Part shown: in pieces, positions 1 to 64,000 of the stretch
Numbering within the stretch: the first letter of the stretch is position 1
Layout: every line of letters starts with the position of its first letter
Assembly: GCA_029959085.1 (NCBI GenBank)
Contig: JARWIR010000002.1
Coordinates: 31,758,233-31,822,232 of the forward strand
Reading direction: 5' to 3'
From: Nemophila menziesii
Taxonomy: Eukaryota > Streptophyta > Magnoliopsida > Boraginales > Hydrophyllaceae
DNA length: 64,000 nucleotides
The notes under the pieces: generated by a model
What the model was told of the DNA's origin: nothing
What the model saw: the letters and a program-made list of their open reading frames with translations, nothing else
Database searches by the model: none
Made by a program: the position numbers and the translations under genes

Positions 1-759
1 CTTAGCTTTGTGCAGCGGTATGTTAATGTATTTTCATAGAATACACTCACACACGGTGCTTGCCTTTCCAAGAGTTTAGTCATCATGACTTTCTATACTT
101 GGCTGCTTAGATATCTCATCTTGATTGATGATTTTTCTCTCTTCTCAAGGGCGAAACCTACATAACAATGGGACTATAATAGTAGTTAATTGTTTTCTAC
201 CATTCCCCTTTTATGCCTTGCAATCTTTTATGTCTCTTTTTACTTCACTTCGCAATTATGACCTCCCCGTCAAGGCTCTCCAAAGTTCCTTGGCCTATTT
301 ATATGTCTATGGGAGACATATGACGCGTATCGGATACGTTCTCTTATTCTATGAGCTCTAATATGACCTTGCTCGTGGAATTATCAACAATAGAACCCCT
401 CTGGTTCTGTTTGGCGATGGAGGAAATTTGAGCACTTGATTTCTAGAATATATTCATGTATATTTTGGAGGTGTGCAAGATCAAGAAGGTGAATTTCCGC
501 TATAATCGTTTCTTTGTTGCACCATCCTTCTACCTTTTCAATACACTGGTGATCCCTACCTCAAAGGGTAGTCTCTTGATTGAAACCCAGGAAGATGCCC
601 CCATAAGATCAAAATTTTCTTAATGGGTTGCTGGTCATGAATTTTTTATTTTTGCAACTGGAATATAAAATTAATTTTTTTGCACTTTAATTTTACTACA
701 TGATGTCTTGAGTTAGGTCATGGTTTAATCTTTGAAATAATCTCAAAGATCAATAATTT
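1..759. other. No gene recognised
   Basis: AT-rich sequence with only short open frames. The longest, at 125-361 (+), encodes 78 residues with no motif I recognise. No LTR ends, primer site or conserved retroelement motif was seen. It is probably decayed repeat sequence, but that is inference from the surroundings. Confidence 0.4.
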
Positions 760-1180
760 TACTTAACACCCCTTCTTAGGGTTGAGTTGAGGTACTCATT
801 TAGGAGAGTGATCGCGAGGATCCACCTTTTTACTCGACAAACCCTTCTAAAGGGTTGAGTCGAGGTTTTAAATATGAGAGAGACTACATAGATCCAACTT
901 TTTACTCGACAACCACTTCTAAGCGATGAATCAATGTTTTATTTATAAGAGTGATCATGAAGATCTAACTTTGTACCCGACAACCCTTTCTAAGAGTTGA
1001 ATCATGGTTTTTATATATTAAAGTGATCACGATGGTCATTTTTTTACTCGATACCTATTCTAAGGGTTGAGTCAAGGTTTCATTTATGTGAGTGATCAGA
1101 AAGATCTATTTTTTTAATCGACAACCCCTTATAAGGGTTGAGTCGAGTTTTTTATTAGAGTGATCGCAAGTGATATAACA
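760..1180. repeat. 71-bp tandem repeat, about six units
   Basis: Six diverged units start near 760, 832, 905, 976, 1047 and 1117. Each has a motif like ACTCGACAACCCTTCTAAGG, then GTTGAGTCGAGG, an AT-rich part, and GAGTGATC followed by GATCYA and a T-run. The first half of each unit can fold on itself; the last unit has CAACCCCTTATAAGGGTTG at 1122-1140. This looks like a small satellite or a retrotransposon-internal tandem repeat. Confidence 0.8.
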
Positions 1181-2230
1181 CAAAAATTACACTCCCTATT
1201 TGATGTGCCTGGTTGATTGACCTAAGACCATAAGCGGGTCGATATAGGAGAAGGAGTAACAGTAGAACAGAAGGGATAATTAGTTGAGTAACAAGACGAG
1301 GATTCTCCCTGAAACCAGATAGTAAGTCAGTTCCAAAGGGAGGTGCGCTCTCGGTGGCACTCTGACACCCAATATTTGCATTGTTTCCAGCTAGTATTCT
1401 TATGACCTGGGGAGCTATGGGTATTTATCCATCTGTATAATAGCCACAATAAATTTTATAGAGAGATTAAATGTACTCATTTTAGCTATGGGATGGGGTA
1501 TTTATAGATGTCGCGAGTGTGTGCAGAAAGCTGGTGTGTTTGTAGTATTATGGAGAGACAGATGCGTAGCTTAGGCCTTTGTAGGGCCTAAACAGGAATG
1601 TAGTCTTGCAAGGTTGCAAGAATATATCTTTAAATAATGACCAGTTGTAACTTGGTTCCTTTGGCAAATCTGTCCTCATGAAAGTTTGACACATTTGTAC
1701 CCTCAGCAGATACAATTTAATCTTGGCATGACTCTTATATTTTTGGTCTTATATATTCATACCTTTTTGTGTCAGAGATGTTATCGAAAGTCTATTATTT
1801 TATTATCAATTCCCCTTTGAATTTTTGTGACTGGTATCCTTGACTTGGATATGATCGAAAGGAATTTATTAACTTCTATGTTTTTGAGTTGGTACAGTGT
1901 ATCTTCTCGATTTAATATCAGGAGCACTATCATTCATATACAAATACTCAAAATGGTTTCAAATTATATAAGACATAAAAACGTCTAAGGGTAGTGCCCC
2001 AACTTTCTTTTAAGGAATAGGTGATCCCGAGACTCATCGAACTTACAGACAATTTATTTTGTATTTGGATAATGTCACCACATTTATGAGCGCACCTCCA
2101 AAAAGTTGTTAGCATTGTCAATTTGATCTTTTCATACCTAAATAGAAAATCTTGAGGTTGATCAACTTCTTGACATACCAACGTAATTAGCTCTTATGAG
2201 CAGCTTCTTCCCTATGCAAATGCTGACATG
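1171..2230 (+). other. Possible LTR start and unassigned sequence
   Basis: The segment beginning TGATATAACAC at 1171 resembles one beginning TGATATGTATT at 3416; both reach a shared ATTTGRTGTRCCTGGTT block (near 1199 and 3452). Two same-direction copies could be LTR starts of a small element without coding capacity. I see no primer-binding site and the rest of the two copies aligns poorly, so this is weak. No gene was recognised here. Confidence 0.3.
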
Positions 2231-2475
2231 GTATATGTATGGAATAATATTTGGTTGTTGAGGCCTCATCAGACTCACAAATAATCAATCATTGTCAAGG
2301 CTACACTGGATCGTCGAGGCTACAGTGAACTTACAAATAAAACCTGATTAAAGAGGATACATTTAAATTATGAATAATCTCTTATTGTCGAGGCTACGTC
2401 GGACTTTGAAATAATATATGATTTTCAAGACTATGTCAGGCTTATGAATAGTCTTTGATTGTTTCAAGAGGCTAC
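2231..2475. repeat. Diverged tandem repeat around GTCGAGGCTAC
   Basis: The motif TTGTCGAGGCTAC and variants (GTTGAGGCCTC, GTCAAGGCTACA, TTCAAGACTATG) recurs roughly every 40-60 bases, usually after AAATAATC. Units are strongly diverged, so the copy number (five or six) is approximate. Confidence 0.55.
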
Positions 2476-3390
2476 TTGGTTTCATCCTCTGGTAAGTTAT
2501 CAATATCTTTCCGTTCATTCTTGGTGTTCTCAAGACACGTGTTGTCCTTCTAGAAACCTTATATCCTTGAATGATCTTTATGTGTTGTCAAGGTAAAAGT
2601 CCACTGTTACTCAAATTACAAAGATTTTTGTATTAATATTTACCTAAGTGAAGAGAAGAGTCTCTTTTCTTTCTATAAGTAATCCGGTAATATCCTTCAT
2701 TTTCACTAACCTCTTATGTCAAACTTCCTAAGAATACTTCATCATCCATCTTTATTATGGCTTGTAATTAGTCAACCACCATATCCTCTTCTCGGGATCA
2801 AACCCCTCGACCCATAGGGAGGTACGTGAATCTCAGATTCTTTGGACAAGACGAGAAGTTCTTCACCACCTTCTTCTCTCTCCTTCCCCCAGAAGGCTTT
2901 TGCTCCTCTGGTTTGTGTTGCTCTTACTTTGGTTGGTATGACACGACCACTGAACCTTGATCAAGAATCCACCATGCTGGATCGAGATATATCTTCAGTG
3001 AGGCACCTTTTTTATTTCTTGAATGGTTTATTTTTTATTTGACTTGTGTATTAGATTACTCATTTCCTTGTTATTTCTGTATAGATAGTTTTGGTCTGTG
3101 ACTTTTTACAATCTACTTGGGATCCCTCTAGCTCATCGACTGATTTGGCCATAATTTGTCTACTTGGAATCATGAGGAATGAAGAAAGAAGTCTGGTAGC
3201 TGATGTTTGAGCTGATGTTAGCAAGCTAAAATCAAAGGCTAATCTAGATGCTACCTTGATTGCTCAATTATATCCCATAGTGGAGCTCATGAGCCATCAA
3301 CACATATCCAGACTAGCGAGAGCATTATCTAAAAATAGCGAGCATCGTATGAAATTGATGTAGAGGTGTAGTTGATATTATAACCTTCTT
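2476..3390. other. No gene recognised
   Basis: The open frame at 2842-3042 (+, 66 residues) begins with a Ser/Pro-rich stretch and matches no family I know. The stretch 3180-3330 could encode an Ala/Leu/Ser-rich helix-like peptide but is interrupted. Probably the internal part of a noncoding retroelement ending at the purine tract just downstream. Confidence 0.35.
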
Positions 3391-3563
3391 AAAATGGGGG
3401 AAAGGGTAGGATACCTGATATGTATTAGTTATATTCAATCCCAACACCCTCATTTGGTGTACCTGGTTAACAACCATGATCTCTCCATGCCCAAGGATTT
3501 GAGCCTCGACATTGTACACCTAGCCTAGATATGATCTGGCAGCAATATTTCTTGCTAAGTAGC
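3391..3563 (+). repeat. Purine tract followed by possible LTR start
   Basis: A purine-rich tract at 3391-3415 (AAAATGGGGGAAAGGGTAGG plus a few bases) lies directly before TGATATG at 3416. This is the arrangement of a polypurine tract and 3' LTR start. The downstream block resembles the one after 1171. No LTR 3' end or target duplication was found. Confidence 0.35.
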
Positions 3564-4274
<711 letters not shown>

Positions 4275-4322
4275 GGGGAATGCTATTTGTCCCCCCTTCT
4301 TGGGGGATCCAAAGCATTCCCC
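4275..4322. repeat. Strong inverted repeat (hairpin)
   Basis: Arms GGGGAATGCT (4275-4284) and AGCATTCCCC (4313-4322) pair perfectly, and CCCCCC/GGGGG pairs inside with a TTCTT loop; a few central bases mismatch. It lies 9 bases before the gypsy LTR start at 4332, a place where related elements carry a smaller hairpin next to the polypurine tract. It could also be a tiny foldback element. Confidence 0.75.
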
Positions 4323-4331
4323 TGATCATAT

Positions 4332-5862
4332 CGATGTCTCTTTTATTGTAATAGATTAATCATTCACGATACATCATTTTAGGGTTATTAAGTGTATATT
4401 TAAGGGATTATACCCTATATACATAGTTTCTTCGTTTCTTGTCTAGTCTTGGAGAATTGTTACTTTTAGAATTATTTGTGTGTAATTTGTATTTTAAGTG
4501 TGCATCTCTTAGCATACTGTATTATATTTGATCCTAAGACGAGGATAAAAAGTCGATAAAGGAAGTTCAAACCCTAGTCAAGGTGGTAAAGGACCAAGAG
4601 TCCACTTTTGGAAAGCAAGAGCAATTGCCGGCTAGATTTAGAAATCAACTTCTTGGTGTCACCACATGAAATTAATGAAGATTATGGAGGAGCCCTTTGG
4701 TTTCTAGATAGTACATGAAGTCAAGAACGCATAGGAACTGATGGTTTGTGACTTGGAGCTGAATTGAACAAGTTATTAAAGTTGCAGCTGACATGGCTAG
4801 AACAAGTCAACGCTTTCTTGAAAACGTTTTTGGGTTGGCTTTGGTTATTTACAAGAGGCCTACAACCCATAAAATTATTTTAACCCTTTATATATCTGAA
4901 TTTAAGTTTATGAAAGGGTTAACAATCCATTATTATCAAGTCAGACACCAGGAGGAGAAGAAATAGAAATTGGAGCCATACTCCACCACTTTGACACAAT
5001 TCCATCTTCAGTATTAGGGTAAATTGTATTGGTTACTTGTATCAAACATGATTCTAATCATTTTACTAGTTAATTATGTTTCTTTAATTATGATATAGAT
5101 TCCTTATAGCTTTGTTTTCTTTGTGTATGAACCTTGAATGAAATTTAATTCGTTTTCAATGTTATTTAGGATATTTTAATTTAACGGAATTGAGCCTTTA
5201 TTTTGTTGCATATTAATTGAGTTAAGTTATGCTTTATATATCTTGATCAACTATATATTGACCTAAATATCTAATTTGTCACTCTAGTGGGGGATTCAGT
5301 AACATAACTGGTTCACATTCGTCTAGTGTGTGGTAGTGATCCTGACGGGCTTGCCTAGCCTGATAATCACATAGGTTAAGTACTTGTAGCGACAAGTTTT
5401 TTCATAAAATAATATCAGTCGAGGACTCTAGTAATAGTTAGGCAGCCTTCCAAACTACCTTGGAATGAGTTAGAAGGAAGTTAGAATCCAGATTTTAAAA
5501 AGCATTCCCCATAATTCACCTTTAGCACTAGAATCAATTACTGTCATGAAAGGGGATTACTTGTAACTTGAGCTATACTCTCATCTCTATTCTTATTAGT
5601 TTATTTATCTCCTTATTTAGTTAATTAATCTAGTTTAATTCTTGCATCTTAGTTTATTAATCAAAAATCATATACAAATCTAATATTCTATTTGTGTCTC
5701 TTATTTATAAAAATTAAATCATATACACTCTTAAAAACATGATTGTGAAATTAACGACTTTAGTCCTTATGGAGAACGATATTATTACTTACTTTATTAC
5801 TTGCAAAAAACCCGTATACTTGCGGATAGTGATCTCTCGATGTGTTGATTTGTTATCTATTT
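4332..5862 (+). repeat. Gypsy 5' LTR of RT-less element 1
   Basis: The start (CGATGTCTC, with ATACATCA downstream) matches the TGATGTCTCC start of other copies here. The middle carries the family block GTCTAGTGTGYGGTAGTGATCCTGACGGGCTTGCCTA (from about 5314), also seen at 11396, 14047 and 16276 and in reverse near 18300. Compared with the related copy at 46500-46560, about 60 bases containing the LTR 3' end and primer site are missing near 5862. Confidence 0.75.
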
Positions 5863-5939
5863 GTTAATTATTGTGATTTTGTTTAGTGTAGTAGAGTCAG
5901 TTGTTTTTCGGTATCTTTATATATTCTTATGTTTGGTGT

Positions 5940-6845
5940 ATGCTCTCTGATTCCAAGAAGTTATTTCGATCTCAAAGGAGGCTAGAGAGAGAAAGAAGGA
6001 AGGATGAAGTTATGGAAAATGTGATCGTGCTAGCGAACGTAGAAGCTAATAGGAATCTAATCCCAAGACAAAAGGATGCACCACCTTGGTAAAATCCAAT
6101 CAATCAAAGTTATATTCCCCCAGGAGTGCAACCACAAGTAGAATCCAGTGGAGTAGTTCTACCTAACAAACTGCATAGAGAGCAAGGTCTTTCTGGACAA
6201 GGAGGAAAATTTTGTGTTCAACTGTTAAGGGTTTGCCCTCTAGTTATTCAAGCTACTTGATTCAAGCCCGATCTAGGTATGTTGAAACAATTCATGGGTT
6301 ATGGTAACTATATTAGTGATGCACAACAAGATCTGGTCTAATCCATTCAAAAGTTTATGCAGATTTGTGATTCCTAAATTACTCAAGGTGTCACTCGCGA
6401 GCGAATATAGTATTTCATGTTTCAGTTTTTCTTGACCGGAAGTGTGAGTGAATGGTTGGATCACCAACCATAAGTCATGGGACGAACTGCAAGCAAAATT
6501 CCTTGATCTCTATTATCCAAAGAGCATGAGAATGAAGGATCAACTGGAGTTGCTTAATTCTGCCAAGACGATGGAGAGAATAGTAAAGACATGGACAAGA
6601 TTTCAACAAAAGTTAGTTAAATGTCTGTTTCATGGTTATACTCCCAAGCTTCAATTAACGATGTTATGTCAATGACCCGTCCAAAATTCGCGACTGAGGG
6701 TAGATAATCTTCCAAGGGGTGGTTTTGTGTCCATGGATCTTAATGAAGCATTGATTGGTATGGAGAAGACTGTAGAGACTGAGAGGAGTTAGCCATCGTC
6801 TTAAGCTCCTATTACTAACACGAGGTCCATATTACACTTAGATAG
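5940..6845 (+). pseudogene. Gypsy gag, N-terminal and central part (broken)
   Basis: The frame starts at an ATG at 5940 with a basic Arg/Glu-rich segment (motif RRLERERR), as in the related minus-strand copy at 46193-46408. The gag core lies at 6448-6675: a WDELQAKFLDLYYPK-like motif, then TRFQQKLVKCLFHGYTPKLQL, typical of the Ty3/gypsy capsid domain. Several in-frame stops interrupt it (near 6090, 6258, 6340 and 6376). The reading is cut at 6845 by a solo LTR and resumes at 8334. It would form the particle shell but cannot now be made. Confidence 0.85.
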
Positions 6846-8328
6846 TGATATGTTCCGTTTTGTTCTAAGTATATGCCCTTAGAAGACATCATTTTAGGTG
6901 AATAGTATACTTATTTGAAAGACTTTTATGCTTATTTTGATATATTACTCTTTCTCCCCTTGAAATTACGTGATTTGCATTTTAAGAGATTTTTTGCGTT
7001 GATTTGTTTGTTTTTAGTATAAAGTTCTTAGGTCCATGGATGCTTTGGAGCACCAAGATAGGGAGGAGAAGTGAGAATTAAAGTCAAGCGGAGAGGTCAA
7101 AAGCAAGAAAATATTACACGAAGAGTTGACTAAAAGAGTTGAAAATCTGGAAAGCTGTTACTAATTGCTGATTTCGAGCCACTTCGGCACTGATTCAGGT
7201 CTAGAGATCTGAAGAGAAAGTTGTGTCCATGATTTAGTAAGATTTGAGGACTAGAATCAGGTGATTTGGATGTGAGACGCAAAAGTTACGGCCGTTTTAC
7301 TATAGCAGTTACGGGATTCTTAAAGATGGACTTGGGCTTTTTATAGTCTGACTTATTATTCTTAGTAAAAGCCCAATCTGATTTTGAGCTATATAAATGG
7401 GCTTTTAGACCTCCTTTTTACACACACTTCATACAATTCGATTCTACGCTTCATTATTTCCAAGTCAGAGCAAAAATGCAGAGAAAGCTAGAGCTGGAGG
7501 AATTTCTTTCTTCCAACAACAGTCAATCCAACCTTTAGGTTCTAAATTTCATTTCCTTAGTACTTCATAATCGCACTTTTGGGTTGAAGCCCTAGTTTAT
7601 GTGATTCTTGATTTACGAATATGGGATTTCATTATTTAATTAAGTTGGGTAATTTTTACTGTATATTATTTTATGTTTATTTACTATTTTTGACCTAGCT
7701 AATTAGAAATAGGTATTAGTAATTGGGCTATTCACTTTAGTGCCGAAGTGATCATCGGACAAGGGGGGTTTGATTACAGAAATAAGTAATATACGTGTGA
7801 TGCCCATTATTGACCGACAAGCTTGACTAATCACATAGCCAAAGAGGTAAAGAACTTCACATCCGTAAGTAAACTTACTACCTTTAGAGGACTTTGACTT
7901 ACCGTAGGATAGCTCCTAGGTCAACCTGTTAGGGGGCTAGGAGATATTAGTGTCCAGAGTAGTATAAAATTACCGGCTTAGCCCTTAAACAGTAACATTA
8001 ATTATATTAATGGATCCCTTGCGAGACTCAGGTACATCTCTCATCTCTGCGTCTACTCTTATTACTTTCAGTATTTTATTTCAGTTAAGCATTTTATATA
8101 CTTTATTTTATTGCAACTTTAGTCCTAATACAAAACCAAACAAAAATCTTTATAATTACTTTTCAGTTTAACAATTACTATTACTTAGTTGATTAATCCC
8201 TGAGTTATAACTATCTGTCCTTGCGAATGAAACCTGATTATCGGAGTATTACTTGGACAACCGTACACTTGCAGTCTGTGGGCCCTCGACTTTTATTGCA
8301 TATTTTTATAACACCACAGGACCCACCA
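6846..8328 (+). mobile_element. Gypsy solo LTR with GATAG target duplication
   Basis: The 1483-bp LTR begins TGATATGTTCC and ends GGACCCACCA (TG...CA). GATAG flanks it on both sides (6841-6845 and 8329-8333). No internal sequence is present, so this is a solo LTR left by LTR-LTR recombination. It matches the minus-strand LTR at 24569-26146 at both ends, including the CCGTACACTTGC block near its 3' end. It splits the gag of the surrounding element, and the gag frame continues after the right GATAG. Confidence 0.85.
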
Positions 8329-8333
8329 GATAG

Positions 8334-9430
8334 TGACATTGTTATAGATGCTACGTTTTCTTCTGTAAAGAAACAAATAAAGCAATTGTCACTAGTTGTG
8401 AACAAAGGTCTCTCCAAGGATACAATCTGAGTTGAAGGTAGTTCAACATGCACAAGTTTGTCTGTTTTGTGGAGTTAATGATCATATTTGGGAAGAGTGT
8501 CAAGGTGATACGAAGTCCGTCTTTTTTGTGTCGAATCGCGGGAATTACCAATCGGGTAATCATGAATATTTAGGAATCGCAATAATCCAGTCCTATAATG
8601 GTAAAATCTTAATAGGGTCGTTAATAAAGGTAATTCTTACCAACCATGACCTCAAAATAACAATTTCCACCTGAGGTCCCGAATTCTGTATCAAGGGGCC
8701 AGTCCACCACACTATCCCGTTGATGATTCTTATACCAATAGTATTATTCAAAAATCATTTCCTGCTTATCCAAAAGACGGCTCCACTGATGAGATTCAAA
8801 AAACGCTGCAATCTTTCATAGTGATGACGCAAGAGAACAAGAGAGCTAACAACGAGAGGATCAACGAAAATTTTGTTGTGTTGAAGATATTAGGGAATCA
8901 AGTCTCCTAAATAGCAAACCATCTTTAGAACCATTCATAGCCTACAAAAACTGAAGTTAAGGCCATTCAAAACAGTAATAGCAATGTTGGGTTCTAGTCG
9001 TGTAAGGCAATTAGCCTACAAGTTGAGACAATTCTAGAATTGCCACAAGCGGCATCTATTCTACTGGAAGAAGATAGAGCCAACCAAGCTAAATTTAGAT
9101 GAGGTGGTTGCTGAGTTGGGTTTGAAGAATATGAGGTCGAGAAACCAAGAGAGGTAGCTATTTAACTGAGGGTGCAAGAAAAAAGTACGACAGAATTGCC
9201 TCCACTACATCTACATTTATCACCACCATATACAATGAGGGTTACTTATATTATTCGTGATACCAAGTAGAAGAAGTTCGTAGAGACATCTGTATAAGAA
9301 AATATCAACATTACAGTACTTGAAACCATCGAGAAGAAGCCGAAATAGCAGTAAAATCTTTACGGAGACTCTCTCCGAGAAGAATAAAATTATTGAAATC
9401 AAGATTGTGGCACTAACTGAAAGAGTATCG
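8334..9430 (+). pseudogene. Gypsy gag, C-terminal part with CCHC zinc knuckle (broken)
   Basis: Continues the gag interrupted at 6845. A nucleocapsid zinc knuckle CLFCGVNDHIWEEC (C-X2-C-X4-H-X4-C) is encoded near 8459-8500. It is followed by VFFVSN, also present in the copy at 12193-14042 (VYFISN) and on the minus strand near 40810. Downstream is a hydrophilic Gln/Glu/Lys-rich linker with stops and frameshifts. The knuckle residues themselves are intact. Confidence 0.8.
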
Positions 9431-9956
9431 ACGAGAGTTAAGGGAAGCTACCACCAAAGCTGCAAGATCCTAGAGTTTTCAACCTCCCAATCAAGATAGG
9501 TGATAAATTTGAAGGGATGGCGATGTGTGACTTGGGTTAGAGTGTCAATCTCATGCCCAAGAGTGTGTTTGAGAAGTTGGGAATTGTAGATGCCAATACA
9601 ATGATTGTCATCTAACAATTTATGGATGGTTCCACAAAAAATATGTGGGAAATTATCAAGGACGTGCTTGTACAAATAGGTAATCTTTCGATTTTTGTAG
9701 ATTTTGTTTTTCTTTATTATGTTGCAGAGCGGTACGCTCCTTTCATACTTTGTTGTTCATTATTAGCTACGAGCCACACCATAATCGATGTCAACAAGGT
9801 AACCGTGAACCTCCCCATTGAAGAAGACCTACACATTCTATTCGGTAAAGAAGTACAAAAAGGAGTCACGGGAGGTCCCAACCAACTGAGTCGGGCCATA
9901 GAGGCAAAATCTAAGAGCCTCCAAGAAAGCGTGAAGAAGAAAGAAGAAGATGAGTT
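9431..9956 (+). pseudogene. Gypsy retropepsin-like protease (broken)
   Basis: The order is PPKLQDP, KIGDKFEGMAMCDLG, then SVNLMPKSVFEKLG, IIKDVLVQIG and LLATSHTIIDV. This matches plant Ty3/gypsy aspartic proteases, whose active site is normally D-L-G-A-S. Here a TAG at 9538-9540 falls exactly at the Ala position after DLG (9529-9537), so the site is interrupted. The rest is open from 9622. After the protease comes a Lys/Glu-rich linker ending KKKEEDEF, then integrase-like tail sequence rather than reverse transcriptase. Confidence 0.8.
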
Positions 9957-9960
9957 TTAG

Positions 9961-10166
9961 GTAGGCGATGAGGTTGCATGATAATCTCCTAAAATCGAGA
10001 ATAGACCACGGGGATACAAGAATTCTTGGGCGGGACAGTTCATAGTTACTCCAGACATTTAGGCAAAAGTGATTGAGGTACGAGCAAAGAAAGGTTGCAA
10101 GTTCTGATTCATAGATGTGAATAGCCTCACCCGACGTTATGGAGGCTATATAAAGAAAAAGTAGTG
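9961..10166 (+). pseudogene. Integrase C-terminal-like tail joined to protease
   Basis: With stops ignored, the sequence reads VGDEV, then a W-x-G-[PQ]-F-x-V-T motif, AKVIEVRAKKGCKF and IDVNSL. It resembles the C-terminal region of the gypsy integrase at 28884-29585 (VGQRVLKY ... [10 protein letters not shown]). The same protease-to-tail junction occurs in the minus-strand copy at 39136-39348, so the loss of RT, RNase H and the integrase core predates both insertions. The domain assignment rests on pattern similarity only. Confidence 0.6.
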
Positions 10167-10451
10167 AGGTACAAACGTCAAAGTTTGAATGACGTAAAAC
10201 AGAAGTGCTTTAGGGAGACAACCCACAATTTTTTAAGTTTTTATGCATTTCATTTCATTTTTAGTAGTGTTGATTAGTAAATTTGTAAGTGTTTTAGTTT
10301 CTAATATGTTTAATCAGAAGGGTATTAGTGTTGTTGATGTTTAGGTACTACAGAATTCAAATTTGGGTTGAAAACAAATAGCACGTCATCATAACAGGTA
10401 GGTATTTTTAGTGATTTAAATGGTGTTGGTCGAGAAGATTTAGGGTACAGC
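10167..10451 (+). other. Gypsy 3' noncoding region
   Basis: Starts with GCTTTAGGGAGACAACCCAC, a block often seen after the last gypsy ORF in plants, then AT-rich sequence up to the LTR start at 10452. The bases just before that LTR (AGATTTAGGGTACAGC) may be a weak polypurine tract. Confidence 0.55.
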
Positions 10452-11972
10452 TGATGTCTCCCCATTTGTGATGATTTAATCTTAGTTGGAGACATCATTT
10501 TAGGTGTTTTAGGAAAGTCTATACTCCATTTTTATATATATTATTGTATTTTCTTATTTCTTGTCTTGATTTGATGATCTATATTTTTAGAGCATATTTA
10601 ATTTAATTGTTTGTTAATTGTGAAGCTTTAAAGATATATGGTAATTAATTAGATGCCAAATCAATTCTAAGAGATAAAGGAAAGAAGATATGGATGGAAA
10701 TTGGAGAAAGAAGGAAAAGATAAGTATGGAAAGATAAAGTTGCCAAATAAATCTGAATTTCAGCAGCTACGTCCATTAAAGTGATCATAACTCAAGATTG
10801 GCTAGGAATTCGGAAGAATAGTCTTAAGAAAAGTTATAGACATTTTCGAGACAATTAGTGTCGATATAAAGAACGCATCATTCGGAGCTATATTGAAGGA
10901 GTTATGGCCAAAACAAAACAACAATAATTTATTACCTTTTCTATATTTTAGGGTTACGAATTAGAGTTGGACTAGAAGTCCAATTACTTGTCTTCCACTC
11001 CAAGAAAATATTCTAGGGCTTCCTAAACCCCTATAAATACACCCTTTAACATTTGTAAGCATATCCTTACTCAGTCCTCAACCTTATATTAATTCTTAGT
11101 CATTCAAGAGAGCAAGATGACAATCATGTATCTTTATTTTAGTTTATTTCCTTCAGGTATGAACTAATTTTCCCATAGCTTGGGTTTTGCAAATGTATAA
11201 TCTATGAATTCTATTTTCTTATATCTATGTTTCTTTGGGAGAATTGTTTTAAATTATTTCTAGCTGCTTAACCATATATTTGTTTTATGTGCTTTGATTT
11301 ATTGTCTGTCTTAAACCTAGTCGATTTAGGGCTTTGCTAATAGTAGTTAGATGATCACCCAGAAGGGGTGTCTAATTATTGAAACACCACATAAGCGTCT
11401 AGTGTGCGGTAGTGATCCTGAAGGGCTTTCCTAACTAGATAGTCATTAAGGTTTAATTTAACCACCGATCATCATTAGAAGGCCAGTCTCATTTAGGAAT
11501 CTAGTGGCGTAGGAGCACCCTATATATGTCCCCTCGTGATTGTGAGGTCGCCACCCTAGTCCACCCTTAAGAAGGTAGGGAGGAATTTAGAATCCTGACT
11601 ACTTATCTAAGAGCTATATTATCACCCTTATTAACTAGTAGAAAAAATAGAAGGATTGGTGCATGCGAGCAAAACCTAAGCTATATTTTCTCATCTTATT
11701 CTCTCATATATATTTTATTGTCTTTTAATTTATTAGTTAATAGTTGATCTCTCTATCAATCATATTTATTTCCTGTCTTTTTAATTATTAATTGCTACTC
11801 TGATTTATTTACCCATCTGTTAACACATGTAAGTCCCTGAGGAACGAATCTTCTTATTATTAAAACTTGCATACATCTGGTAATAGTTGCAGTACCATGT
11901 TAAGTCTAGGGTATTTGTGCATCATTTATCCATCTTATATTCTATTATTTTATCACACCCTAGGCGACACCA
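10452..11972 (+). repeat. Gypsy LTR shared between two internal regions
   Basis: Begins TGATGTCTCC and ends GACACCA, just before a primer-binding site. It carries a perfect 10-bp inverted repeat at its 5' end (TGATGTCTCC at 10452-10461, GGAGACATCA at 10488-10497) and the family GTGCGGTAGTGATCC block near 11404. It follows the 3' noncoding region of the element starting at 4332 and precedes the gag of a second copy, so it acts as 3' LTR of one and 5' LTR of the other. Confidence 0.8.
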
Positions 11973-11978
11973 AGTTTT

Positions 11979-11995
11979 TGGCGCCCCTGCCGGGG
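11979..11995 (+). other. Primer-binding site, tRNA-Asp type
   Basis: TGGCGCCCCTGCCGGGG is complementary, with two mismatches, to the 3' end of plant tRNA-Asp(GTC), the usual primer for Athila/Tat-type gypsy elements. It lies 6 bases after the LTR end. A more diverged site is on the minus strand at 46508-46524. Confidence 0.85.
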
Positions 11996-12192
11996 ACTTG
12001 TGTTTCGTTAGCGTGTGGGTTATTTAATTCTAGTAGTAGTAGTTTTTAGTTATTTTAATTTTTATTTTTTCCAGTTTTACGCTTTTGGTTTGTTTTAGTC
12101 TCTTTCAGGATTACAGTGCATGCTTGCGGAACCCGATAGGTGTTTCACAGCTTATAACAAACGCTTGAGTGAAGAGAGCGTGATGAAGAGCG

Positions 12193-14042
12193 ATGGCAGA
12201 AGAGCAACAACACGGCGTAGATCCTCCGCTTGGTCCTTTAGAACATATACCACAACCACCACAAGACAATAACAGAAACAACAACTGAATTGAACAAGAT
12301 CTCCCCAGCTTGAGAGCACCTTTTCAAGTTCAACCATTAGGTTATCGTCCTCCAGAGATCCAGAATATCAAATTTCAGGCCCAATCCGGGTATGCTCAGT
12401 CAATTCTAGAATCTTGGATTGTATAGTGGTGCAGCAACACAAGATCCGGTATGAGCGATTCAGAAATTCATGCAGATTTGTGATGCCTATGTTACTCCAG
12501 GCATTACACGTGAGCAACTGTATTGTCACATGTTTTCGTTCTTTCAGACCGGCAAAGCTGGTGATTGGCTAGATAGACAACCACCAGGTACAATTACTAC
12601 TTGGACAGAACTTCAAGCCGCATTCTTTAACTGTTTTTATCCGAAGAGAATGAGACTCAAAGATCAGAGCAAGCTAGCTAAGTTTTTCCAAGAGAATGGA
12701 GAAGAAGTAGGAGACGGATGGACAACGTTTCAATAGAAGTTAGCTAGATGTTCACTCCATGGTTATACCCCGTCTCTACAGTTAGCAATATTCTATCAAT
12801 TTATCAATGCCGAAAGTAGACTGAGGGTAGATAATCTTGGAAAGGGAGGTTTTGTGTCCATGGATCCTACAGAAGCCGCCGAAGGCCTGGAACGTATAAT
12901 AGAAACAGAAAGGAGTTGGCCACTTTCGCGAGCTCCTGTTACAAACACCAGAGGTACGCTTCGACTAGATGCAGATACTGCGAACTCATCTCAGTTTACC
13001 GCATCAGAGAATCAAATCAAAGAAATTAAGCTTGAGATGCAGAAAAATTTAGCCGCAACAAATGTAGCGCAAGAGGCACAAGGTTGTCCAAAGTGTGAGG
13101 TACTGAATCATACATGGGAAGAGTGTGAAGGAAATCCAGCATCTGTTTATTTCATATCCAACTGAGAAAATTATCAATTTGGTATCAGGAATCATCCAGG
13201 TATGCAGTATTCAAATCCACAGGGGGCGCTAATCCAGGTCATTATCAACCTCGTCCTCAGAATAACTCTTTCCAACCAAGAGGTCAAGCTCCATATCTGG
13301 GAAATCAGAATTGTAATCGACCTGCTCCTCCACAACAACTTGCTAACGATGCATATACCGATACTTTAGCTCAGAAGGCTTTACCACAATATCCTCAAGA
13401 GGGAGTTGTGGGTGATAAACAATTGAAAGATTTTATGGATCTGATGACAACTAATATGCATTCGCAGAACGAGAAGTTAAGAGAACAAGAAGCTTCAGTT
13501 CAGATATTAGGTACGCAAGTAGAACAAATGAATAAAGTTTTTACTAATATTGTGGAAGCGAAAGAATTGAAAGCTATCAAAGAAGGTGATGCCAATGTTG
13601 GGTTCGAAGCTTGCAAGGCTATTTGCCTTGAGATTGAAGAGAATAAAGAATTCCCACATGCTGCAGAAATTGCCGTAGAAGTTCCTAAAACTGAAGAAGA
13701 ACCAACCAAGTCTAGCCTCGAAGACTCTGACTGTTCTGAAAGATTCAGACAAGAAATCCGAATTTATACAGCTTCTGAGAGATATGAAAGAAGAGATTAG
13801 ATCGGTTATGGAGTTACAAGTTGCTAGAGCTAAAGAGAAAGAGGAAGAAGCCTCAAAAGAGCTGACAGATGAAGTTGCACCTGCCGTGCAAGAAAAGAAA
13901 GAAGAAGAGAAGGTGGATTCGCCACCAGTTGTCCAAACAATATCACCAATTATTCCTAATACAAATCCGAAGGTAGACATTGAACTCAAGACATTTGTAG
14001 AGGCGTATACCCAGAAAATATCAACGCCCAAATGCTTGAGAA
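12193..14042 (+). pseudogene. Gypsy gag polyprotein, second copy (broken)
   Basis: The best start is the ATG at 12193, about 200 bases after the primer site (MAEEQQHG). The capsid core is at 12470-12850: QICDAYVTPGITREQL, WTELQAAFFNCFYPKRMRLKDQ, TTFQ, LHGYTPSLQL. A zinc knuckle CPKCEVLNHTWEEC follows at about 13087-13128, with C-X2-C-X4-H-X4-C intact. A long Glu/Lys-rich C-terminal part (13408-14040) is probably coiled coil. Stops at about 12284, 12428, 12734 and 13163 and a frameshift near 13230 break it. Protease and everything after it are missing because the sequence jumps into an LTR at 14043. Confidence 0.85.
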
Positions 14043-14603
14043 TAAGCGTCTAGTGTGCGGTAGTGATCCTGACGGGCTTGCCTAATTAGATAGTCATTAG
14101 GGTTTGATTTAACCACCGATCATCATTAGAAGGCTAGTCTCATTTAGGAACCTAGTGGCGTAGGAGCACCCTATTTAAGTCCCCTCGTGATTGTGAGGTC
14201 GCCACCCTAGTCCACCCTGACGGAGGTAGGGAGGAATTTAGAATCCTGACTAGTTATCTAAGATCTATTATCACCCTTATTAACTAGTAGAAGAAATAGA
14301 ATGCGAGCAAAACCCAGGCTATATTTTCTCATCTTATTCTCTCATATTTATTTTATTGTCTTTTAATTTATTTAGTTAATCGTTAATCTCTCAATAAATC
14401 ATATTTATTTCCTTTCTTTTTAATTATTAATTGCTACTATGATTTATTTACCCATCTGTTAACACATTTAAGTCCCTGAGGAACGAATCTTCTTATCATT
14501 AAAACTTGCATACGACCTGTAATTCTTATCATTAAGTCTAGGGATTTGTGCATCGTTTATCCATATTTTATTCTATTATTTTATCACACCCTAGGCGACA
14601 CCA
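14043..14603 (+). repeat. Partial gypsy LTR (3' part only)
   Basis: Nearly the same as 11392-11972, from ATAAGCGTCTAGTGTGCGGT to GGCGACACCA. The first roughly 940 bases of the LTR are absent and the fragment abuts gag directly, so an internal deletion or recombination fused gag to the middle of the LTR. Confidence 0.85.
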
Positions 14604-15194
14604 ATAGCGCAGCTTCCCGGGTGCACTGCGAGACTCTAACATCACCACAGTCTTTATATAATTTTCAATACGATACCCAATGTCAAGGAGGATTCGCAGT
14701 ATACCGCAACTCCCATCTGGTATACCGCATGCACAAATTGTATCAAGCATCGCGACTACGGTCAGCATGGTACAAGAAGACAAGGCTGCAGTACACCATA
14801 TGAACAACGCGATGCACCGCAGAAGCACGCGTAGCATCTCTGTAAAGGGGGTCTAGCTCATATTAACATCAAATCCTTAAGTCTTCTTCTTAAGACACCC
14901 AAACTCCATTAATGCTTCAACCAAACCTTCACCACATATCCAATCACTACAAAAACACCATAGAGTCCCATCCAAATTCACCTTTCTACTCCAAGAAACA
15001 AATTTTCACCACTTGAATCATTCCCAAACATTTAGAAATTAAGATTTAAATCCAAAAACCTATTCCTAAATTCCTTAAAATCTTTTTACCTAGGCAAGAT
15101 TCCATCATACCCACTTTACTAAAAAAAGATCCATATACCATTCCTAACCCAAATAACGCCTTATCTACCCAAAATCAAGGGGTAATTTCAAGAG
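14604..15194. other. Unassigned sequence after LTR
   Basis: 14604-14840 is GC-richer than its surroundings, with recurring TACCGCA and GCACCGC words. A similar-looking stretch lies at 38636-38900. Where a primer site would be expected after the LTR there is none. 14841-15194 is C- and A-rich with no open frame. Confidence 0.35.
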
Positions 15195-15554
15195 TTGTGT
15201 AACTTGACTTGGAGGCCAGTTGTGATGATTAGAACAAAGACACTAGCAAGTGCTTGGAAGATTGCAAAGAATCAAGAGAGAGAACGGGTTGAAACGAGAA
15301 AAACTATTAAGAGCCGTGTGAATTCAAGGAAGAAGAGAAAGGGTAATTTGAGTAAAGTGATACGAAAAGAACAGGTGATATTGAGTTTGAGTTCTCAAGA
15401 GAAATCAACTACGATTTTGGAACCTAGAATGCCACAACCTATTCAAGTCAAGATCACGATACCCGTGATAAGAGAAGCTTCCAAGAACTTATTAGCTATC
15501 ATCAAGGAAAAGATGCCAAAATTGACCCTTGCACATGAGAGAGTATTTAAATGA
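15195..15554 (+). CDS. Hypothetical basic ORF, 119 residues
   Basis: An open frame rich in Lys, Arg, Glu and Ser, with a run like ERERVETRKTIKSRVNSRKKRKG around residues 34-56. No family recognised. It lies between two gypsy LTR fragments and is followed by a stop and further interrupted sequence, so it is more likely a retroelement linker region (the gag C-terminal parts nearby are also Lys/Glu-rich) than a gene. Confidence 0.2.
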   Translation: MCNLTWRPVVMIRTKTLASAWKIAKNQERERVETRKTIKSRVNSRKKRKGNLSKVIRKEQVILSLSSQEKSTTILEPRMPQPIQVKITIPVIREASKNLLAIIKEKMPKLTLAHERVFK

Positions 15555-15849
15555 GGAGTTAGAGATGGTGAGTATAGAAGATTTATAGATTGGGTGACCG
15601 ATTCAGATGGACCACGTTCATGATAAGAAAACTGAGATTATGTAATAAGTTAGAATCCGAGCTCTATATAGGCCTCTTTAGCCAAGATTTGAGGAAACTG
15701 TCCTAGTTAGAGAGGATTTGATTCTATTCACAGTTGAAGATATTCATAGCCACTTCAACTTCAAAGAAGTAGTAAGACCATTCAATTATCAAAAAGCGAT
15801 GAAGAATATAGATGCTTTTGATTGGGAGTCACTATACATCCCATACAAT
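15555..15849. other. Unassigned, interrupted coding-like sequence
   Basis: Contains several stops in every frame. It reads partly like hydrophilic retroelement protein, but no motif allows assignment. Confidence 0.3.
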
Positions 15850-16561
15850 GTTTTAAACCTTTGTATATAATAAATTAAGTGTATAAAAGGGTTACAAATT
15901 CATTATTATCAAGTCACAAGCCTGGAGGAGATAACATGTAAGTTGGAGCCCTATTGTACCAATTCTACACAATTCCATCTTCAAGTATTAGGATAAATTG
16001 TATTAGTTTCTTGTCTTAAACATGATTTCTATCTTCTTACTAGTTACTTTATTTCTAAATTCCTTATAGCTTGAGATGCTTTATGTATAAACCTTGAATG
16101 ACTTTTGATTTGTTTTTCTATTTGGGATATTTTAGTTTAATCAAATTGGGTCTTTTATTTTGTTTCATATGAATTGAGTTAAGTTATGCTTTCTATATCT
16201 TGATGAATTATAGATTGACCGAAGTACCTAAATTGTCACCCTGGCTGGGAATTTAGGAACATAATTGGTTCATATTCGTCCGGTGTGCGGTAGTTATCCT
16301 GATGGATTTTTCTATCTAGATAATCACATAGATTAAGTACTTGTAGCGCCAAGTTTTGCGTACAATAATCTCTCCCGAGGACTCTATTAATAGTTGGGTG
16401 TCCTTATAAGCTACATTGGAGGGAATTAGAAGGATGTTGGAATCCCAATTAACAAATAATTACCCAAAATCTACCCTTAGCACTAGAAACAATCATTGTC
16501 ATGATGGGTGATTACTTCCAACTTGAGATATATTGTCACCTCTATTCTTCATAGTTTATTT
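15850..16561 (+). repeat. Gypsy LTR fragment
   Basis: Aligns with 4885-5590 of the first LTR: TTTATGAAAGGGTT-like start, CATTATTATCAAGTCA, the GTGCGGTAGTTATCC block near 16276, and TAGAAGGATGTTGGAATCC. Both ends are truncated; it stops at TTTATTTAGGACATC near 16561. Confidence 0.75.
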
Positions 16562-17849
16562 AGGACATCAATACCTATCGAGAACGGTGCCTTCCAAAAA
16601 TACTTCTAGAATATCCTAACTAGAGATTAAGGCGCCAAGACTGAAGTCTCTAGTGGAGGTGTCTAGTGGAGGTGTCAAGCTCGTAGGTTTAAAAAAAAGT
16701 GATGAGCCCTGAAGTACCAGTAGTTCTTCCAATTTCTACAACTCGGGTAGTAAGTGTTTCTCAGTCCTCGCTCAATGCTCAAAATCTTATTAAATCATCT
16801 CCACTCCCTTTTATCTCTTCATTGCAAGCCATTAGATTTGTGGAAGAGGATGAGGCTCTGATGCAGAAGGCTACTCTCACAGTGATCCTTGTCCCATATT
16901 TATACAAAAGTAACTACTTTGATCCAAGAAAATAGCGATGGAAAGTTTAGGTTCAAGATTTGGCTGACAAGCTACAGTCAACCCAGTATTTATTGTACAT
17001 ATCAGGCTCAACTTTTGCATGCTTCTAAAGTAGCATAAAAAGCTTAGAAAAAATCATGAAAATTCCAAAATAAGATTGGAACTCTCCGTTAGTTAAGGCA
17101 AAATTGAATGCAATCAAGGAATATAAAGATTTAGTTCCTTTTAACACCGATATGATTGAGGGTTGTGTGTCTTCGTGGATGTATGTTTAGACAAGGGATT
17201 TGTAGATTGTATGCATTATATTCGCAGGGAGATCCTAGACTTTGTTGATTCTATTGACGTGGACTATTTCCCTATGCCAGATTCCCCACTTTATACTGTT
17301 TTTTGTACCAATTTATCTTGGCATCCAAATGAAATCCTTTTTGAGTTTATTTCCATATTTCTCTTTATGTTGTTTTCTAACATTTGGATTTACCTGATAG
17401 AAAAAGGTTTGTGTTTATGATGTTGTTTTCGAAGGCATTGTTGGGGCATCGGATGCTTCGGAGGACGCATATATTCAGCTAGGTGTTTGACTGATTGTTT
17501 TATAGCATTTTTCTATTTGAACTTAACCCTATCGAACAATGTATTAACAATAACTTGTGACCTGTAGGCTTTTATAAACCTTCTCTTTTTCTTTATATTA
17601 GGACGGCCTTTAGGTCTTCCTTGGATCTTAGTTTGGGTTATTTGCCCCTTTCCTTCCACGTGTGCCTACTTATTTCAATTATATTGCTTTTATATATATA
17701 TATATATATATATATTGGTCTCACCCATTGTATGCCCATGCCAATTTGTTTTCTTGTACGTTTTATTGATAACAGGTAGCGTGCATGGGTTTTTCCTTGT
17801 TCCTGAGTAATTTTTGTATCCAGAGGTGTGATGAAATAATCTAACAATC
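16562..17849. other. Unassigned region with two small open frames
   Basis: Open frames at 16699-16935 and 17163-17420 (+) have no recognised motif. A tandem TCTAGTGGAGGTG duplication lies near 16652-16674 and a (TA)n run of about 24 bases near 17692-17715. Possibly remains of a gag-like gene, since 17090-17300 has alternating hydrophilic and aromatic segments, but I cannot support a family. Confidence 0.3.
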
Positions 17850-19352
17850 GAAAACTATAGAGATCACTCTCTGCAAGGGTGCGGGTCATTTGCAAGTAAT
17901 AAGTAAGACTATCGTGTTATTAGGAAAAGTAGATGGAATTAGGTGTGGTTACTAAAAGACAAAATATAAAAGATAATTTTGTTTAGTTTTTCAATTAAAA
18001 ACTAAGATGCGATAAAAGTGAACTAAACTATAATTAAACTAATAATGCAAATAAACTATCAAAGATATAAAGATGAGAAGTATAACTCAACTTTTCAAGT
18101 GATCCCCTATCATATTAAGTCAATGATTCTTATTATAAGGGAGAATTGGGAAGTTATGCTAATAGAGATTCTAACTTCCCTCTAACTCCCTTCTGGGTAG
18201 CTTAGAAACCTACTTAATACTACTAGATGCCTCTTTCAAGTGAAATCTACATGATGATCGATGATAAAGGTAATTACCCTATACAATTATATGGCTAGTC
18301 AAGCCCATCAGGATCACTAACGTACACCAGACCAGACGTATATGAATTAGTTCTATTTCCAAACCCCCCATGAGGGCAATAGTCTTAGGCACTAAGGACG
18401 ATCTATATTTGATCAAGATATAGAAAGATAAATAATTCAACTCATATACATCAATAAGAAAATACACAATTCATTTAAACATCAATTGCATCCAAATAAC
18501 ATAGATAATCATCAAAACAGTATTCAAGGTTCATACATAATGCAAACTCAAGCTAAAATTGAACTATTTCATAATAAAATCAATAAGATCAAAGGATAAA
18601 AGTAATAGAATCATGTTTAGGACAAGAAACTAATTCTAATTACTTTAAGAATGATGATGGCATGGTGTAGAATTCTTGCACTAGGCCTCCAACTTCTATC
18701 TTCTCTTCTCCCATATGCTTCTCCTCTCCTAGGCATGTAAAACCTGATGTGGAATGAACGCTCACCCTTTATAATTTGTATTTGTAGATAGAATTAGGGA
18801 CTAACACGTTTTTGGTGTTATATGGGGCCCTTTTAGATGGACGAAGTCAACACAAAAACGTTTTCAAGGAAGAATATACTAGTTTTAGACACAACATATG
18901 TGACTTCAATAACTCTTTCATTTAACCCCAAATCATAACATGTCACATCTCACATTTAACTGACTTCAAGTGCGACCATGAAACCAAAGGGTTCCCTCAG
19001 AATGTTCCTCAATTGCACATGGTGACTCTCTTAATTTGATTCCATGTTTTGCTGGTAAATGCTCTAGCTTTCCGAAAGTGGATTTTTGGTCTTTTAACGC
19101 CTTGATTTAGGTTTGACCTTCCTTTATCAAATTCTTATATTTGTCGCGAGATCTATTATAATCCAAGTACCTAGAAGTTACTCACGTAACACTGATTTGA
19201 CACACAAATAGCTCTAAACGTCATAAATATCCAAAAGAAAAAAGAAATGTGAATATATCTAAATATAGGGAACAATCCCTCTAATAAGTCCAAATAACCA
19301 ATAAAAAGATGTCTCATGTTATGAGTAATCTATCACGCAAAAGGATACATCA
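17850..19352 (-). repeat. Gypsy 3' LTR, minus orientation
   Basis: Read on the minus strand it begins TGATGTATCC at 19352 and contains the family TTAGTGATCCTGATGGGCTT block near 18300. It ends near a CCCGCACCCTTGCAGAGAGTG region around 17870. The left end is approximate. The adjoining 19353-19387 has a polypurine-like tract and a hairpin, so this is the 3' LTR of a minus-strand element. Confidence 0.75.
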
Positions 19353-21250
19353 AGACCCTGACACTAAGTTTTGTCGTCCAGACAAAATAAGAAGTAAACT
19401 AGGGACCTAAGTCAATAAATATGGGAAAGAAGGAGTAAATAAATAACTAAGAAAAGTATTATATAATAATATCTGCAAACTAAATCGCACATACACTTAT
19501 CATACAAACAATCAACTCGTTATCAGTTCAGGATCAAAATTAGCTTCACTATGCAAGAAGGATAGGGTTTTTACTTAGTCTGATATGGTGGAAATAGGTT
19601 GTCCTCGACCCTAACATAATATCCAATGGTACACTCAATTACTCCATATTAATTAATAATTCATTAACACGTTACTAAGAATCCTAAGGTCTTAAGGTTA
19701 TCATGTAGGCTTAGGGACGATATGATAAGTATCTGGATAGTTTGAAGTGATCTTTTGGCTCTCTCCTCACTAGCCACCAACGAATCTCCCTAGAGTTTGA
19801 GTCTACTCTCAGATTTGTTCTCAATCAACCCTCTTGATACAAAAAAGCATCCCCAATAATACCAATATCAATTCGTGATGATTACATAACAATTCCTCTT
19901 TACTGGTTCTTTTATGTTCTCCTTTTTTATGTGAAACTGTATGCTACTTATTTTCTTGTTTTTATTTTATTTTTCTCAATATTTTTTTTAATAAAGCCCG
20001 ACAAAGGGTTTAAGATAAGCGCATCATAAACACAGCGAATACAAAAACTAACCCCACCCAATATGTTTTCCATAATCAAACCCACCAACCCGAGCTCAGG
20101 ACCAAAGGACGACTTGTGTTAAGGTGTTACAATTTGAGTGCGCGTCATATGGAAAAATCCAAAAATCTGAAGGGAATGGCTTATAATGTGGCTACAAATA
20201 AAATTCTATAGTTTAGAAGGGGCTAAGAATGATATATTATTTAAATTTGGTCAGCAAGCTAAAAGGGAAAGAGGGGCTTATCAAATGAATGCCTAAATCA
20301 TTTACCTAACTACGTGGTTTTGTTACTTTCTCACCTCTAGTACATTCATTAAGTGGGTTTGTAAGTAGCTTGGATCTCACTCTCTACACACCACTTATTC
20401 TCCCTAAGTTCAAACGTACTTGTACGCATTGCTTACTAATACATTCTATCTTTTATGGTGTGTTTTCATGTTCATACTTTAAGCACGTTATGAATTAGTT
20501 CAAATACATATAACTTATATATCATTAACTTGCTAAATTTATGCTTTTGGGGGACATTTTCCCCATTCTACACCTAATTCCTTATAGTATACACTAAAAT
20601 ATTTTTTAAATTATTTTAGGTTTTTATTAAAGAAAGTGAAAACACATAAAATTGGAAAGAGGACAACAAATCCCCCACCACCAACTCAAAGTGAGTCGTG
20701 TCCTCATGACTCAAAAAAATAAAAATATAAAAATGCACAACTAAAGAAATAAGATACAAATAATGATGTTAAATGTTGAGAAGAAAACGTACTCTTTTTG
20801 CTTGAAAACAAAAAACAAACTAGACACCTCTACACTACAAAGGTCAAGAAAACACTTGAAGCATGACATTGTGTCCAAGCACGAAAGGTGTTTGAAAACA
20901 CCAAGTGCCTAAATCATGATATGTTCCTGAAGTACATAGAGCATCTAAATATGATTTTTTTTTCAAAGATTGAGAAGTATTTGAAGTTCAATAGGTCCTG
21001 AAGAACGTAATTTATTTAAAAGCACAAGAGACAAGTGTTTGAATTATAAGAGGATACTCGAAATAATTGTTGCCATAATCAATATCATAATGAGGAGGAT
21101 GTGATGTTTGTGCATTGTACTCTTTTTCCTTCACTAAGGTTTTTTTTCCATTGGATTTTTCCTTGTGAAGTTTTAGTGAGGCATGCCAAATATTCATTGT
21201 CGAAATAAGTATATACTCTTTTTATCGATCAAGAAAAGAATATTATTAAC
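19353..21250 (-). other. Gypsy 3' noncoding region, minus orientation
   Basis: Shares blocks in order with 26147-27600 and 30456-31620: AGTGAGCTTTTGGCTCTCTCC (in variant form), CATGATTACATAACA-type sequence, TTTAAGCACG, and a GAGTCGTGTCC...ATGACTCAAAAA block near 20693. No open frame. Such long noncoding stretches between pol and the 3' LTR are typical of Tat/Athila-type gypsy elements. The coding region to the right is gone. Confidence 0.65.
19369..19387. repeat. Stem-loop near gypsy polypurine tract
   Basis: TTTTGTC / GACAAAA pair perfectly around a 5-base loop, 16 bases from the LTR. The homologous stem at 26164-26182 has a C-G outer pair where this one has T-A. Confidence 0.7.
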
Positions 21251-21484
21251 ACTCAATACCCTCAAGTGAAAACCCAGAGGATTTAATTAATTTTTATTAA
21301 CGACGACATCAAGGTACAATCTGCAAGTATCTAACAAGGATTAGTGATATTAGAAATACAAGAAACAAATTTCCTCTTTATCTTCATCTCCTTTAGTTTA
21401 TAACAAACCTATCAATATTAATTAATACAACGTAAATGTACTAACTTTATTTACAAAATTATATATAAAATACTTATAGAAAAA

Positions 21485-21711
21485 TTGAGCCTCGGTTTGG
21501 GATTGATAATGTTAGAGCTAAAAGTGTTTTTCAACTATAATTTAAATATTTGTAAGAAATATTTTCACATCTAAATCAGTTTAAGTGATTATTTTAATAA
21601 TCACATATCTAGTGTTTTTCTTAAAAATGATTTTAAAGGTCTAAAATATATTTAGGGATCTAAATCACCTCAAATGATTATTTTAAAAAGTAATCCCAAA
21701 TGGGCCCTCAA
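21485..21711. mobile_element. MITE-like element with terminal inverted repeats
   Basis: Left end TTGAGCCTCGGTTTGGGATT at 21485-21504. The reverse complement of the right end (21692-21711) reads TTGAGGGCCCATTTGGGATT; 16 of 20 positions agree. The 227-bp body is AT-rich and noncoding. The GTTTGGGATT core is common in plant hAT- and Harbinger-type MITEs. I found no convincing target duplication, so the superfamily is open. Confidence 0.6.
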
Positions 21712-22185
21712 GCCACTTGTGAACCTTATTTTAGATAATAACTAGAATAAATTACTTATAGTAGCCTAACAGTTTAGAATATTCTTTTATAAATTTTGGT
21801 TAGTTTTTTTTTGAAGGTTTAGCTATAATATGTGTCCCTCTACAACCTCAGAACCAAACAGTTCCCTCTCTTTATTATAAATCTCTTATTTATTTTCATT
21901 TCTTTTTTCTTAGAATAGGAATCCACCATGTAACTTCTTTTTCTCATTCAATTTTTCTTTCTCTTTCAACTTCTCTAATACAGCAGAAACCTACCCATTG
22001 ACTCTTTTCTTAATTTCGTCATTCTTTCACTCCATTCTTTTTATTTTTTTCACAATACAACCCTTATTCCATTAAACCAAAATCAGGAAAAAAATCTATG
22101 GTGGATTTTAAACTTTTACAGGTACAATAAATCATTTTTTATGGTAAGAACTTATCAAATCTGTCATTTTTTACAATTTTTTTGT
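21712..22185. other. No gene recognised
   Basis: T-rich sequence with no open frame and no recognised repeat. Confidence 0.4.
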
Positions 22186-22830
22186 GTATTCGGTGGGTTT
22201 GGATCTATATGTATAGATTCGTGTATGTATGAACTTATATGAGTATATATATGTTGTATGTGTATAGATCTTCCTATATAAGTATAAATATGTTTGTATG
22301 GGTATAGATCTGTCTGTATAGGTATATACCTAGTTGGATTTGTTTGAACGGGTATGTACCCATCATCGAATTTTGTTGGGTCTGATGGTTTTATTTTTGT
22401 GCAGGAAATTAGTTTGGTATACACCCAATCGTCTGCAGGTATGGGTATGAATCTATTGGGTATGTACCTAGTTGGGTATATACCCAATCGTCTCTAGGTA
22501 TGTATATGAATCTTTATGAGTATGTATCCAGTTTAATTTGTATGAGTATGAACGTTTTGGTTATGGGTATGAATTTATATGAGTATATACCTAACTTCTG
22601 TTTAAAATAGGTGTTAATATGTATGGGTATGTACCCAATTTAACATGTAATGGTATGACTTTTATGGTTATGAGTATGAATCTGTACCCAACTTTTATTT
22701 AGGATATAGGTATTAATATGTATGAGTATATACCCAATTGTATGTTGTTATGGCCCTTTTTATGTAGGAAATCAGTTGGGTATATACCCGTACAAACATG
22801 AAAAAAAGATATTGATCTGGACAAAAACTA
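22186..22830. repeat. Minisatellite of GGGTATGTACCCA-like units
   Basis: Irregular repeats of GTATGGGTATGAATCTRTAT and GGGTATATACCCAAT fill about 640 bases. The unit is about 30 bases with strong divergence. GGGTATATACCC is a perfect palindrome and occurs several times. A 107-residue minus-strand open frame here (Ile/Pro/Tyr-rich) is a repeat artefact. Confidence 0.75.
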
Positions 22831-23679
22831 GCTGGGTTTATACTCATTGCTGGACAAAATGGCCTTGAACAAACAAATTATGGACAATGGGTATATACAG
22901 AAATGTTTGTAGGGACCTATAATATAATTATTAAAAAAATGAACTTTACATCCATTATAAAAAATAAATATTGGTTTATACCCATAACCGAATTATACTG
23001 CTACTAGACATGGACTTATGCCCACCATCATGTAACGTGTATATTAATGAGATAGAAGACACAATACTAAGTTGACAAATGAATGAGAGAGAGATGCATT
23101 ACTAGGGGCATAAAAGGCTTTTTAGCTATAACTTTCACCATGAAACTACTAATATAACTACTAGTTACTATAGGCCTTAAAACATATTACATGCCTTCTC
23201 CAAGGCCTGAATAAATAAAATCCCCTAAGGACTGATCTGGATTCGTTCATGGAAAAGTGATACAATAAATAACTTAATCGCTCAATAGATTATAATTTTT
23301 ATTAAAAGAAAAAAGGACAAAAAGAAACATTACGCGACCATGAAAATATTTATTTAAAAATTATATAAATTTATTGAATTTGACTTTCTAAATGTACTAT
23401 TTATATTGGGTTTGATAAACAAAATGGGTGAATAGAATACTCAATTGTTTAGCATCAATATCTTACTTAATCCTCATCAATTGCAAAACCCATGATATTA
23501 TGAAACCTACAAGTAGGTTAAGTCAGGATGATCATCTATCACCTTCCTATTTATGAATTGTTACATAGATTTTAAACACCTTGTTCAAAGACAATATTAA
23601 CAAATGGGTCCTTGAAGTTTCCAGAATAGGCACTCATTGTTGTCTTACGCATTATGATATAAAACTAACCACTTCAAAG
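22831..23679. other. No gene recognised
   Basis: AT-rich with no coherent open frame. The tract near 23105-23170 (TTTAGCTATAACTTTC, ACTAGTTACTATAGG) loosely mirrors 21755-21825 in reverse, which may be the ends of a larger element carrying the minisatellite; too diverged to call. Confidence 0.3.
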
Positions 23680-24540
23680 ATAAAAAGCTCGCAATTGTAC
23701 GAGTAGTCGCAATAATAAAGTAGGTAAATAAGTTTTACCACATGGACTAACAAGCTAAAGTAATATAATTGCGATTAGAGATTCGATATAACAAAAAATG
23801 AAAAGATAATTAATTGATTTTCTTAAGAATGAATAATAATAACAAAATAAAACTAATGATTAAGTTGAAAACAAATTAATTAAAGAGTCTATATAAGGAG
23901 AGAAGACGTAGCTCGAGATACTTGTAATCACCACTACCCATGAATGGACTTAATTGCAGTTTCAGGGAAAATCGATCTGTTGTTGTTAATCGTGGATCTA
24001 AATTCTTCTTAAGTCTCATCGTAGTAAGTACTGGGCTGTAATTTTATATTATGAATCTCTTTCGAGTGAACCTGCAATATTATTAATGGCTAAAGTTCTA
24101 ACTCTATGTGATTACCTAGTTAGTTAAGCTATTTTGAGTCTTCAACTCCAAAAGGCGTAAATTTACCTTTATCCACTACCAAATCCCCCTCCGTGCCTAA
24201 TTCAATAGTTAAAAAACCCTAAATATGTGTACATTATACAAGGATTTAAGAATATGCATAGGATTATATGTACAACACCAACAATCCACTGTTTATTTAA
24301 ATAAGAAATCTTAAGTTCATACACATAAGCCCTAACCAATAGTTATGGTACCAAGTATCTCAAGCTACTAAAAAGTTTAGTTCATAATGGAAGGAAATAA
24401 AACAAAGTTAAGAGAAGACATAATTAAAGGAAGAATTACACTAATCAAGGAAATAAAGTATTCTAACAATGAAAACAAAATAATCTCAAACAATCATTCC
24501 CACAGCGGCGATGACCTTTGTCGTTCCCGTTAATAAAATG
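23680..24540 (-). repeat. Gypsy LTR fragment, minus orientation
   Basis: In reverse it shows the family pattern: a TACAATTGCGAG block near the LTR 3' end, AT-rich middle, then GTAGTGGATAAAGG and ACTAGGTAATCACATAG. It abuts another LTR starting at 24569. Boundaries are approximate. Confidence 0.5.
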
Positions 24541-24568
24541 AAGCACAAACACTATGGGATTCGACTCC

Positions 24569-26146
24569 TGGTGTATCCTTGTGTCTAACACACCTAAATA
24601 GGCAAGACACGTACCGCAAGTGTACGGGTTGTCCAAGTAATATCCGGTAAACGGGAAATCGATCTCAAGGACAGATTGGATATGACTTTAGATGTTATGT
24701 AATAAGTGTGAATAATTGTTATATGATATGAAAAGTAAAAGGGAATAAATATTTTTTGGGTTTTTGTTTAAGGACTAAATTGCAAATAAAGTAAAAAATT
24801 AAATTGACTAATGCAAATAAATGAGATGCGGGTAAATAAAATATGAGTAGACGCAAGGATGAGATGTAGTACTTGAGTTTCGCAATGGTTTCACCTAAAT
24901 CTATTCAATTAATGGTTTCGTTTATGGGTTGAATTCGTAATGAATATTAGTCGGGATTCTAGTTTCTCCTAACCCCCGTCAGGGTGGACTTTGGAGCTAT
25001 CCTAGGGTATTACAAACCCCACCAGGGTGATTATAAGCTACCTTTGAATGTTCAAGTATTTTACCCAATTGGCTATAAGATTAAGTAAGACCGTCATGAT
25101 CAATAATTTATATCTTACATCTATTACCTATTTCTGTAACTAATGCCCCCGTCAAGGTGATCATATTGTCAATGTAATGAATAGCCTAATTAATAATTCC
25201 TATTTTTTGTTCATGACGTCAAAGACAGTAAATAAATCCAAGATAATTGAAAATACTAATTTACCCAATTCAAATTAAATCTTTTAACCCCAAATTCAAA
25301 AACACTAATTAAATAAGTTGGGGTTCAACCTATTAAGCGATTCTCAAGCACAAATGAAATTAGTTCATAATGGAATTAAAAACTAAATAAATAAAAATAA
25401 ATGAACTCATTTCTAATAAAAAATTAAAAGATAAGAAAACCTAACTGAGGAATTGAGTTTGGCTGTGATTTGGAGAAGATGAATTCTCTAGCTCTTAGCT
25501 TTCTCCTTTTCCTTGCTTCTGACTTTCTCTCTGGCGTTTCTGACTTGTGTAAATTGAGTTGTGTGTAAAAATAAAGTCAAAAAGTCTATTTATACTCAGA
25601 AATTCGGACATGGGCTTATTTTAAATGAATTAATGAAATATTAAATGGCTCAAGTCCACTCTTCAAATTCAAATCCCGTAACTAGTGTACACCCTCCACT
25701 AAAATGGCTTTAACTTTCTCAATTTAACTCTTAATTGACTCATTCAATTTGCTAACTCTTCGTAACTCGATAAGGCACGATTATTCTTTACAACTCAGAG
25801 GCTGAATCCATGTTTAAGTAGCTCTAAATCAGAAATTACCACCAGCCTTCCAGATTTGCAGCTTCAACTTGTCAACTCTTCGGGATATTTCTTGTCGCCT
25901 TTGACTTCTTTACACTATCTAAGACTTTAATCCTTGATTCCTATCATTTATAACATTAAGAACCTACAAACTTTTCACTAAAACAAACCATTTAACGTGC
26001 AAAAGCTTAATAATTGAAAAATACTACAATTCAAGGAGGGAAAATGAAATATAACGATTTAACACTAAAATTCTATCAAATTAATCAAATAATCACCAAA
26101 AATTATGTCACCTATGGGCATAATTAGAACAAAATGGGAGACATCA
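24569..26146 (-). repeat. Gypsy 3' LTR, minus orientation
   Basis: On the minus strand it begins TGATGTCTCCC at 26146 and ends GGATACACCA at 24569, matching both ends of the solo LTR at 6846-8328. It is preceded by a polypurine tract (26147-26160) and, further upstream on that strand, by integrase coding sequence, so it is the 3' LTR of a minus-strand autonomous gypsy. The flanking pentamers (ACTCC left) have no partner because the 5' end of the element is missing. Confidence 0.8.
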
Positions 26147-26160
26147 AGACCCCCAACTCA
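26147..26160 (-). other. Polypurine tract of minus-strand gypsy
   Basis: On the minus strand GAGTTGGGGGTCT lies directly before the LTR start TGATGTCTCC. This is where plus-strand DNA synthesis would be primed. Confidence 0.75.
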
Positions 26161-26163
26161 AAC

Positions 26164-26182
26164 CTTTGTCGTCCCGACAAAG
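26164..26182. repeat. Stem-loop next to polypurine tract
   Basis: CTTTGTCGTCCCGACAAAG forms a perfect 8-bp stem with a 3-base loop, 17 bases from the LTR. The same structure with a compensating outer pair is at 19369-19387. Confidence 0.8.
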
Positions 26183-28139
26183 TAAAACTAAAAACAGAGG
26201 TCTAAAGTAGATGCAAGCATGTCGAAGCTAGTAAATATACCCAAAGCAAAACTTAAATAAATATCATATAGCAAACAATAGGAATTAATATACACATACA
26301 CTTATCATGCAAAATCAAACACAAATAATATAAATCTTAGAATTAAAGTCGCAATGCTAGAAGGTTACACTTGTACTTATCTCAGTATGATGGCTATAGG
26401 TTGTTCACTAATCCTCACTCGCTTTGAACGCTCCACTTAGCATATTCCCTATTAACTTACCATGTATCTAGGAATCACGAGAACTTTATGATTTTAGCGT
26501 AGGCTTAGGGACGGTGTGGTATGTATATTTTATAAATTTGAAGTGAGCTTTTGGCTCTCTCCTCACTTACCATCAACAACTGTCTACGAGCTTGAGTTTA
26601 CACTCTAATAATGTTCTCACTCAATCCATTTGATGCACTAATTTAGCATTCCCAAGTCAACCCAATACATATAAGATGATTTCTAGAAATTTCCACTTTG
26701 ACGGGTACTTTATTCTTTCTTTTTCATTTCTTTTCTTTTTCTCTCTTTTTTTTGTACAGTTAATAACAGGGTTCCCGGTTTGTGATGACCCGGTTCACGG
26801 TCCTTACTGTATTGGCTTTTTGCGATTCATCATTTTTTTTTCAATCTCGGCAAAGGGTTACAAATCATAATATCATCTGAAATCGTGCCTCAATACAAAC
26901 ACATATAATTCCCTCCCAATGTAATTTTCCAGATATGGACCCACCACCCCAAACTCAAGCTCGAGACAGGTCTTAGGATCGTGATTCAAGTGCAGGTCAT
27001 ATGGATATGCCTAATAAACTAAAGGGGATATGGGCTTATATCGTGGCTAAAAAGAAAGGCTTTAAGACTTAAAATTGGGCTAAGAAGGATAATATTAATA
27101 CAAGGGGTTGAAGGCTAAAAAGGTCTCAAATGGCTAACAAGGAACTGCCCCTATTATTTTCCTAATTACATAGCTTGCCTCTAGTTCATACCTAAGTGGG
27201 TTCTCTACTAATTTAGATCTCACGTTCTACAAACCAAACATTTTCCTTAAGTACAAGTTTACTTCTTTTGCATTATTCATTAATTATTCCTATCAATTAC
27301 CTATGTTCGCATGCAATTAAAGTGTGTTTTATACTAACCCCTAAAGTACACTATTTACTATCATAGATTCATCAAAAGCATTCTTAATGGGGACATTTAA
27401 GATCTTCTACAGTCAAACGCAACTCCTAATTAATTTTATTGCAAGCAATTAAAACAAATAACACGTAAAACTGGGATAAGGCAACGAACCCCACCCCAAA
27501 CTCAAAAATGAGTCGTGTCCCCATGACTCAAAAAGACTCAAAGCAAATAAAGTAAACTACACTAAGTGAGAAGGAATAGAAAACGTATCTCAACCAGCGC
27601 GAGTCTGGTTTTCAGTGTTGCATCCAAGTAGAGATTCCTTCGTAAGTAATCCATAGGTGGTGTGTTGTATTGTGCACACCCAAAGTATCATATTTCTAAG
27701 AAGGTCTAACTCTTTTGTAACGTTTCATAAAGTAGCAATCATCTTATCTTGATTCTCTTCCGACACTCGAATTTTATTTTCCAACTCACCCCAAACTCAA
27801 AACTTCAAAAAATTCAAAAACTAGAGAAAAGTTTTGAACTTTGATGTTTTGAGGATAGAAGAAATAAGATTAAGGTGAGTTATGAGATGGGTAAAGGCTA
27901 TTTGATGTGTTTGTAGAGAATTACTAGATAAATCTAAAGCTTGGGTGAAGAAAATTCTTAGAGAGAAATTGGATTTTGATGGTGTTTTGGAAGGATTATG
28001 AGTTGATTTATGTGTTTGTGTGGTAAAAGATAGTAGGATTTGATGATTTTATAATGTTTTATTGATGATTTTTGGAGTGGTGAGAAGCTGAGAATCGGAC
28101 TTGGAGGCTAACTTGAGAAGGAAGTAAAATATATATAGG
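26183..28139 (-). other. Gypsy 3' noncoding region, minus orientation
   Basis: No open frame. It shares ordered blocks with 19388-20720 and 30456-32290, for example CCTCACTTACCATCAAC near 26561 and AATGAGTCGTGTCCCCATGACTC near 27507. It connects the 3' LTR to the pol end at 28884. Confidence 0.65.
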
Positions 28140-28610
28140 GTTTAGAGCTCCAAAACCGCCTCTTACAGGCGACAACCGGGTTCCCGATTGGCGATAACCG
28201 AGTTCCCGGTTCGCGTCGCTGTGTCGGCGCAAAGAAATAACCAAAATTTGATTTTTTTTACCAGGATGCTGGCCCCTTGCATCTCGGGTTACGCAGGGGT
28301 CAGAGTTTTGGCCTTCATGACCGGGTTCCCGGTCAGCACGAAACCGGGTTCCTGGTTAGCGTCGATGGCGCGAACTTGGAAGCGACCCTTGCGTCTCGAC
28401 TTATGCAGGGATCAGAGGAGAGTTGGGACGGTACATCTCACGAGACCGGGTTCCCGGTTAGCACGAGACCGGGTTCCCGGTTAGCACGAAACTGGGTTCC
28501 CGGTTAGTGTCGACTTCGCGAATCCTGACGCAACCCATTGCGTCTCCCTTTACCCACTAGTCAGAGGGTTTGGGAGCTACAGCGCAGCCACCGGGTTCCC
28601 GGTTAGCTCT
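28140..28610. repeat. GC-rich tandem repeat of ACCGGGTTCCCGGT units
   Basis: ACCGGGTTCCCGGTTAGC and close variants occur about nine times, often in pairs separated by ACGAR. They are embedded in a longer period marked by CCTTGCRTCTCG...CAGGGRTCAGAG (starts near 28273, 28386 and 28530). ACCGGG-TT-CCCGGT is nearly a perfect palindrome. A further diverged copy is near 26769-26800. It lies in the 3' noncoding part of the minus-strand gypsy. Confidence 0.85.
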
Positions 28611-28883
28611 TATTTTGAAACCCAAAATCTTTTTTTTTCACCTTTTCGACCCCAAACTCATGACCTTTTCAATCCTGAAATCATCAAAAACAACTAACCT
28701 TTCTCATTTCTTAAAAATAAACACTAATCAACAACAATTACTCTAATTTATACTACGAAATAAAGAAAACATGAAACAACTGTACAATGAATTGGCTTTT
28801 GTTTAACGTCGTTAAGCTCGACGGTTTACCTCTCGCTTTTAAGGAGCTTCGAGGAGGTACATGACCTCTCCGGGATGTGGATG

Positions 28884-30168
28884 TTATGAGCGATTGGTAT
28901 CCTCGCCTCCATGATAAATCATCAATCGATGACCATTCACCATGAAGGTGCGGTTCTCGATTGGATGATCAATCTATATTGCTCCATGAGGCGTAACCTT
29001 GGTCACAATGTAAGGACCCGACCATTTCGATCTTAACTTACCCGGATAATTACTGAACTTGGAATTGTATTTTAGGACCCGTTGTCCCACTTCAAATTTC
29101 TTCACATGGATACGATTATCATGCCACCTCTTAGTGTTTTCTTTGTAAAGTTTAGCATTCTCATAAGCATGTAATCGGAATTCGTCAAGTTCATTCAATT
29201 TCATCATACGATTTTCTCCAGCCAAAGTAGGATCTAAGTTCAACTGCACTATAGCCCAATATGCACCTAATTCAGGTTCAAGAGGTAAGTGACAAGCCTT
29301 ACCATAAACCATACGATATGGAGATGAACCAACTGAAGTTTTGAACGCAGTACGATAATCCCATAAAGCATCATCTAACTTCATTGACCAATCTTTTCTT
29401 GTAAGACCAACAGTGTTTTCTAGGATAGATTTTACCTCTCGATTGGAGACCTCAGCTTGGCCATTGGCTTGCGAATGATAGTCGGTAGATATTCGATGTC
29501 TCACTCCATACTTCTCTAGAACTGTCTTTAGATATTTGTTCACGAAATGAGAACCTATCATTGATAATAACTCTAGGTGTACCATGTCTAGCGAAGATGT
29601 GAGATTTTAAAAATTTAATCACTACTCGCGAATCATTGGTTGGTAGAGCTATAGCCTCTACCCATTTAGGCACGTAATCCACAACTAATAGGATGTATTG
29701 ATTCCCATTGGATGGTACAAAGGGACCCATGAAACCAATACCCCAAATATCAAATATTTCAACTTCAAGAACATTATTATGTGGCATCTCATCCCTCTTG
29801 GATATATTACCAGTAAACTGGCACCTATGACATTTCTTAACATACTCATGACAATCCTTATATAACGTAGGCCAATAAAAACCGGATTGTAGTACCTTAG
29901 CAGCTGTGTGGTCACCCTTGAAATGTCCTTCATATGGTGAGTCATGACAACCTGCAACTACTGATAAAACATCTTTCTCAGGTATACATCTTCTTACCAT
30001 CTGATCACTACACACTTTGTAGAGGAACGGGTCCTCCCAAAAGAATTGTTTAGCATGGCTTATCAATCTCTTCTTGTCTTGTGATGTGGCTCCTTCGGGA
30101 AATTTACCACTCACAATAAGATTCGCAATGTCTGCATACCACGGAGTAGCATCATATACCGCAAATAG
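28884..30168 (-). pseudogene. Gypsy pol: integrase region (broken)
   Basis: Minus-strand integrase of the Tat/Athila type. The N-terminal zinc-binding region is CHDSPYEGHFKGDHTAAKVL ... CHRCQ; the core is [35 protein letters not shown]. The C-terminal tail ([19 protein letters not shown]) continues past a stop at 28971-28973 to TAA at 28884-28886. The first catalytic Asp, expected in WGIDFMGP, is Gly here. A frameshift near 29560 separates the two open frames 29452-30114 and 28974-29585. The right end is cut at about 30168 by an LTR fragment, so RT and RNase H are missing. It would insert element DNA into the chromosome, but this copy is dead. Confidence 0.9.
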
Positions 30169-30171
30169 GGA

Positions 30172-30455
30172 TTTATATGCTCAATTCACCCTTATAATTA
30201 GAATAGGGATTTAAGAAGATAGGTACATACTAGCAACCCTAAGCTAAATTTTCATCTCCAATCTTTTAGCTTTATTTACTTGCATTAGTTAATTATTTTC
30301 TTTTCTATTTCTTATTTAAAAACCCAATAAATATTATCTCTTATTTATGTTTTATTTTTAACAATTAATCTCTTCTACACTTTCTTATCTAAACATGAGT
30401 TTGAGCTAACCGATAAATCCCTAAGAACGAATCTTATTTATCAATTATAAATCGC
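30172..30455 (+). repeat. Gypsy LTR fragment, plus orientation
   Basis: Aligns with 14270-14500 (CACCCTTATWA, CTAAGCTAAATTTTC, TTAACAATTAATCTC, CCCTAAGAACGAATCTTATT). It is inserted or recombined between two minus-oriented gypsy pieces. Confidence 0.6.
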
Positions 30456-32291
30456 CCTAGAGCTTGAGTTTACACTTTCCCACTCATCTCATTTGATGCG
30501 CTTACTTAGAATCCCCAATAATCCCATAACAATTCTCGATGATTACATAACATAATACACTTCTCTAGTTCTTTTCTTTCAATTATTTTTGTAAGTTAGC
30601 AATGACACTTTTTTTATGTGAGATGTCATGCTACTTATTTTTTTTCTTTCATTTCCTTTTCTTTTTTAACTATTATTTCAATAGAACCCAACAAAGAGTT
30701 ACAATAAAATCGCATTATCAACATAGCGCATATAAATAAGAAATAACACACCTAAAGTGTTTCCCATAAATCGAACCCACCACCTCAAACTCAAGTTCTA
30801 AATCGCAATTTGAGTGCTAGTCATATGGAAAATTCCTATAATCTAAGGGGTATGACTTATGATGTGGCTACAAAGAAAGGGCCATAGGCAAGGAGGGGCT
30901 ATGAATTATATACAATAATATTTGGCTAGCGAGTTACAAGGCAACAAAGGGCTTATCAAAAAACTGTCTTAGTCTTTTTCCTACCTCTGTAATTTCGTTA
31001 CTTTCTCACCTCTAGCACATACGTTAAATGGGTCTTCAGCTCGGATCTCCTGTTCTACACACCACTCATTCCTAAGTTAAAACATACTTCTATCTCATTG
31101 ATTACTAAACCTTGTATACTTTTATGGTGTATTTTCATGTTCATGTTTTAAGCATAGATAATGACCAATTTACATAGGGTAATACTTCCATCCAATATTG
31201 GATGGTCCAATTTTCATATCACGGTCATTAATTATTATAACAAAACATATGTCATTAGATTAATGTGTTAGTTACTTTTGCAAGTTTAAAACATAGAGTA
31301 TGTGTATTAATTTAATTGGTGTAGGATCATCCAATATTGGATGAAAGAATTTTCCATTTACATATATACTACTTAATTATCATTAACTTGCTAAATTTTA
31401 TGCTCTCGGGGCATTTTATACAGTTTACATCTAATTCCTTCAAATATACGCTAAAAAATTTATTTTTTTCTAAACACATAAAACTGTAATGAGGGACAAC
31501 GTATCCCCACTCCCCCAGCTCAAAAATGACTCTTGTCCCCATACTCAAAATAAAGTCGATAAGAAATAAATATTTAAAAATATACAACTAAACACATAAG
31601 CTACATTTATTATATGAAAGATAAGGGTGACATAAAACACACTATCGAGGCTATTAATTCACATGATCATTACCTAAGGTAGGTTGCGGTGGATACTTTG
31701 TTATACATCTTCTCTCAACAACTTCTTTTGGTTGCTGTCACTCATGGTTGTTGATTCTCTCACGGCTTAGCTCAAATTCTTCTTTTCTCGTCTTTCTCAC
31801 ACCCTCTTCAACCTCGGTTTATTTAGCCCTCCCCATTGTTGTGCACACTAGCAAGGATTCTCGTTCTTTGTGTCATCTTTGATATGTGTTTATCCTTGTA
31901 CTATGGAGAAAGGGAGAGGAAAACATCTCAAACACGGACCACCCTCAACAAAATTATCACATACAATTCAATCTTGCATACAACTCAAGTAAAAAGAATA
32001 AACGCGCAATATTCATTCACACATTAACTCGTTTGCTAATTCCAAGTAATTCTTAAATTTTATGACCAAGAAGAGAAAACATTGAAAATTTAACTATGAT
32101 ACCTACTTGAATGATCGGGTGTGAATGGATATTGTCGTGGAAGACTTATTTGTGGATTCCAACCTTGAAACACTTCAAAATCTCTTCAATTCAAAACTCA
32201 GGTTTTAGAATTTTGTAGAAAATTGTTGTCTTCTGATGTTTTTGGGTTTGGAATTGATGTTTTAATGGTGAAATATGAAGTGGGTGTGGTG
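30456..32291 (-). other. Gypsy 3' noncoding region, minus orientation
   Basis: Homologous in order to 26570-28090: GAGCTTGAGTTTACACT, CATTTGATGCGCTTA, a ...CTCAAAAATGACTCTTGTCCCC block near 31521, and AT-rich sequence to the copia insertion. The same region resumes at 38402 after the copia, so it probably is the 3' part of the element whose protease and gag lie at 39136-46410. It contains a MITE at 31177-31355. Confidence 0.6.
31177..31355. mobile_element. Mutator-type MITE with 9-bp target duplication
   Basis: A 179-bp element flanked on both sides by ATTTACATA (31168-31176 and 31356-31364). The 32-bp terminal inverted repeats start GGGTAATACTTCC (left) and GGAAAATTCTTTC (right, reversed) and agree at most positions. 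Both contain CATCCAATATTGGATG, itself a palindrome. A 9-bp duplication and GG-starting ends point to a Mutator-like element without transposase. The middle is AT-rich. Confidence 0.85.
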
Positions 32292-32296
32292 ATATT
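32292..32296. other. Target-site duplication ATATT (left)
   Basis: Matches ATATT at 38397-38401 immediately outside the two copia LTRs. An exact pair confirms the element's ends. Confidence 0.9.
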
Positions 32297-32758
32297 TATA
32301 AGTCATTTTTTATTTTATTAATATAAAACTTCATTTTATTTTATTTGTCTTTTCTTTTAAATTGATGAATAAAATAAACTTATGACTTTTGGCTTTTCAT
32401 GATCCAACATTAATCCATCCATTAATTTTATCTTAATGTTTTTTTCATTAATCTTATGCAAATGAAAAGTTGTAACACTTTTTTATTAACCATTTGCAAA
32501 TGAAAGGTTGTAACAACTAGTAATTCATTGCCATTAAAAAGCTTGATGGGAGCTTGGCTATATAAACTAGAGTTTTGGTCCCTAAACTCAATTCATTCAC
32601 ACAAAAAAAATATACACCATCTATAGTTGAATGCTTGAGAGTTTGGAAGAACAAAACATAAAGAAAAGTTTCTAAAGACATCAATGGCCGGAGGTATCAC
32701 TACTCTTTTTCGATCTATTTATTTATTCCGCATTTTAGTTTGATCGATTTTTCTAACA
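32297..32758 (+). repeat. Copia 5' LTR (462 bp), young element
   Basis: Begins TATAAGTC and ends TTTCTAACA, so the ends are TA...CA instead of TG...CA. It differs from the 3' LTR only by 8 instead of 9 A in one run near 32603. U3 carries a direct repeat TGCAAATGAAARGTTGTAACA at about 32457 and 32495. A TATA box TATATAAA lies at 32559-32566. An ATG at 32684 and a possible splice donor at 32694 lie near the end. Confidence 0.95.
32559..32566 (+). promoter_or_regulatory. TATA box of copia LTR
   Basis: TATATAAA about 118 bases before the ATG at 32684, in the expected place for the LTR promoter. The two repeated motifs upstream (32457, 32495) could be enhancer elements; that is inference. Confidence 0.7.
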
Positions 32759-35700
32759 TTTGGTATCAGAGCCTTAGGCATACCTCTGCTTTGATTTAGT
32801 TAAACTTTTATATTTTTTGCTTAGTTCATGGCTAAAGTAATTTAGCCAAAATAATTTTGCAAAATGTTTTTTTTTTTTGTGTTGAATCTAACATGTCCTA
32901 CAGTTGAAGATGATTAGAATCCATGAGACATTTTAGTTTTCATTTAAACTTATGGTACTTTTGGATTTTTATCCTTAAGTTTTACATCGGCCTCCAGGTA
33001 TTTATTTTTATTTATATTTTTTTTTTATGTTCATACTTCATGTACTTTTATTTTATGAGTATAGTTAAGTAAACAAAATGTGAATAAAATATATCGTTTA
33101 TTTTATTCTATTTTTGTTATATAGTTTTATATACTCATAAAATTTTAGTATGGTATATTGAATTGTCTAAGTGATCAACATATTTTATTTAATCAAAGAA
33201 TAGCCACAGCATCTTGGTTGAATAAAATATGTATTATGGTATAAGATCACATAATGAAATTAGACATAAATTGTAATTATTTATTTTAATATAATAATTT
33301 TATCCCACAGGAATATTATTATATTTAAATAACTAATTAGGATAAAATATCAAATTATTCGTAATTTTCCCACAGGAATTATGACTTAATAATTATTTGA
33401 TAGTTTTATTATTTAGTAATGATAGAATATTTTTTATATATTTTGTCATATGATTATAAATCTTATTGAATTAAAAATTTAGCCCACAGGCAATTTTTAT
33501 GTCTTAGATTTATTAGACCATGATTTGCATTGGTGAAACATGATATTTATTAATAGTCTATTTATTAATAAGCATGTGATCTTTATTTGCAGCATCACAA
33601 CCTGTTAATTTTTCTGATATCCGTAGTGACATTCCCGAACTTAATGGGGATAATTACAAGTCATGGAAAGAAAGAGTTCTCCTTCACTTAGGGTGGATGG
33701 ACATAGATGATGCTATTAGGAAAACTGAACCACCTGCTCTTACAGACAAAAGCACTCCAGCAGATATTGCACTTTATGAAAAATGGGAGCGATCTAATCG
33801 CCTCAGTGTGATGTTTATTAAGACAAAATTAGCAGCAAGCATCCGTGGTTCAGTAAATCACCATGATAATGTCCAAAATTTACTTAAAGCCATTGATGAC
33901 CAGTTCATCACTTCAGACAAGGCTTTAGCAAGCACTCTAATAATGAAGCTCTCTTCACTTAGGCTCACAAGTGTTAGAGGTGTGCGTGGGCACATCATGC
34001 AGATGAGAGATATTTCGGCTCAACTTAAGAATCTCGAGGTACAGATTTCCGAGTCTTTTCTTGTGCACTATATTTTGAACACCCTTCCAAATCAATATGG
34101 ACCTTTCAAAATCTCCTATAACACACATAAAGATAAATGGTCAATTAATGAACTCATGACCATGTGTGTTCAAGAAGAAGAAAGGTTGTTAATGGAACAA
34201 GGTGAAAGTGCAATGATGGCTACTCAAGGAAAAGGCAAACCAAAGAACAATCAGAAGGGGAAAGGTAAAATAGCACCTCAAGCTGATATTAAGAAAGAAG
34301 CTAAGTGTTTTTTCTGTAAAAAGAAAGGACACATGAAGAAGGAATGTGCTAAATTCCAGAAATGGCTTCAAGATAAAGGTAATCCTACCTCGTTAGTTTG
34401 TTATGAATCTAATACTGTTAATGTTAATATTAACACCTGGTGGATTGATTCTGGTTCTTCAATCCATGTTGCCAACTCTTTACAGGGTATGCAAAACCTA
34501 AGGAAACCAGTGGGCAGTGAGCAATGCATCTTGTCCGGTAATAAGATGGGTTCACATGTGGAAGCCGTTGGAACATGTTATTTATATTTAAGTAGTGGTT
34601 ATGTTTTGAAATTAGAAAAGACTTTTTATGTTCCAAGTTTTTCTAGAAACTTGATTTCTGTTTCCAGACTTGTACCTTTGGGTTATTCCTTTACATTTTC
34701 AGAGACATTTTTTAGTATTTTCAATAAATCTGAATGTGTTGGGAATGGTATTTTGTCTGAAGGTCTTTATTGCATTAATTTACAAAACAATGCTACTAAC
34801 AATAATTTTCATGTCCAAATTGGTACAAAGAGGTGTAATATAAATGAGGATTCCTCGACTCTATGGCACCGGAGATTAGGGCATATCTCTATTGAAAGAA
34901 TCAAAAGGTTGGTAAAAGATGGAGTACTTAGTACTCTAGATTTTACCGACTTTGAAACTTGTGTGGATTGCATTAAGGGAAAGCAGACCAACAAGTCAAA
35001 GAAAGGTGCCAATAGGAGTTCAGATTTATTAGAAATCATACATACAGATATATGTTGTCCTGACATGGATATGCATGGTCAGAAATATTTTATAACCTTT
35101 ATTGATGATTACTCACGATATATGTATCTCTACATGCTTCATAACAAGAGCGAAGCATTAGATGCCTTTAAAATATTTAAGGCTGAAGTAGAGAAACAAT
35201 GTGGAAAACATATAAAGATTGTGAGATCAGATAGAGGTGGTGAATATTATGGTAGATATACTGAAGATGGACAAGCACCTGGTCCGTTTGCTCAGTTTCT
35301 CCAAGAGCATGGGATTGTTGCCCAGTACACCATGCCCGGTTCACCGGATCAGAATGGTGTAGCAGAAAGGAGAAACCGAACATTATTGGACATGGTACGG
35401 AGTATGCTTAGCAACTCCAATCTTCCTAAAAATTTGTGGATTGAAGCTTTAAAAACGGCAGTGTATATATTAAACCGAGTTCCAACCAAGGCTGTCTCAA
35501 AGACACCATTTGAATTATGGAAAGGTTGGAAACCGAGTTTGAAACATATGCGCGTATGGGGATGCCCGTCTGAAGTCAGGATTTATAATCCACAAGAGAA
35601 AAAACTGGACCCAAGGACCATCAGTGGGCATTTCATTGGATATGCTGAGCGGTCTAAAGGTTACAGATTTTACTGTCCATCTCACAACACTAGATTTGTG

Positions 35701-37500
35701 GAATCAAGAAATGCAAAGTTTCTTGAATATGACTTAATCAGTGGGAGCGATCAAATTAGAAATGTAATTTCTGATATTGACCATACAGAAATTCAACCTT
35801 CCACTTCAAGTGATAGAATGATTATTGTTCATAACACCCCTCAAGTACAATCTAGTGTTGAACGTTCAATCGTTGAAGAACCACAAGTTGTTGACGATAT
35901 TCTGATAGATCAAGTTGTTCATGATGAACCTAGTAATTATGAACAACAAGTTGAACCTCATACAGATAATGATGATACAACATTAAGAAGGTCTACCAGG
36001 TTTAAGAAATCATCAATTTCTAGTGATTATGTAGTATATCTTCAAGAATCTGACTATAATTTTGGAGTCGAAAATGATCCTTCCAACTTTTCACAAGCCA
36101 TAAGTTGCAAAGAATCAAATTTATGGTATAATGCGATGAAAGAGGAAATGAATTCCATGAAGAACAATGATGTCTGGGAACTTGTGGAATTGCCTAATGG
36201 GGCTAAAGCAATTGGTTGTAAATGGGTATTTAAAACCAAGAAAGACTCATTAGGCAATATCGAGAGATACAAAGCCAGACTTGTTGCTAAGGGATTTACT
36301 CAGAAAGAAGGAATTGATTACACAGAGACTTTTTCTCCTGTATCTAAGAAAGATTCCTTACGCATTATTTTAGCATTAGTCGCACATTTTGATCTTGAGT
36401 TGCACCAAATGGATGTGAAAACGGCGTTCCTTAATGGAGATCTAGAGGAAGAGGTTTATATGAAACAACCTGAAGGTTTTATCTCTAGCGCTGGTGAGCA
36501 GTTAGTTTGTAAGCTTAAGAAATCCATATACGGATTAAAACAAGCTTCCCGTCAATGGTATTTTAAATTTCATGGAGTAATTTCATCATTTGGATTTGTT
36601 GAAAACCCCATGGATCAATGTATATACCAAAAGATTAGTGGGAGCAAAATTTGTTTTCTTGTTTTATATGTGGATGATATTTTGCTTGTGACTAATGATA
36701 AGGGTTTGCTTCATGAGGTGAAACAATTTCTCTCCAAAAATTTTGATATGAAAGATATGGGTGAGGCGTCTTATGTCATTGGCATTAAGATTCATAGAGA
36801 CAGATTTCAAGGTGTCTTGGGCTTGTCTCAGGAAACCTATATCAATAAAGTTTTAGAGAGATTTCGGATGAAGGATTGTTCACCAAGTGTTGCTCCCATA
36901 GTGAAGGGTGATAAATTCAATTTGAACCAAACCCCAAAGAATGATTTAGAAAGAGAACAAATGAAGAACATTCCATATGCTTCTGCTATCGGAAGTTTGA
37001 TGTATGCTCAGGTTTGCACAAGACCTGATATCGCATTTGTAGTTGGAATGTTGGGTAGATATCAAAGTAATCCAGGTATTGACCACTGGAAAGCTGCAAA
37101 GAAAGTAATGAGATATCTCCAAGGAACCAAGGAGTATATGCTTATGTATAGGCGAACAAACAATTTAGAGGTGGTCGGATTCTCAGATTCTGATTTTGCC
37201 GGTTGTGTTGATTCACGCAAGTCAACATCAGGATACATTTTTATGATGGCCGGTGGAGCTGTGTCATGGAGGAGTGTCAAACAGACTATGACTGCAACTT
37301 CTACTATGGAAGCTGAGTTCGTCTCTTGTTTTGAGGCTACTTCACAAGGTGTATGGCTTAAGGGTTTCGTATATGGACTTAGAATTATGGATTCTATCTC
37401 CAGACCATTAAGAATATTTTGCGATAATTCAGCTGCTGTTTTTATGGCTAAAACAATAAAAGTGGAAGTCGAAGTAAGCACATCGACATTAAATATTTAG
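32684..37500 (+). CDS. Copia gag-pol polyprotein (near-intact, one frameshift)
   Basis: An uninterrupted frame runs from 33593 to 37500; the first ATG in it is at 33697, but coding similarity extends upstream (NFSDI, LNGDNYKSWKERV). So the start is probably the ATG at 32684 joined by splicing. Counting residues from 33697: zinc knuckle CFFCKKKGHMKKEC at 204-217, protease DSGSS with Asp251, pre-integrase LWHRRLGHIS near 389, integrase Asp451, Asp512, Glu557, RT VKTAFLNG near 907 with YVDD at 991-994, RNase H Asp1164, Glu1205, Asp1243. It would package, copy and insert the element. One base appears to be missing in the A-run at 37450-37453. Coding resembling the RNase H end continues in another frame to TAG at 37644-37646, and the current frame ends early at 37500. 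Confidence 0.93.
32694..33592 (+). other. Candidate intron in copia leader
   Basis: Donor GGAG/GTATCA at 32693/32694 and acceptor TTTATTTGCAG at 33592. Removing this 899-base segment joins ATG-GCC-GGA-G to CA-TCA-CAA in frame with the long gag-pol frame. Without splicing the ATG frame meets a stop (TGA) near 32744. The segment contains the LTR end, primer site and three CCCACAGG motifs (near 33305, 33370 and 33483). It is inferred from sequence only. Confidence 0.55.
32761..32773 (+). other. Primer-binding site, initiator tRNA-Met type
   Basis: TGGTATCAGAGCC, two bases after the LTR, is the standard plant copia primer site complementary to the 3' end of initiator tRNA-Met. Confidence 0.95.
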
Positions 37501-37919
37501 CCATAAGGGAACGTGTCAAAGATAAAAAGGTGGTCATTGAACACATTAGTACTGAATTAATGATCGCTGATCCATTGACTAAAGGCATGCCACCAATGAA
37601 ATTCAAGGATCATGTAGCGAGTATGGGGCTTGGTCCCATCATGTAGTGTTTATTTGTATGACACTATCATTAATATAATAATTATCTATTGTGATATTTT
37701 CTCATATACATTGCGCACCTTAATTTTATTTGAGAAAATCATTTAGTTAGGACCAAGAATAAACATATGGTTTATTCATTAAGTATAGTTACAACATAAA
37801 AAAATAAAGAGATAAATATATTGTGATACATGGAAGATACTTCTCTCTCATAATTGGAGGACTTATCGCCATGATTCATATATTTATGATTAAGCTAAAA
37901 TATCAAGTATAATGTTTGG

Positions 37920-37933
37920 ATCAAGTGGGAGAA
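37920..37933 (+). other. Copia polypurine tract
   Basis: AAGTGGGAGAA directly precedes the 3' LTR at 37934; this primes plus-strand DNA synthesis. Confidence 0.85.
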
Positions 37934-38396
37934 TATAAGTCATTTTTTATTTTATTAATATAAAACTTCATTTTATTTTATTTGTCTTTTCTTTTAAATT
38001 GATGAATAAAATAAACTTATGACTTTTGGCTTTTCATGATCCAACATTAATCCATCCATTAATTTTATCTTAATGTTTTTTTCATTAATCTTATGCAAAT
38101 GAAAAGTTGTAACACTTTTTTATTAACCATTTGCAAATGAAAGGTTGTAACAACTAGTAATTCATTGCCATTAAAAAGCTTGATGGGAGCTTGGCTATAT
38201 AAACTAGAGTTTTGGTCCCTAAACTCAATTCATTCACACAAAAAAAAATATACACCATCTATAGTTGAATGCTTGAGAGTTTGGAAGAACAAAACATAAA
38301 GAAAAGTTTCTAAAGACATCAATGGCCGGAGGTATCACTACTCTTTTTCGATCTATTTATTTATTCCGCATTTTAGTTTGATCGATTTTTCTAACA
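37934..38396 (+). repeat. Copia 3' LTR (463 bp)
   Basis: The same as the 5' LTR except for one extra A. It also carries the TATA box and the ATG-GCC-GGA-G/GT sequence, so a transcript starting here could splice into downstream DNA. ATATT follows at 38397-38401. Confidence 0.95.
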
Positions 38397-38401
38397 ATAT
38401 T

Positions 38402-39135
38402 GATATATGATAGATGATTATGGCTATTTGGATAAAAGAATTCTTGAGAAAATCTGGAAATATTTGGTTTTTGGTGAAGAAATTTTTGTTATATTGGAGT
38501 GATTCATGGTGTTTTGTTAGTGTTATGATGTGTGGTGAACGTCTGGTTGAAAATACAGTTTCGGTGGTTGGAGAAGAAAAAGGCTTAAGGATTTAATATT
38601 CTATATGAACTAGACCTCTTCTCGTAGCTACTAGCACGCTCACGTGCGGTGTAATGCAAGGTTCGGCGGTGTACCACGACCTTGTTCTTCTTGTACCGTG
38701 CTAATAGTAGTTGTGATGCTCGATACAATTTTTCGACGATAGGTTTCTGCGGTTTAGTGCATGGGAGGCGTTTTATATCCTAAATCCTCCTTTCCCTCAA
38801 CATGAAGACCGTACTTTCAATTAAATCAAGACCATGGTGACTGTAGGGGTTACACGGTGCATCGCTGGAAGCATGTCGTGTACCGTAAAACCTCTTAATC
38901 AAAAAAATTACCTACCTGTCACGATGATGTCCTCGTTTTCACTCCAAACTCAAATTATAGAATACCTACACATCAAAAACACTAATACCTTTCTCATTAA
39001 ACACCATATATACTAAAATACTAAAAAAATGACCTAATCTACAGTACTAAAATGCATAAAACGTTAAAACTTATAGTTTATCTCCTGTTAAAACTTTTAT
39101 TGTATGTCGTTCAAAGTTTGATGTTATTGGCTGGT
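38402..39135 (-). other. Gypsy 3' noncoding region, minus orientation
   Basis: Continues the sequence broken by the copia at 32297-38396. 38636-38900 is GC-richer, with TACCACGACC, CGGTGTACC and GGTGCATCG words resembling 14604-14840. No open frame of note. Confidence 0.5.
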
Positions 39136-39348
39136 TGCTTTTTCTTTATATAGCCTCTCCAAAATTGGGTGAGGCTATTCACATCTACCTATCGAAACTT
39201 GCAACCTCTCTTTACTCGTATCTCGATCACCTTGGCTGAAATGACTCGAGTGACTACAAACGGCCCCATCCAAAAATTATTGTATCCCTAAGGTTTATTA
39301 ACGGGTTTTGGAGCTTTCCATGTGACCTCATCGCCTACCCCAAACTCA
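39136..39348 (-). pseudogene. Integrase C-terminal-like tail of RT-less gypsy copy 2
   Basis: On the minus strand it reads VGDEVTWKAPKPVN, FWMGPFVVTRVISAKVIEI, GCKFR and VDVNSL. This matches the tail after the protease at 9961-10166. It directly follows the Lys/Glu-rich linker after the protease, so again RT, RNase H and the integrase core are absent. Confidence 0.6.
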
Positions 39349-39850
39349 TCTTCTTATTTCTTCTTCCGGTTTTCTTGGGAGCTCTCGGCTTTAGCCTCTT
39401 TTGTCACAAATCTGATTGTTGGGACCTCTCGTGGCTCCTTATTGTACTTGTTTCATGAAACGTAGAATGTTTGGGATTCATCTTCAATGCATAGGGTTAC
39501 GGTTCCCTTTCTTACATTGACTATAGTACGACTCGTGGCCAGGAATGGATGCCCAATAGGGATGAGAAGTTTTGATCTGTAACATAATATAGAATAACTA
39601 ATTCAGTGGGAATAGCTAAAATACCTATGTGGATAAGCACGTCCTCGGTGACTCCACACAGATTTATTTTGGATCTATCCGCCAATTGTAAAATGACGGA
39701 TGTTGGCTTGGCATCACCAATACCCAATTTCACCAACACACTCTTGGCATGATATTGATACTCAAACTCAAGTCACACATTGATTTCGCTTCAAAATTAC
39801 CAGCTATTTTGATTAGGAGGTTGAAACCTCCAGGATCTTGGAGCATTTGT
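39349..39850 (-). pseudogene. Gypsy protease, RT-less copy 2 (broken)
   Basis: The minus strand encodes CDLSLSINIMP, where the active-site triad D-L-G has become D-L-S (around 39767-39778). It is followed by KLGIGDAKPTSVILQLADRS and VTEDVLIHIG (open at 39521-39739), then ATSRTIV. Frameshifts lie near 39735 and 39540. It ends in the linker SSQENRKKK...EDEF, as in copy 1. Confidence 0.75.
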
Positions 39851-41363
39851 GGTAGCTTCCTTTGAACTTACACTGATACGGATTTTATTAGAGCCAGAGT
39901 CTCACACTCAGAAATTTACTCTTCTTGGAGAATGTCTCATTAGAGAGTCGATGTTGTTTCAGCTCCTTATCAGCGGCTCCGATTACTGGTACGTTGATCT
40001 TTGCTTGGTTTGACATTTCTAAAAGCTTCTTGTATTCAATATCACCAATATGATAAGTAATTCTCAGTGGATATAGTGGCGATAAACAAATATGTGGCAA
40101 TGCAGATTCCTCCTACTCTTCTCTTTCACCCTCAATGTAATTACTACCTCCCTCGGTTTCTCAACCTCATCTTTCTCAACCCAATACTCAACAATCACCT
40201 CATCTGAATTTATCTTTTTTGGCTTGCTCTTCATTGGAATATCTACTGCAATCGATGCAACTTGTGGGGATCCCACTTTCTTTTCAGCTTGAAGGCTAAT
40301 TGCCTTGTATGACTCGAACCTAACATTACTATCACTGTTTTGTATGAGCTTAACCTCAATATTTGTAACTTGGCCAATTTTCATAGGGGGGCGTCGTTGT
40401 AATGGATAAATGGTCGTACTGAGTTGTGTCAATCATTGTTCTATAAGTTAATTAAGTTGTTAAATGCTTTGGACCAATGATGCAGTGGCATCAATCACTT
40501 TTTATCATATTGTCCAGTGAAATATTGATGAAACAGTCAAGTCTTCCAACTTACACCTTCTTTTGGATGGGATTGAAGTGCTTTTTTAGTAAGATTTTCA
40601 GCATATGCATCGCACACGGGCTTTGGTGTGGAGCATGATTCACATAGTCTTGTCTACCTTGATACGAATTTCTGGACCTAGGAAAAAACTTTTATTTTGA
40701 GGTCGTTTTTTATATTTACGGCCTCATTTAAATTTGACCGTTATAGGCACAGATGATTGCAATTCCCATGTTGATAACCATGATTACCCGATTGATAATT
40801 CCTCGATTCGACACGAAAAACATGGACTGTAGATTACCTTGGCACTCTTACAAAATATTATCATTAACTCCACATAGCGGACAATCTTGTGCCTCGTGAA
40901 CTATCTTCACTTTAGATTGTCTCCCTTAGAGACCTTCTTTCACAACTATTTCCAACTACTTTATTTGATTCTCTAACAATGAAAACTTAGCATATATAGC
41001 AGTATCACTATCTTAGCGTAATGTACTCGCAAAGACGATCAATCGATGCTACATTTGGATCCATGGAAAATTCCATTATTTCCAAGGTTATCTACCCCCA
41101 GTTGTGAATTTTGGTCAAGTCCTTGATAGAACATTTCTAATTGAAGCTCGGCGGTATAACAATGGAGTCTAAATTTAGCCAACCTTTGTTGAAACCTCGT
41201 CAATAATTGTTCATTGATCTTTCCATCGTCTTGGAGGAAATTAGGTACAGTTTGATCCTTTATTCTCATACTCTGTGGAGAATAGTGATCAAGGAATTTT
41301 GCTTGAATTTCATCCCATGACGTAACTTAATCACATGGTTAGATCGTTTGACAATCCAACTAT
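39851..41363 (-). pseudogene. Gypsy gag, C-terminal and central part, copy 2 (broken)
   Basis: The minus-strand gag core at 41039-41363 contains MRIKDQTVPNFLQDDG, RFQQRLAKFRLHCYTAELQL. A zinc-knuckle remnant CPLCGVNDNIL.EC near 40860-40890 has lost its His and has a stop. The acidic linker region is at 40064-40432. The reading is interrupted at 41363/41364 by a copia insertion and resumes at 45876. Confidence 0.8.
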
Positions 41364-42132
41364 TGTGTTTTATTTGTATAAATCAGTAATAAGTATAAAA
41401 ACTAATGCAGAATTAAAATAAAAGTAAATAAATAAATAAATTTACTTGTCGAGGCTCAGACTGGATTTGATGTCTTTAAGGTATTTAGACCACATAACGG
41501 TGTCTTATGGTTGTTGGCTTCAACCTCTAGGATACAACGACAAAACTATTTAAAAGAAACTGACACGCGAATTCTTAAGAATTTCAGCGGACTTAATAAA
41601 GTTGTTTCTTTCTATCTATTTCTTATAATTTTAATGTTTAATGCTCTAAAAAAAATAAAAAAAATGTTTGAGTTGGCCAACTATTTAAAAAAAATGAAAA
41701 GGTGGCATGCCGAAAAGTTGTGATGTTTAATTTGAAGACACGTTGTTTTAATATAAGATACAACCTTTACTAAAGATAAACCAAAATTTGGACTGGTCCA
41801 GATAGTAGGAGCCTAAGGCCCAAAATCCCAATAGGCTTGGTGGTCTAGGTTTGAACCACATCAGCATTTTCTTCCTTTGCTTTGGTTGCCTTTATAATTA
41901 AAAGAAATAAAAAAAATAACATACATTATTAAATATTTTTTCTTTTAATTTCTCCAAATCACACGACTCAATTTTTCATTCAATTTCAAATGATTTTAAC
42001 CATGTGAACATATTACGTTAACATTTACAACTGGAATAAACGTATCAATAACCGAATCATTTCTTTAAATAGAGTCAGCGACTATCATCGTAAACAAGGT
42101 CAACACTTGGGTGGAATCTCATTTGTCCAACA
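41364..42132 (-). repeat. Copia 3' LTR, minus orientation (nested element)
   Basis: 769 bp, TGTG...AACA on the plus strand (TGTTGGACAAATG...CACA on the minus strand). Related copies are at 45135-45875 and 53131-53944. A purine tract (minus strand CATGTGGGGAT, 42133-42143) lies on its inner side, which identifies it as the 3' LTR. Confidence 0.85.
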
Positions 42133-42143
42133 ATCCCCACATG

Positions 42144-42211
42144 AATGGAAATTGACTAACCACCTTAAATAAATTATGCAAAATAATGTTAAACACGAGA
42201 GAGAGAGAGAG

Positions 42212-42252
<41 letters not shown>

Positions 42253-42769
42253 CGTGGAAGATATTACATCGAGAAAGGTAGCTTTTGGCCTTGAACCTTC
42301 TCTAGTAAGAGCTATCGGATTTACTTGCTAACTAGGGAACGTGATGTCTTGAACTACTCATCTTTATGTAAACCAAGTCAATAAAACTTAATTAGTATAC
42401 TTCCAAACATTATTTGGTTCTCACGGTTGTGTCCTTTTACGGCCCTTGACAAATCCTGGTAATTCATGAATAACCGTCGGAAAATTTTGCCTTTATAATT
42501 CTCGTAAGGCGACCCTACCCATGTTATTCATATAGGTGGTCTCTTCTCGAGAGTATTCTGCATTACTCTATCTTATGTTAACGAAGATACAAGAACCATT
42601 GAAAGTTTACTTATCCTTCACTTTTACAGGTGACACTGTTTAATTTTGTCCTAGGAATGGTTTAGGGATGTCTCCCCACAGTGTGTCGCACCAAATTGCA
42701 GTTTCATGATTCAGTTTTCCCTTTGAACCTAGATTGTGGGATCTCCACTATGCTAGGTAGGGTTCCCTA
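42144..42769 (-). other. Copia 3' noncoding region, conserved in two copies
   Basis: About 630 bases between the RNase H end and the polypurine tract, closely matching 53956-54561. It includes a (GA)n tract at about 42199-42250 that is only about 20 bases long in the other copy (54008-54028). No open frame is conserved. Confidence 0.75.
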
Positions 42770-44720
42770 TCATGGAAACTCAGTTTTCGTAGGCTTAAGA
42801 CCTATTCCCCTTGACAACACTCGCACTTTCTCTCTTTGTAGACCTTTGGTCAGTGGATCCACTATGTTATCCTTTGATCGAACATAATCAATTGTGATAA
42901 CTCCGTTTGAGAGCAGTTGTCTAACGGTATTGTGTTTATGACGTATGTGTCTAGACTTACCATTATACATCTCGTTTAGTGCCCTACCAATGGCACTCTG
43001 ACTATCGCAATGTATGCAGATTGCTGACACATGCTTCGGCCCATTAGGAATATCCTCTAAAAAATTCTAAAGCCACTCGGCTTCCTCATCAGCTTTATCT
43101 AAAGCTATAAACTAAGATTCCATACTGGATCTGGCTATGCATGTTTTCTTAGTGGATTTCCAAGACACGACTGCTCGTTCTAACATGTAGACAAATCCAC
43201 TTGCGGATCTTGAGTCGGTGGAGTATGATATCCAGTTTGAATCACTGTATCCTTCTAGTGCAGTTGGATATCATGTGTACAAAAACCCTTCGTTCATAGT
43301 GTATCTGAGATAGCTTAGAATTCTTACAGTAGCAATCCAGTGGTTCTTCCTTGGATTATGTGTAAACCTACTTAGCTTGCTTACTGCATGTGCTATATCT
43401 AGAATAGTGCAGTTTGTTAGGTACATGAGACTCCCAATAATCCGAGAGTACTCCAACTCGTTGATCATATCACCAATACTCTTAACAAGATGTAAATTTA
43501 CATCAATAGGTGTCTTGGCGATATTTGTGTCGCCATTACTATATTTGTTTAATACTTTCTCAATATAGTGTGACTAAGATAGTACGATACCTTCATATGT
43601 TCATAGAATATTGATACGCAAAGTAACATCCGCAAGGCCTAAACATTTCATGTCAAACTTACTTGAAAGCATCCTTTTGGTGAATGTAATCACATCATTG
43701 TTACTTTCAATGATTAGCTTATCATCCACATATAAACATAGAATGACATAACCTGTCTCATTTTGTTTTACATAAATACATTTATCACATACATTGATCC
43801 TGAAACCATTCAACATCATGAAAATATTAAAGTTGTCATGCCATTACTTCAGTCGGCAATGATTCTTGATCTTGCTCTTCTTGAATTGCATCGTGTGTTC
43901 TTTTTTAAGGAACCAGTAATCTGGTGCGATCTTGTATGAAAAAGATGTTTCAAAGAAATGTTTATTTCTTGATTCAATCACCATATTGATGTGAATGACA
44001 ACATGACAAGATTTGTATACTAGGATTCTATATGCAGCACTGTTGTGAGCATATCCAATAAGAATGCAATTGATAGTCTTTGATCCTACTTCAACCATTT
44101 TGGGAGCAGGGATTGCTACCTTTTCGAACCATCCCCACACTTTAAATTATTTCAAGGAATGTGGTTTTCCTTACCATAAATCGCAAGGATTTTTATCTAC
44201 CTTCGTGTGTGTGACCTTGTTAAGGATGTGGTTTGCGGTGAGAAAAGCCTCTCCCCACAAGTTCTGTGGTAACCCTGAGTTAATCAGCAAGGCATTCATC
44301 ATTTCCTTCAGCGTGTGGTACTTGTGTTCAACAATCCCATTTTGTTGAGGCGAATAGGAAGTCGTGGTTTGATGGATGATTCCATGTTCAGCGAGAAAAC
44401 TCCTCAAAAGGAGACATATATTCTCCTCCCCTATTTGTTCTAAGATTCTTAATCATTATAATTAGTTGATTCTCAACTTCGGTTTTGTATTGCTTAAATA
44501 CTTCTAAGGCTTCATCCTTACTTCAAAGAAAGTATATTTGACAATACCATGTGCAATCGTCAATGAAAGTTATAAAATACTTTTTCCCACTTCTTGTTTG
44601 CACAAATTTTAAGTCACAGCTCTAAAGGTACTGAAGCCCTTTCTATAGATTTAAACGAGGTTTTTGGTTAATTTTGACTCAACACATACTTCACATTCCT
44701 TTTGAGAATTGAAGTTCACA
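42770..44720 (-). pseudogene. Copia integrase, RT and RNase H remnants, minus strand
   Basis: Read right to left: integrase core with GGEY-like and SYSPQQNGIVEHK motifs (44171-44450), integrase C-terminal and linker region (43844-44140), RT YVDD in LCLYVDDKLII (43601-43819), RT connection (43271-43468), and RNase H C-terminal CDSQSAIG...HIRHKHNTV...DPLTKGL (42770-43030). The N-terminal half of RT is missing between about 43820 and 43844, and gag and protease are absent. Multiple stops and frameshifts; not functional. Confidence 0.9.
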
Positions 44721-45134
44721 TTAGGTATTAACCCGACGTTTACTACCTTAGTATGGTCAGGTAGAATAACACTTTTGTTGTCAACTCTTAAAGTCATGAT
44801 CATTGAATTTTCAGGCCTATCGGCTGGTCCAATGGGTTTTGGTGTGGGTAAAGGAAATATTATTCTTTAGTTGTTACCCGTCTCAGGTTGTTTTTCACTT
44901 TGTTCGGTATTTTTCCCCATATTCCATATGAAGCATAAATCTGACGTTCGTAAGAGAGTAACTTTCTAGTATGTATACACAAGCCTAGAAATCAAAATAA
45001 ATGAAAAGAAATAGAATGTAATATTTTCTTGTTTTGTATACACAGACCCAAAAATTTCACAAAAGTAAAGTTTATAAACGGAAATAAAACGTTTTCTAGT
45101 TTATACAACATGAAACATAAGTACCTTAAATTGT
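44721..45134 (-). other. Degenerate copia internal sequence
   Basis: No recognisable gag or protease and no primer-binding site next to the LTR at 45135, so the 5' internal part of the element is deleted or decayed. Confidence 0.5.
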
Positions 45135-45875
45135 TGTGTTTTATTTGTATAAACCAATAAACAATATAAAAACTAATGCATAAATAAAATAAAAGTAAAT
45201 AAATAAATAACTTTACTTGTCGGGACTAGGATTGGACCCGGTGTCTTTAAGGTATTTAGGCCACGTACCGGTGTCTTACCTTTGTTGGCTTAAACCTCCA
45301 AGATACAACGACAAAGCTATTCAAATTATTCTGACAAACGAATTCTAATAATTTTATGCTTTTTTCTATCTCTCTTATAATTTTAATGCTTAATGCTTTA
45401 AAAAATTGAATGAATAAAATGTTTGAGTTGACCAACTATTTATAGAAAATGAAAAGGTGTCTTGCTAAAGAGTTGTGATGTTTGATTTGAAGACACGTTG
45501 TTTTAATATAAGATACAACATTTACTAAAGACAAACCAAAACTTGGGTTGGTCCAGATAGTATGAGCCTAATGCCCTTGGTGGTCCAGGTTTGAACCACA
45601 CTAGCATTTTTTTCTATTTGCTTTGGTTTGCTTTTAATTAAAATAAATAAAAAATAAAATAACATACATTATAAATTTTCTTTTCTTTTAATTTCTCCAA
45701 ATTACATGACTCAATTTCTCATTCAATTTCAAATGATTTTAACTAAGTGAATATATTACGTTAATCTTTACAACTGGAATAAACGTATCAATAACTGAAT
45801 CATTTCTTTAAATTGAGTCACCAGCTATCATCGTAGACATGGTTAACACTCGGGTAGAATCCCATTTGTTAAACA
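45135..45875 (-). repeat. Copia 5' LTR, minus orientation
   Basis: 741 bp, related to 41364-42132 over its length. Beyond its outer edge (45876) the gypsy gag reading resumes. The flanks AACTA (left of 41364, one base off) and AACCA (45876-45880) may be a decayed duplication. Confidence 0.8.
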
Positions 45876-46410
45876 AACCATTCCCTCGCACTTCTGGTTT
45901 TGAAAAACTGAAACATGAAGTAATACATTTGCTCGTGAGTGCCACCTTGAGTAATGTACGCATCACAAATCTGCATGAAATCTGAATGGATCATATCATC
46001 TCTTGATGTGAAGCTCCACTATAGTTACCATAACTCAAGAATTTATTCAAGATACCCAAATCTAGCTTGAATCGAGCAGCTTGAATAACTGTAGAGCGAA
46101 TCCCTGATGTTTGAACATGAAATTGCCCTCCTTGTCCAGAAAGACCTTACTATCTACACGTATTGTTTGGATTGTTGGGTAGCACTCATTAATTACATCC
46201 TACGTGTGGTTGCGCTCATGGGGGAATTATATTTTGGATTGATTGGATTTTCTCTAGGTGGCACATCCTCTAGTCTTAGGATTAGATTACCATCGACATC
46301 TACACTCACTAGCGCATTCACATACATCGTAGCTTCTTGCTTATTTCTTTCTCTCTCTAACCTCCTTTTAGCTTGATGTAACTTTTTGGGATCCGGAAGC
46401 ATACACACAA
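45876..46410 (-). pseudogene. Gypsy gag, N-terminal part, copy 2
   Basis: The minus-strand start near 46408 reads MCMLPDPKKLHQAKRRLERERNK, the counterpart of the 5940 start. It ends with ...YFMFQFF... and a Trp-containing segment at 45880 that continues across the copia insertion at 41363. Confidence 0.8.
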
Positions 46411-46507
46411 CCTAAGAATCTGTAAAGAGAAAAAACAAAAATAAGCATAAAACCAAAACAATCAACCCTACTACACAAAACAAAAACATAATAATTAATA
46501 ATATAGT

Positions 46508-46524
46508 CCCCGAAAACGGCACCA
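46508..46524 (-). other. Diverged primer-binding site, tRNA-Asp type
   Basis: On the minus strand TGGTGCCGTTTTCGGGG, three mismatches from the tRNA-Asp complement. It lies about 100 bases upstream of the gag start. Confidence 0.75.
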
Positions 46525-46539
46525 AAAATTTGTCGCCTC

Positions 46540-46820
46540 ACAAGGTATGATAAAAATAGCTAACAAATCAACACCTCGAGAGATCACTCCCCACAATTGT
46601 ACGGGTCATTCGCAAGAAATATTATCATTCTCTATAGGGACTAATGTCGTTAATGTAAGCTCGTGTTCTTATATTAGGTAGAAAATTCAGATGTTATAAC
46701 TAAAGGACAGAAACAAAATATAAATATCTGTTTGGTTTTTTTACAACTAAGACGCGAGAATTAAACTAATTAATTAACTACTAAAGCAAGTATATAAAAT
46801 ACAAAGAATAATCCATCACC
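46540..46820 (-). repeat. Gypsy 5' LTR fragment, minus orientation
   Basis: Matches the 3' end of the LTR at 4332-5862 in reverse (GATCACTC...GTACGGGTCATTCGCAAG). It is cut near 46820 where LINE-like sequence begins. Confidence 0.65.
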
Positions 46821-46824
46821 CGAC

Positions 46825-47342
46825 ACCAAGCCTCGTAAAGTATAGGTTCAGGGCGAAATGCCCCTCGTCATTAAAGGTCGCTTGTCTAGCTTTGCGCGTG
46901 GCAGTGTCTTACATTCTGTTGAGTCTTCACGGCAAATGTTTGAATAACATGTTCTGGTGTTCTTTAGCAATTTGGGAAATCCGCTTGTCATGCAGTCTAA
47001 CCTTCAACCACGTAGACGGCAACGACTTTAAACCTAGAATAAGATCAAGGTTATCCGAGCAAATCACAGTTTTCTCGTGGGTTTTAGAGACCCATCTTCG
47101 CGGCTTCTAAGACTGCAATCTTCTCTCATTTCTGCCGCTGAGTCTGTCCAAATAGCTTTGGAAAATATATGTCTGTGTACTATATTGGTATCTCGCTTTA
47201 CAATGCCTATTCCACTTTTTTGTGTTTTGTCCATAAAAGATGCATCACATGCAAATATAGTTTGCGTCCCAATAAGCTCCCGTGGGTTCCATGGATTATT
47301 AGCTGGAGGTTGTTGAGCTCGTGCAGTGTTTTGTGGCCTCAT
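46825..47342 (-). pseudogene. LINE-type RNase H fragment (separate copy)
   Basis: The minus strand reads IFACDASFMDKTQKSGIGIVKRD, SAAEMREDC (47064-47342), then after a frameshift a SDNLDLILGLKSLP-like segment to about 46892. These are the Asp, Glu and Asp motifs of the RNase H domain at the end of plant LINE ORF2. It duplicates the function of 47835-48491, so it belongs to a second, 5'-truncated element. Confidence 0.75.
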
Positions 47343-47834
47343 ATCTCACTGTTAACCAAAAAAGTCCTTCATACCTGCATGTACAGTCATAATAACATCG
47401 TGTGGTTCTACTTTAAGGTTGTCATGTAAATAAATATGTATTGACAATATTTATAATATTATAGTAAAGATAATAATGACACTAGAACATGTTTATAATA
47501 TGTTTTAAAAAATGTTTTAAAATTTTAAGTGAACAATATTTTTTATCATTATCTTTAATAAGGGGATATTATTATTTGTAAAACAGATAAAATAATTAAC
47601 TAAACAACTAAGACAATGATTAGCTTTAAAGACGAATAGGTTACTTAAAATATGAGCTCTAGTTACAACATTTTACTATAAAAGTGGTTATTTTATTAGT
47701 TTACTTTTCGTTAATACAATGGAGAGTCGTCTTAGATTCGGAATCATTGACTCGGTTCAAACCTATACCATTTAGAAAGAGAATCAAGACTCTGGTCAGT
47801 TGAGCTCACTAATGTTATTATTATTTTAGTCTTG
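47343..47834 (-). other. AT-rich spacer, possible LINE 3' end
   Basis: No open frame. It may include the 3' untranslated end of the LINE whose RNase H ends at 47835, but I see no clear poly(A) tail. Confidence 0.35.
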
Positions 47835-48491
47835 TCACATCTTAGGAATTGGTTTGTTCTTTTCTTGGACGCAGAAGAAATTACTGCAGTACAAAATGAT
47901 TAACCAATCCCTAATCCAGAAAAATTGCATAAGAAGAGTAGTAGTTGCCACCTGCTCCTTCATTGCCCTGTGTCTGGCTTGTTTCGCTAAGTTATGTGCT
48001 CGACCATTAAATTGTCGATGCTTGAAAAAAACAGGGCTAACTTCAGATGCCAGCCTGTTTATTTGCCTAATCCATGGTCGAAGCCTCCAATTTATAGCCG
48101 ACACCTGCTGAATACCTTGAACCAATTCAAGGTTATCCGAGAAGATAGTGATCCCCTTGTTTGTGTCTTGGATCGCCTGATGTAACGCGTAGATCACCGC
48201 CTGTGCTTCCCCCTCCTTTCTTGTGTTACACATGGTAACAGAGGAGTGATCTGTTCTCTGGCCTGTATTTTTATCAATCTGAACCACTCTAATTCCAGTG
48301 AGCATGTGTAGATGATCGAACGATGTATCACATGTGGAAGCTATCTTTGTTTGAAACTCAAGGTCTGTCGAGATCCTATTGTCAATATCTCTCATAGTGT
48401 TCCGTATCGGATAACTTCTCGCCCATTCTTTACCGAACCATTCCTCCATATTATTGTTCGTAGTTCTGATGATGTCATCAGTATTTATCAC
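47835..48491 (-). pseudogene. LINE ORF2 RNase H domain
   Basis: Plant-type RNase H. After a polar N-terminal stretch come STCDTSFDHL (first Asp region), GIRVVQI, EGEAQAVIYAL (Glu), IFSDNLELVQGI (Asp) and HRQFNGRAHNLAKQARH (final His/Asp-like region). It lies downstream of the zinc-binding domain at 48519-48812 in the same direction, as expected for the C-terminal part of ORF2. A frameshift or stop separates it from that domain. Confidence 0.85.
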
Positions 48492-48518
48492 ATAATTGTT
48501 GTGTCTACTCTTCCTTTT

Positions 48519-48812
48519 TTATTTCCACAAGTTCCAAATGGTCAGCAGCACATAAGATATTACCACTTCTTGTTGCCACCCTTCTAGAACAAATGTCTCG
48601 ATGATCGTCATTACCCATTCTCCCAAATCCTCAACTCCCTGTCCAATAATTATTTGAAGTGCTGAACCAGCCCAATCCAACTTTGCTATGTCGCAAGTTA
48701 GTAATAAATGTTCCACTGTTTCTTGTTCGAGCTTACACCCTTGGCATTCAATGTCCACATCACAGTGTCGAGCTACCAAATTTTGCCCTGTCGGGATAGC
48801 ATTATTACACAC
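48519..48812 (-). pseudogene. LINE ORF2 zinc-binding domain (zf-RVT)
   Basis: IECQGCKLEQETVEHLLLTCDIAKLDW has the C-X2-C...H-X4-C arrangement of the zinc-binding region after plant LINE reverse transcriptases, followed by IWNLWK. Confidence 0.85.
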
Positions 48813-49702
48813 TTTCCAGTTAAAGATTCTACCCTTGGTGGGTAGTTAGAATGCCAAATAGTTCTCCAGAGCTTGCTGCTTGCTGAGATATTACTTGACT
48901 GCCAAGGTGCTTCCAAGTCTCCGCGTCTGTGAGAATTTTGTATCCTGTCTTTGTTGCATATTCACTGTTTATTGTATGTGGCCATACAAATGTATCTCTT
49001 GAATCCTATGTAAATACCTTCTCTCTTAAAATAATCGAAATAATGGGGCCCGGAAACAGGTTATCAAGTATCTCTGTGTCCCATTCCGTTGAACCGTCCT
49101 TCCAAAGATCCTGGATTTTATGAATCTCACTGTGGTTTGGTTTTTCTAATTTCTAGCTCATATCCGACCATTTATCTGTCCATATATTAATAGTTTCTCC
49201 ATTCCCTATTTGATATCTACCGTATTTTTTCAACATATCGTGACCTTCTAATAAGCTAGCCCATGACCATGTTCGAGATTGTCTTAATTTAATATCGTGA
49301 AAGTTACTTTTTGGTTAGTATATACCTTTAAGAAGCTTAGCTTCTAACGCATTCAGATTGTTGAGAATTCGCCATGCCTGAGTAGCTAGCAATGCTGTGT
49401 TCATTCGCTTAAAATCTTTAAATCCTATACCTCATATTAGCTTGCTAACTACCAGTTTCTCCCATGCTAACCAATGTATTCGAGATTTTTCTCCTGAATT
49501 CCACCAAAAGTTTGATATTGCAGATATTAGTTTATTACAAAAAGTGATAGGAAAGAGAAGATTGACATTGCATATATCGGTATAGCCTGTAGGATAGCTT
49601 TAATGAACACTTCCTTCCCTCCGTCTGATAGGAGTTGTGCTTCCCATCCTTCCGTGTTTTGAACAGCTTTTCTACTATCCATTATAATGATTGTATCTTT
49701 GA
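48813..49702 (-). pseudogene. LINE ORF2 linker between RT and zinc domain
   Basis: Broken by stops, but recognisable pieces are present: FWWNSGEKSRIHWLAWEKL (about 49450-49520), IGFKDFKRMNTALLATQAWR and AKLLKGIY (about 49330-49440). These are standard in plant LINE ORF2 after the RT domain. Confidence 0.8.
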
Positions 49703-51214
49703 TCACTTATGGCAGAGTGGGATTCCCAAGTACTTTCCGAGCTCATCTTTATCTTGTATTCCTATAATAGTAGCTACCTGGGTCCTACAGTCTTCCATTG
49801 TGTCCTTGCTAAAGCATACAGAGGATTTAGTAAAGTTAACTCGTTGCCCTGATCCCGCGCAGTATATGGAAATACATTCTCGAAATTGTTCAATTTCAAG
49901 GTCATCAATTGTCAGAATGAAAAGAGAATCATCAGCAAATAATAAATGTGTAATACCTGGACAATTTCTAGTAATTTGTATACCTTTAAGATTACCTTGC
50001 TCAACCTTCCGATCAATTAAACTAACCAGATATTTCGTCATTAGGGAAAATAAGAAGGGGGATAGAGGGTCTCCTTGTCTAAGTCCCCTTTCTGATTTAA
50101 ATTTACGTAATCTCTCACCATTAAAATTAAGCTGAAACGTGACTGAAGACAAACAATTCGAGGTCCAAGATATCCATTTATCACAAAAGCCTAATTTACT
50201 GAGTACTAATAATAAGAATTCCCATCGTACCTGATCATACGCTTTGGCCATATCTAACTTTACTGCCGCCATGGGTTTGGGATTCTTACGCATCCGTTTC
50301 ATATAAAAGGAAATTTCCTGGGCTATAAGGATATTATCCTGTATTGCCCTATTTTTAATGAACGCTGACTGTGTCGGAGATAAGATAACATTCATAAGTT
50401 CTTGTAGTCTGTTAGCCAATATTTTTGCTATTATTTTGTATCCAAAATTTACACACGATATCGGTTGATAATCTCCAATGGCTTCCTGTGTCTCCCCTTT
50501 CGGGATAAGGGTAACCAATATTTCATCTAATTTATCGAGAGAGATATTATTTAAAAAGAAATCATGAACCATTAAATAGACATCATCCTGTATTATGTAC
50601 CAATATTCCTGATAAAACTTGTCGTTCAGTCCATCCGGTCTAGGTGCTTTGGATGGTGACATGTCGAAAACAGCTTTCCCGACTTCATCCAACGCGGGTA
50701 GCTGAATTAATTTCTCATTCATTTCTTCTGTTACCTTCCTTTGAATGGCTATGGTGGCCTCCTCCATTTCTTCATTATTCTTTTCCTTGAACAGTTCCTC
50801 GTAATAAGTCTGAAAACTATTTCTCACTTTGGACACCTCCTCTTTCCAAATCTTAATACGCTGTATTCGATTTATGTGACGTCGCTTAATCATTTCTAAA
50901 TAAAAGAATTTTGTATTCTTATCTCCATATTTTATCCAGTTCTGTCTTGCTCGATCATACCAATATTTTTCTTTTGCAATATATGTTTGCTTTAATTCCT
51001 CTTTTAGCTTAGCTTGTTCGTCTATTATTTCCGTCGTGACTTCTCGTTGATCTAATTCCTGTAACTTTCTTGTCAGGTCCTTTATTTTGTTTGCATTGTT
51101 CCGGAAGGTTTTTTTACTCCAGCCCTTCAATGATGTGATAGTATTATCTCTTTTTTCCATAAACACCGGTAAAGATTCATCGATTCTTGGTTCTCCATAT
51201 GCCGTTTTGATCAC
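49703..51214 (-). pseudogene. LINE ORF2 reverse transcriptase domain
   Basis: 503 open codons in the same frame as the endonuclease upstream, separated only by a TGA at 51215-51217. Motifs in order: FYQEYW, LVTLIPKGE, YQPISCVNFGYKIIAKILANRL, QSAFIKNRAIQDNILIAQE, VKLDMAKAYDQVRW, GLRQGDPLSPFLF, HLLFADDSLFIL (FADD near 49935). The RT copies element RNA at the nicked target. All core motifs are intact, although residues such as YQPI differ from the common YRPI. Confidence 0.93.
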
Positions 51215-51975
51215 TCATTCACATTTCGGATGTTCTATCCATAGTGTTTCAAATTTAAACCATCTTTGTCCTGTATTTTGTGCCTTATCATGCTGCAAAA
51301 TAAGCGGGCAATGGTCGGATCCGATAGCTGGTGGGATATATACCTGTGCCTCAACATACCTATGTAACCATTCACACGACGCAAATGCCCGATTAAGTTT
51401 GAAATTGACTGGCTTATCAATTCGACGGTTAGACCAAGTAAAATAACACCCATGAGATTGAGTTTCACCTAGATTATTATTAGAAATAAATGAATTGAAT
51501 TCTTGTATGTGTCTATTATCGGGAGGGGTATTACTAAGTTTCTCACATCTTTTAAGGATGTCATTAAAGTCTCCTATAAGTACCCATGACTTATTATTAT
51601 TCTGATTCCATATCGTGATTTCTTCCCAAAGTATTAACCTATCTTCTAATTTAGTTGGAGTATGAACACACACAATATAATAGAGAAGATATGCTTCATT
51701 TATATGCAAGATTACAAAATACTGATTAGACATAATAATATCGAGATTAAAATCCGCGTGCCAGAGTACCACAATGTCGCCGGAGTGATAAGCATTACCT
51801 AATGGGTCCCTAATAAAGTGATTAGCATATCTAAAGTGACGTAGTACTTCGGGAGCATCTACTACGTGTAACATAGTTTCAAAAAAACACGCAACTCCCG
51901 ATTTAAACCTATTAAGGGCAGACTAAATACCAGAAATTGTCAAGATATCCTGTATCCTCTTGCAATTCCAAACGC
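51215..51975 (-). pseudogene. LINE ORF2 endonuclease domain (broken)
   Basis: APE-type endonuclease. It starts around WNC at 51970, then ETML, SGDIVVLWH, SWVLIGDFNDI, GCYFTWSNRR, and the terminal GSDHCPLIL with the catalytic Asp-His. In-frame stops at 51923-51925 (TAG) and 51215-51217 (TGA) break the frame; both are single codons in otherwise continuous coding sequence. The usual WNCxG is WNCKR here. Confidence 0.9.
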
Positions 51976-53130
51976 ATGTGCATTTAGTGTCCTCGGACGT
52001 TCTGGGGACAATCCGGATATCCCATCAGACCTTAAAATTGATCAAACAACCTTTCATACTAAAATTATCCTTTTTATTAATTCTACCCCAACCCCTATTA
52101 TTCGTATTAATATCTTTTATTGCATGATCAGACCTACAATCTCTTTTCCCTTTGTGAGCGCAATCTCGTCAATAAAATTTATCTCCTTTATTGGCCCAAC
52201 AAGCCCAAAGTCCAATTCCAATCCCCCACCCTATCATACCATTGCTAGTTTCCAACGAAATATACCTTTTCCATTTCATGTTGTTCCCCAGTAAACTAAT
52301 TTTGACCCATTATTTCCATTCGCTTATAATATTTGATCCAGCCAAACCCATTACTCTCCTTAGCATTTATGTTCTCACAATTTTTTTGACTTTTCTCACC
52401 ACCAACAGTCCACTTTATTTCCTTCATAATACACCAATCTCCTATATTAGCCCAAAAGGCCCAGTACCCATTCTCATTCCACCAACAGAAAACGGCCCAC
52501 AGCTTCCAACCAAACCAAAACCAATCTGTTAAAGACTATCTTATGGACTTCTTCCCCATTGTTAGCAGATCCAAGCATTTTCCTTGCGCCCTCTTCTCCT
52601 TCATTAATTTCCATTCGCCATCCTCAGTCACATCCGTATAGCATCGAATCCAACCTTCATAGCAAAGTTTTATCACAATTGCCTCTGTTAAACAGTATCT
52701 TTTATTTTTACTTTTTTTAATTTCTGATGTAATAAAACCATAACACAAAAATTCTTTTAACCATCTTAGCCTTCCTTATCATAATCCTATCCCTGCTTTG
52801 TTCACATAACTCTTTATTTCTTGGGTTAATTATATATACACCATCGATCTTACACGGGCCATCGATCTTAAATAGGTAAGCTCTAATTGTCCACCAAATC
52901 CAGACCTTACCCTTACCCAGTATATTATTGTCCCAATAGTAATAATTGTTATGCATATCTATTTTGTTCTTATTAGTAGTATTCCTAGTATCTGTATTAT
53001 ACTTATTAATCCCAAAAATATCACAGAAACTATTCACAGTATGCGTATGAAACATACAAATAATAGAAGAAATTGTACCTTCAACCATGAATGTACCCTT
53101 ACTGTTGCTCATCTGTTGTTGTATTCTTAG
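51976..53130 (-). other. Upstream LINE region, possible ORF1 remains
   Basis: Position and direction suggest LINE ORF1. A minus-strand frame at 52717-53112 contains KVWIWWTIRAYLFKIDG, loosely like the region before the knuckle in plant ORF1. I see no clear CCHC knuckle. The plus-strand 113-residue frame at 52191-52532 (Pro/Ile-rich) is not convincing as a gene. Confidence 0.4.
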
Positions 53131-53944
53131 TGTCGTGTTTTATTTGTATAAACCAGTAACACAATATAGGAATTAATGTAGAAATAAAATAAAAGTAAAT
53201 AAATAAATAACTTTACTTGTCGAGACTCGGATTGGTCCGATGTATTTAAGGTATTTAGGCCACGTACATGTGTCTTACGTTTGTTGGCTTCAACCTCGAG
53301 GATACAACGACAAAACTATTCAAAAGAAACTGACACACGAATTCTTAAGAATTTCAACGAACTTAATAATGTTGCTTCTTTCAATCTCTCTCTTATAATT
53401 TTAATGCTTTGAAAATTGAATGAATGAAATGGTTAAGTTGACCAACTATTTATAGAAAATGAAAAGGTGGCTTGCTAAAGGTTGTGATGTTTCATTTTGG
53501 AGTTACGTTGTATTAATTTAAGATACAACGTTTACTTAAAAGACCAAAAAACTTGGGTTGGTCCAGATGGTATGAACCCAAGGCCCAAAAGCCCAACAAA
53601 GTTGATGGTCCAGGTTCATACCCCACCTAAGGCCCAACATATGCACCTAAGGCCCAAAAGCCCAACAAAACTAATGGTCCAGGTTCAAATCCTACAAGGC
53701 CTTTTTCTTTCTTTCTTTGTTTTATAACAAAAAAGAAATAAAATAACATACATTGTTTTTTTTTTCCAAATTACACGACTCAATTTCTCATTCAATTTCA
53801 AATGATTTTAACCAAGTGAATATATTACGTTAATCTTTACAACTTGAATAAACGCATTAATCTTCGAATCATTTCATTAAATTGAGTCACCAACTAACAT
53901 CGTAAACATGGTTAACACTTGGGTAGAATTCCATTTGTCCAACA
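53131..53944 (-). repeat. Copia 3' LTR, third copy, minus orientation
   Basis: Related to 41364-42132, with TGTC...CAACA ends. A purine tract follows on the inner side at 53945-53955. It carries an internal duplication of an AAGGCCCAAAAGCCCAACAA-type segment (53578-53690) that the other two copies lack. Confidence 0.85.
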
Positions 53945-53955
53945 ATTCCCACATG

Positions 53956-54561
53956 AATGGAAATTGACTAACCACCTTAAAAAATTATGCAAAAGAATGC
54001 TAAACACTTGAGAGAGAGCGAGAGAGAAGCATAAAAGAATACTACATCGAGAAAGGTAGCTTTTGGCCTTGAACCTTCTGTAGTAAGAGCTATCGGATTT
54101 ACTTGCTAACTAGTGAACATGATTTCTTGAACTATTCAGCTTTTGTGTAAACCAAGACAATAGAACTTACATAGTATACTTCCAAACATTATTTGGTTCT
54201 CACGGTTGTGTCCATTTACGGCCCTGGACAAATCCTGGTATTTCATGAATAACCGTCGGTGAATTTCGCCTTTAAAAATACTCGTAGGGAGGCCCTACCC
54301 ATGTTATTCATATAGGTGGTCTCTTGTCGAGAGTATTCTGCATTACTCTATCTTATGTTATCGAAGATACAAGAACCATTAAAAGTTTAACTTATCCTTC
54401 ACTTTTACAAGTAGCACTGTTTAATTTTGTCCTAGGAATGGTTTGAGGAGGTCTCCCCACAGTGCGTCGCACCAAGTTGCAGTTTCATGATTCAGTTTTC
54501 CCTTTGAACCTAGATTGTGGGATCTCCACTCTGCTAGGTAGGGTTCCCATCATGGCAACTT
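53956..54561 (-). other. Copia 3' noncoding region, second copy
   Basis: Matches 42144-42769 up to GTTCCCATCATGGCAACT, then breaks off into plus-strand copia coding sequence. The ATG and first roughly 30 codons of the open frame starting at 54462 lie in this antisense noncoding DNA and are not a real N-terminus. Confidence 0.8.
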
Positions 54562-55595
54562 CTGACTCGTCAGTTTACTCCAAAGTAACAGGATCAGAAT
54601 GTACCATCATCTGCCTATATGTAGATGACATGCTCATCTTCGGTACTTCCCTTCATACCATAAATGAGACCAAACGCTTCTTGTCTTCTAAGTTTGATAT
54701 GAAAGACATGGTGGAAGCATATGTAATTCTTGGGGTAAAAATCATTAGGAGCGGTAATGGTATTTCCCTGAATCAGTCTCATTACGTAGAAAGGATGTTG
54801 AAGAAATTCGACTCCTTTGAGGTGACACCTGTAAATACTCCTTATGATTCTAGTATTCATTTGTCTAAGAATTCTGGGGATGCTGTATCCCAAAATGAAT
54901 ATGTCAAAATCATAGGCAGTGTGATGTTCTTAATGAACTACACTCGACCCGATATTGCCTACGCCGTCAGTAGACTTAGTCTCTATACTCATAACCCGAG
55001 TAATGACCACTTGGTTGCACTTCGTCGTCTTCTAAACTACCTGCGAGGTACTATGGATCTAGGCCTGCATTACAGCTCATTCCCTGTAGTTCTTGAGGGA
55101 TTCTGTGATGCAAACTGGATCTCTGACAATGACGAAGTTAATTCCATCAGTGGTTATGTTTTCTCCTTAGGAGGAGGTGCTATATCGTGGAAGTCCTCTA
55201 AACAAACTTGTATAGCACGCTCCACCATGGAGTCTGAGTTTATAGCACTAGAAATGGCTAGACAAGAAGCTGAGTGGTTGAGAAGTCTCTTATCAGATGT
55301 GCCCCTTTGGGAAGGTAAGGCCACACCTGTGTGTATCCCTTGTGATTCACAAGCAGCCATTGCAGTCGCACATCAAAGTGCCTACAATGGAAAGAAGAGA
55401 CATATACACATCAGACATGGCTCAGTAAAACAGTTACTGAAGAATGGTGTGATAGCCTTAGAGTATGTACGATCAGAGGAAAATATCGCTGATCCTTTTA
55501 CCAAAGGCCTACCCAGGAGAGTAGTCCTGGAAACGTCGAGGGGGATGGGGTTGAGACTCATTAATGGGGAACATGTGACTCTTGAGTCAAGATGA
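54562..55595 (+). pseudogene. Copia RT C-terminal and RNase H (5'-truncated)
   Basis: An open reading frame from the RT active site onward: [33 protein letters not shown], then RNase [55 protein letters not shown]. Catalytic Asp/Glu residues of RNase H are present. No stop occurs to 55595, but everything upstream of YVDD is missing. It belongs to a different copia family from the other elements here. Confidence 0.93.
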
Positions 55596-55633
55596 TCTCC
55601 ATCCATCCCTATGGCATAAAACTAAAGTAATAT

Positions 55634-55861
55634 GGATTCATAGCCACTTGTGGTGTTCCTTTTGAGAAGGACTTGATGAATCAGAATTCATAGCCTATAT
55701 GGTGGTCCTTTCGAGAAGGACTTGATGAATTCAAGGGTAGCAAAACCCAAAACCTTTATCAACAAAATGTTAAGGAGACGTCCTTGAACAAATGTAAATA
55801 AAGGTATCCACAAAGTTCATAGCCCGCAAGGGTGGTTCTTAGAGAAGGACTTGATGAACCC
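55634..55861 (+). repeat. Three copies of a 46-bp repeat in copia 3' region
   Basis: TTCATAGCC...GGTGGTYCTT...GAGAAGGACTTGATGAA occurs near 55634, 55688 and 55817. It lies between the RNase H stop and the polypurine tract. Confidence 0.8.
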
Positions 55862-56118
55862 AACGAAAAGGTGAGGTTCGAGGAAACCATAACCTTCAGC
55901 AGGGTAGAGTATGTGTTGTGAGGGTCTCGATCGAAAACCGTTAAAGTTCAAGAGTATGTTCACTTAAACGGAATTCGGTGGTTGCCTCACTTCACTACGT
56001 GACAATTCAAATCGAAAGATATTGGCACTTAAGTACAATTCACCCAAACGCTGAAAGTCATGGAATCCTGATCACCTTCTCTTCAAACCTTTTGTTAACC
56101 TTCAAATATGTGGGGGAT
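55862..56118 (+). other. Copia 3' noncoding region and polypurine tract
   Basis: Ends with ATATGTGGGGGAT at 56106-56118, the polypurine tract before the LTR. Confidence 0.75.
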
Positions 56119-56938
56119 TGTTGGGAAATTTGTAAGGAAACAAAAGCCATTTTGTTGACCTTCCCACATCGGTGGCCAAGGAAGGCTAAAAGCCATTTTT
56201 AGACTTTGTGGTATTAACAAAGTCCAAAAGCCATTACCCATGCACATAGCAAGGCAATAATTAAGCTCACACGCGCGCACCACCACCACCACCATCACCC
56301 ACCCGCCCGGCCCGGCACCGGCACCGGCGACGGCGTGGGGCGTGGGGCGTGGGTCGTGGGTCGTGGGGTCGTTGGGGGAGTTTGGGGAGTTTGGGGAGTC
56401 AAAAAAATGAAAAATGAAAGAGATTTTTCTACCAGCTCTTATAGTGGGCATTGGGCATTGACAACTCAAACTTAAACGTAAAGACAATCTCCACCAATCA
56501 CGCACACGTTATGGAATATTCTAGCAGCAATTACTTGGTCAAACACGTGGGAATATCTCAAAGGTCAAAAGTCAAGAGCTGTTACAAGAAATAAAAAATG
56601 TGGAGGTTACAAGTAAAATAAAACTGTGAATCCAATCAAATCAAATCTGGGAGGGAATCGTGGAATTAATTGGACGTTTCAGAATGGCTTGGCTTGGGTC
56701 TTCATTTCTCCCTATATAAAGACCCATTCTCCACCAGTAGTCAACACGAAAAACACAACAAAGCAAAGAAAAACACTCTCTCCCACTTCTTTGAAAATAA
56801 GAATAGTAGTAGTAGTCTTTCCGTTTGGAGATACCGGTACACTTCCAGAATATCTTTTTAACGCTAGGATTACTTTCGTTTTTCGCTTGTTCCGTGTAAG
56901 TTTGATTTTCGTGTTTGTAATATCAATTTCGTGCAACA
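56119..56938 (+). repeat. Copia 3' LTR, plus orientation
   Basis: Begins TGTTGGGAAATTTG right after the purine tract. It contains a GC-rich low-complexity part (56270-56400) with (CCA)n, repeated TGGGTCG-type units and four G-runs. A TATA box TATATAAA lies at 56713-56720. The 3' end is placed at CGTGCAACA (56938) with moderate confidence; the left partner LTR is not in the window. Confidence 0.75.
56713..56720 (+). promoter_or_regulatory. TATA box of copia LTR
   Basis: TATATAAA in CTCCCTATATAAAGACCC, followed by a C/A-rich transcribed leader, as in many plant LTR promoters. Confidence 0.65.
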
Positions 56939-57534
56939 GTTAGTTATCATTAAAAAATTGCTTTTACATTTTCCTTGTTTTGAATTGCCTTTCTTTCTGT
57001 TTCGTTTCAAACGGTGATTTTTCACTCACAAGTTCGTGTTTGTGTCCTAAGGTTCATATCTATTCCGTAAGAAACTGTGTAAAGTAAAAGCGTTCCTTTC
57101 TGGTTGTTCGTGACTGCTGTATAACTTTCTTGTCGCAAACCATTCATCATTATTCATAATCTATGGTAATCGTAATCTTCCTGTCTGTGATAAACATGAA
57201 TTGTACAATTCTTAGAACATCGTCTCTCTCCATCCGATGATTCTCTCATACTAGGGTTACTATATTAATTGGTAGTGATTATCTTAAATCTAATTGGTTT
57301 GTTCTTTAATCTTCACGGTTTACGAAGTTCACATATTTTACCTTTCTTTCTTAACATCCATATTTGAAATAAATATATATATATAACATCAATTAATAAT
57401 TTATTTCACAACCATATTACAACAATATATATCACACCGTTTCACCAAAACCAATAGAGAATGGAAAATATAAAATAATACTTAAGAGGAAGGAAAATTT
57501 AATCCATAGTGAAAAAAAGAAGAAGCTAGGACCG
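56939..57534. other. Intergenic, no gene recognised
   Basis: AT-rich sequence between the copia LTR and the stop codon of the host gene. Its right part should hold that gene's 3' untranslated region; a minus-strand AATAAA lies near 57401. Confidence 0.5.
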
Positions 57535-58137
57535 TTATAGATCCACGTCACAGAGGGTAGTCTGGAAACTCTTGGAAGAAGAAAATGGAATTGTCACAGG
57601 ACCACAACTTACTCTCAACGTCCGATGCCCAGATTTCCAAATTCCAACTTTAAATCTTATTCGAGCCTTTATTTTTATCTCCAAATTTATTTTCCCCCTC
57701 ACTCTCTCCATCCTCAAGTCTTTGACACCCGACTCCGAAAGCGAAACATCTTTAGCTGCAAGATCTAATCCCAGATTAGTAATGTTTCGGCGCGGCTGAT
57801 GAAACGGATCAATTGAGTTAAATGCGACCGTTTGATCTTCATAAAATGCAGTCGCTTGAATACTGTCATAGTAAATTGACACCCTTTTGTTCGGATTGTG
57901 TGTCCTGATCATGAAATTGAAATTGGCTTTGAGATGGCCGTTGGTCAAGTTGTAGTTGTGGATGGAGGCCTTTTCGATAGAGTAGATAAGGTCTTTCGGC
58001 TTGATTACTAACCAAACAATGAGTATAACCAAACCTATAAGGATGATCAAGACTAGAAAGATTATTCCAATCCATCTGCATATGTTTGAATATTTTGGCT
58101 TTGGTTTAGGGTTTGGTTGTGAAGTAGCGTTTGCCAT
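57535..58137 (-). CDS. NDR1/HIN1-like (LEA-2 family) membrane protein
   Basis: A 200-residue intronless frame. The first ATG is at 58137; the upstream in-frame codon at 58167 is TTG and is not a plausible start. Residues 1-21 are polar, with a Pro/Lys repeat (PNPKPKPK). Residues 22-45 form one strongly hydrophobic membrane segment. The rest is an LEA-2/NHL domain with the hallmark NPNKRVSIYYD at 81-91, a PFHQPRRNIT segment like the family's PFYQG...T motif, and KVGIWKSGHRTLRVSCG near the end. Family members are type II plasma-membrane or ER proteins of 200-230 residues, several induced in pathogen response. The specific role here is unknown. The frame is undamaged, the only such host gene in the window. 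A TATA-rich tract lies 70-84 bases upstream of the ATG. Confidence 0.92.
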   Translation of the reverse strand: MANATSQPNPKPKPKYSNICRWIGIIFLVLIILIGLVILIVWLVIKPKDLIYSIEKASIHNYNLTNGHLKANFNFMIRTHNPNKRVSIYYDSIQATAFYEDQTVAFNSIDPFHQPRRNITNLGLDLAAKDVSLSESGVKDLRMERVRGKINLEIKIKARIRFKVGIWKSGHRTLRVSCGPVTIPFSSSKSFQTTLCDVDL

Positions 58138-58206
58138 TATGGAGCAAGGTTTTTTCTTAACACTCAAAACTTCAGTTGTTATAGTATTATTACATATATG
58201 TCATAT

Positions 58207-58221
58207 ATGTATATATATATA
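58207..58221 (-). promoter_or_regulatory. Candidate TATA box of the NHL gene
   Basis: TATATATATA within a TA-rich run, 70-84 bases upstream of the ATG at 58137. A low-complexity tract, so the exact element is uncertain. Confidence 0.45.
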
Positions 58222-58599
58222 CAAAAGATTGGAGAATATTTTTTATCTTGAAGAAGCTGACTTGATCTTACAAGCAAGATTTTGATTCCTAATCATTAGT
58301 AAGAAAACACTTTAAACCTTTCTTGCATTGTACTCCAAATTATATTGCCAAAATTTGCTTTCCATATTCTAATGGAAATTAATTGGTATCATGAGTAGCT
58401 TTTCGAGTTTATATGGTGGTCGTCGCCAGTGGTGTATATATATATTTTTTACTTAATGAAAATGATTTTAACATGCTTCTAATATCAATATTACAGTTTT
58501 CTTTTCTTCTAATAGCTTATATGGATAAAACAAAGTTACTTAACCAATTTCCGAAAAATTGGCATCAAAACCTACAAATTTCTTAATTAGGGTCTTAAA
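58222..58599. other. Upstream region of the NHL gene
   Basis: AT-rich, no open frame. It ends at the retrotransposon LTR starting at 58600, so at most about 460 bases of original promoter remain next to the gene. Confidence 0.6.
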
Positions 58600-60283
58600 T
58601 GTTGGAATTATGCCCTAGCCCCGATCGTCTTGTAATGAATTGAACACAAGTGTTTACTGTACACGATAAAAGTTATCCCTACAGTTTTGATTAAAGAAAT
58701 TGTTTCCTTGAATCTATGGCAAGCCTTTATGATTATGGTATTAATCTACATAATATAAAGGCAAATCCTTGATTAAGTTACGAACTAGATATCATAAGGT
58801 GTTATGATAATGAGAATCTAGCTTATAGGAGTTAATCTAAACTTGTTCTTAATCGTAGGATCATCGAGTTAGGACCTCGATGATCCAGTTAGATTAATAT
58901 GTAGCTAACAAGTATTTATTGGATAAATATCGGTAGTTCTCGTTTACCGAGTTAGGTGCATAGATAATGCACATAGAGATGTGATTATCGAACCGACTAA
59001 AACTAGAGATTCCTAATGGTTAATTACCTTGAACTGTCAAATAGGTTAATCTCTATAAGGATTTTTATACTTGTAATCCTTTGACCTGAGATCATCACTA
59101 TAGTTGTGTATGTGCTTGTTATGTTTTGATACTGGACTACTAGTGTGTCATAATGCTAGTCGAAAGGATATTGGACATAGCTAAGTATATATGCTCCTAG
59201 GGATGAGTCAAGATGGAATCTATCAACTCTAGGTAAAGAGTTTGAGCTCTACGATGTCATAAGATTATAACGATTGTATCGAATCCTTGGTCAAGGTGAT
59301 AGAATGAATGAAGAAAGGAGTTTCTTAGGTCATTCGTCAATCGTTGATAATCGACGTGTAACGTAGTTGATTTTCTAATGGGATTTGACAGTTGTACCAT
59401 ATCCCAGGATGATCCGGAGCTGTAAAGATAGAGGGAGTACATGTATGATCCTTTACCGGGTTCTTTGTATAGAGTTACTTCACGTTATCCGGTCGTTGGG
59501 GAGTGTTGTTAGACGCCAACCTCGATTAGTAGTTAATTAAGTTAAATACTACCGGTTTAACGATGAACCCACGTAGTCGCACACTAACGAGTGTATTGAT
59601 CTTGCTTCATGTCGTTAATTAATTTTATTATTAGATAATAAATATTAATTAAATATATACTTGGAATATTGGTATATTAATTTGCTAGCACAATTTAATA
59701 TTCTAATATAAGACCAAACTAAGACAAAAAGGAAAAGGAAAAAAATTGACAAGTTTGTGGATCGAACCACGGACCTCTAGTAGTGTGAAATGTGTCACTG
59801 ACCGCTAGGCTAGTCAATTGTTTTTGTATAATATAGAAGGTCCAAATCCACTTCACAAGTGGTAATGGACTAGATTATTAAGATAATCACTTTCATTATA
59901 CTGACTTTTCCTATTCTTGTCTTTTCATTTTCTTATGGTGGGGGTTTTATAAGATAATGAAAGTCATTATACAAAAAAAAACTTCTCATCAGTTTTCTCT
60001 AAGAAAAAACTCCACAAGAAAGTAAAAGGTTTTTTTTTGGTTTCCAAGTCAGAATTTTGATTCTGAAAGCATGGATTAAAGCTCGGTGTGCAAAGCGTGG
60101 AGGCTTCAAGTTTTTGAAGCTAAGTTAGTCACTGGGCAATTCGATTCTCATACAACGGATTAAGGTATGTAATCGAATTCTTTGTTTCTGTTTAAATTCT
60201 TAAATTGCAACTAGATTGGCTTTAGGATTGCAATATATTTTCCGTTGCGTATATTTGATATATCTGGTATTGCGATTCCTTCA
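58600..60283 (+). repeat. Angela-like copia 5' LTR (1684 bp)
   Basis: Begins TGTTGGAATTATGCCCTAG, the characteristic start of Angela-type copia LTRs, and ends GATTCCTTCA two bases before the primer site. The length agrees with the roughly 1.7-kb Angela LTR. A tRNA-like segment lies inside at 59745-59818. Confidence 0.9.
59745..59818 (-). other. tRNA-like sequence inside copia LTR
   Basis: 74 bases on the minus strand. ATTGAC at the start pairs with GTCAAT at the end; an A-box-like TAGCCTAGCGGT begins at base 7 and a B-box-like GGTTCGATCC lies near base 51 within GTGG...CCAC. The anticodon arm is poor and the T loop is one base short, so it is a tRNA-derived relic or tRNA mimic, not a working tRNA gene. 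Confidence 0.5.
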
Positions 60284-60285
60284 AG

Positions 60286-60298
60286 TGGTATCAGAGCC
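60286..60298 (+). other. Primer-binding site, initiator tRNA-Met type
   Basis: TGGTATCAGAGCC, two bases after the LTR end. Confidence 0.95.
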
Positions 60299-61834
60299 AA
60301 TTGTTGTGATTTATGATTTTAAACATGATATTATATGATAATATTTGAGTTTTGTTTTTTAGGGTTCATATGAAAAATTTAGATTTTTCTATATTGAATT
60401 ATTTGTTAGAATTAATATTAAATTGTTTAATTTTAAATCGTTCGCTTTGGTTTTTGTTTACTGTATGGAGTAAAGAAAGAAAAGGGAAAATATGTCTGTT
60501 GAGGCTTTATGTTCGTGTTTCTGAACATGAACACGTTTTTACTGTTGCAGCCTGTATCATGTTTTGGAACATGAACAATATTTTCGGATAAGTGTGGTGC
60601 AACTAAGGCTGTTAGTTTTCCTTATTTAGTCACATGTCTTATGTGATATTACTGTGATATTTATATTCTGTTAAATTTGTTAATGAGTATTGTGAGAAGA
60701 AAAATTAGAATAAAGGATTCTGTATTTTATTTTTGCTGCTAAAAAGTTAAATAAAATATTGTTTTCTTTGTTCATTGTTTTCTCTTTCATGACACGCAAA
60801 GGGTGACAAAGCAGTGTTTGCAATGATGTTTTTTATTCTTTACTAATTATGAATTAAAAAAAAAAAAAATTGCATGCCTTTGTCATCCAAAAAGGCAGAG
60901 CATGTGATGTGGGTGCTTAACAAAGTTTGACAGAAAAGTTTGCACCGATAAAGTAGTAGGGGAATTCTTTTTAAAATTATTAAACTGTTTAATAGTTTTA
61001 GTAAAAAGAAAAAAAAAATGAAAAAGGGAAAGTCCTTGTTATTTTTGTCCGCTGACTATTAAAAAAATTCATGTAACAACATGAGTTTATTCGTTTCTTT
61101 ATTATGGAGCAATTTTGTGGAAAAAAATTGTATTTTCGAAATTACAGTTATTGCCAGATCTTCGGATATGACCGTTTGGTTTCCATCCTAACGCTTAGAT
61201 TATGAATCGAAGGTGCTTCCCACTTGATAACTAAAAATTATTGAGTTTATTATAAACGATATATATGATATTTCGTGAGACTTGTCCATCGCAAATAGAG
61301 TTTCAAATTTGTTAAGTTTGCAAGTTTTGATCTGACTACCAGGTGGACTTGTAGTTCGAGTACAAACTATAAAAATCTATATTGTTTGATAATAGGATTA
61401 AATTATTAATTTTACGTTTTTAGTCTGGACTACCCAGAGGATGTAGGATTGATAATATTCTATTATAGGATGGATTAACTCAACAAAACTAAATAGAAAC
61501 GACCTGACTACCAGGGGGCTAAATAGTTTTGAGTCTCTTATTTTATATGATAAAATTGGTAACGTACCACACTTTAATTATGAGTGAGAAACGACCTGAC
61601 TACCAGGGGGCTCATTCATGTTTTAAAGTTTCCATATATTCACTTTAATTATGCATGAGAAACGACTTGACTACCAGGGGGCTCATTCATGTATTAAAGT
61701 TTTCAATTATATATCTCTAAGATAACAGTCCATATCTTTGACAGTTATATAATAGTGTTCTTAAAGCATTGTTTCCTATACCTTCCAATGATTAGACTTC
61801 TCAGTATTTCTGCTAAATCACTTCTCAAATCATC
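60299..61834 (+). other. Copia leader with repeated GACTACCAGGGGGCT motif
   Basis: Untranslated leader with short open frames of no meaning (for example 60352-60591). Between 61321 and 61690 the motif CTGACTACCAGGGGGCT or a variant recurs five times, the last two within near-identical units of about 75 bases. Confidence 0.7.
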
Positions 61835-64000
61835 CCAGGTTGGTTAGGTAATCTCAAGGATTATAACTGCAACTTGAGAGTCTTTCTTATGCACATGAAA
61901 CTCATTGATATGTTAAATGAGTTGTTGACTAAATTATCTCTTGAGGATGCATAGAATATATGTGATGCATAGAACTTAGTAATGGTACTAAGTTTATATT
62001 CTTGTATCCATGAGTTATGAACTCCAAAAGATATTTTAAGTATGATAATCCCATGAATCCTTAGATATCTTTAGAAGATGTATAAGTAACTTAGTATGAC
62101 CTTTAGATACCAGTGATCTAATACCAAGAAACAAGGTAAGGGCATTAATGGAAATTGTTTCCTTAATTTCTTGAACTTCTATTAATTACTCGAAAAGGGT
62201 ATTGGATACTCGTAGTAGTCTAGGAATATGCAAAATGTTGCATACTCTAAAGATTAATAGACAAATAAGAATAAGAGAAGTTAAATTACAATTTCGGTAA
62301 TGGAGCCATTGTTGCAGCCACAATTGTAATAACTAATTCTTTAAAGATGCATATGGAAAAACATATTGTAAGAAAACTGTATTATTGTTCGTAAACTTGT
62401 TTTCGAACAAAATAGTCATTTGATCATAAGATGGTTATGATTTATTAATGTAATATAAAATGACCAATGGAGTTTTTTCATCTTGATGAATTACACCCCA
62501 TTGGATACTTACAATATGGTGATTATAATTGCCTAAGTAACTACGTGATTATGTTATAGTTGTTTCTGGTCATAAATCGAAATAGATAATCGTACTAATC
62601 AAACCTTATCTTTGGTGTTATAGACTAAGTCATAAATTATGAGAAAAAGTTTACTAGTTTCACAAGGAAGATTTCCTTGTAGAATATGATTTTGAATCAT
62701 ATGAAACTTGTGAGACTTATCTCAATGAAATATGACTAAATCTCATTTTGATGAAAATGGAGACAATGTTAATGAGTTCTTATGTCCACTATATATTGAT
62801 GTATGTGGTCAGTCTAAACTTTAGCCAAAGATAGATATTCTTACTTCATCTCCTTCACAAACTATATAACAGATATAGATGTGTTTACAAATGTAACATC
62901 AATATAAATAATTTGAAATGTTCAAATTACTATTGAGTGAAGTTGAAAGAAAGTATATAAGAGTATGAAGGAAGTAAGATACCAACCTGTATAGGTGAAT
63001 ATCTTAGCAATGTATTAATAGATTATCTATGACAAAATTAGATTTTGTCTCAGTGATTCACTAGGTTTTAAATATTCCTATGGGATTATGTTTTAAAGTC
63101 AATTGCATATTTAATGAACTCTTAGGTCCCACTAAACAGTCGATAAAATCCGTATGTGGTATGGAGATGATATAAATCAAACCTTAAAATGTAGATTTTG
63201 AAATGTTTGATTTATACTAAACGACTTTTGATGGCTAAGCTTGAGTTGATATCTTTCAAATATAGATTTGTTGGATACCCAAATAAAATAACGAGGTAAT
63301 ATTTCCACACCATTCTGAACACAAAGGGTTTGTGGTAAGGAAGACAACCTTTATAGATTGGAATTCCATAGTGAAGGAATTCATAATGTGGAAATAGATC
63401 ATAATGAAATAAAGATTTCAGAGTTATTTATACAAGCTAAAGAGCATCCGATGCATGCCAGTCTTTCTTTCCTTGATGAGTTAATAGTTTCATTTAAGGT
63501 TCAAGTCTCACACTTTGAGGATATAGGGACGATTCATGAACCTTTCTTGGAAAAAGGAAGTTAACAAATCAATAGAAAGAAGAATTTATTGTACACAAGC
63601 TTCCTATAGGTTATATAGATATCATCATACACCAAAATCAATTGTAATAATGGTGATAGTTGATGAGGGGATCATATAGATGATAACCCCATTAAGTGAT
63701 GATCCTAAATCCCTATGAAGAGGCTATGACTAGTCTAGATAGTGACAAGTGGTTAAGAACCATAGAATTTGAATTAGTATCTATAAGAATCAACAAAGTA
63801 TAGTACTTTGGATGAATCTTCAATAGATGTAAGATCCATTTGTAGTAAATGGGTTCTAAGGAAATGATTGGATAGGACGTTAAGGTAGAGACCTATAACG
63901 ACCTTCTAATTGCTAAGCATTTAAATTAAAAGGAAAACATTTATTATGGAGAATTCCTTTTTGATAGAAATGCTTAATTTATTTCAGATTCTACTATTGG
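61835..64000 (+). pseudogene. Degenerate Angela-like copia gag-pol (runs off window)
   Basis: Coding sequence recognisable through many stops and frameshifts: gag start GNLKDYNCNLRVFLMHMKLIDML (61850-61920), integrase remnant LYIDVCG (about 62790-62810), a region at 63358-63564 corresponding to the integrase-RT linker, and RT start SDKWLRTIEFEL (63739-63775) followed by CSKWVL (63840-63860). The protease and catalytic integrase residues cannot be read. The element continues beyond 64000. Confidence 0.8.

Follow-up and report, generated by a model that had tools for sequence, protein, structure and literature searches.

The window, a 64-kb stretch of Nemophila menziesii DNA, harbours a young copia-type element on the plus strand, the two LTRs of which are equal at 462 of 463 aligned positions and differ by a single indel. 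Its features are as follows.

32292-32296 (left) and 38397-38401 (right), unstranded: target-site duplication ATATT, five identical bases
32297-32758, plus strand: 5′ LTR, beginning TATAAG and terminating TAACA
32559-32566, plus strand: TATA-like box TATATAAA, with transcription start estimated near 32593
32684-32693, plus strand: putative coding exon 1 of gag, ATG GCC GGA G, within the LTR
32694-33592, plus strand: predicted leader intron, GTATCA...TTTGCAG, 899 nt, 45% U and 23% GC
32761-32773, plus strand: primer-binding site (PBS) TGGTATCAGAGCC, 2 bases past the LTR and within the predicted leader intron
33593-34378, plus strand: gag coding exon 2, SQPVNFSD through the CCHC knuckle, assigned from the frame and from relatives
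34379-34485, plus strand: predicted second intron, GATAAAG/GTAATC...TTACAG/GGTATGC, 107 nt, missing in the genomic copies L078 and L079
34486-34520, plus strand: predicted Gag-only tail YAKPKETSGQ and stop, in a frame opened by splicing of intron 2 and overlapping pol
34379-37500, plus strand: onward part of the unspliced gag-pol frame, read by eye
37934-38396, plus strand: 3′ LTR, in which the ATG exon and donor recur at 38322-38333

The element is a Ty1/copia LTR retrotransposon and not a new kind of element. Integrase appears to lie upstream of reverse transcriptase in the pol frame (order read by eye), and gag matches PF14223 at 54.9 bits (cut-off 27); the CCHC knuckle scores 18.7 bits against PF00098, under the cut-off of 20.8, and the N-terminal block of gag, upstream of the ATG at 33697, has sub-cut-off matches to the Pfam families DUF4219 and Retrotran_gag_3. 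In the window copy the gag-pol frame is broken at 37500 and the RNase H end resumes in another frame (by eye). The PBS is presumably of the initiator tRNA-Met type. Scans of viral contigs and genome contigs with gag or its alignment found no relative, a plasmid search gave nothing useful for the element, and an Rfam search gave no match.

The start of gag appears to be split between the LTR and the internal region. An ATG at 32684-32686 is followed by GCC, GGA and a G at 32693, then by a donor GT from 32694, and the acceptor AG at 33591-33592 (TTTGCAG) is followed by CA. The LTR exon, the donor, the acceptor and the 899-base intron holding the primer site had all been named in the original prediction, and their coordinates hold to the base. 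Also as claimed there, the gag frame extends upstream of the ATG at 33697, its first in-frame ATG, with no start codon of its own; it is open from 33580. The claimed in-frame join likewise stands, the exon junction being in phase 1, so that G and CA form GCA and the joined product reads MAGA-SQPVNFSDIRSDIPELNGDNYKSWKERVLLHLGW-M, the predicted N-terminal Gag peptide of the leader-spliced message being AGASQPVNFSDIR. Among the AGs within 33556-33691, only the one at 33592 combines the right phase with an open frame and a place ahead of the conserved N-terminal part of gag. The sequence ATGGCNGGNGGT, which is the DNA for MAG together with the G/GT donor, occurs twice in the window, once per LTR, against 0.03 occurrences expected. 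The donor GTATC departs from the usual donor consensus at +4 and +5, and its match is limited to AG/GTA. When 32593-32758 was dinucleotide-shuffled 2000 times, an ATG exon in phase with a donor arose in 17 shuffles for an AGGTA donor, in 57 for GGTA and in 853 for any GT; from these frequencies the window sequence by itself is suggestive only, and it is the comparison with relatives that carries the case.

On unspliced RNA the LTR ATG opens just 19 codons, close to the roughly 20 that had been predicted, and 21 more ATGs lie inside the retained intron. A 14-codon upstream frame at 32631, in weak context, may fall in the 5′ UTR. The simplest alternative is that Gag begins at the ATG at 33697 on unspliced RNA and that the open stretch ahead of it is accidental. 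This ATG is indeed the first in the open frame, and some annotated relatives start at the same methionine (MDID...), but from the estimated RNA start it is preceded by 24 ATGs besides the LTR ATG. The 34 codons ahead of it are moreover conserved in relatives, and among copies in the host genome they vary less than the leader (113/6351 against 1521/46194 changes), which makes a start at 33697 very unlikely.

The original prediction had proposed that related copies be checked for the ATG, the donor and the acceptor. The host genome (1.52 Gb) was searched, and 59 copies were aligned to the window, a non-random set of the 39 best-scoring copies (95.5-98.8% identity) and 20 chosen, mostly more diverged, ones. 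The ATG is kept in 58, the GT in 57 and the AG in 56 of the 59; ATG and GT occur together in 57 (5′ side), and all three sites in 54. The acceptor is deleted in L080 and the exon in L090, and L086 lacks the donor GT. L033 combines an open gag frame with an altered acceptor, L092 has an altered acceptor plus stops in gag, and in L084 all three sites are present with codons altered. Exon and GT, together 12 bases, hold 20 changes. Ten of them alter the last base of codon 2, at which each of the four nucleotides occurs; alanine is preserved in 8 of these 10, and in the two non-alanine cases (L084 and L086) the first base of the same codon is also changed. The remaining changes are two GTC codons (L087 and L095) and eight in the decayed copies L084, L086 and L090. 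Since the change rate in exon and GT (20/708) hardly differs from that in the adjoining downstream LTR (109/3695), the argument for coding rests on the position pattern and not on the rate. When the genome was searched for gag with a MAG-bearing query, none of the best 140 of 7661 candidates started at query residue 1, and these 140 included no leader-less copy, which fits a loss of the PBS along with the intron.

Three protein searches gave at least 321 distinct relatives, the named species among which are all plants. All but one of the 321 listed (P0118) could be aligned, and 145 of the 320 reach the junction. Among the matches listed, 41 of these 145 start with MA-x-[V/A] or M-[D/V]-[G/E]-[V/A] no more than 5 residues from the junction, 32 of them with MAG[V/A]. 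The 41 starts come from at least 22 named plant species, plus four unnamed 'lgn' proteins. The start peptide of a Xanthoceras relative, MAGASQPTNFSDIRCDIPEL, may be compared with the window prediction, MAGASQPVNFSDIRSDIPEL; others are MAGVVQPANFSD (Fagus), MAGVVQPANVSD (Cuscuta), MAGAILPGNISD (Asparagus), MAGAVVPQSLAD (Carya) and MAEVFTAFPTAIFN (Nicotiana). Start peptides of the same length are found in MESV (Cuscuta europaea), MDSA (Lonicera) and MEAA (Lactuca) models. A further 8 relatives carry the start motif internally in a longer model, 7 found by script and one (P0151) by eye; one of these internal-motif proteins is the eukprot entry PITA_11797, the prefix of which we take to stand for Pinus taeda. 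Evidently, gene predictors have modelled the split start many times, the models being predictions that may copy each other by homology. Among the matches listed, 63 of the 108 junction-reaching proteins of named source (ncbi, uniref, nr, eukprot) have no start peptide, and have either other upstream sequence attached or a different start.

Proteins read straight through from unspliced DNA (ena, jgi, lgn, src) show the other side of the junction. By eye, 27 of 33 such read-throughs have [F/Y/I/L]-[A/S/T]-[V/A] there, which is what a T-NCAG/ acceptor is expected to give, several of the fitting ones being close kin (P0072, P0219-P0221). Farther upstream the residues vary between families. Three of the exceptions misfit the acceptor triple (P0045, P0283 and P0289) and three fit it partly (P0083, P0089 and P0228). 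The four MAGV 'lgn' proteins, a source assumed here to mean assembled sequencing runs, sit on contigs of 1199 to 1629 nt, and for P0026 and P0222 less than 400 nt of contig is left for introns; these two contigs are too short to accommodate a leader intron as long as that in the window and thus resemble spliced RNA. Two further 'lgn' proteins, P0028 and P0069, begin just past the junction.

A search with the Carya protein located another family (family 2), whose LTR is unrelated to that of the first, and ten copies were examined. Its gag is about 42% identical to the query, its LTR of about 500 nt has no match to the family-1 LTR, and the leaders of the two families have one 35-base stretch in common. 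In nine of the ten copies a 10-nt exon ATGGCTTCGG/GTACGC, or a variant of the form ATG-N6-G/GTACGC, lies some 95 nt upstream of the PBS; in the tenth, L103, both the exon and the PBS are missing from the stretch obtained. The PBS is exact in seven copies, and two with the exon (L106 and L109) are without an exact PBS. The acceptor, AATTCAG or AATCCAG, is present in all ten in the same phase as in family 1, giving predicted leader introns of 1353-1814 nt. In the family-2 gag displayed, the frame is closed upstream and there is no methionine ahead of the GCMDLDF block. The four copies for which the 3′ end was obtained carry the exon in both LTRs, and their LTR pairs are 98.6-100% identical. Without a split start it is difficult to account for two unrelated LTRs that carry an exon of exactly the same make-up, an ATG plus two codons plus one base.

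A start upstream of 33697 on unspliced RNA, by a non-AUG codon, internal entry or shunting, would account for the frame being open from 33580, and the structure of the family-1 leader (see below) is in its favour. It leaves unexplained the MAG[V/A]-like models, the LTR exon and donor in two unrelated LTRs and the conserved CAG at the junction, and it is scarcely credible. Both this reading and a start at 33697 were rejected on the evidence of conservation and of the LTR exon. A split gag start, made of the LTR ATG, two codons and a G and completed by splicing of the leader, is on these comparisons very probable, and seems to be an ancient trait that one branch of plant copia elements has in common.

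The predicted second intron lies at the end of gag. Removing 34379-34485 ends gag after YAKPKETSGQ, and the stretch is 40% U against 19% in its flanks. A number of Gag-only models of relatives finish ...KKGYAKPKETSGK or similarly, and a loose pattern of this tail is found in 27 of 149 knuckle-bearing proteins among the matches listed, some of which are longer models. L078 and L079 have the leader, the PBS and both LTRs, but the 107-nt stretch in gag is absent; its loss is exact to the base in L079, and the joint in L078 has two changed bases. The two copies are 3.5% apart and occupy different genomic sites, the duplication at L078 being TTTTT. Judged by their structure, they seem to have arisen, through one or two splicing events, by reverse transcription of RNA that had lost the gag intron and retained the leader. 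The loss shows that RNA of the family was once spliced at intron 2 in the lineage of this plant, and its combination with a retained leader shows that the two introns are separable in handling. This evidence bears on intron 2 and not directly on the leader intron; the retained leaders do fit a model in which only leader-bearing RNA can be copied.

The LTR exon might then be chiefly the first coding exon of a Gag-only message, Gag-Pol being made by another route. Several short models with the start peptide, among them P0010, P0021, P0029, P0050, P0057, P0099 and P0120, end in the spliced tail, as such a message would predict. Against it, nine of the ten Fagus MAGV/MARV models of 586-1066 aa among the matches listed, all of them predictions, join the start peptide to integrase or reverse transcriptase domains, P0121 alone having gag only. 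Restriction of the exon to Gag is thus improbable, and a split start serving Gag-Pol as well is preferred.

In family 1 the predicted leader intron also holds four hairpins.

33178-33232, plus strand: leader hairpin 1, apex GC-CACA-GC
33274-33339, plus strand: leader hairpin 2, apex TCC-CACA-GGA
33344-33406, plus strand: leader hairpin 3, apex CC-CACA-GG, with a pair probability of just 0.54
33460-33509, plus strand: leader hairpin 4, apex GCC-CACA-GGC

All four, between 33178 and 33509, have a CACA loop closed by C-G. As a sequence feature of family 1 the array is real: four such sites were found in none of 2000 shuffles, the motif having been picked after it was seen. The fold z-score is -7.1 for 33160-33520, compared with -4.75 for a control stretch of pol and -4.89 for another stretch of the leader. 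A stricter stem scan of the family-1 leader found no hairpins, and the apices differ among copies, e.g. GCCACAAC and CCCATAGG. Being inside the leader intron, the hairpins would be present in unspliced RNA only. The array could be a packaging or dimer signal of family 1, for which the case is weak. The idea that such an array is a packaging signal throughout these elements was rejected, since the one family-2 leader examined (L100) is without the array or marked structure: it contains no CCACAG, and four of its segments fold like their shuffles (z -1.1 to 0.3), an AT-microsatellite segment giving z -5.2.

This scarcity of structure in L100, together with the middling match of the window donor to the consensus, speaks for a variant of the split start in which a genuine leader intron is spliced constitutively and has no regulatory use, the genomic RNA being an inefficient remainder. 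In two unrelated LTR families, however, the PBS is inside the intron, as a division of labour between RNAs requires, though this position also follows from any donor located in the LTR. A purely constitutive intron is a possibility, and a rather doubtful one.

In the preferred reading, with a split start and a dividing role for the leader intron, transcription would start below the TATA-like box, near 32593. Unspliced RNA, on which ribosomes would meet the 14-codon frame, then the 19-codon LTR frame and then the intron ATGs, would yield little Gag; it retains the PBS and would serve as the genome. Leader-spliced RNA, read from MAGA-SQPV... into gag-pol, would be the Gag-Pol mRNA; removal of both introns would give a message for Gag alone, ending in its ten-residue tail. 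A donor with a partial consensus match may leave some RNA unspliced. With the PBS inside the intron, the layout itself would keep translated and packaged RNA apart. From the sequences we infer that the leader is spliced in vivo, that the spliced RNA is translated and that the unspliced RNA is packaged. The wider proposal, for which the chances appear about even, is that gag is made solely from LTR-spliced RNA throughout an extensive and ancient branch of the plant copia elements. Splicing would then be a switch between message and genome that strips the primer site, and in family 1 also the CACA array, from every translatable RNA, and each LTR, solo or not, would be a portable promoter, start codon and phase-1 donor able to cap host exons.

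Parts of this arrangement have counterparts elsewhere. In retroviruses with the major donor in R, the donor is likewise in the terminal repeat, but their Gag is made from unspliced RNA. P4 of rice tungro bacilliform virus receives its start codon by splicing from the leader, as proposed here, but P4 is not a capsid protein.

That splicing of copia RNA is known in some plant elements, as the original prediction had it, is borne out by the available portions of the reports on BARE1 (PMC3735527) and EVADE (PMC8892269), and the window element shares with both the type of gag-end intron whose removal closes the frame. In BARE1, a barley Ty1/copia element with splicing at the end of gag, this intron is 104 nt compared with 107 nt here, and its removal closes the frame soon after and gives Gag alone, as is predicted here. 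In BARE1 an untranslated leader precedes gag, which starts from a codon of its own, and the accessible part of that report mentions neither a leader intron nor an LTR start codon, both of which are predicted for the window element. EVADE, an Arabidopsis Ty1/copia element, produces according to the corresponding excerpt a shorter spliced RNA dedicated to Gag (shGAG), like the Gag-only reading here (PMC8892269). Its full-length Gag-Pol RNA is unspliced and premature polyadenylation is coupled to the splicing, whereas the Gag-Pol RNA of the window element would be leader-spliced.

For Diaspora, a soybean Ty3/gypsy element with a gap of 873 bp before its putative gag start codon, its authors predicted splice donors within the LTR together with acceptors on either side of the start of gag, a prediction of unknown relevance, and introns upstream of gag were unreported as of 2005, according to the part of the paper at hand (PMC1142308). 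Insect endogenous retroviruses of the ZAM and Beagle subclades have a peptide exon upstream of gag, used for env and not for gag; the available text does not state that it is located in the LTR, where the window exon lies (PMC12992720). Plant elements are described as generally intron-free apart from named exceptions in the consulted sections of a 2025 review (PMC12786077), and a leader intron with a gag start in the LTR is not mentioned in the portions available of PMC9097378 or PMC2576258. Searches of openly licensed literature showed no report of a gag start codon in the LTR that is completed by a leader intron, an earlier report elsewhere being possible, and the combination looks like a new form of retroelement splicing.

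If leader splicing is true, the division between message and genome is written in the gene structure, and host genes could acquire from the LTRs of these elements both a start codon and a donor site. It would also mean that annotation often overlooks where the capsid protein begins: at least 175 of the 320 aligned relatives begin past the junction, partly through cut contigs.

The LTR of the family 1 copia element in the window begins with TATAAG (32297-32302) in place of the usual TG, a start that the target-site duplication supports. GGTATCA at the predicted leader-intron donor (32693-32699) has the same bases as the start of the primer-binding site (32762-32768; TGGTATCAGAGCC), a match that is probably due to chance; the corresponding GGTACGC of family 2, an element family with an unrelated LTR, does not match it. 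Towards the 3′ end, inspection by eye of 37460-37650 placed the RNase H end in another frame past 37500, and the pol of this copy thus looks broken near that position.

Two further features were recorded within the element.
33178-33509: four hairpins with identical CACA loops, within the predicted leader intron
34379-34485: second intron, whose removal would yield a Gag-only product; two genomic copies lack the stretch

The hairpin array is a possible packaging signal, and was absent from the one family 2 leader examined (L100). The two copies lacking 34379-34485, L078 and L079, look like spliced RNA after reverse transcription.

Gag of the family 1 type was also contained in proteins whose name or type is that of a host gene (P0139, P0143-P0145, P0149, P0156, P0207 and P0212), namely RUN1-like, F-box, GLR2.7-like, DeSI1, GDSL, RPS17-4 and ARF. 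In some of these the joint with the host portion lies at or close to the acceptor of gag, a hint that an exon was captured or that annotation fused two genes.

Ten leader copies (L038-L047), about 96% identical, are spread across about 0.8 Mb of one host contig (G000:C327), and were perhaps copied along with a large repeated block instead of by transposition.

The window holds a second copia-like sequence.
60060-62000: degenerate copia-like 5′ part

This remnant has a primer-binding site at 60286 and, around 60165, a donor-like AG|GTATGT. Five hairpin repeats of the form CTACC(C)AG, with a z of -5.1, lie at 61336-61671.
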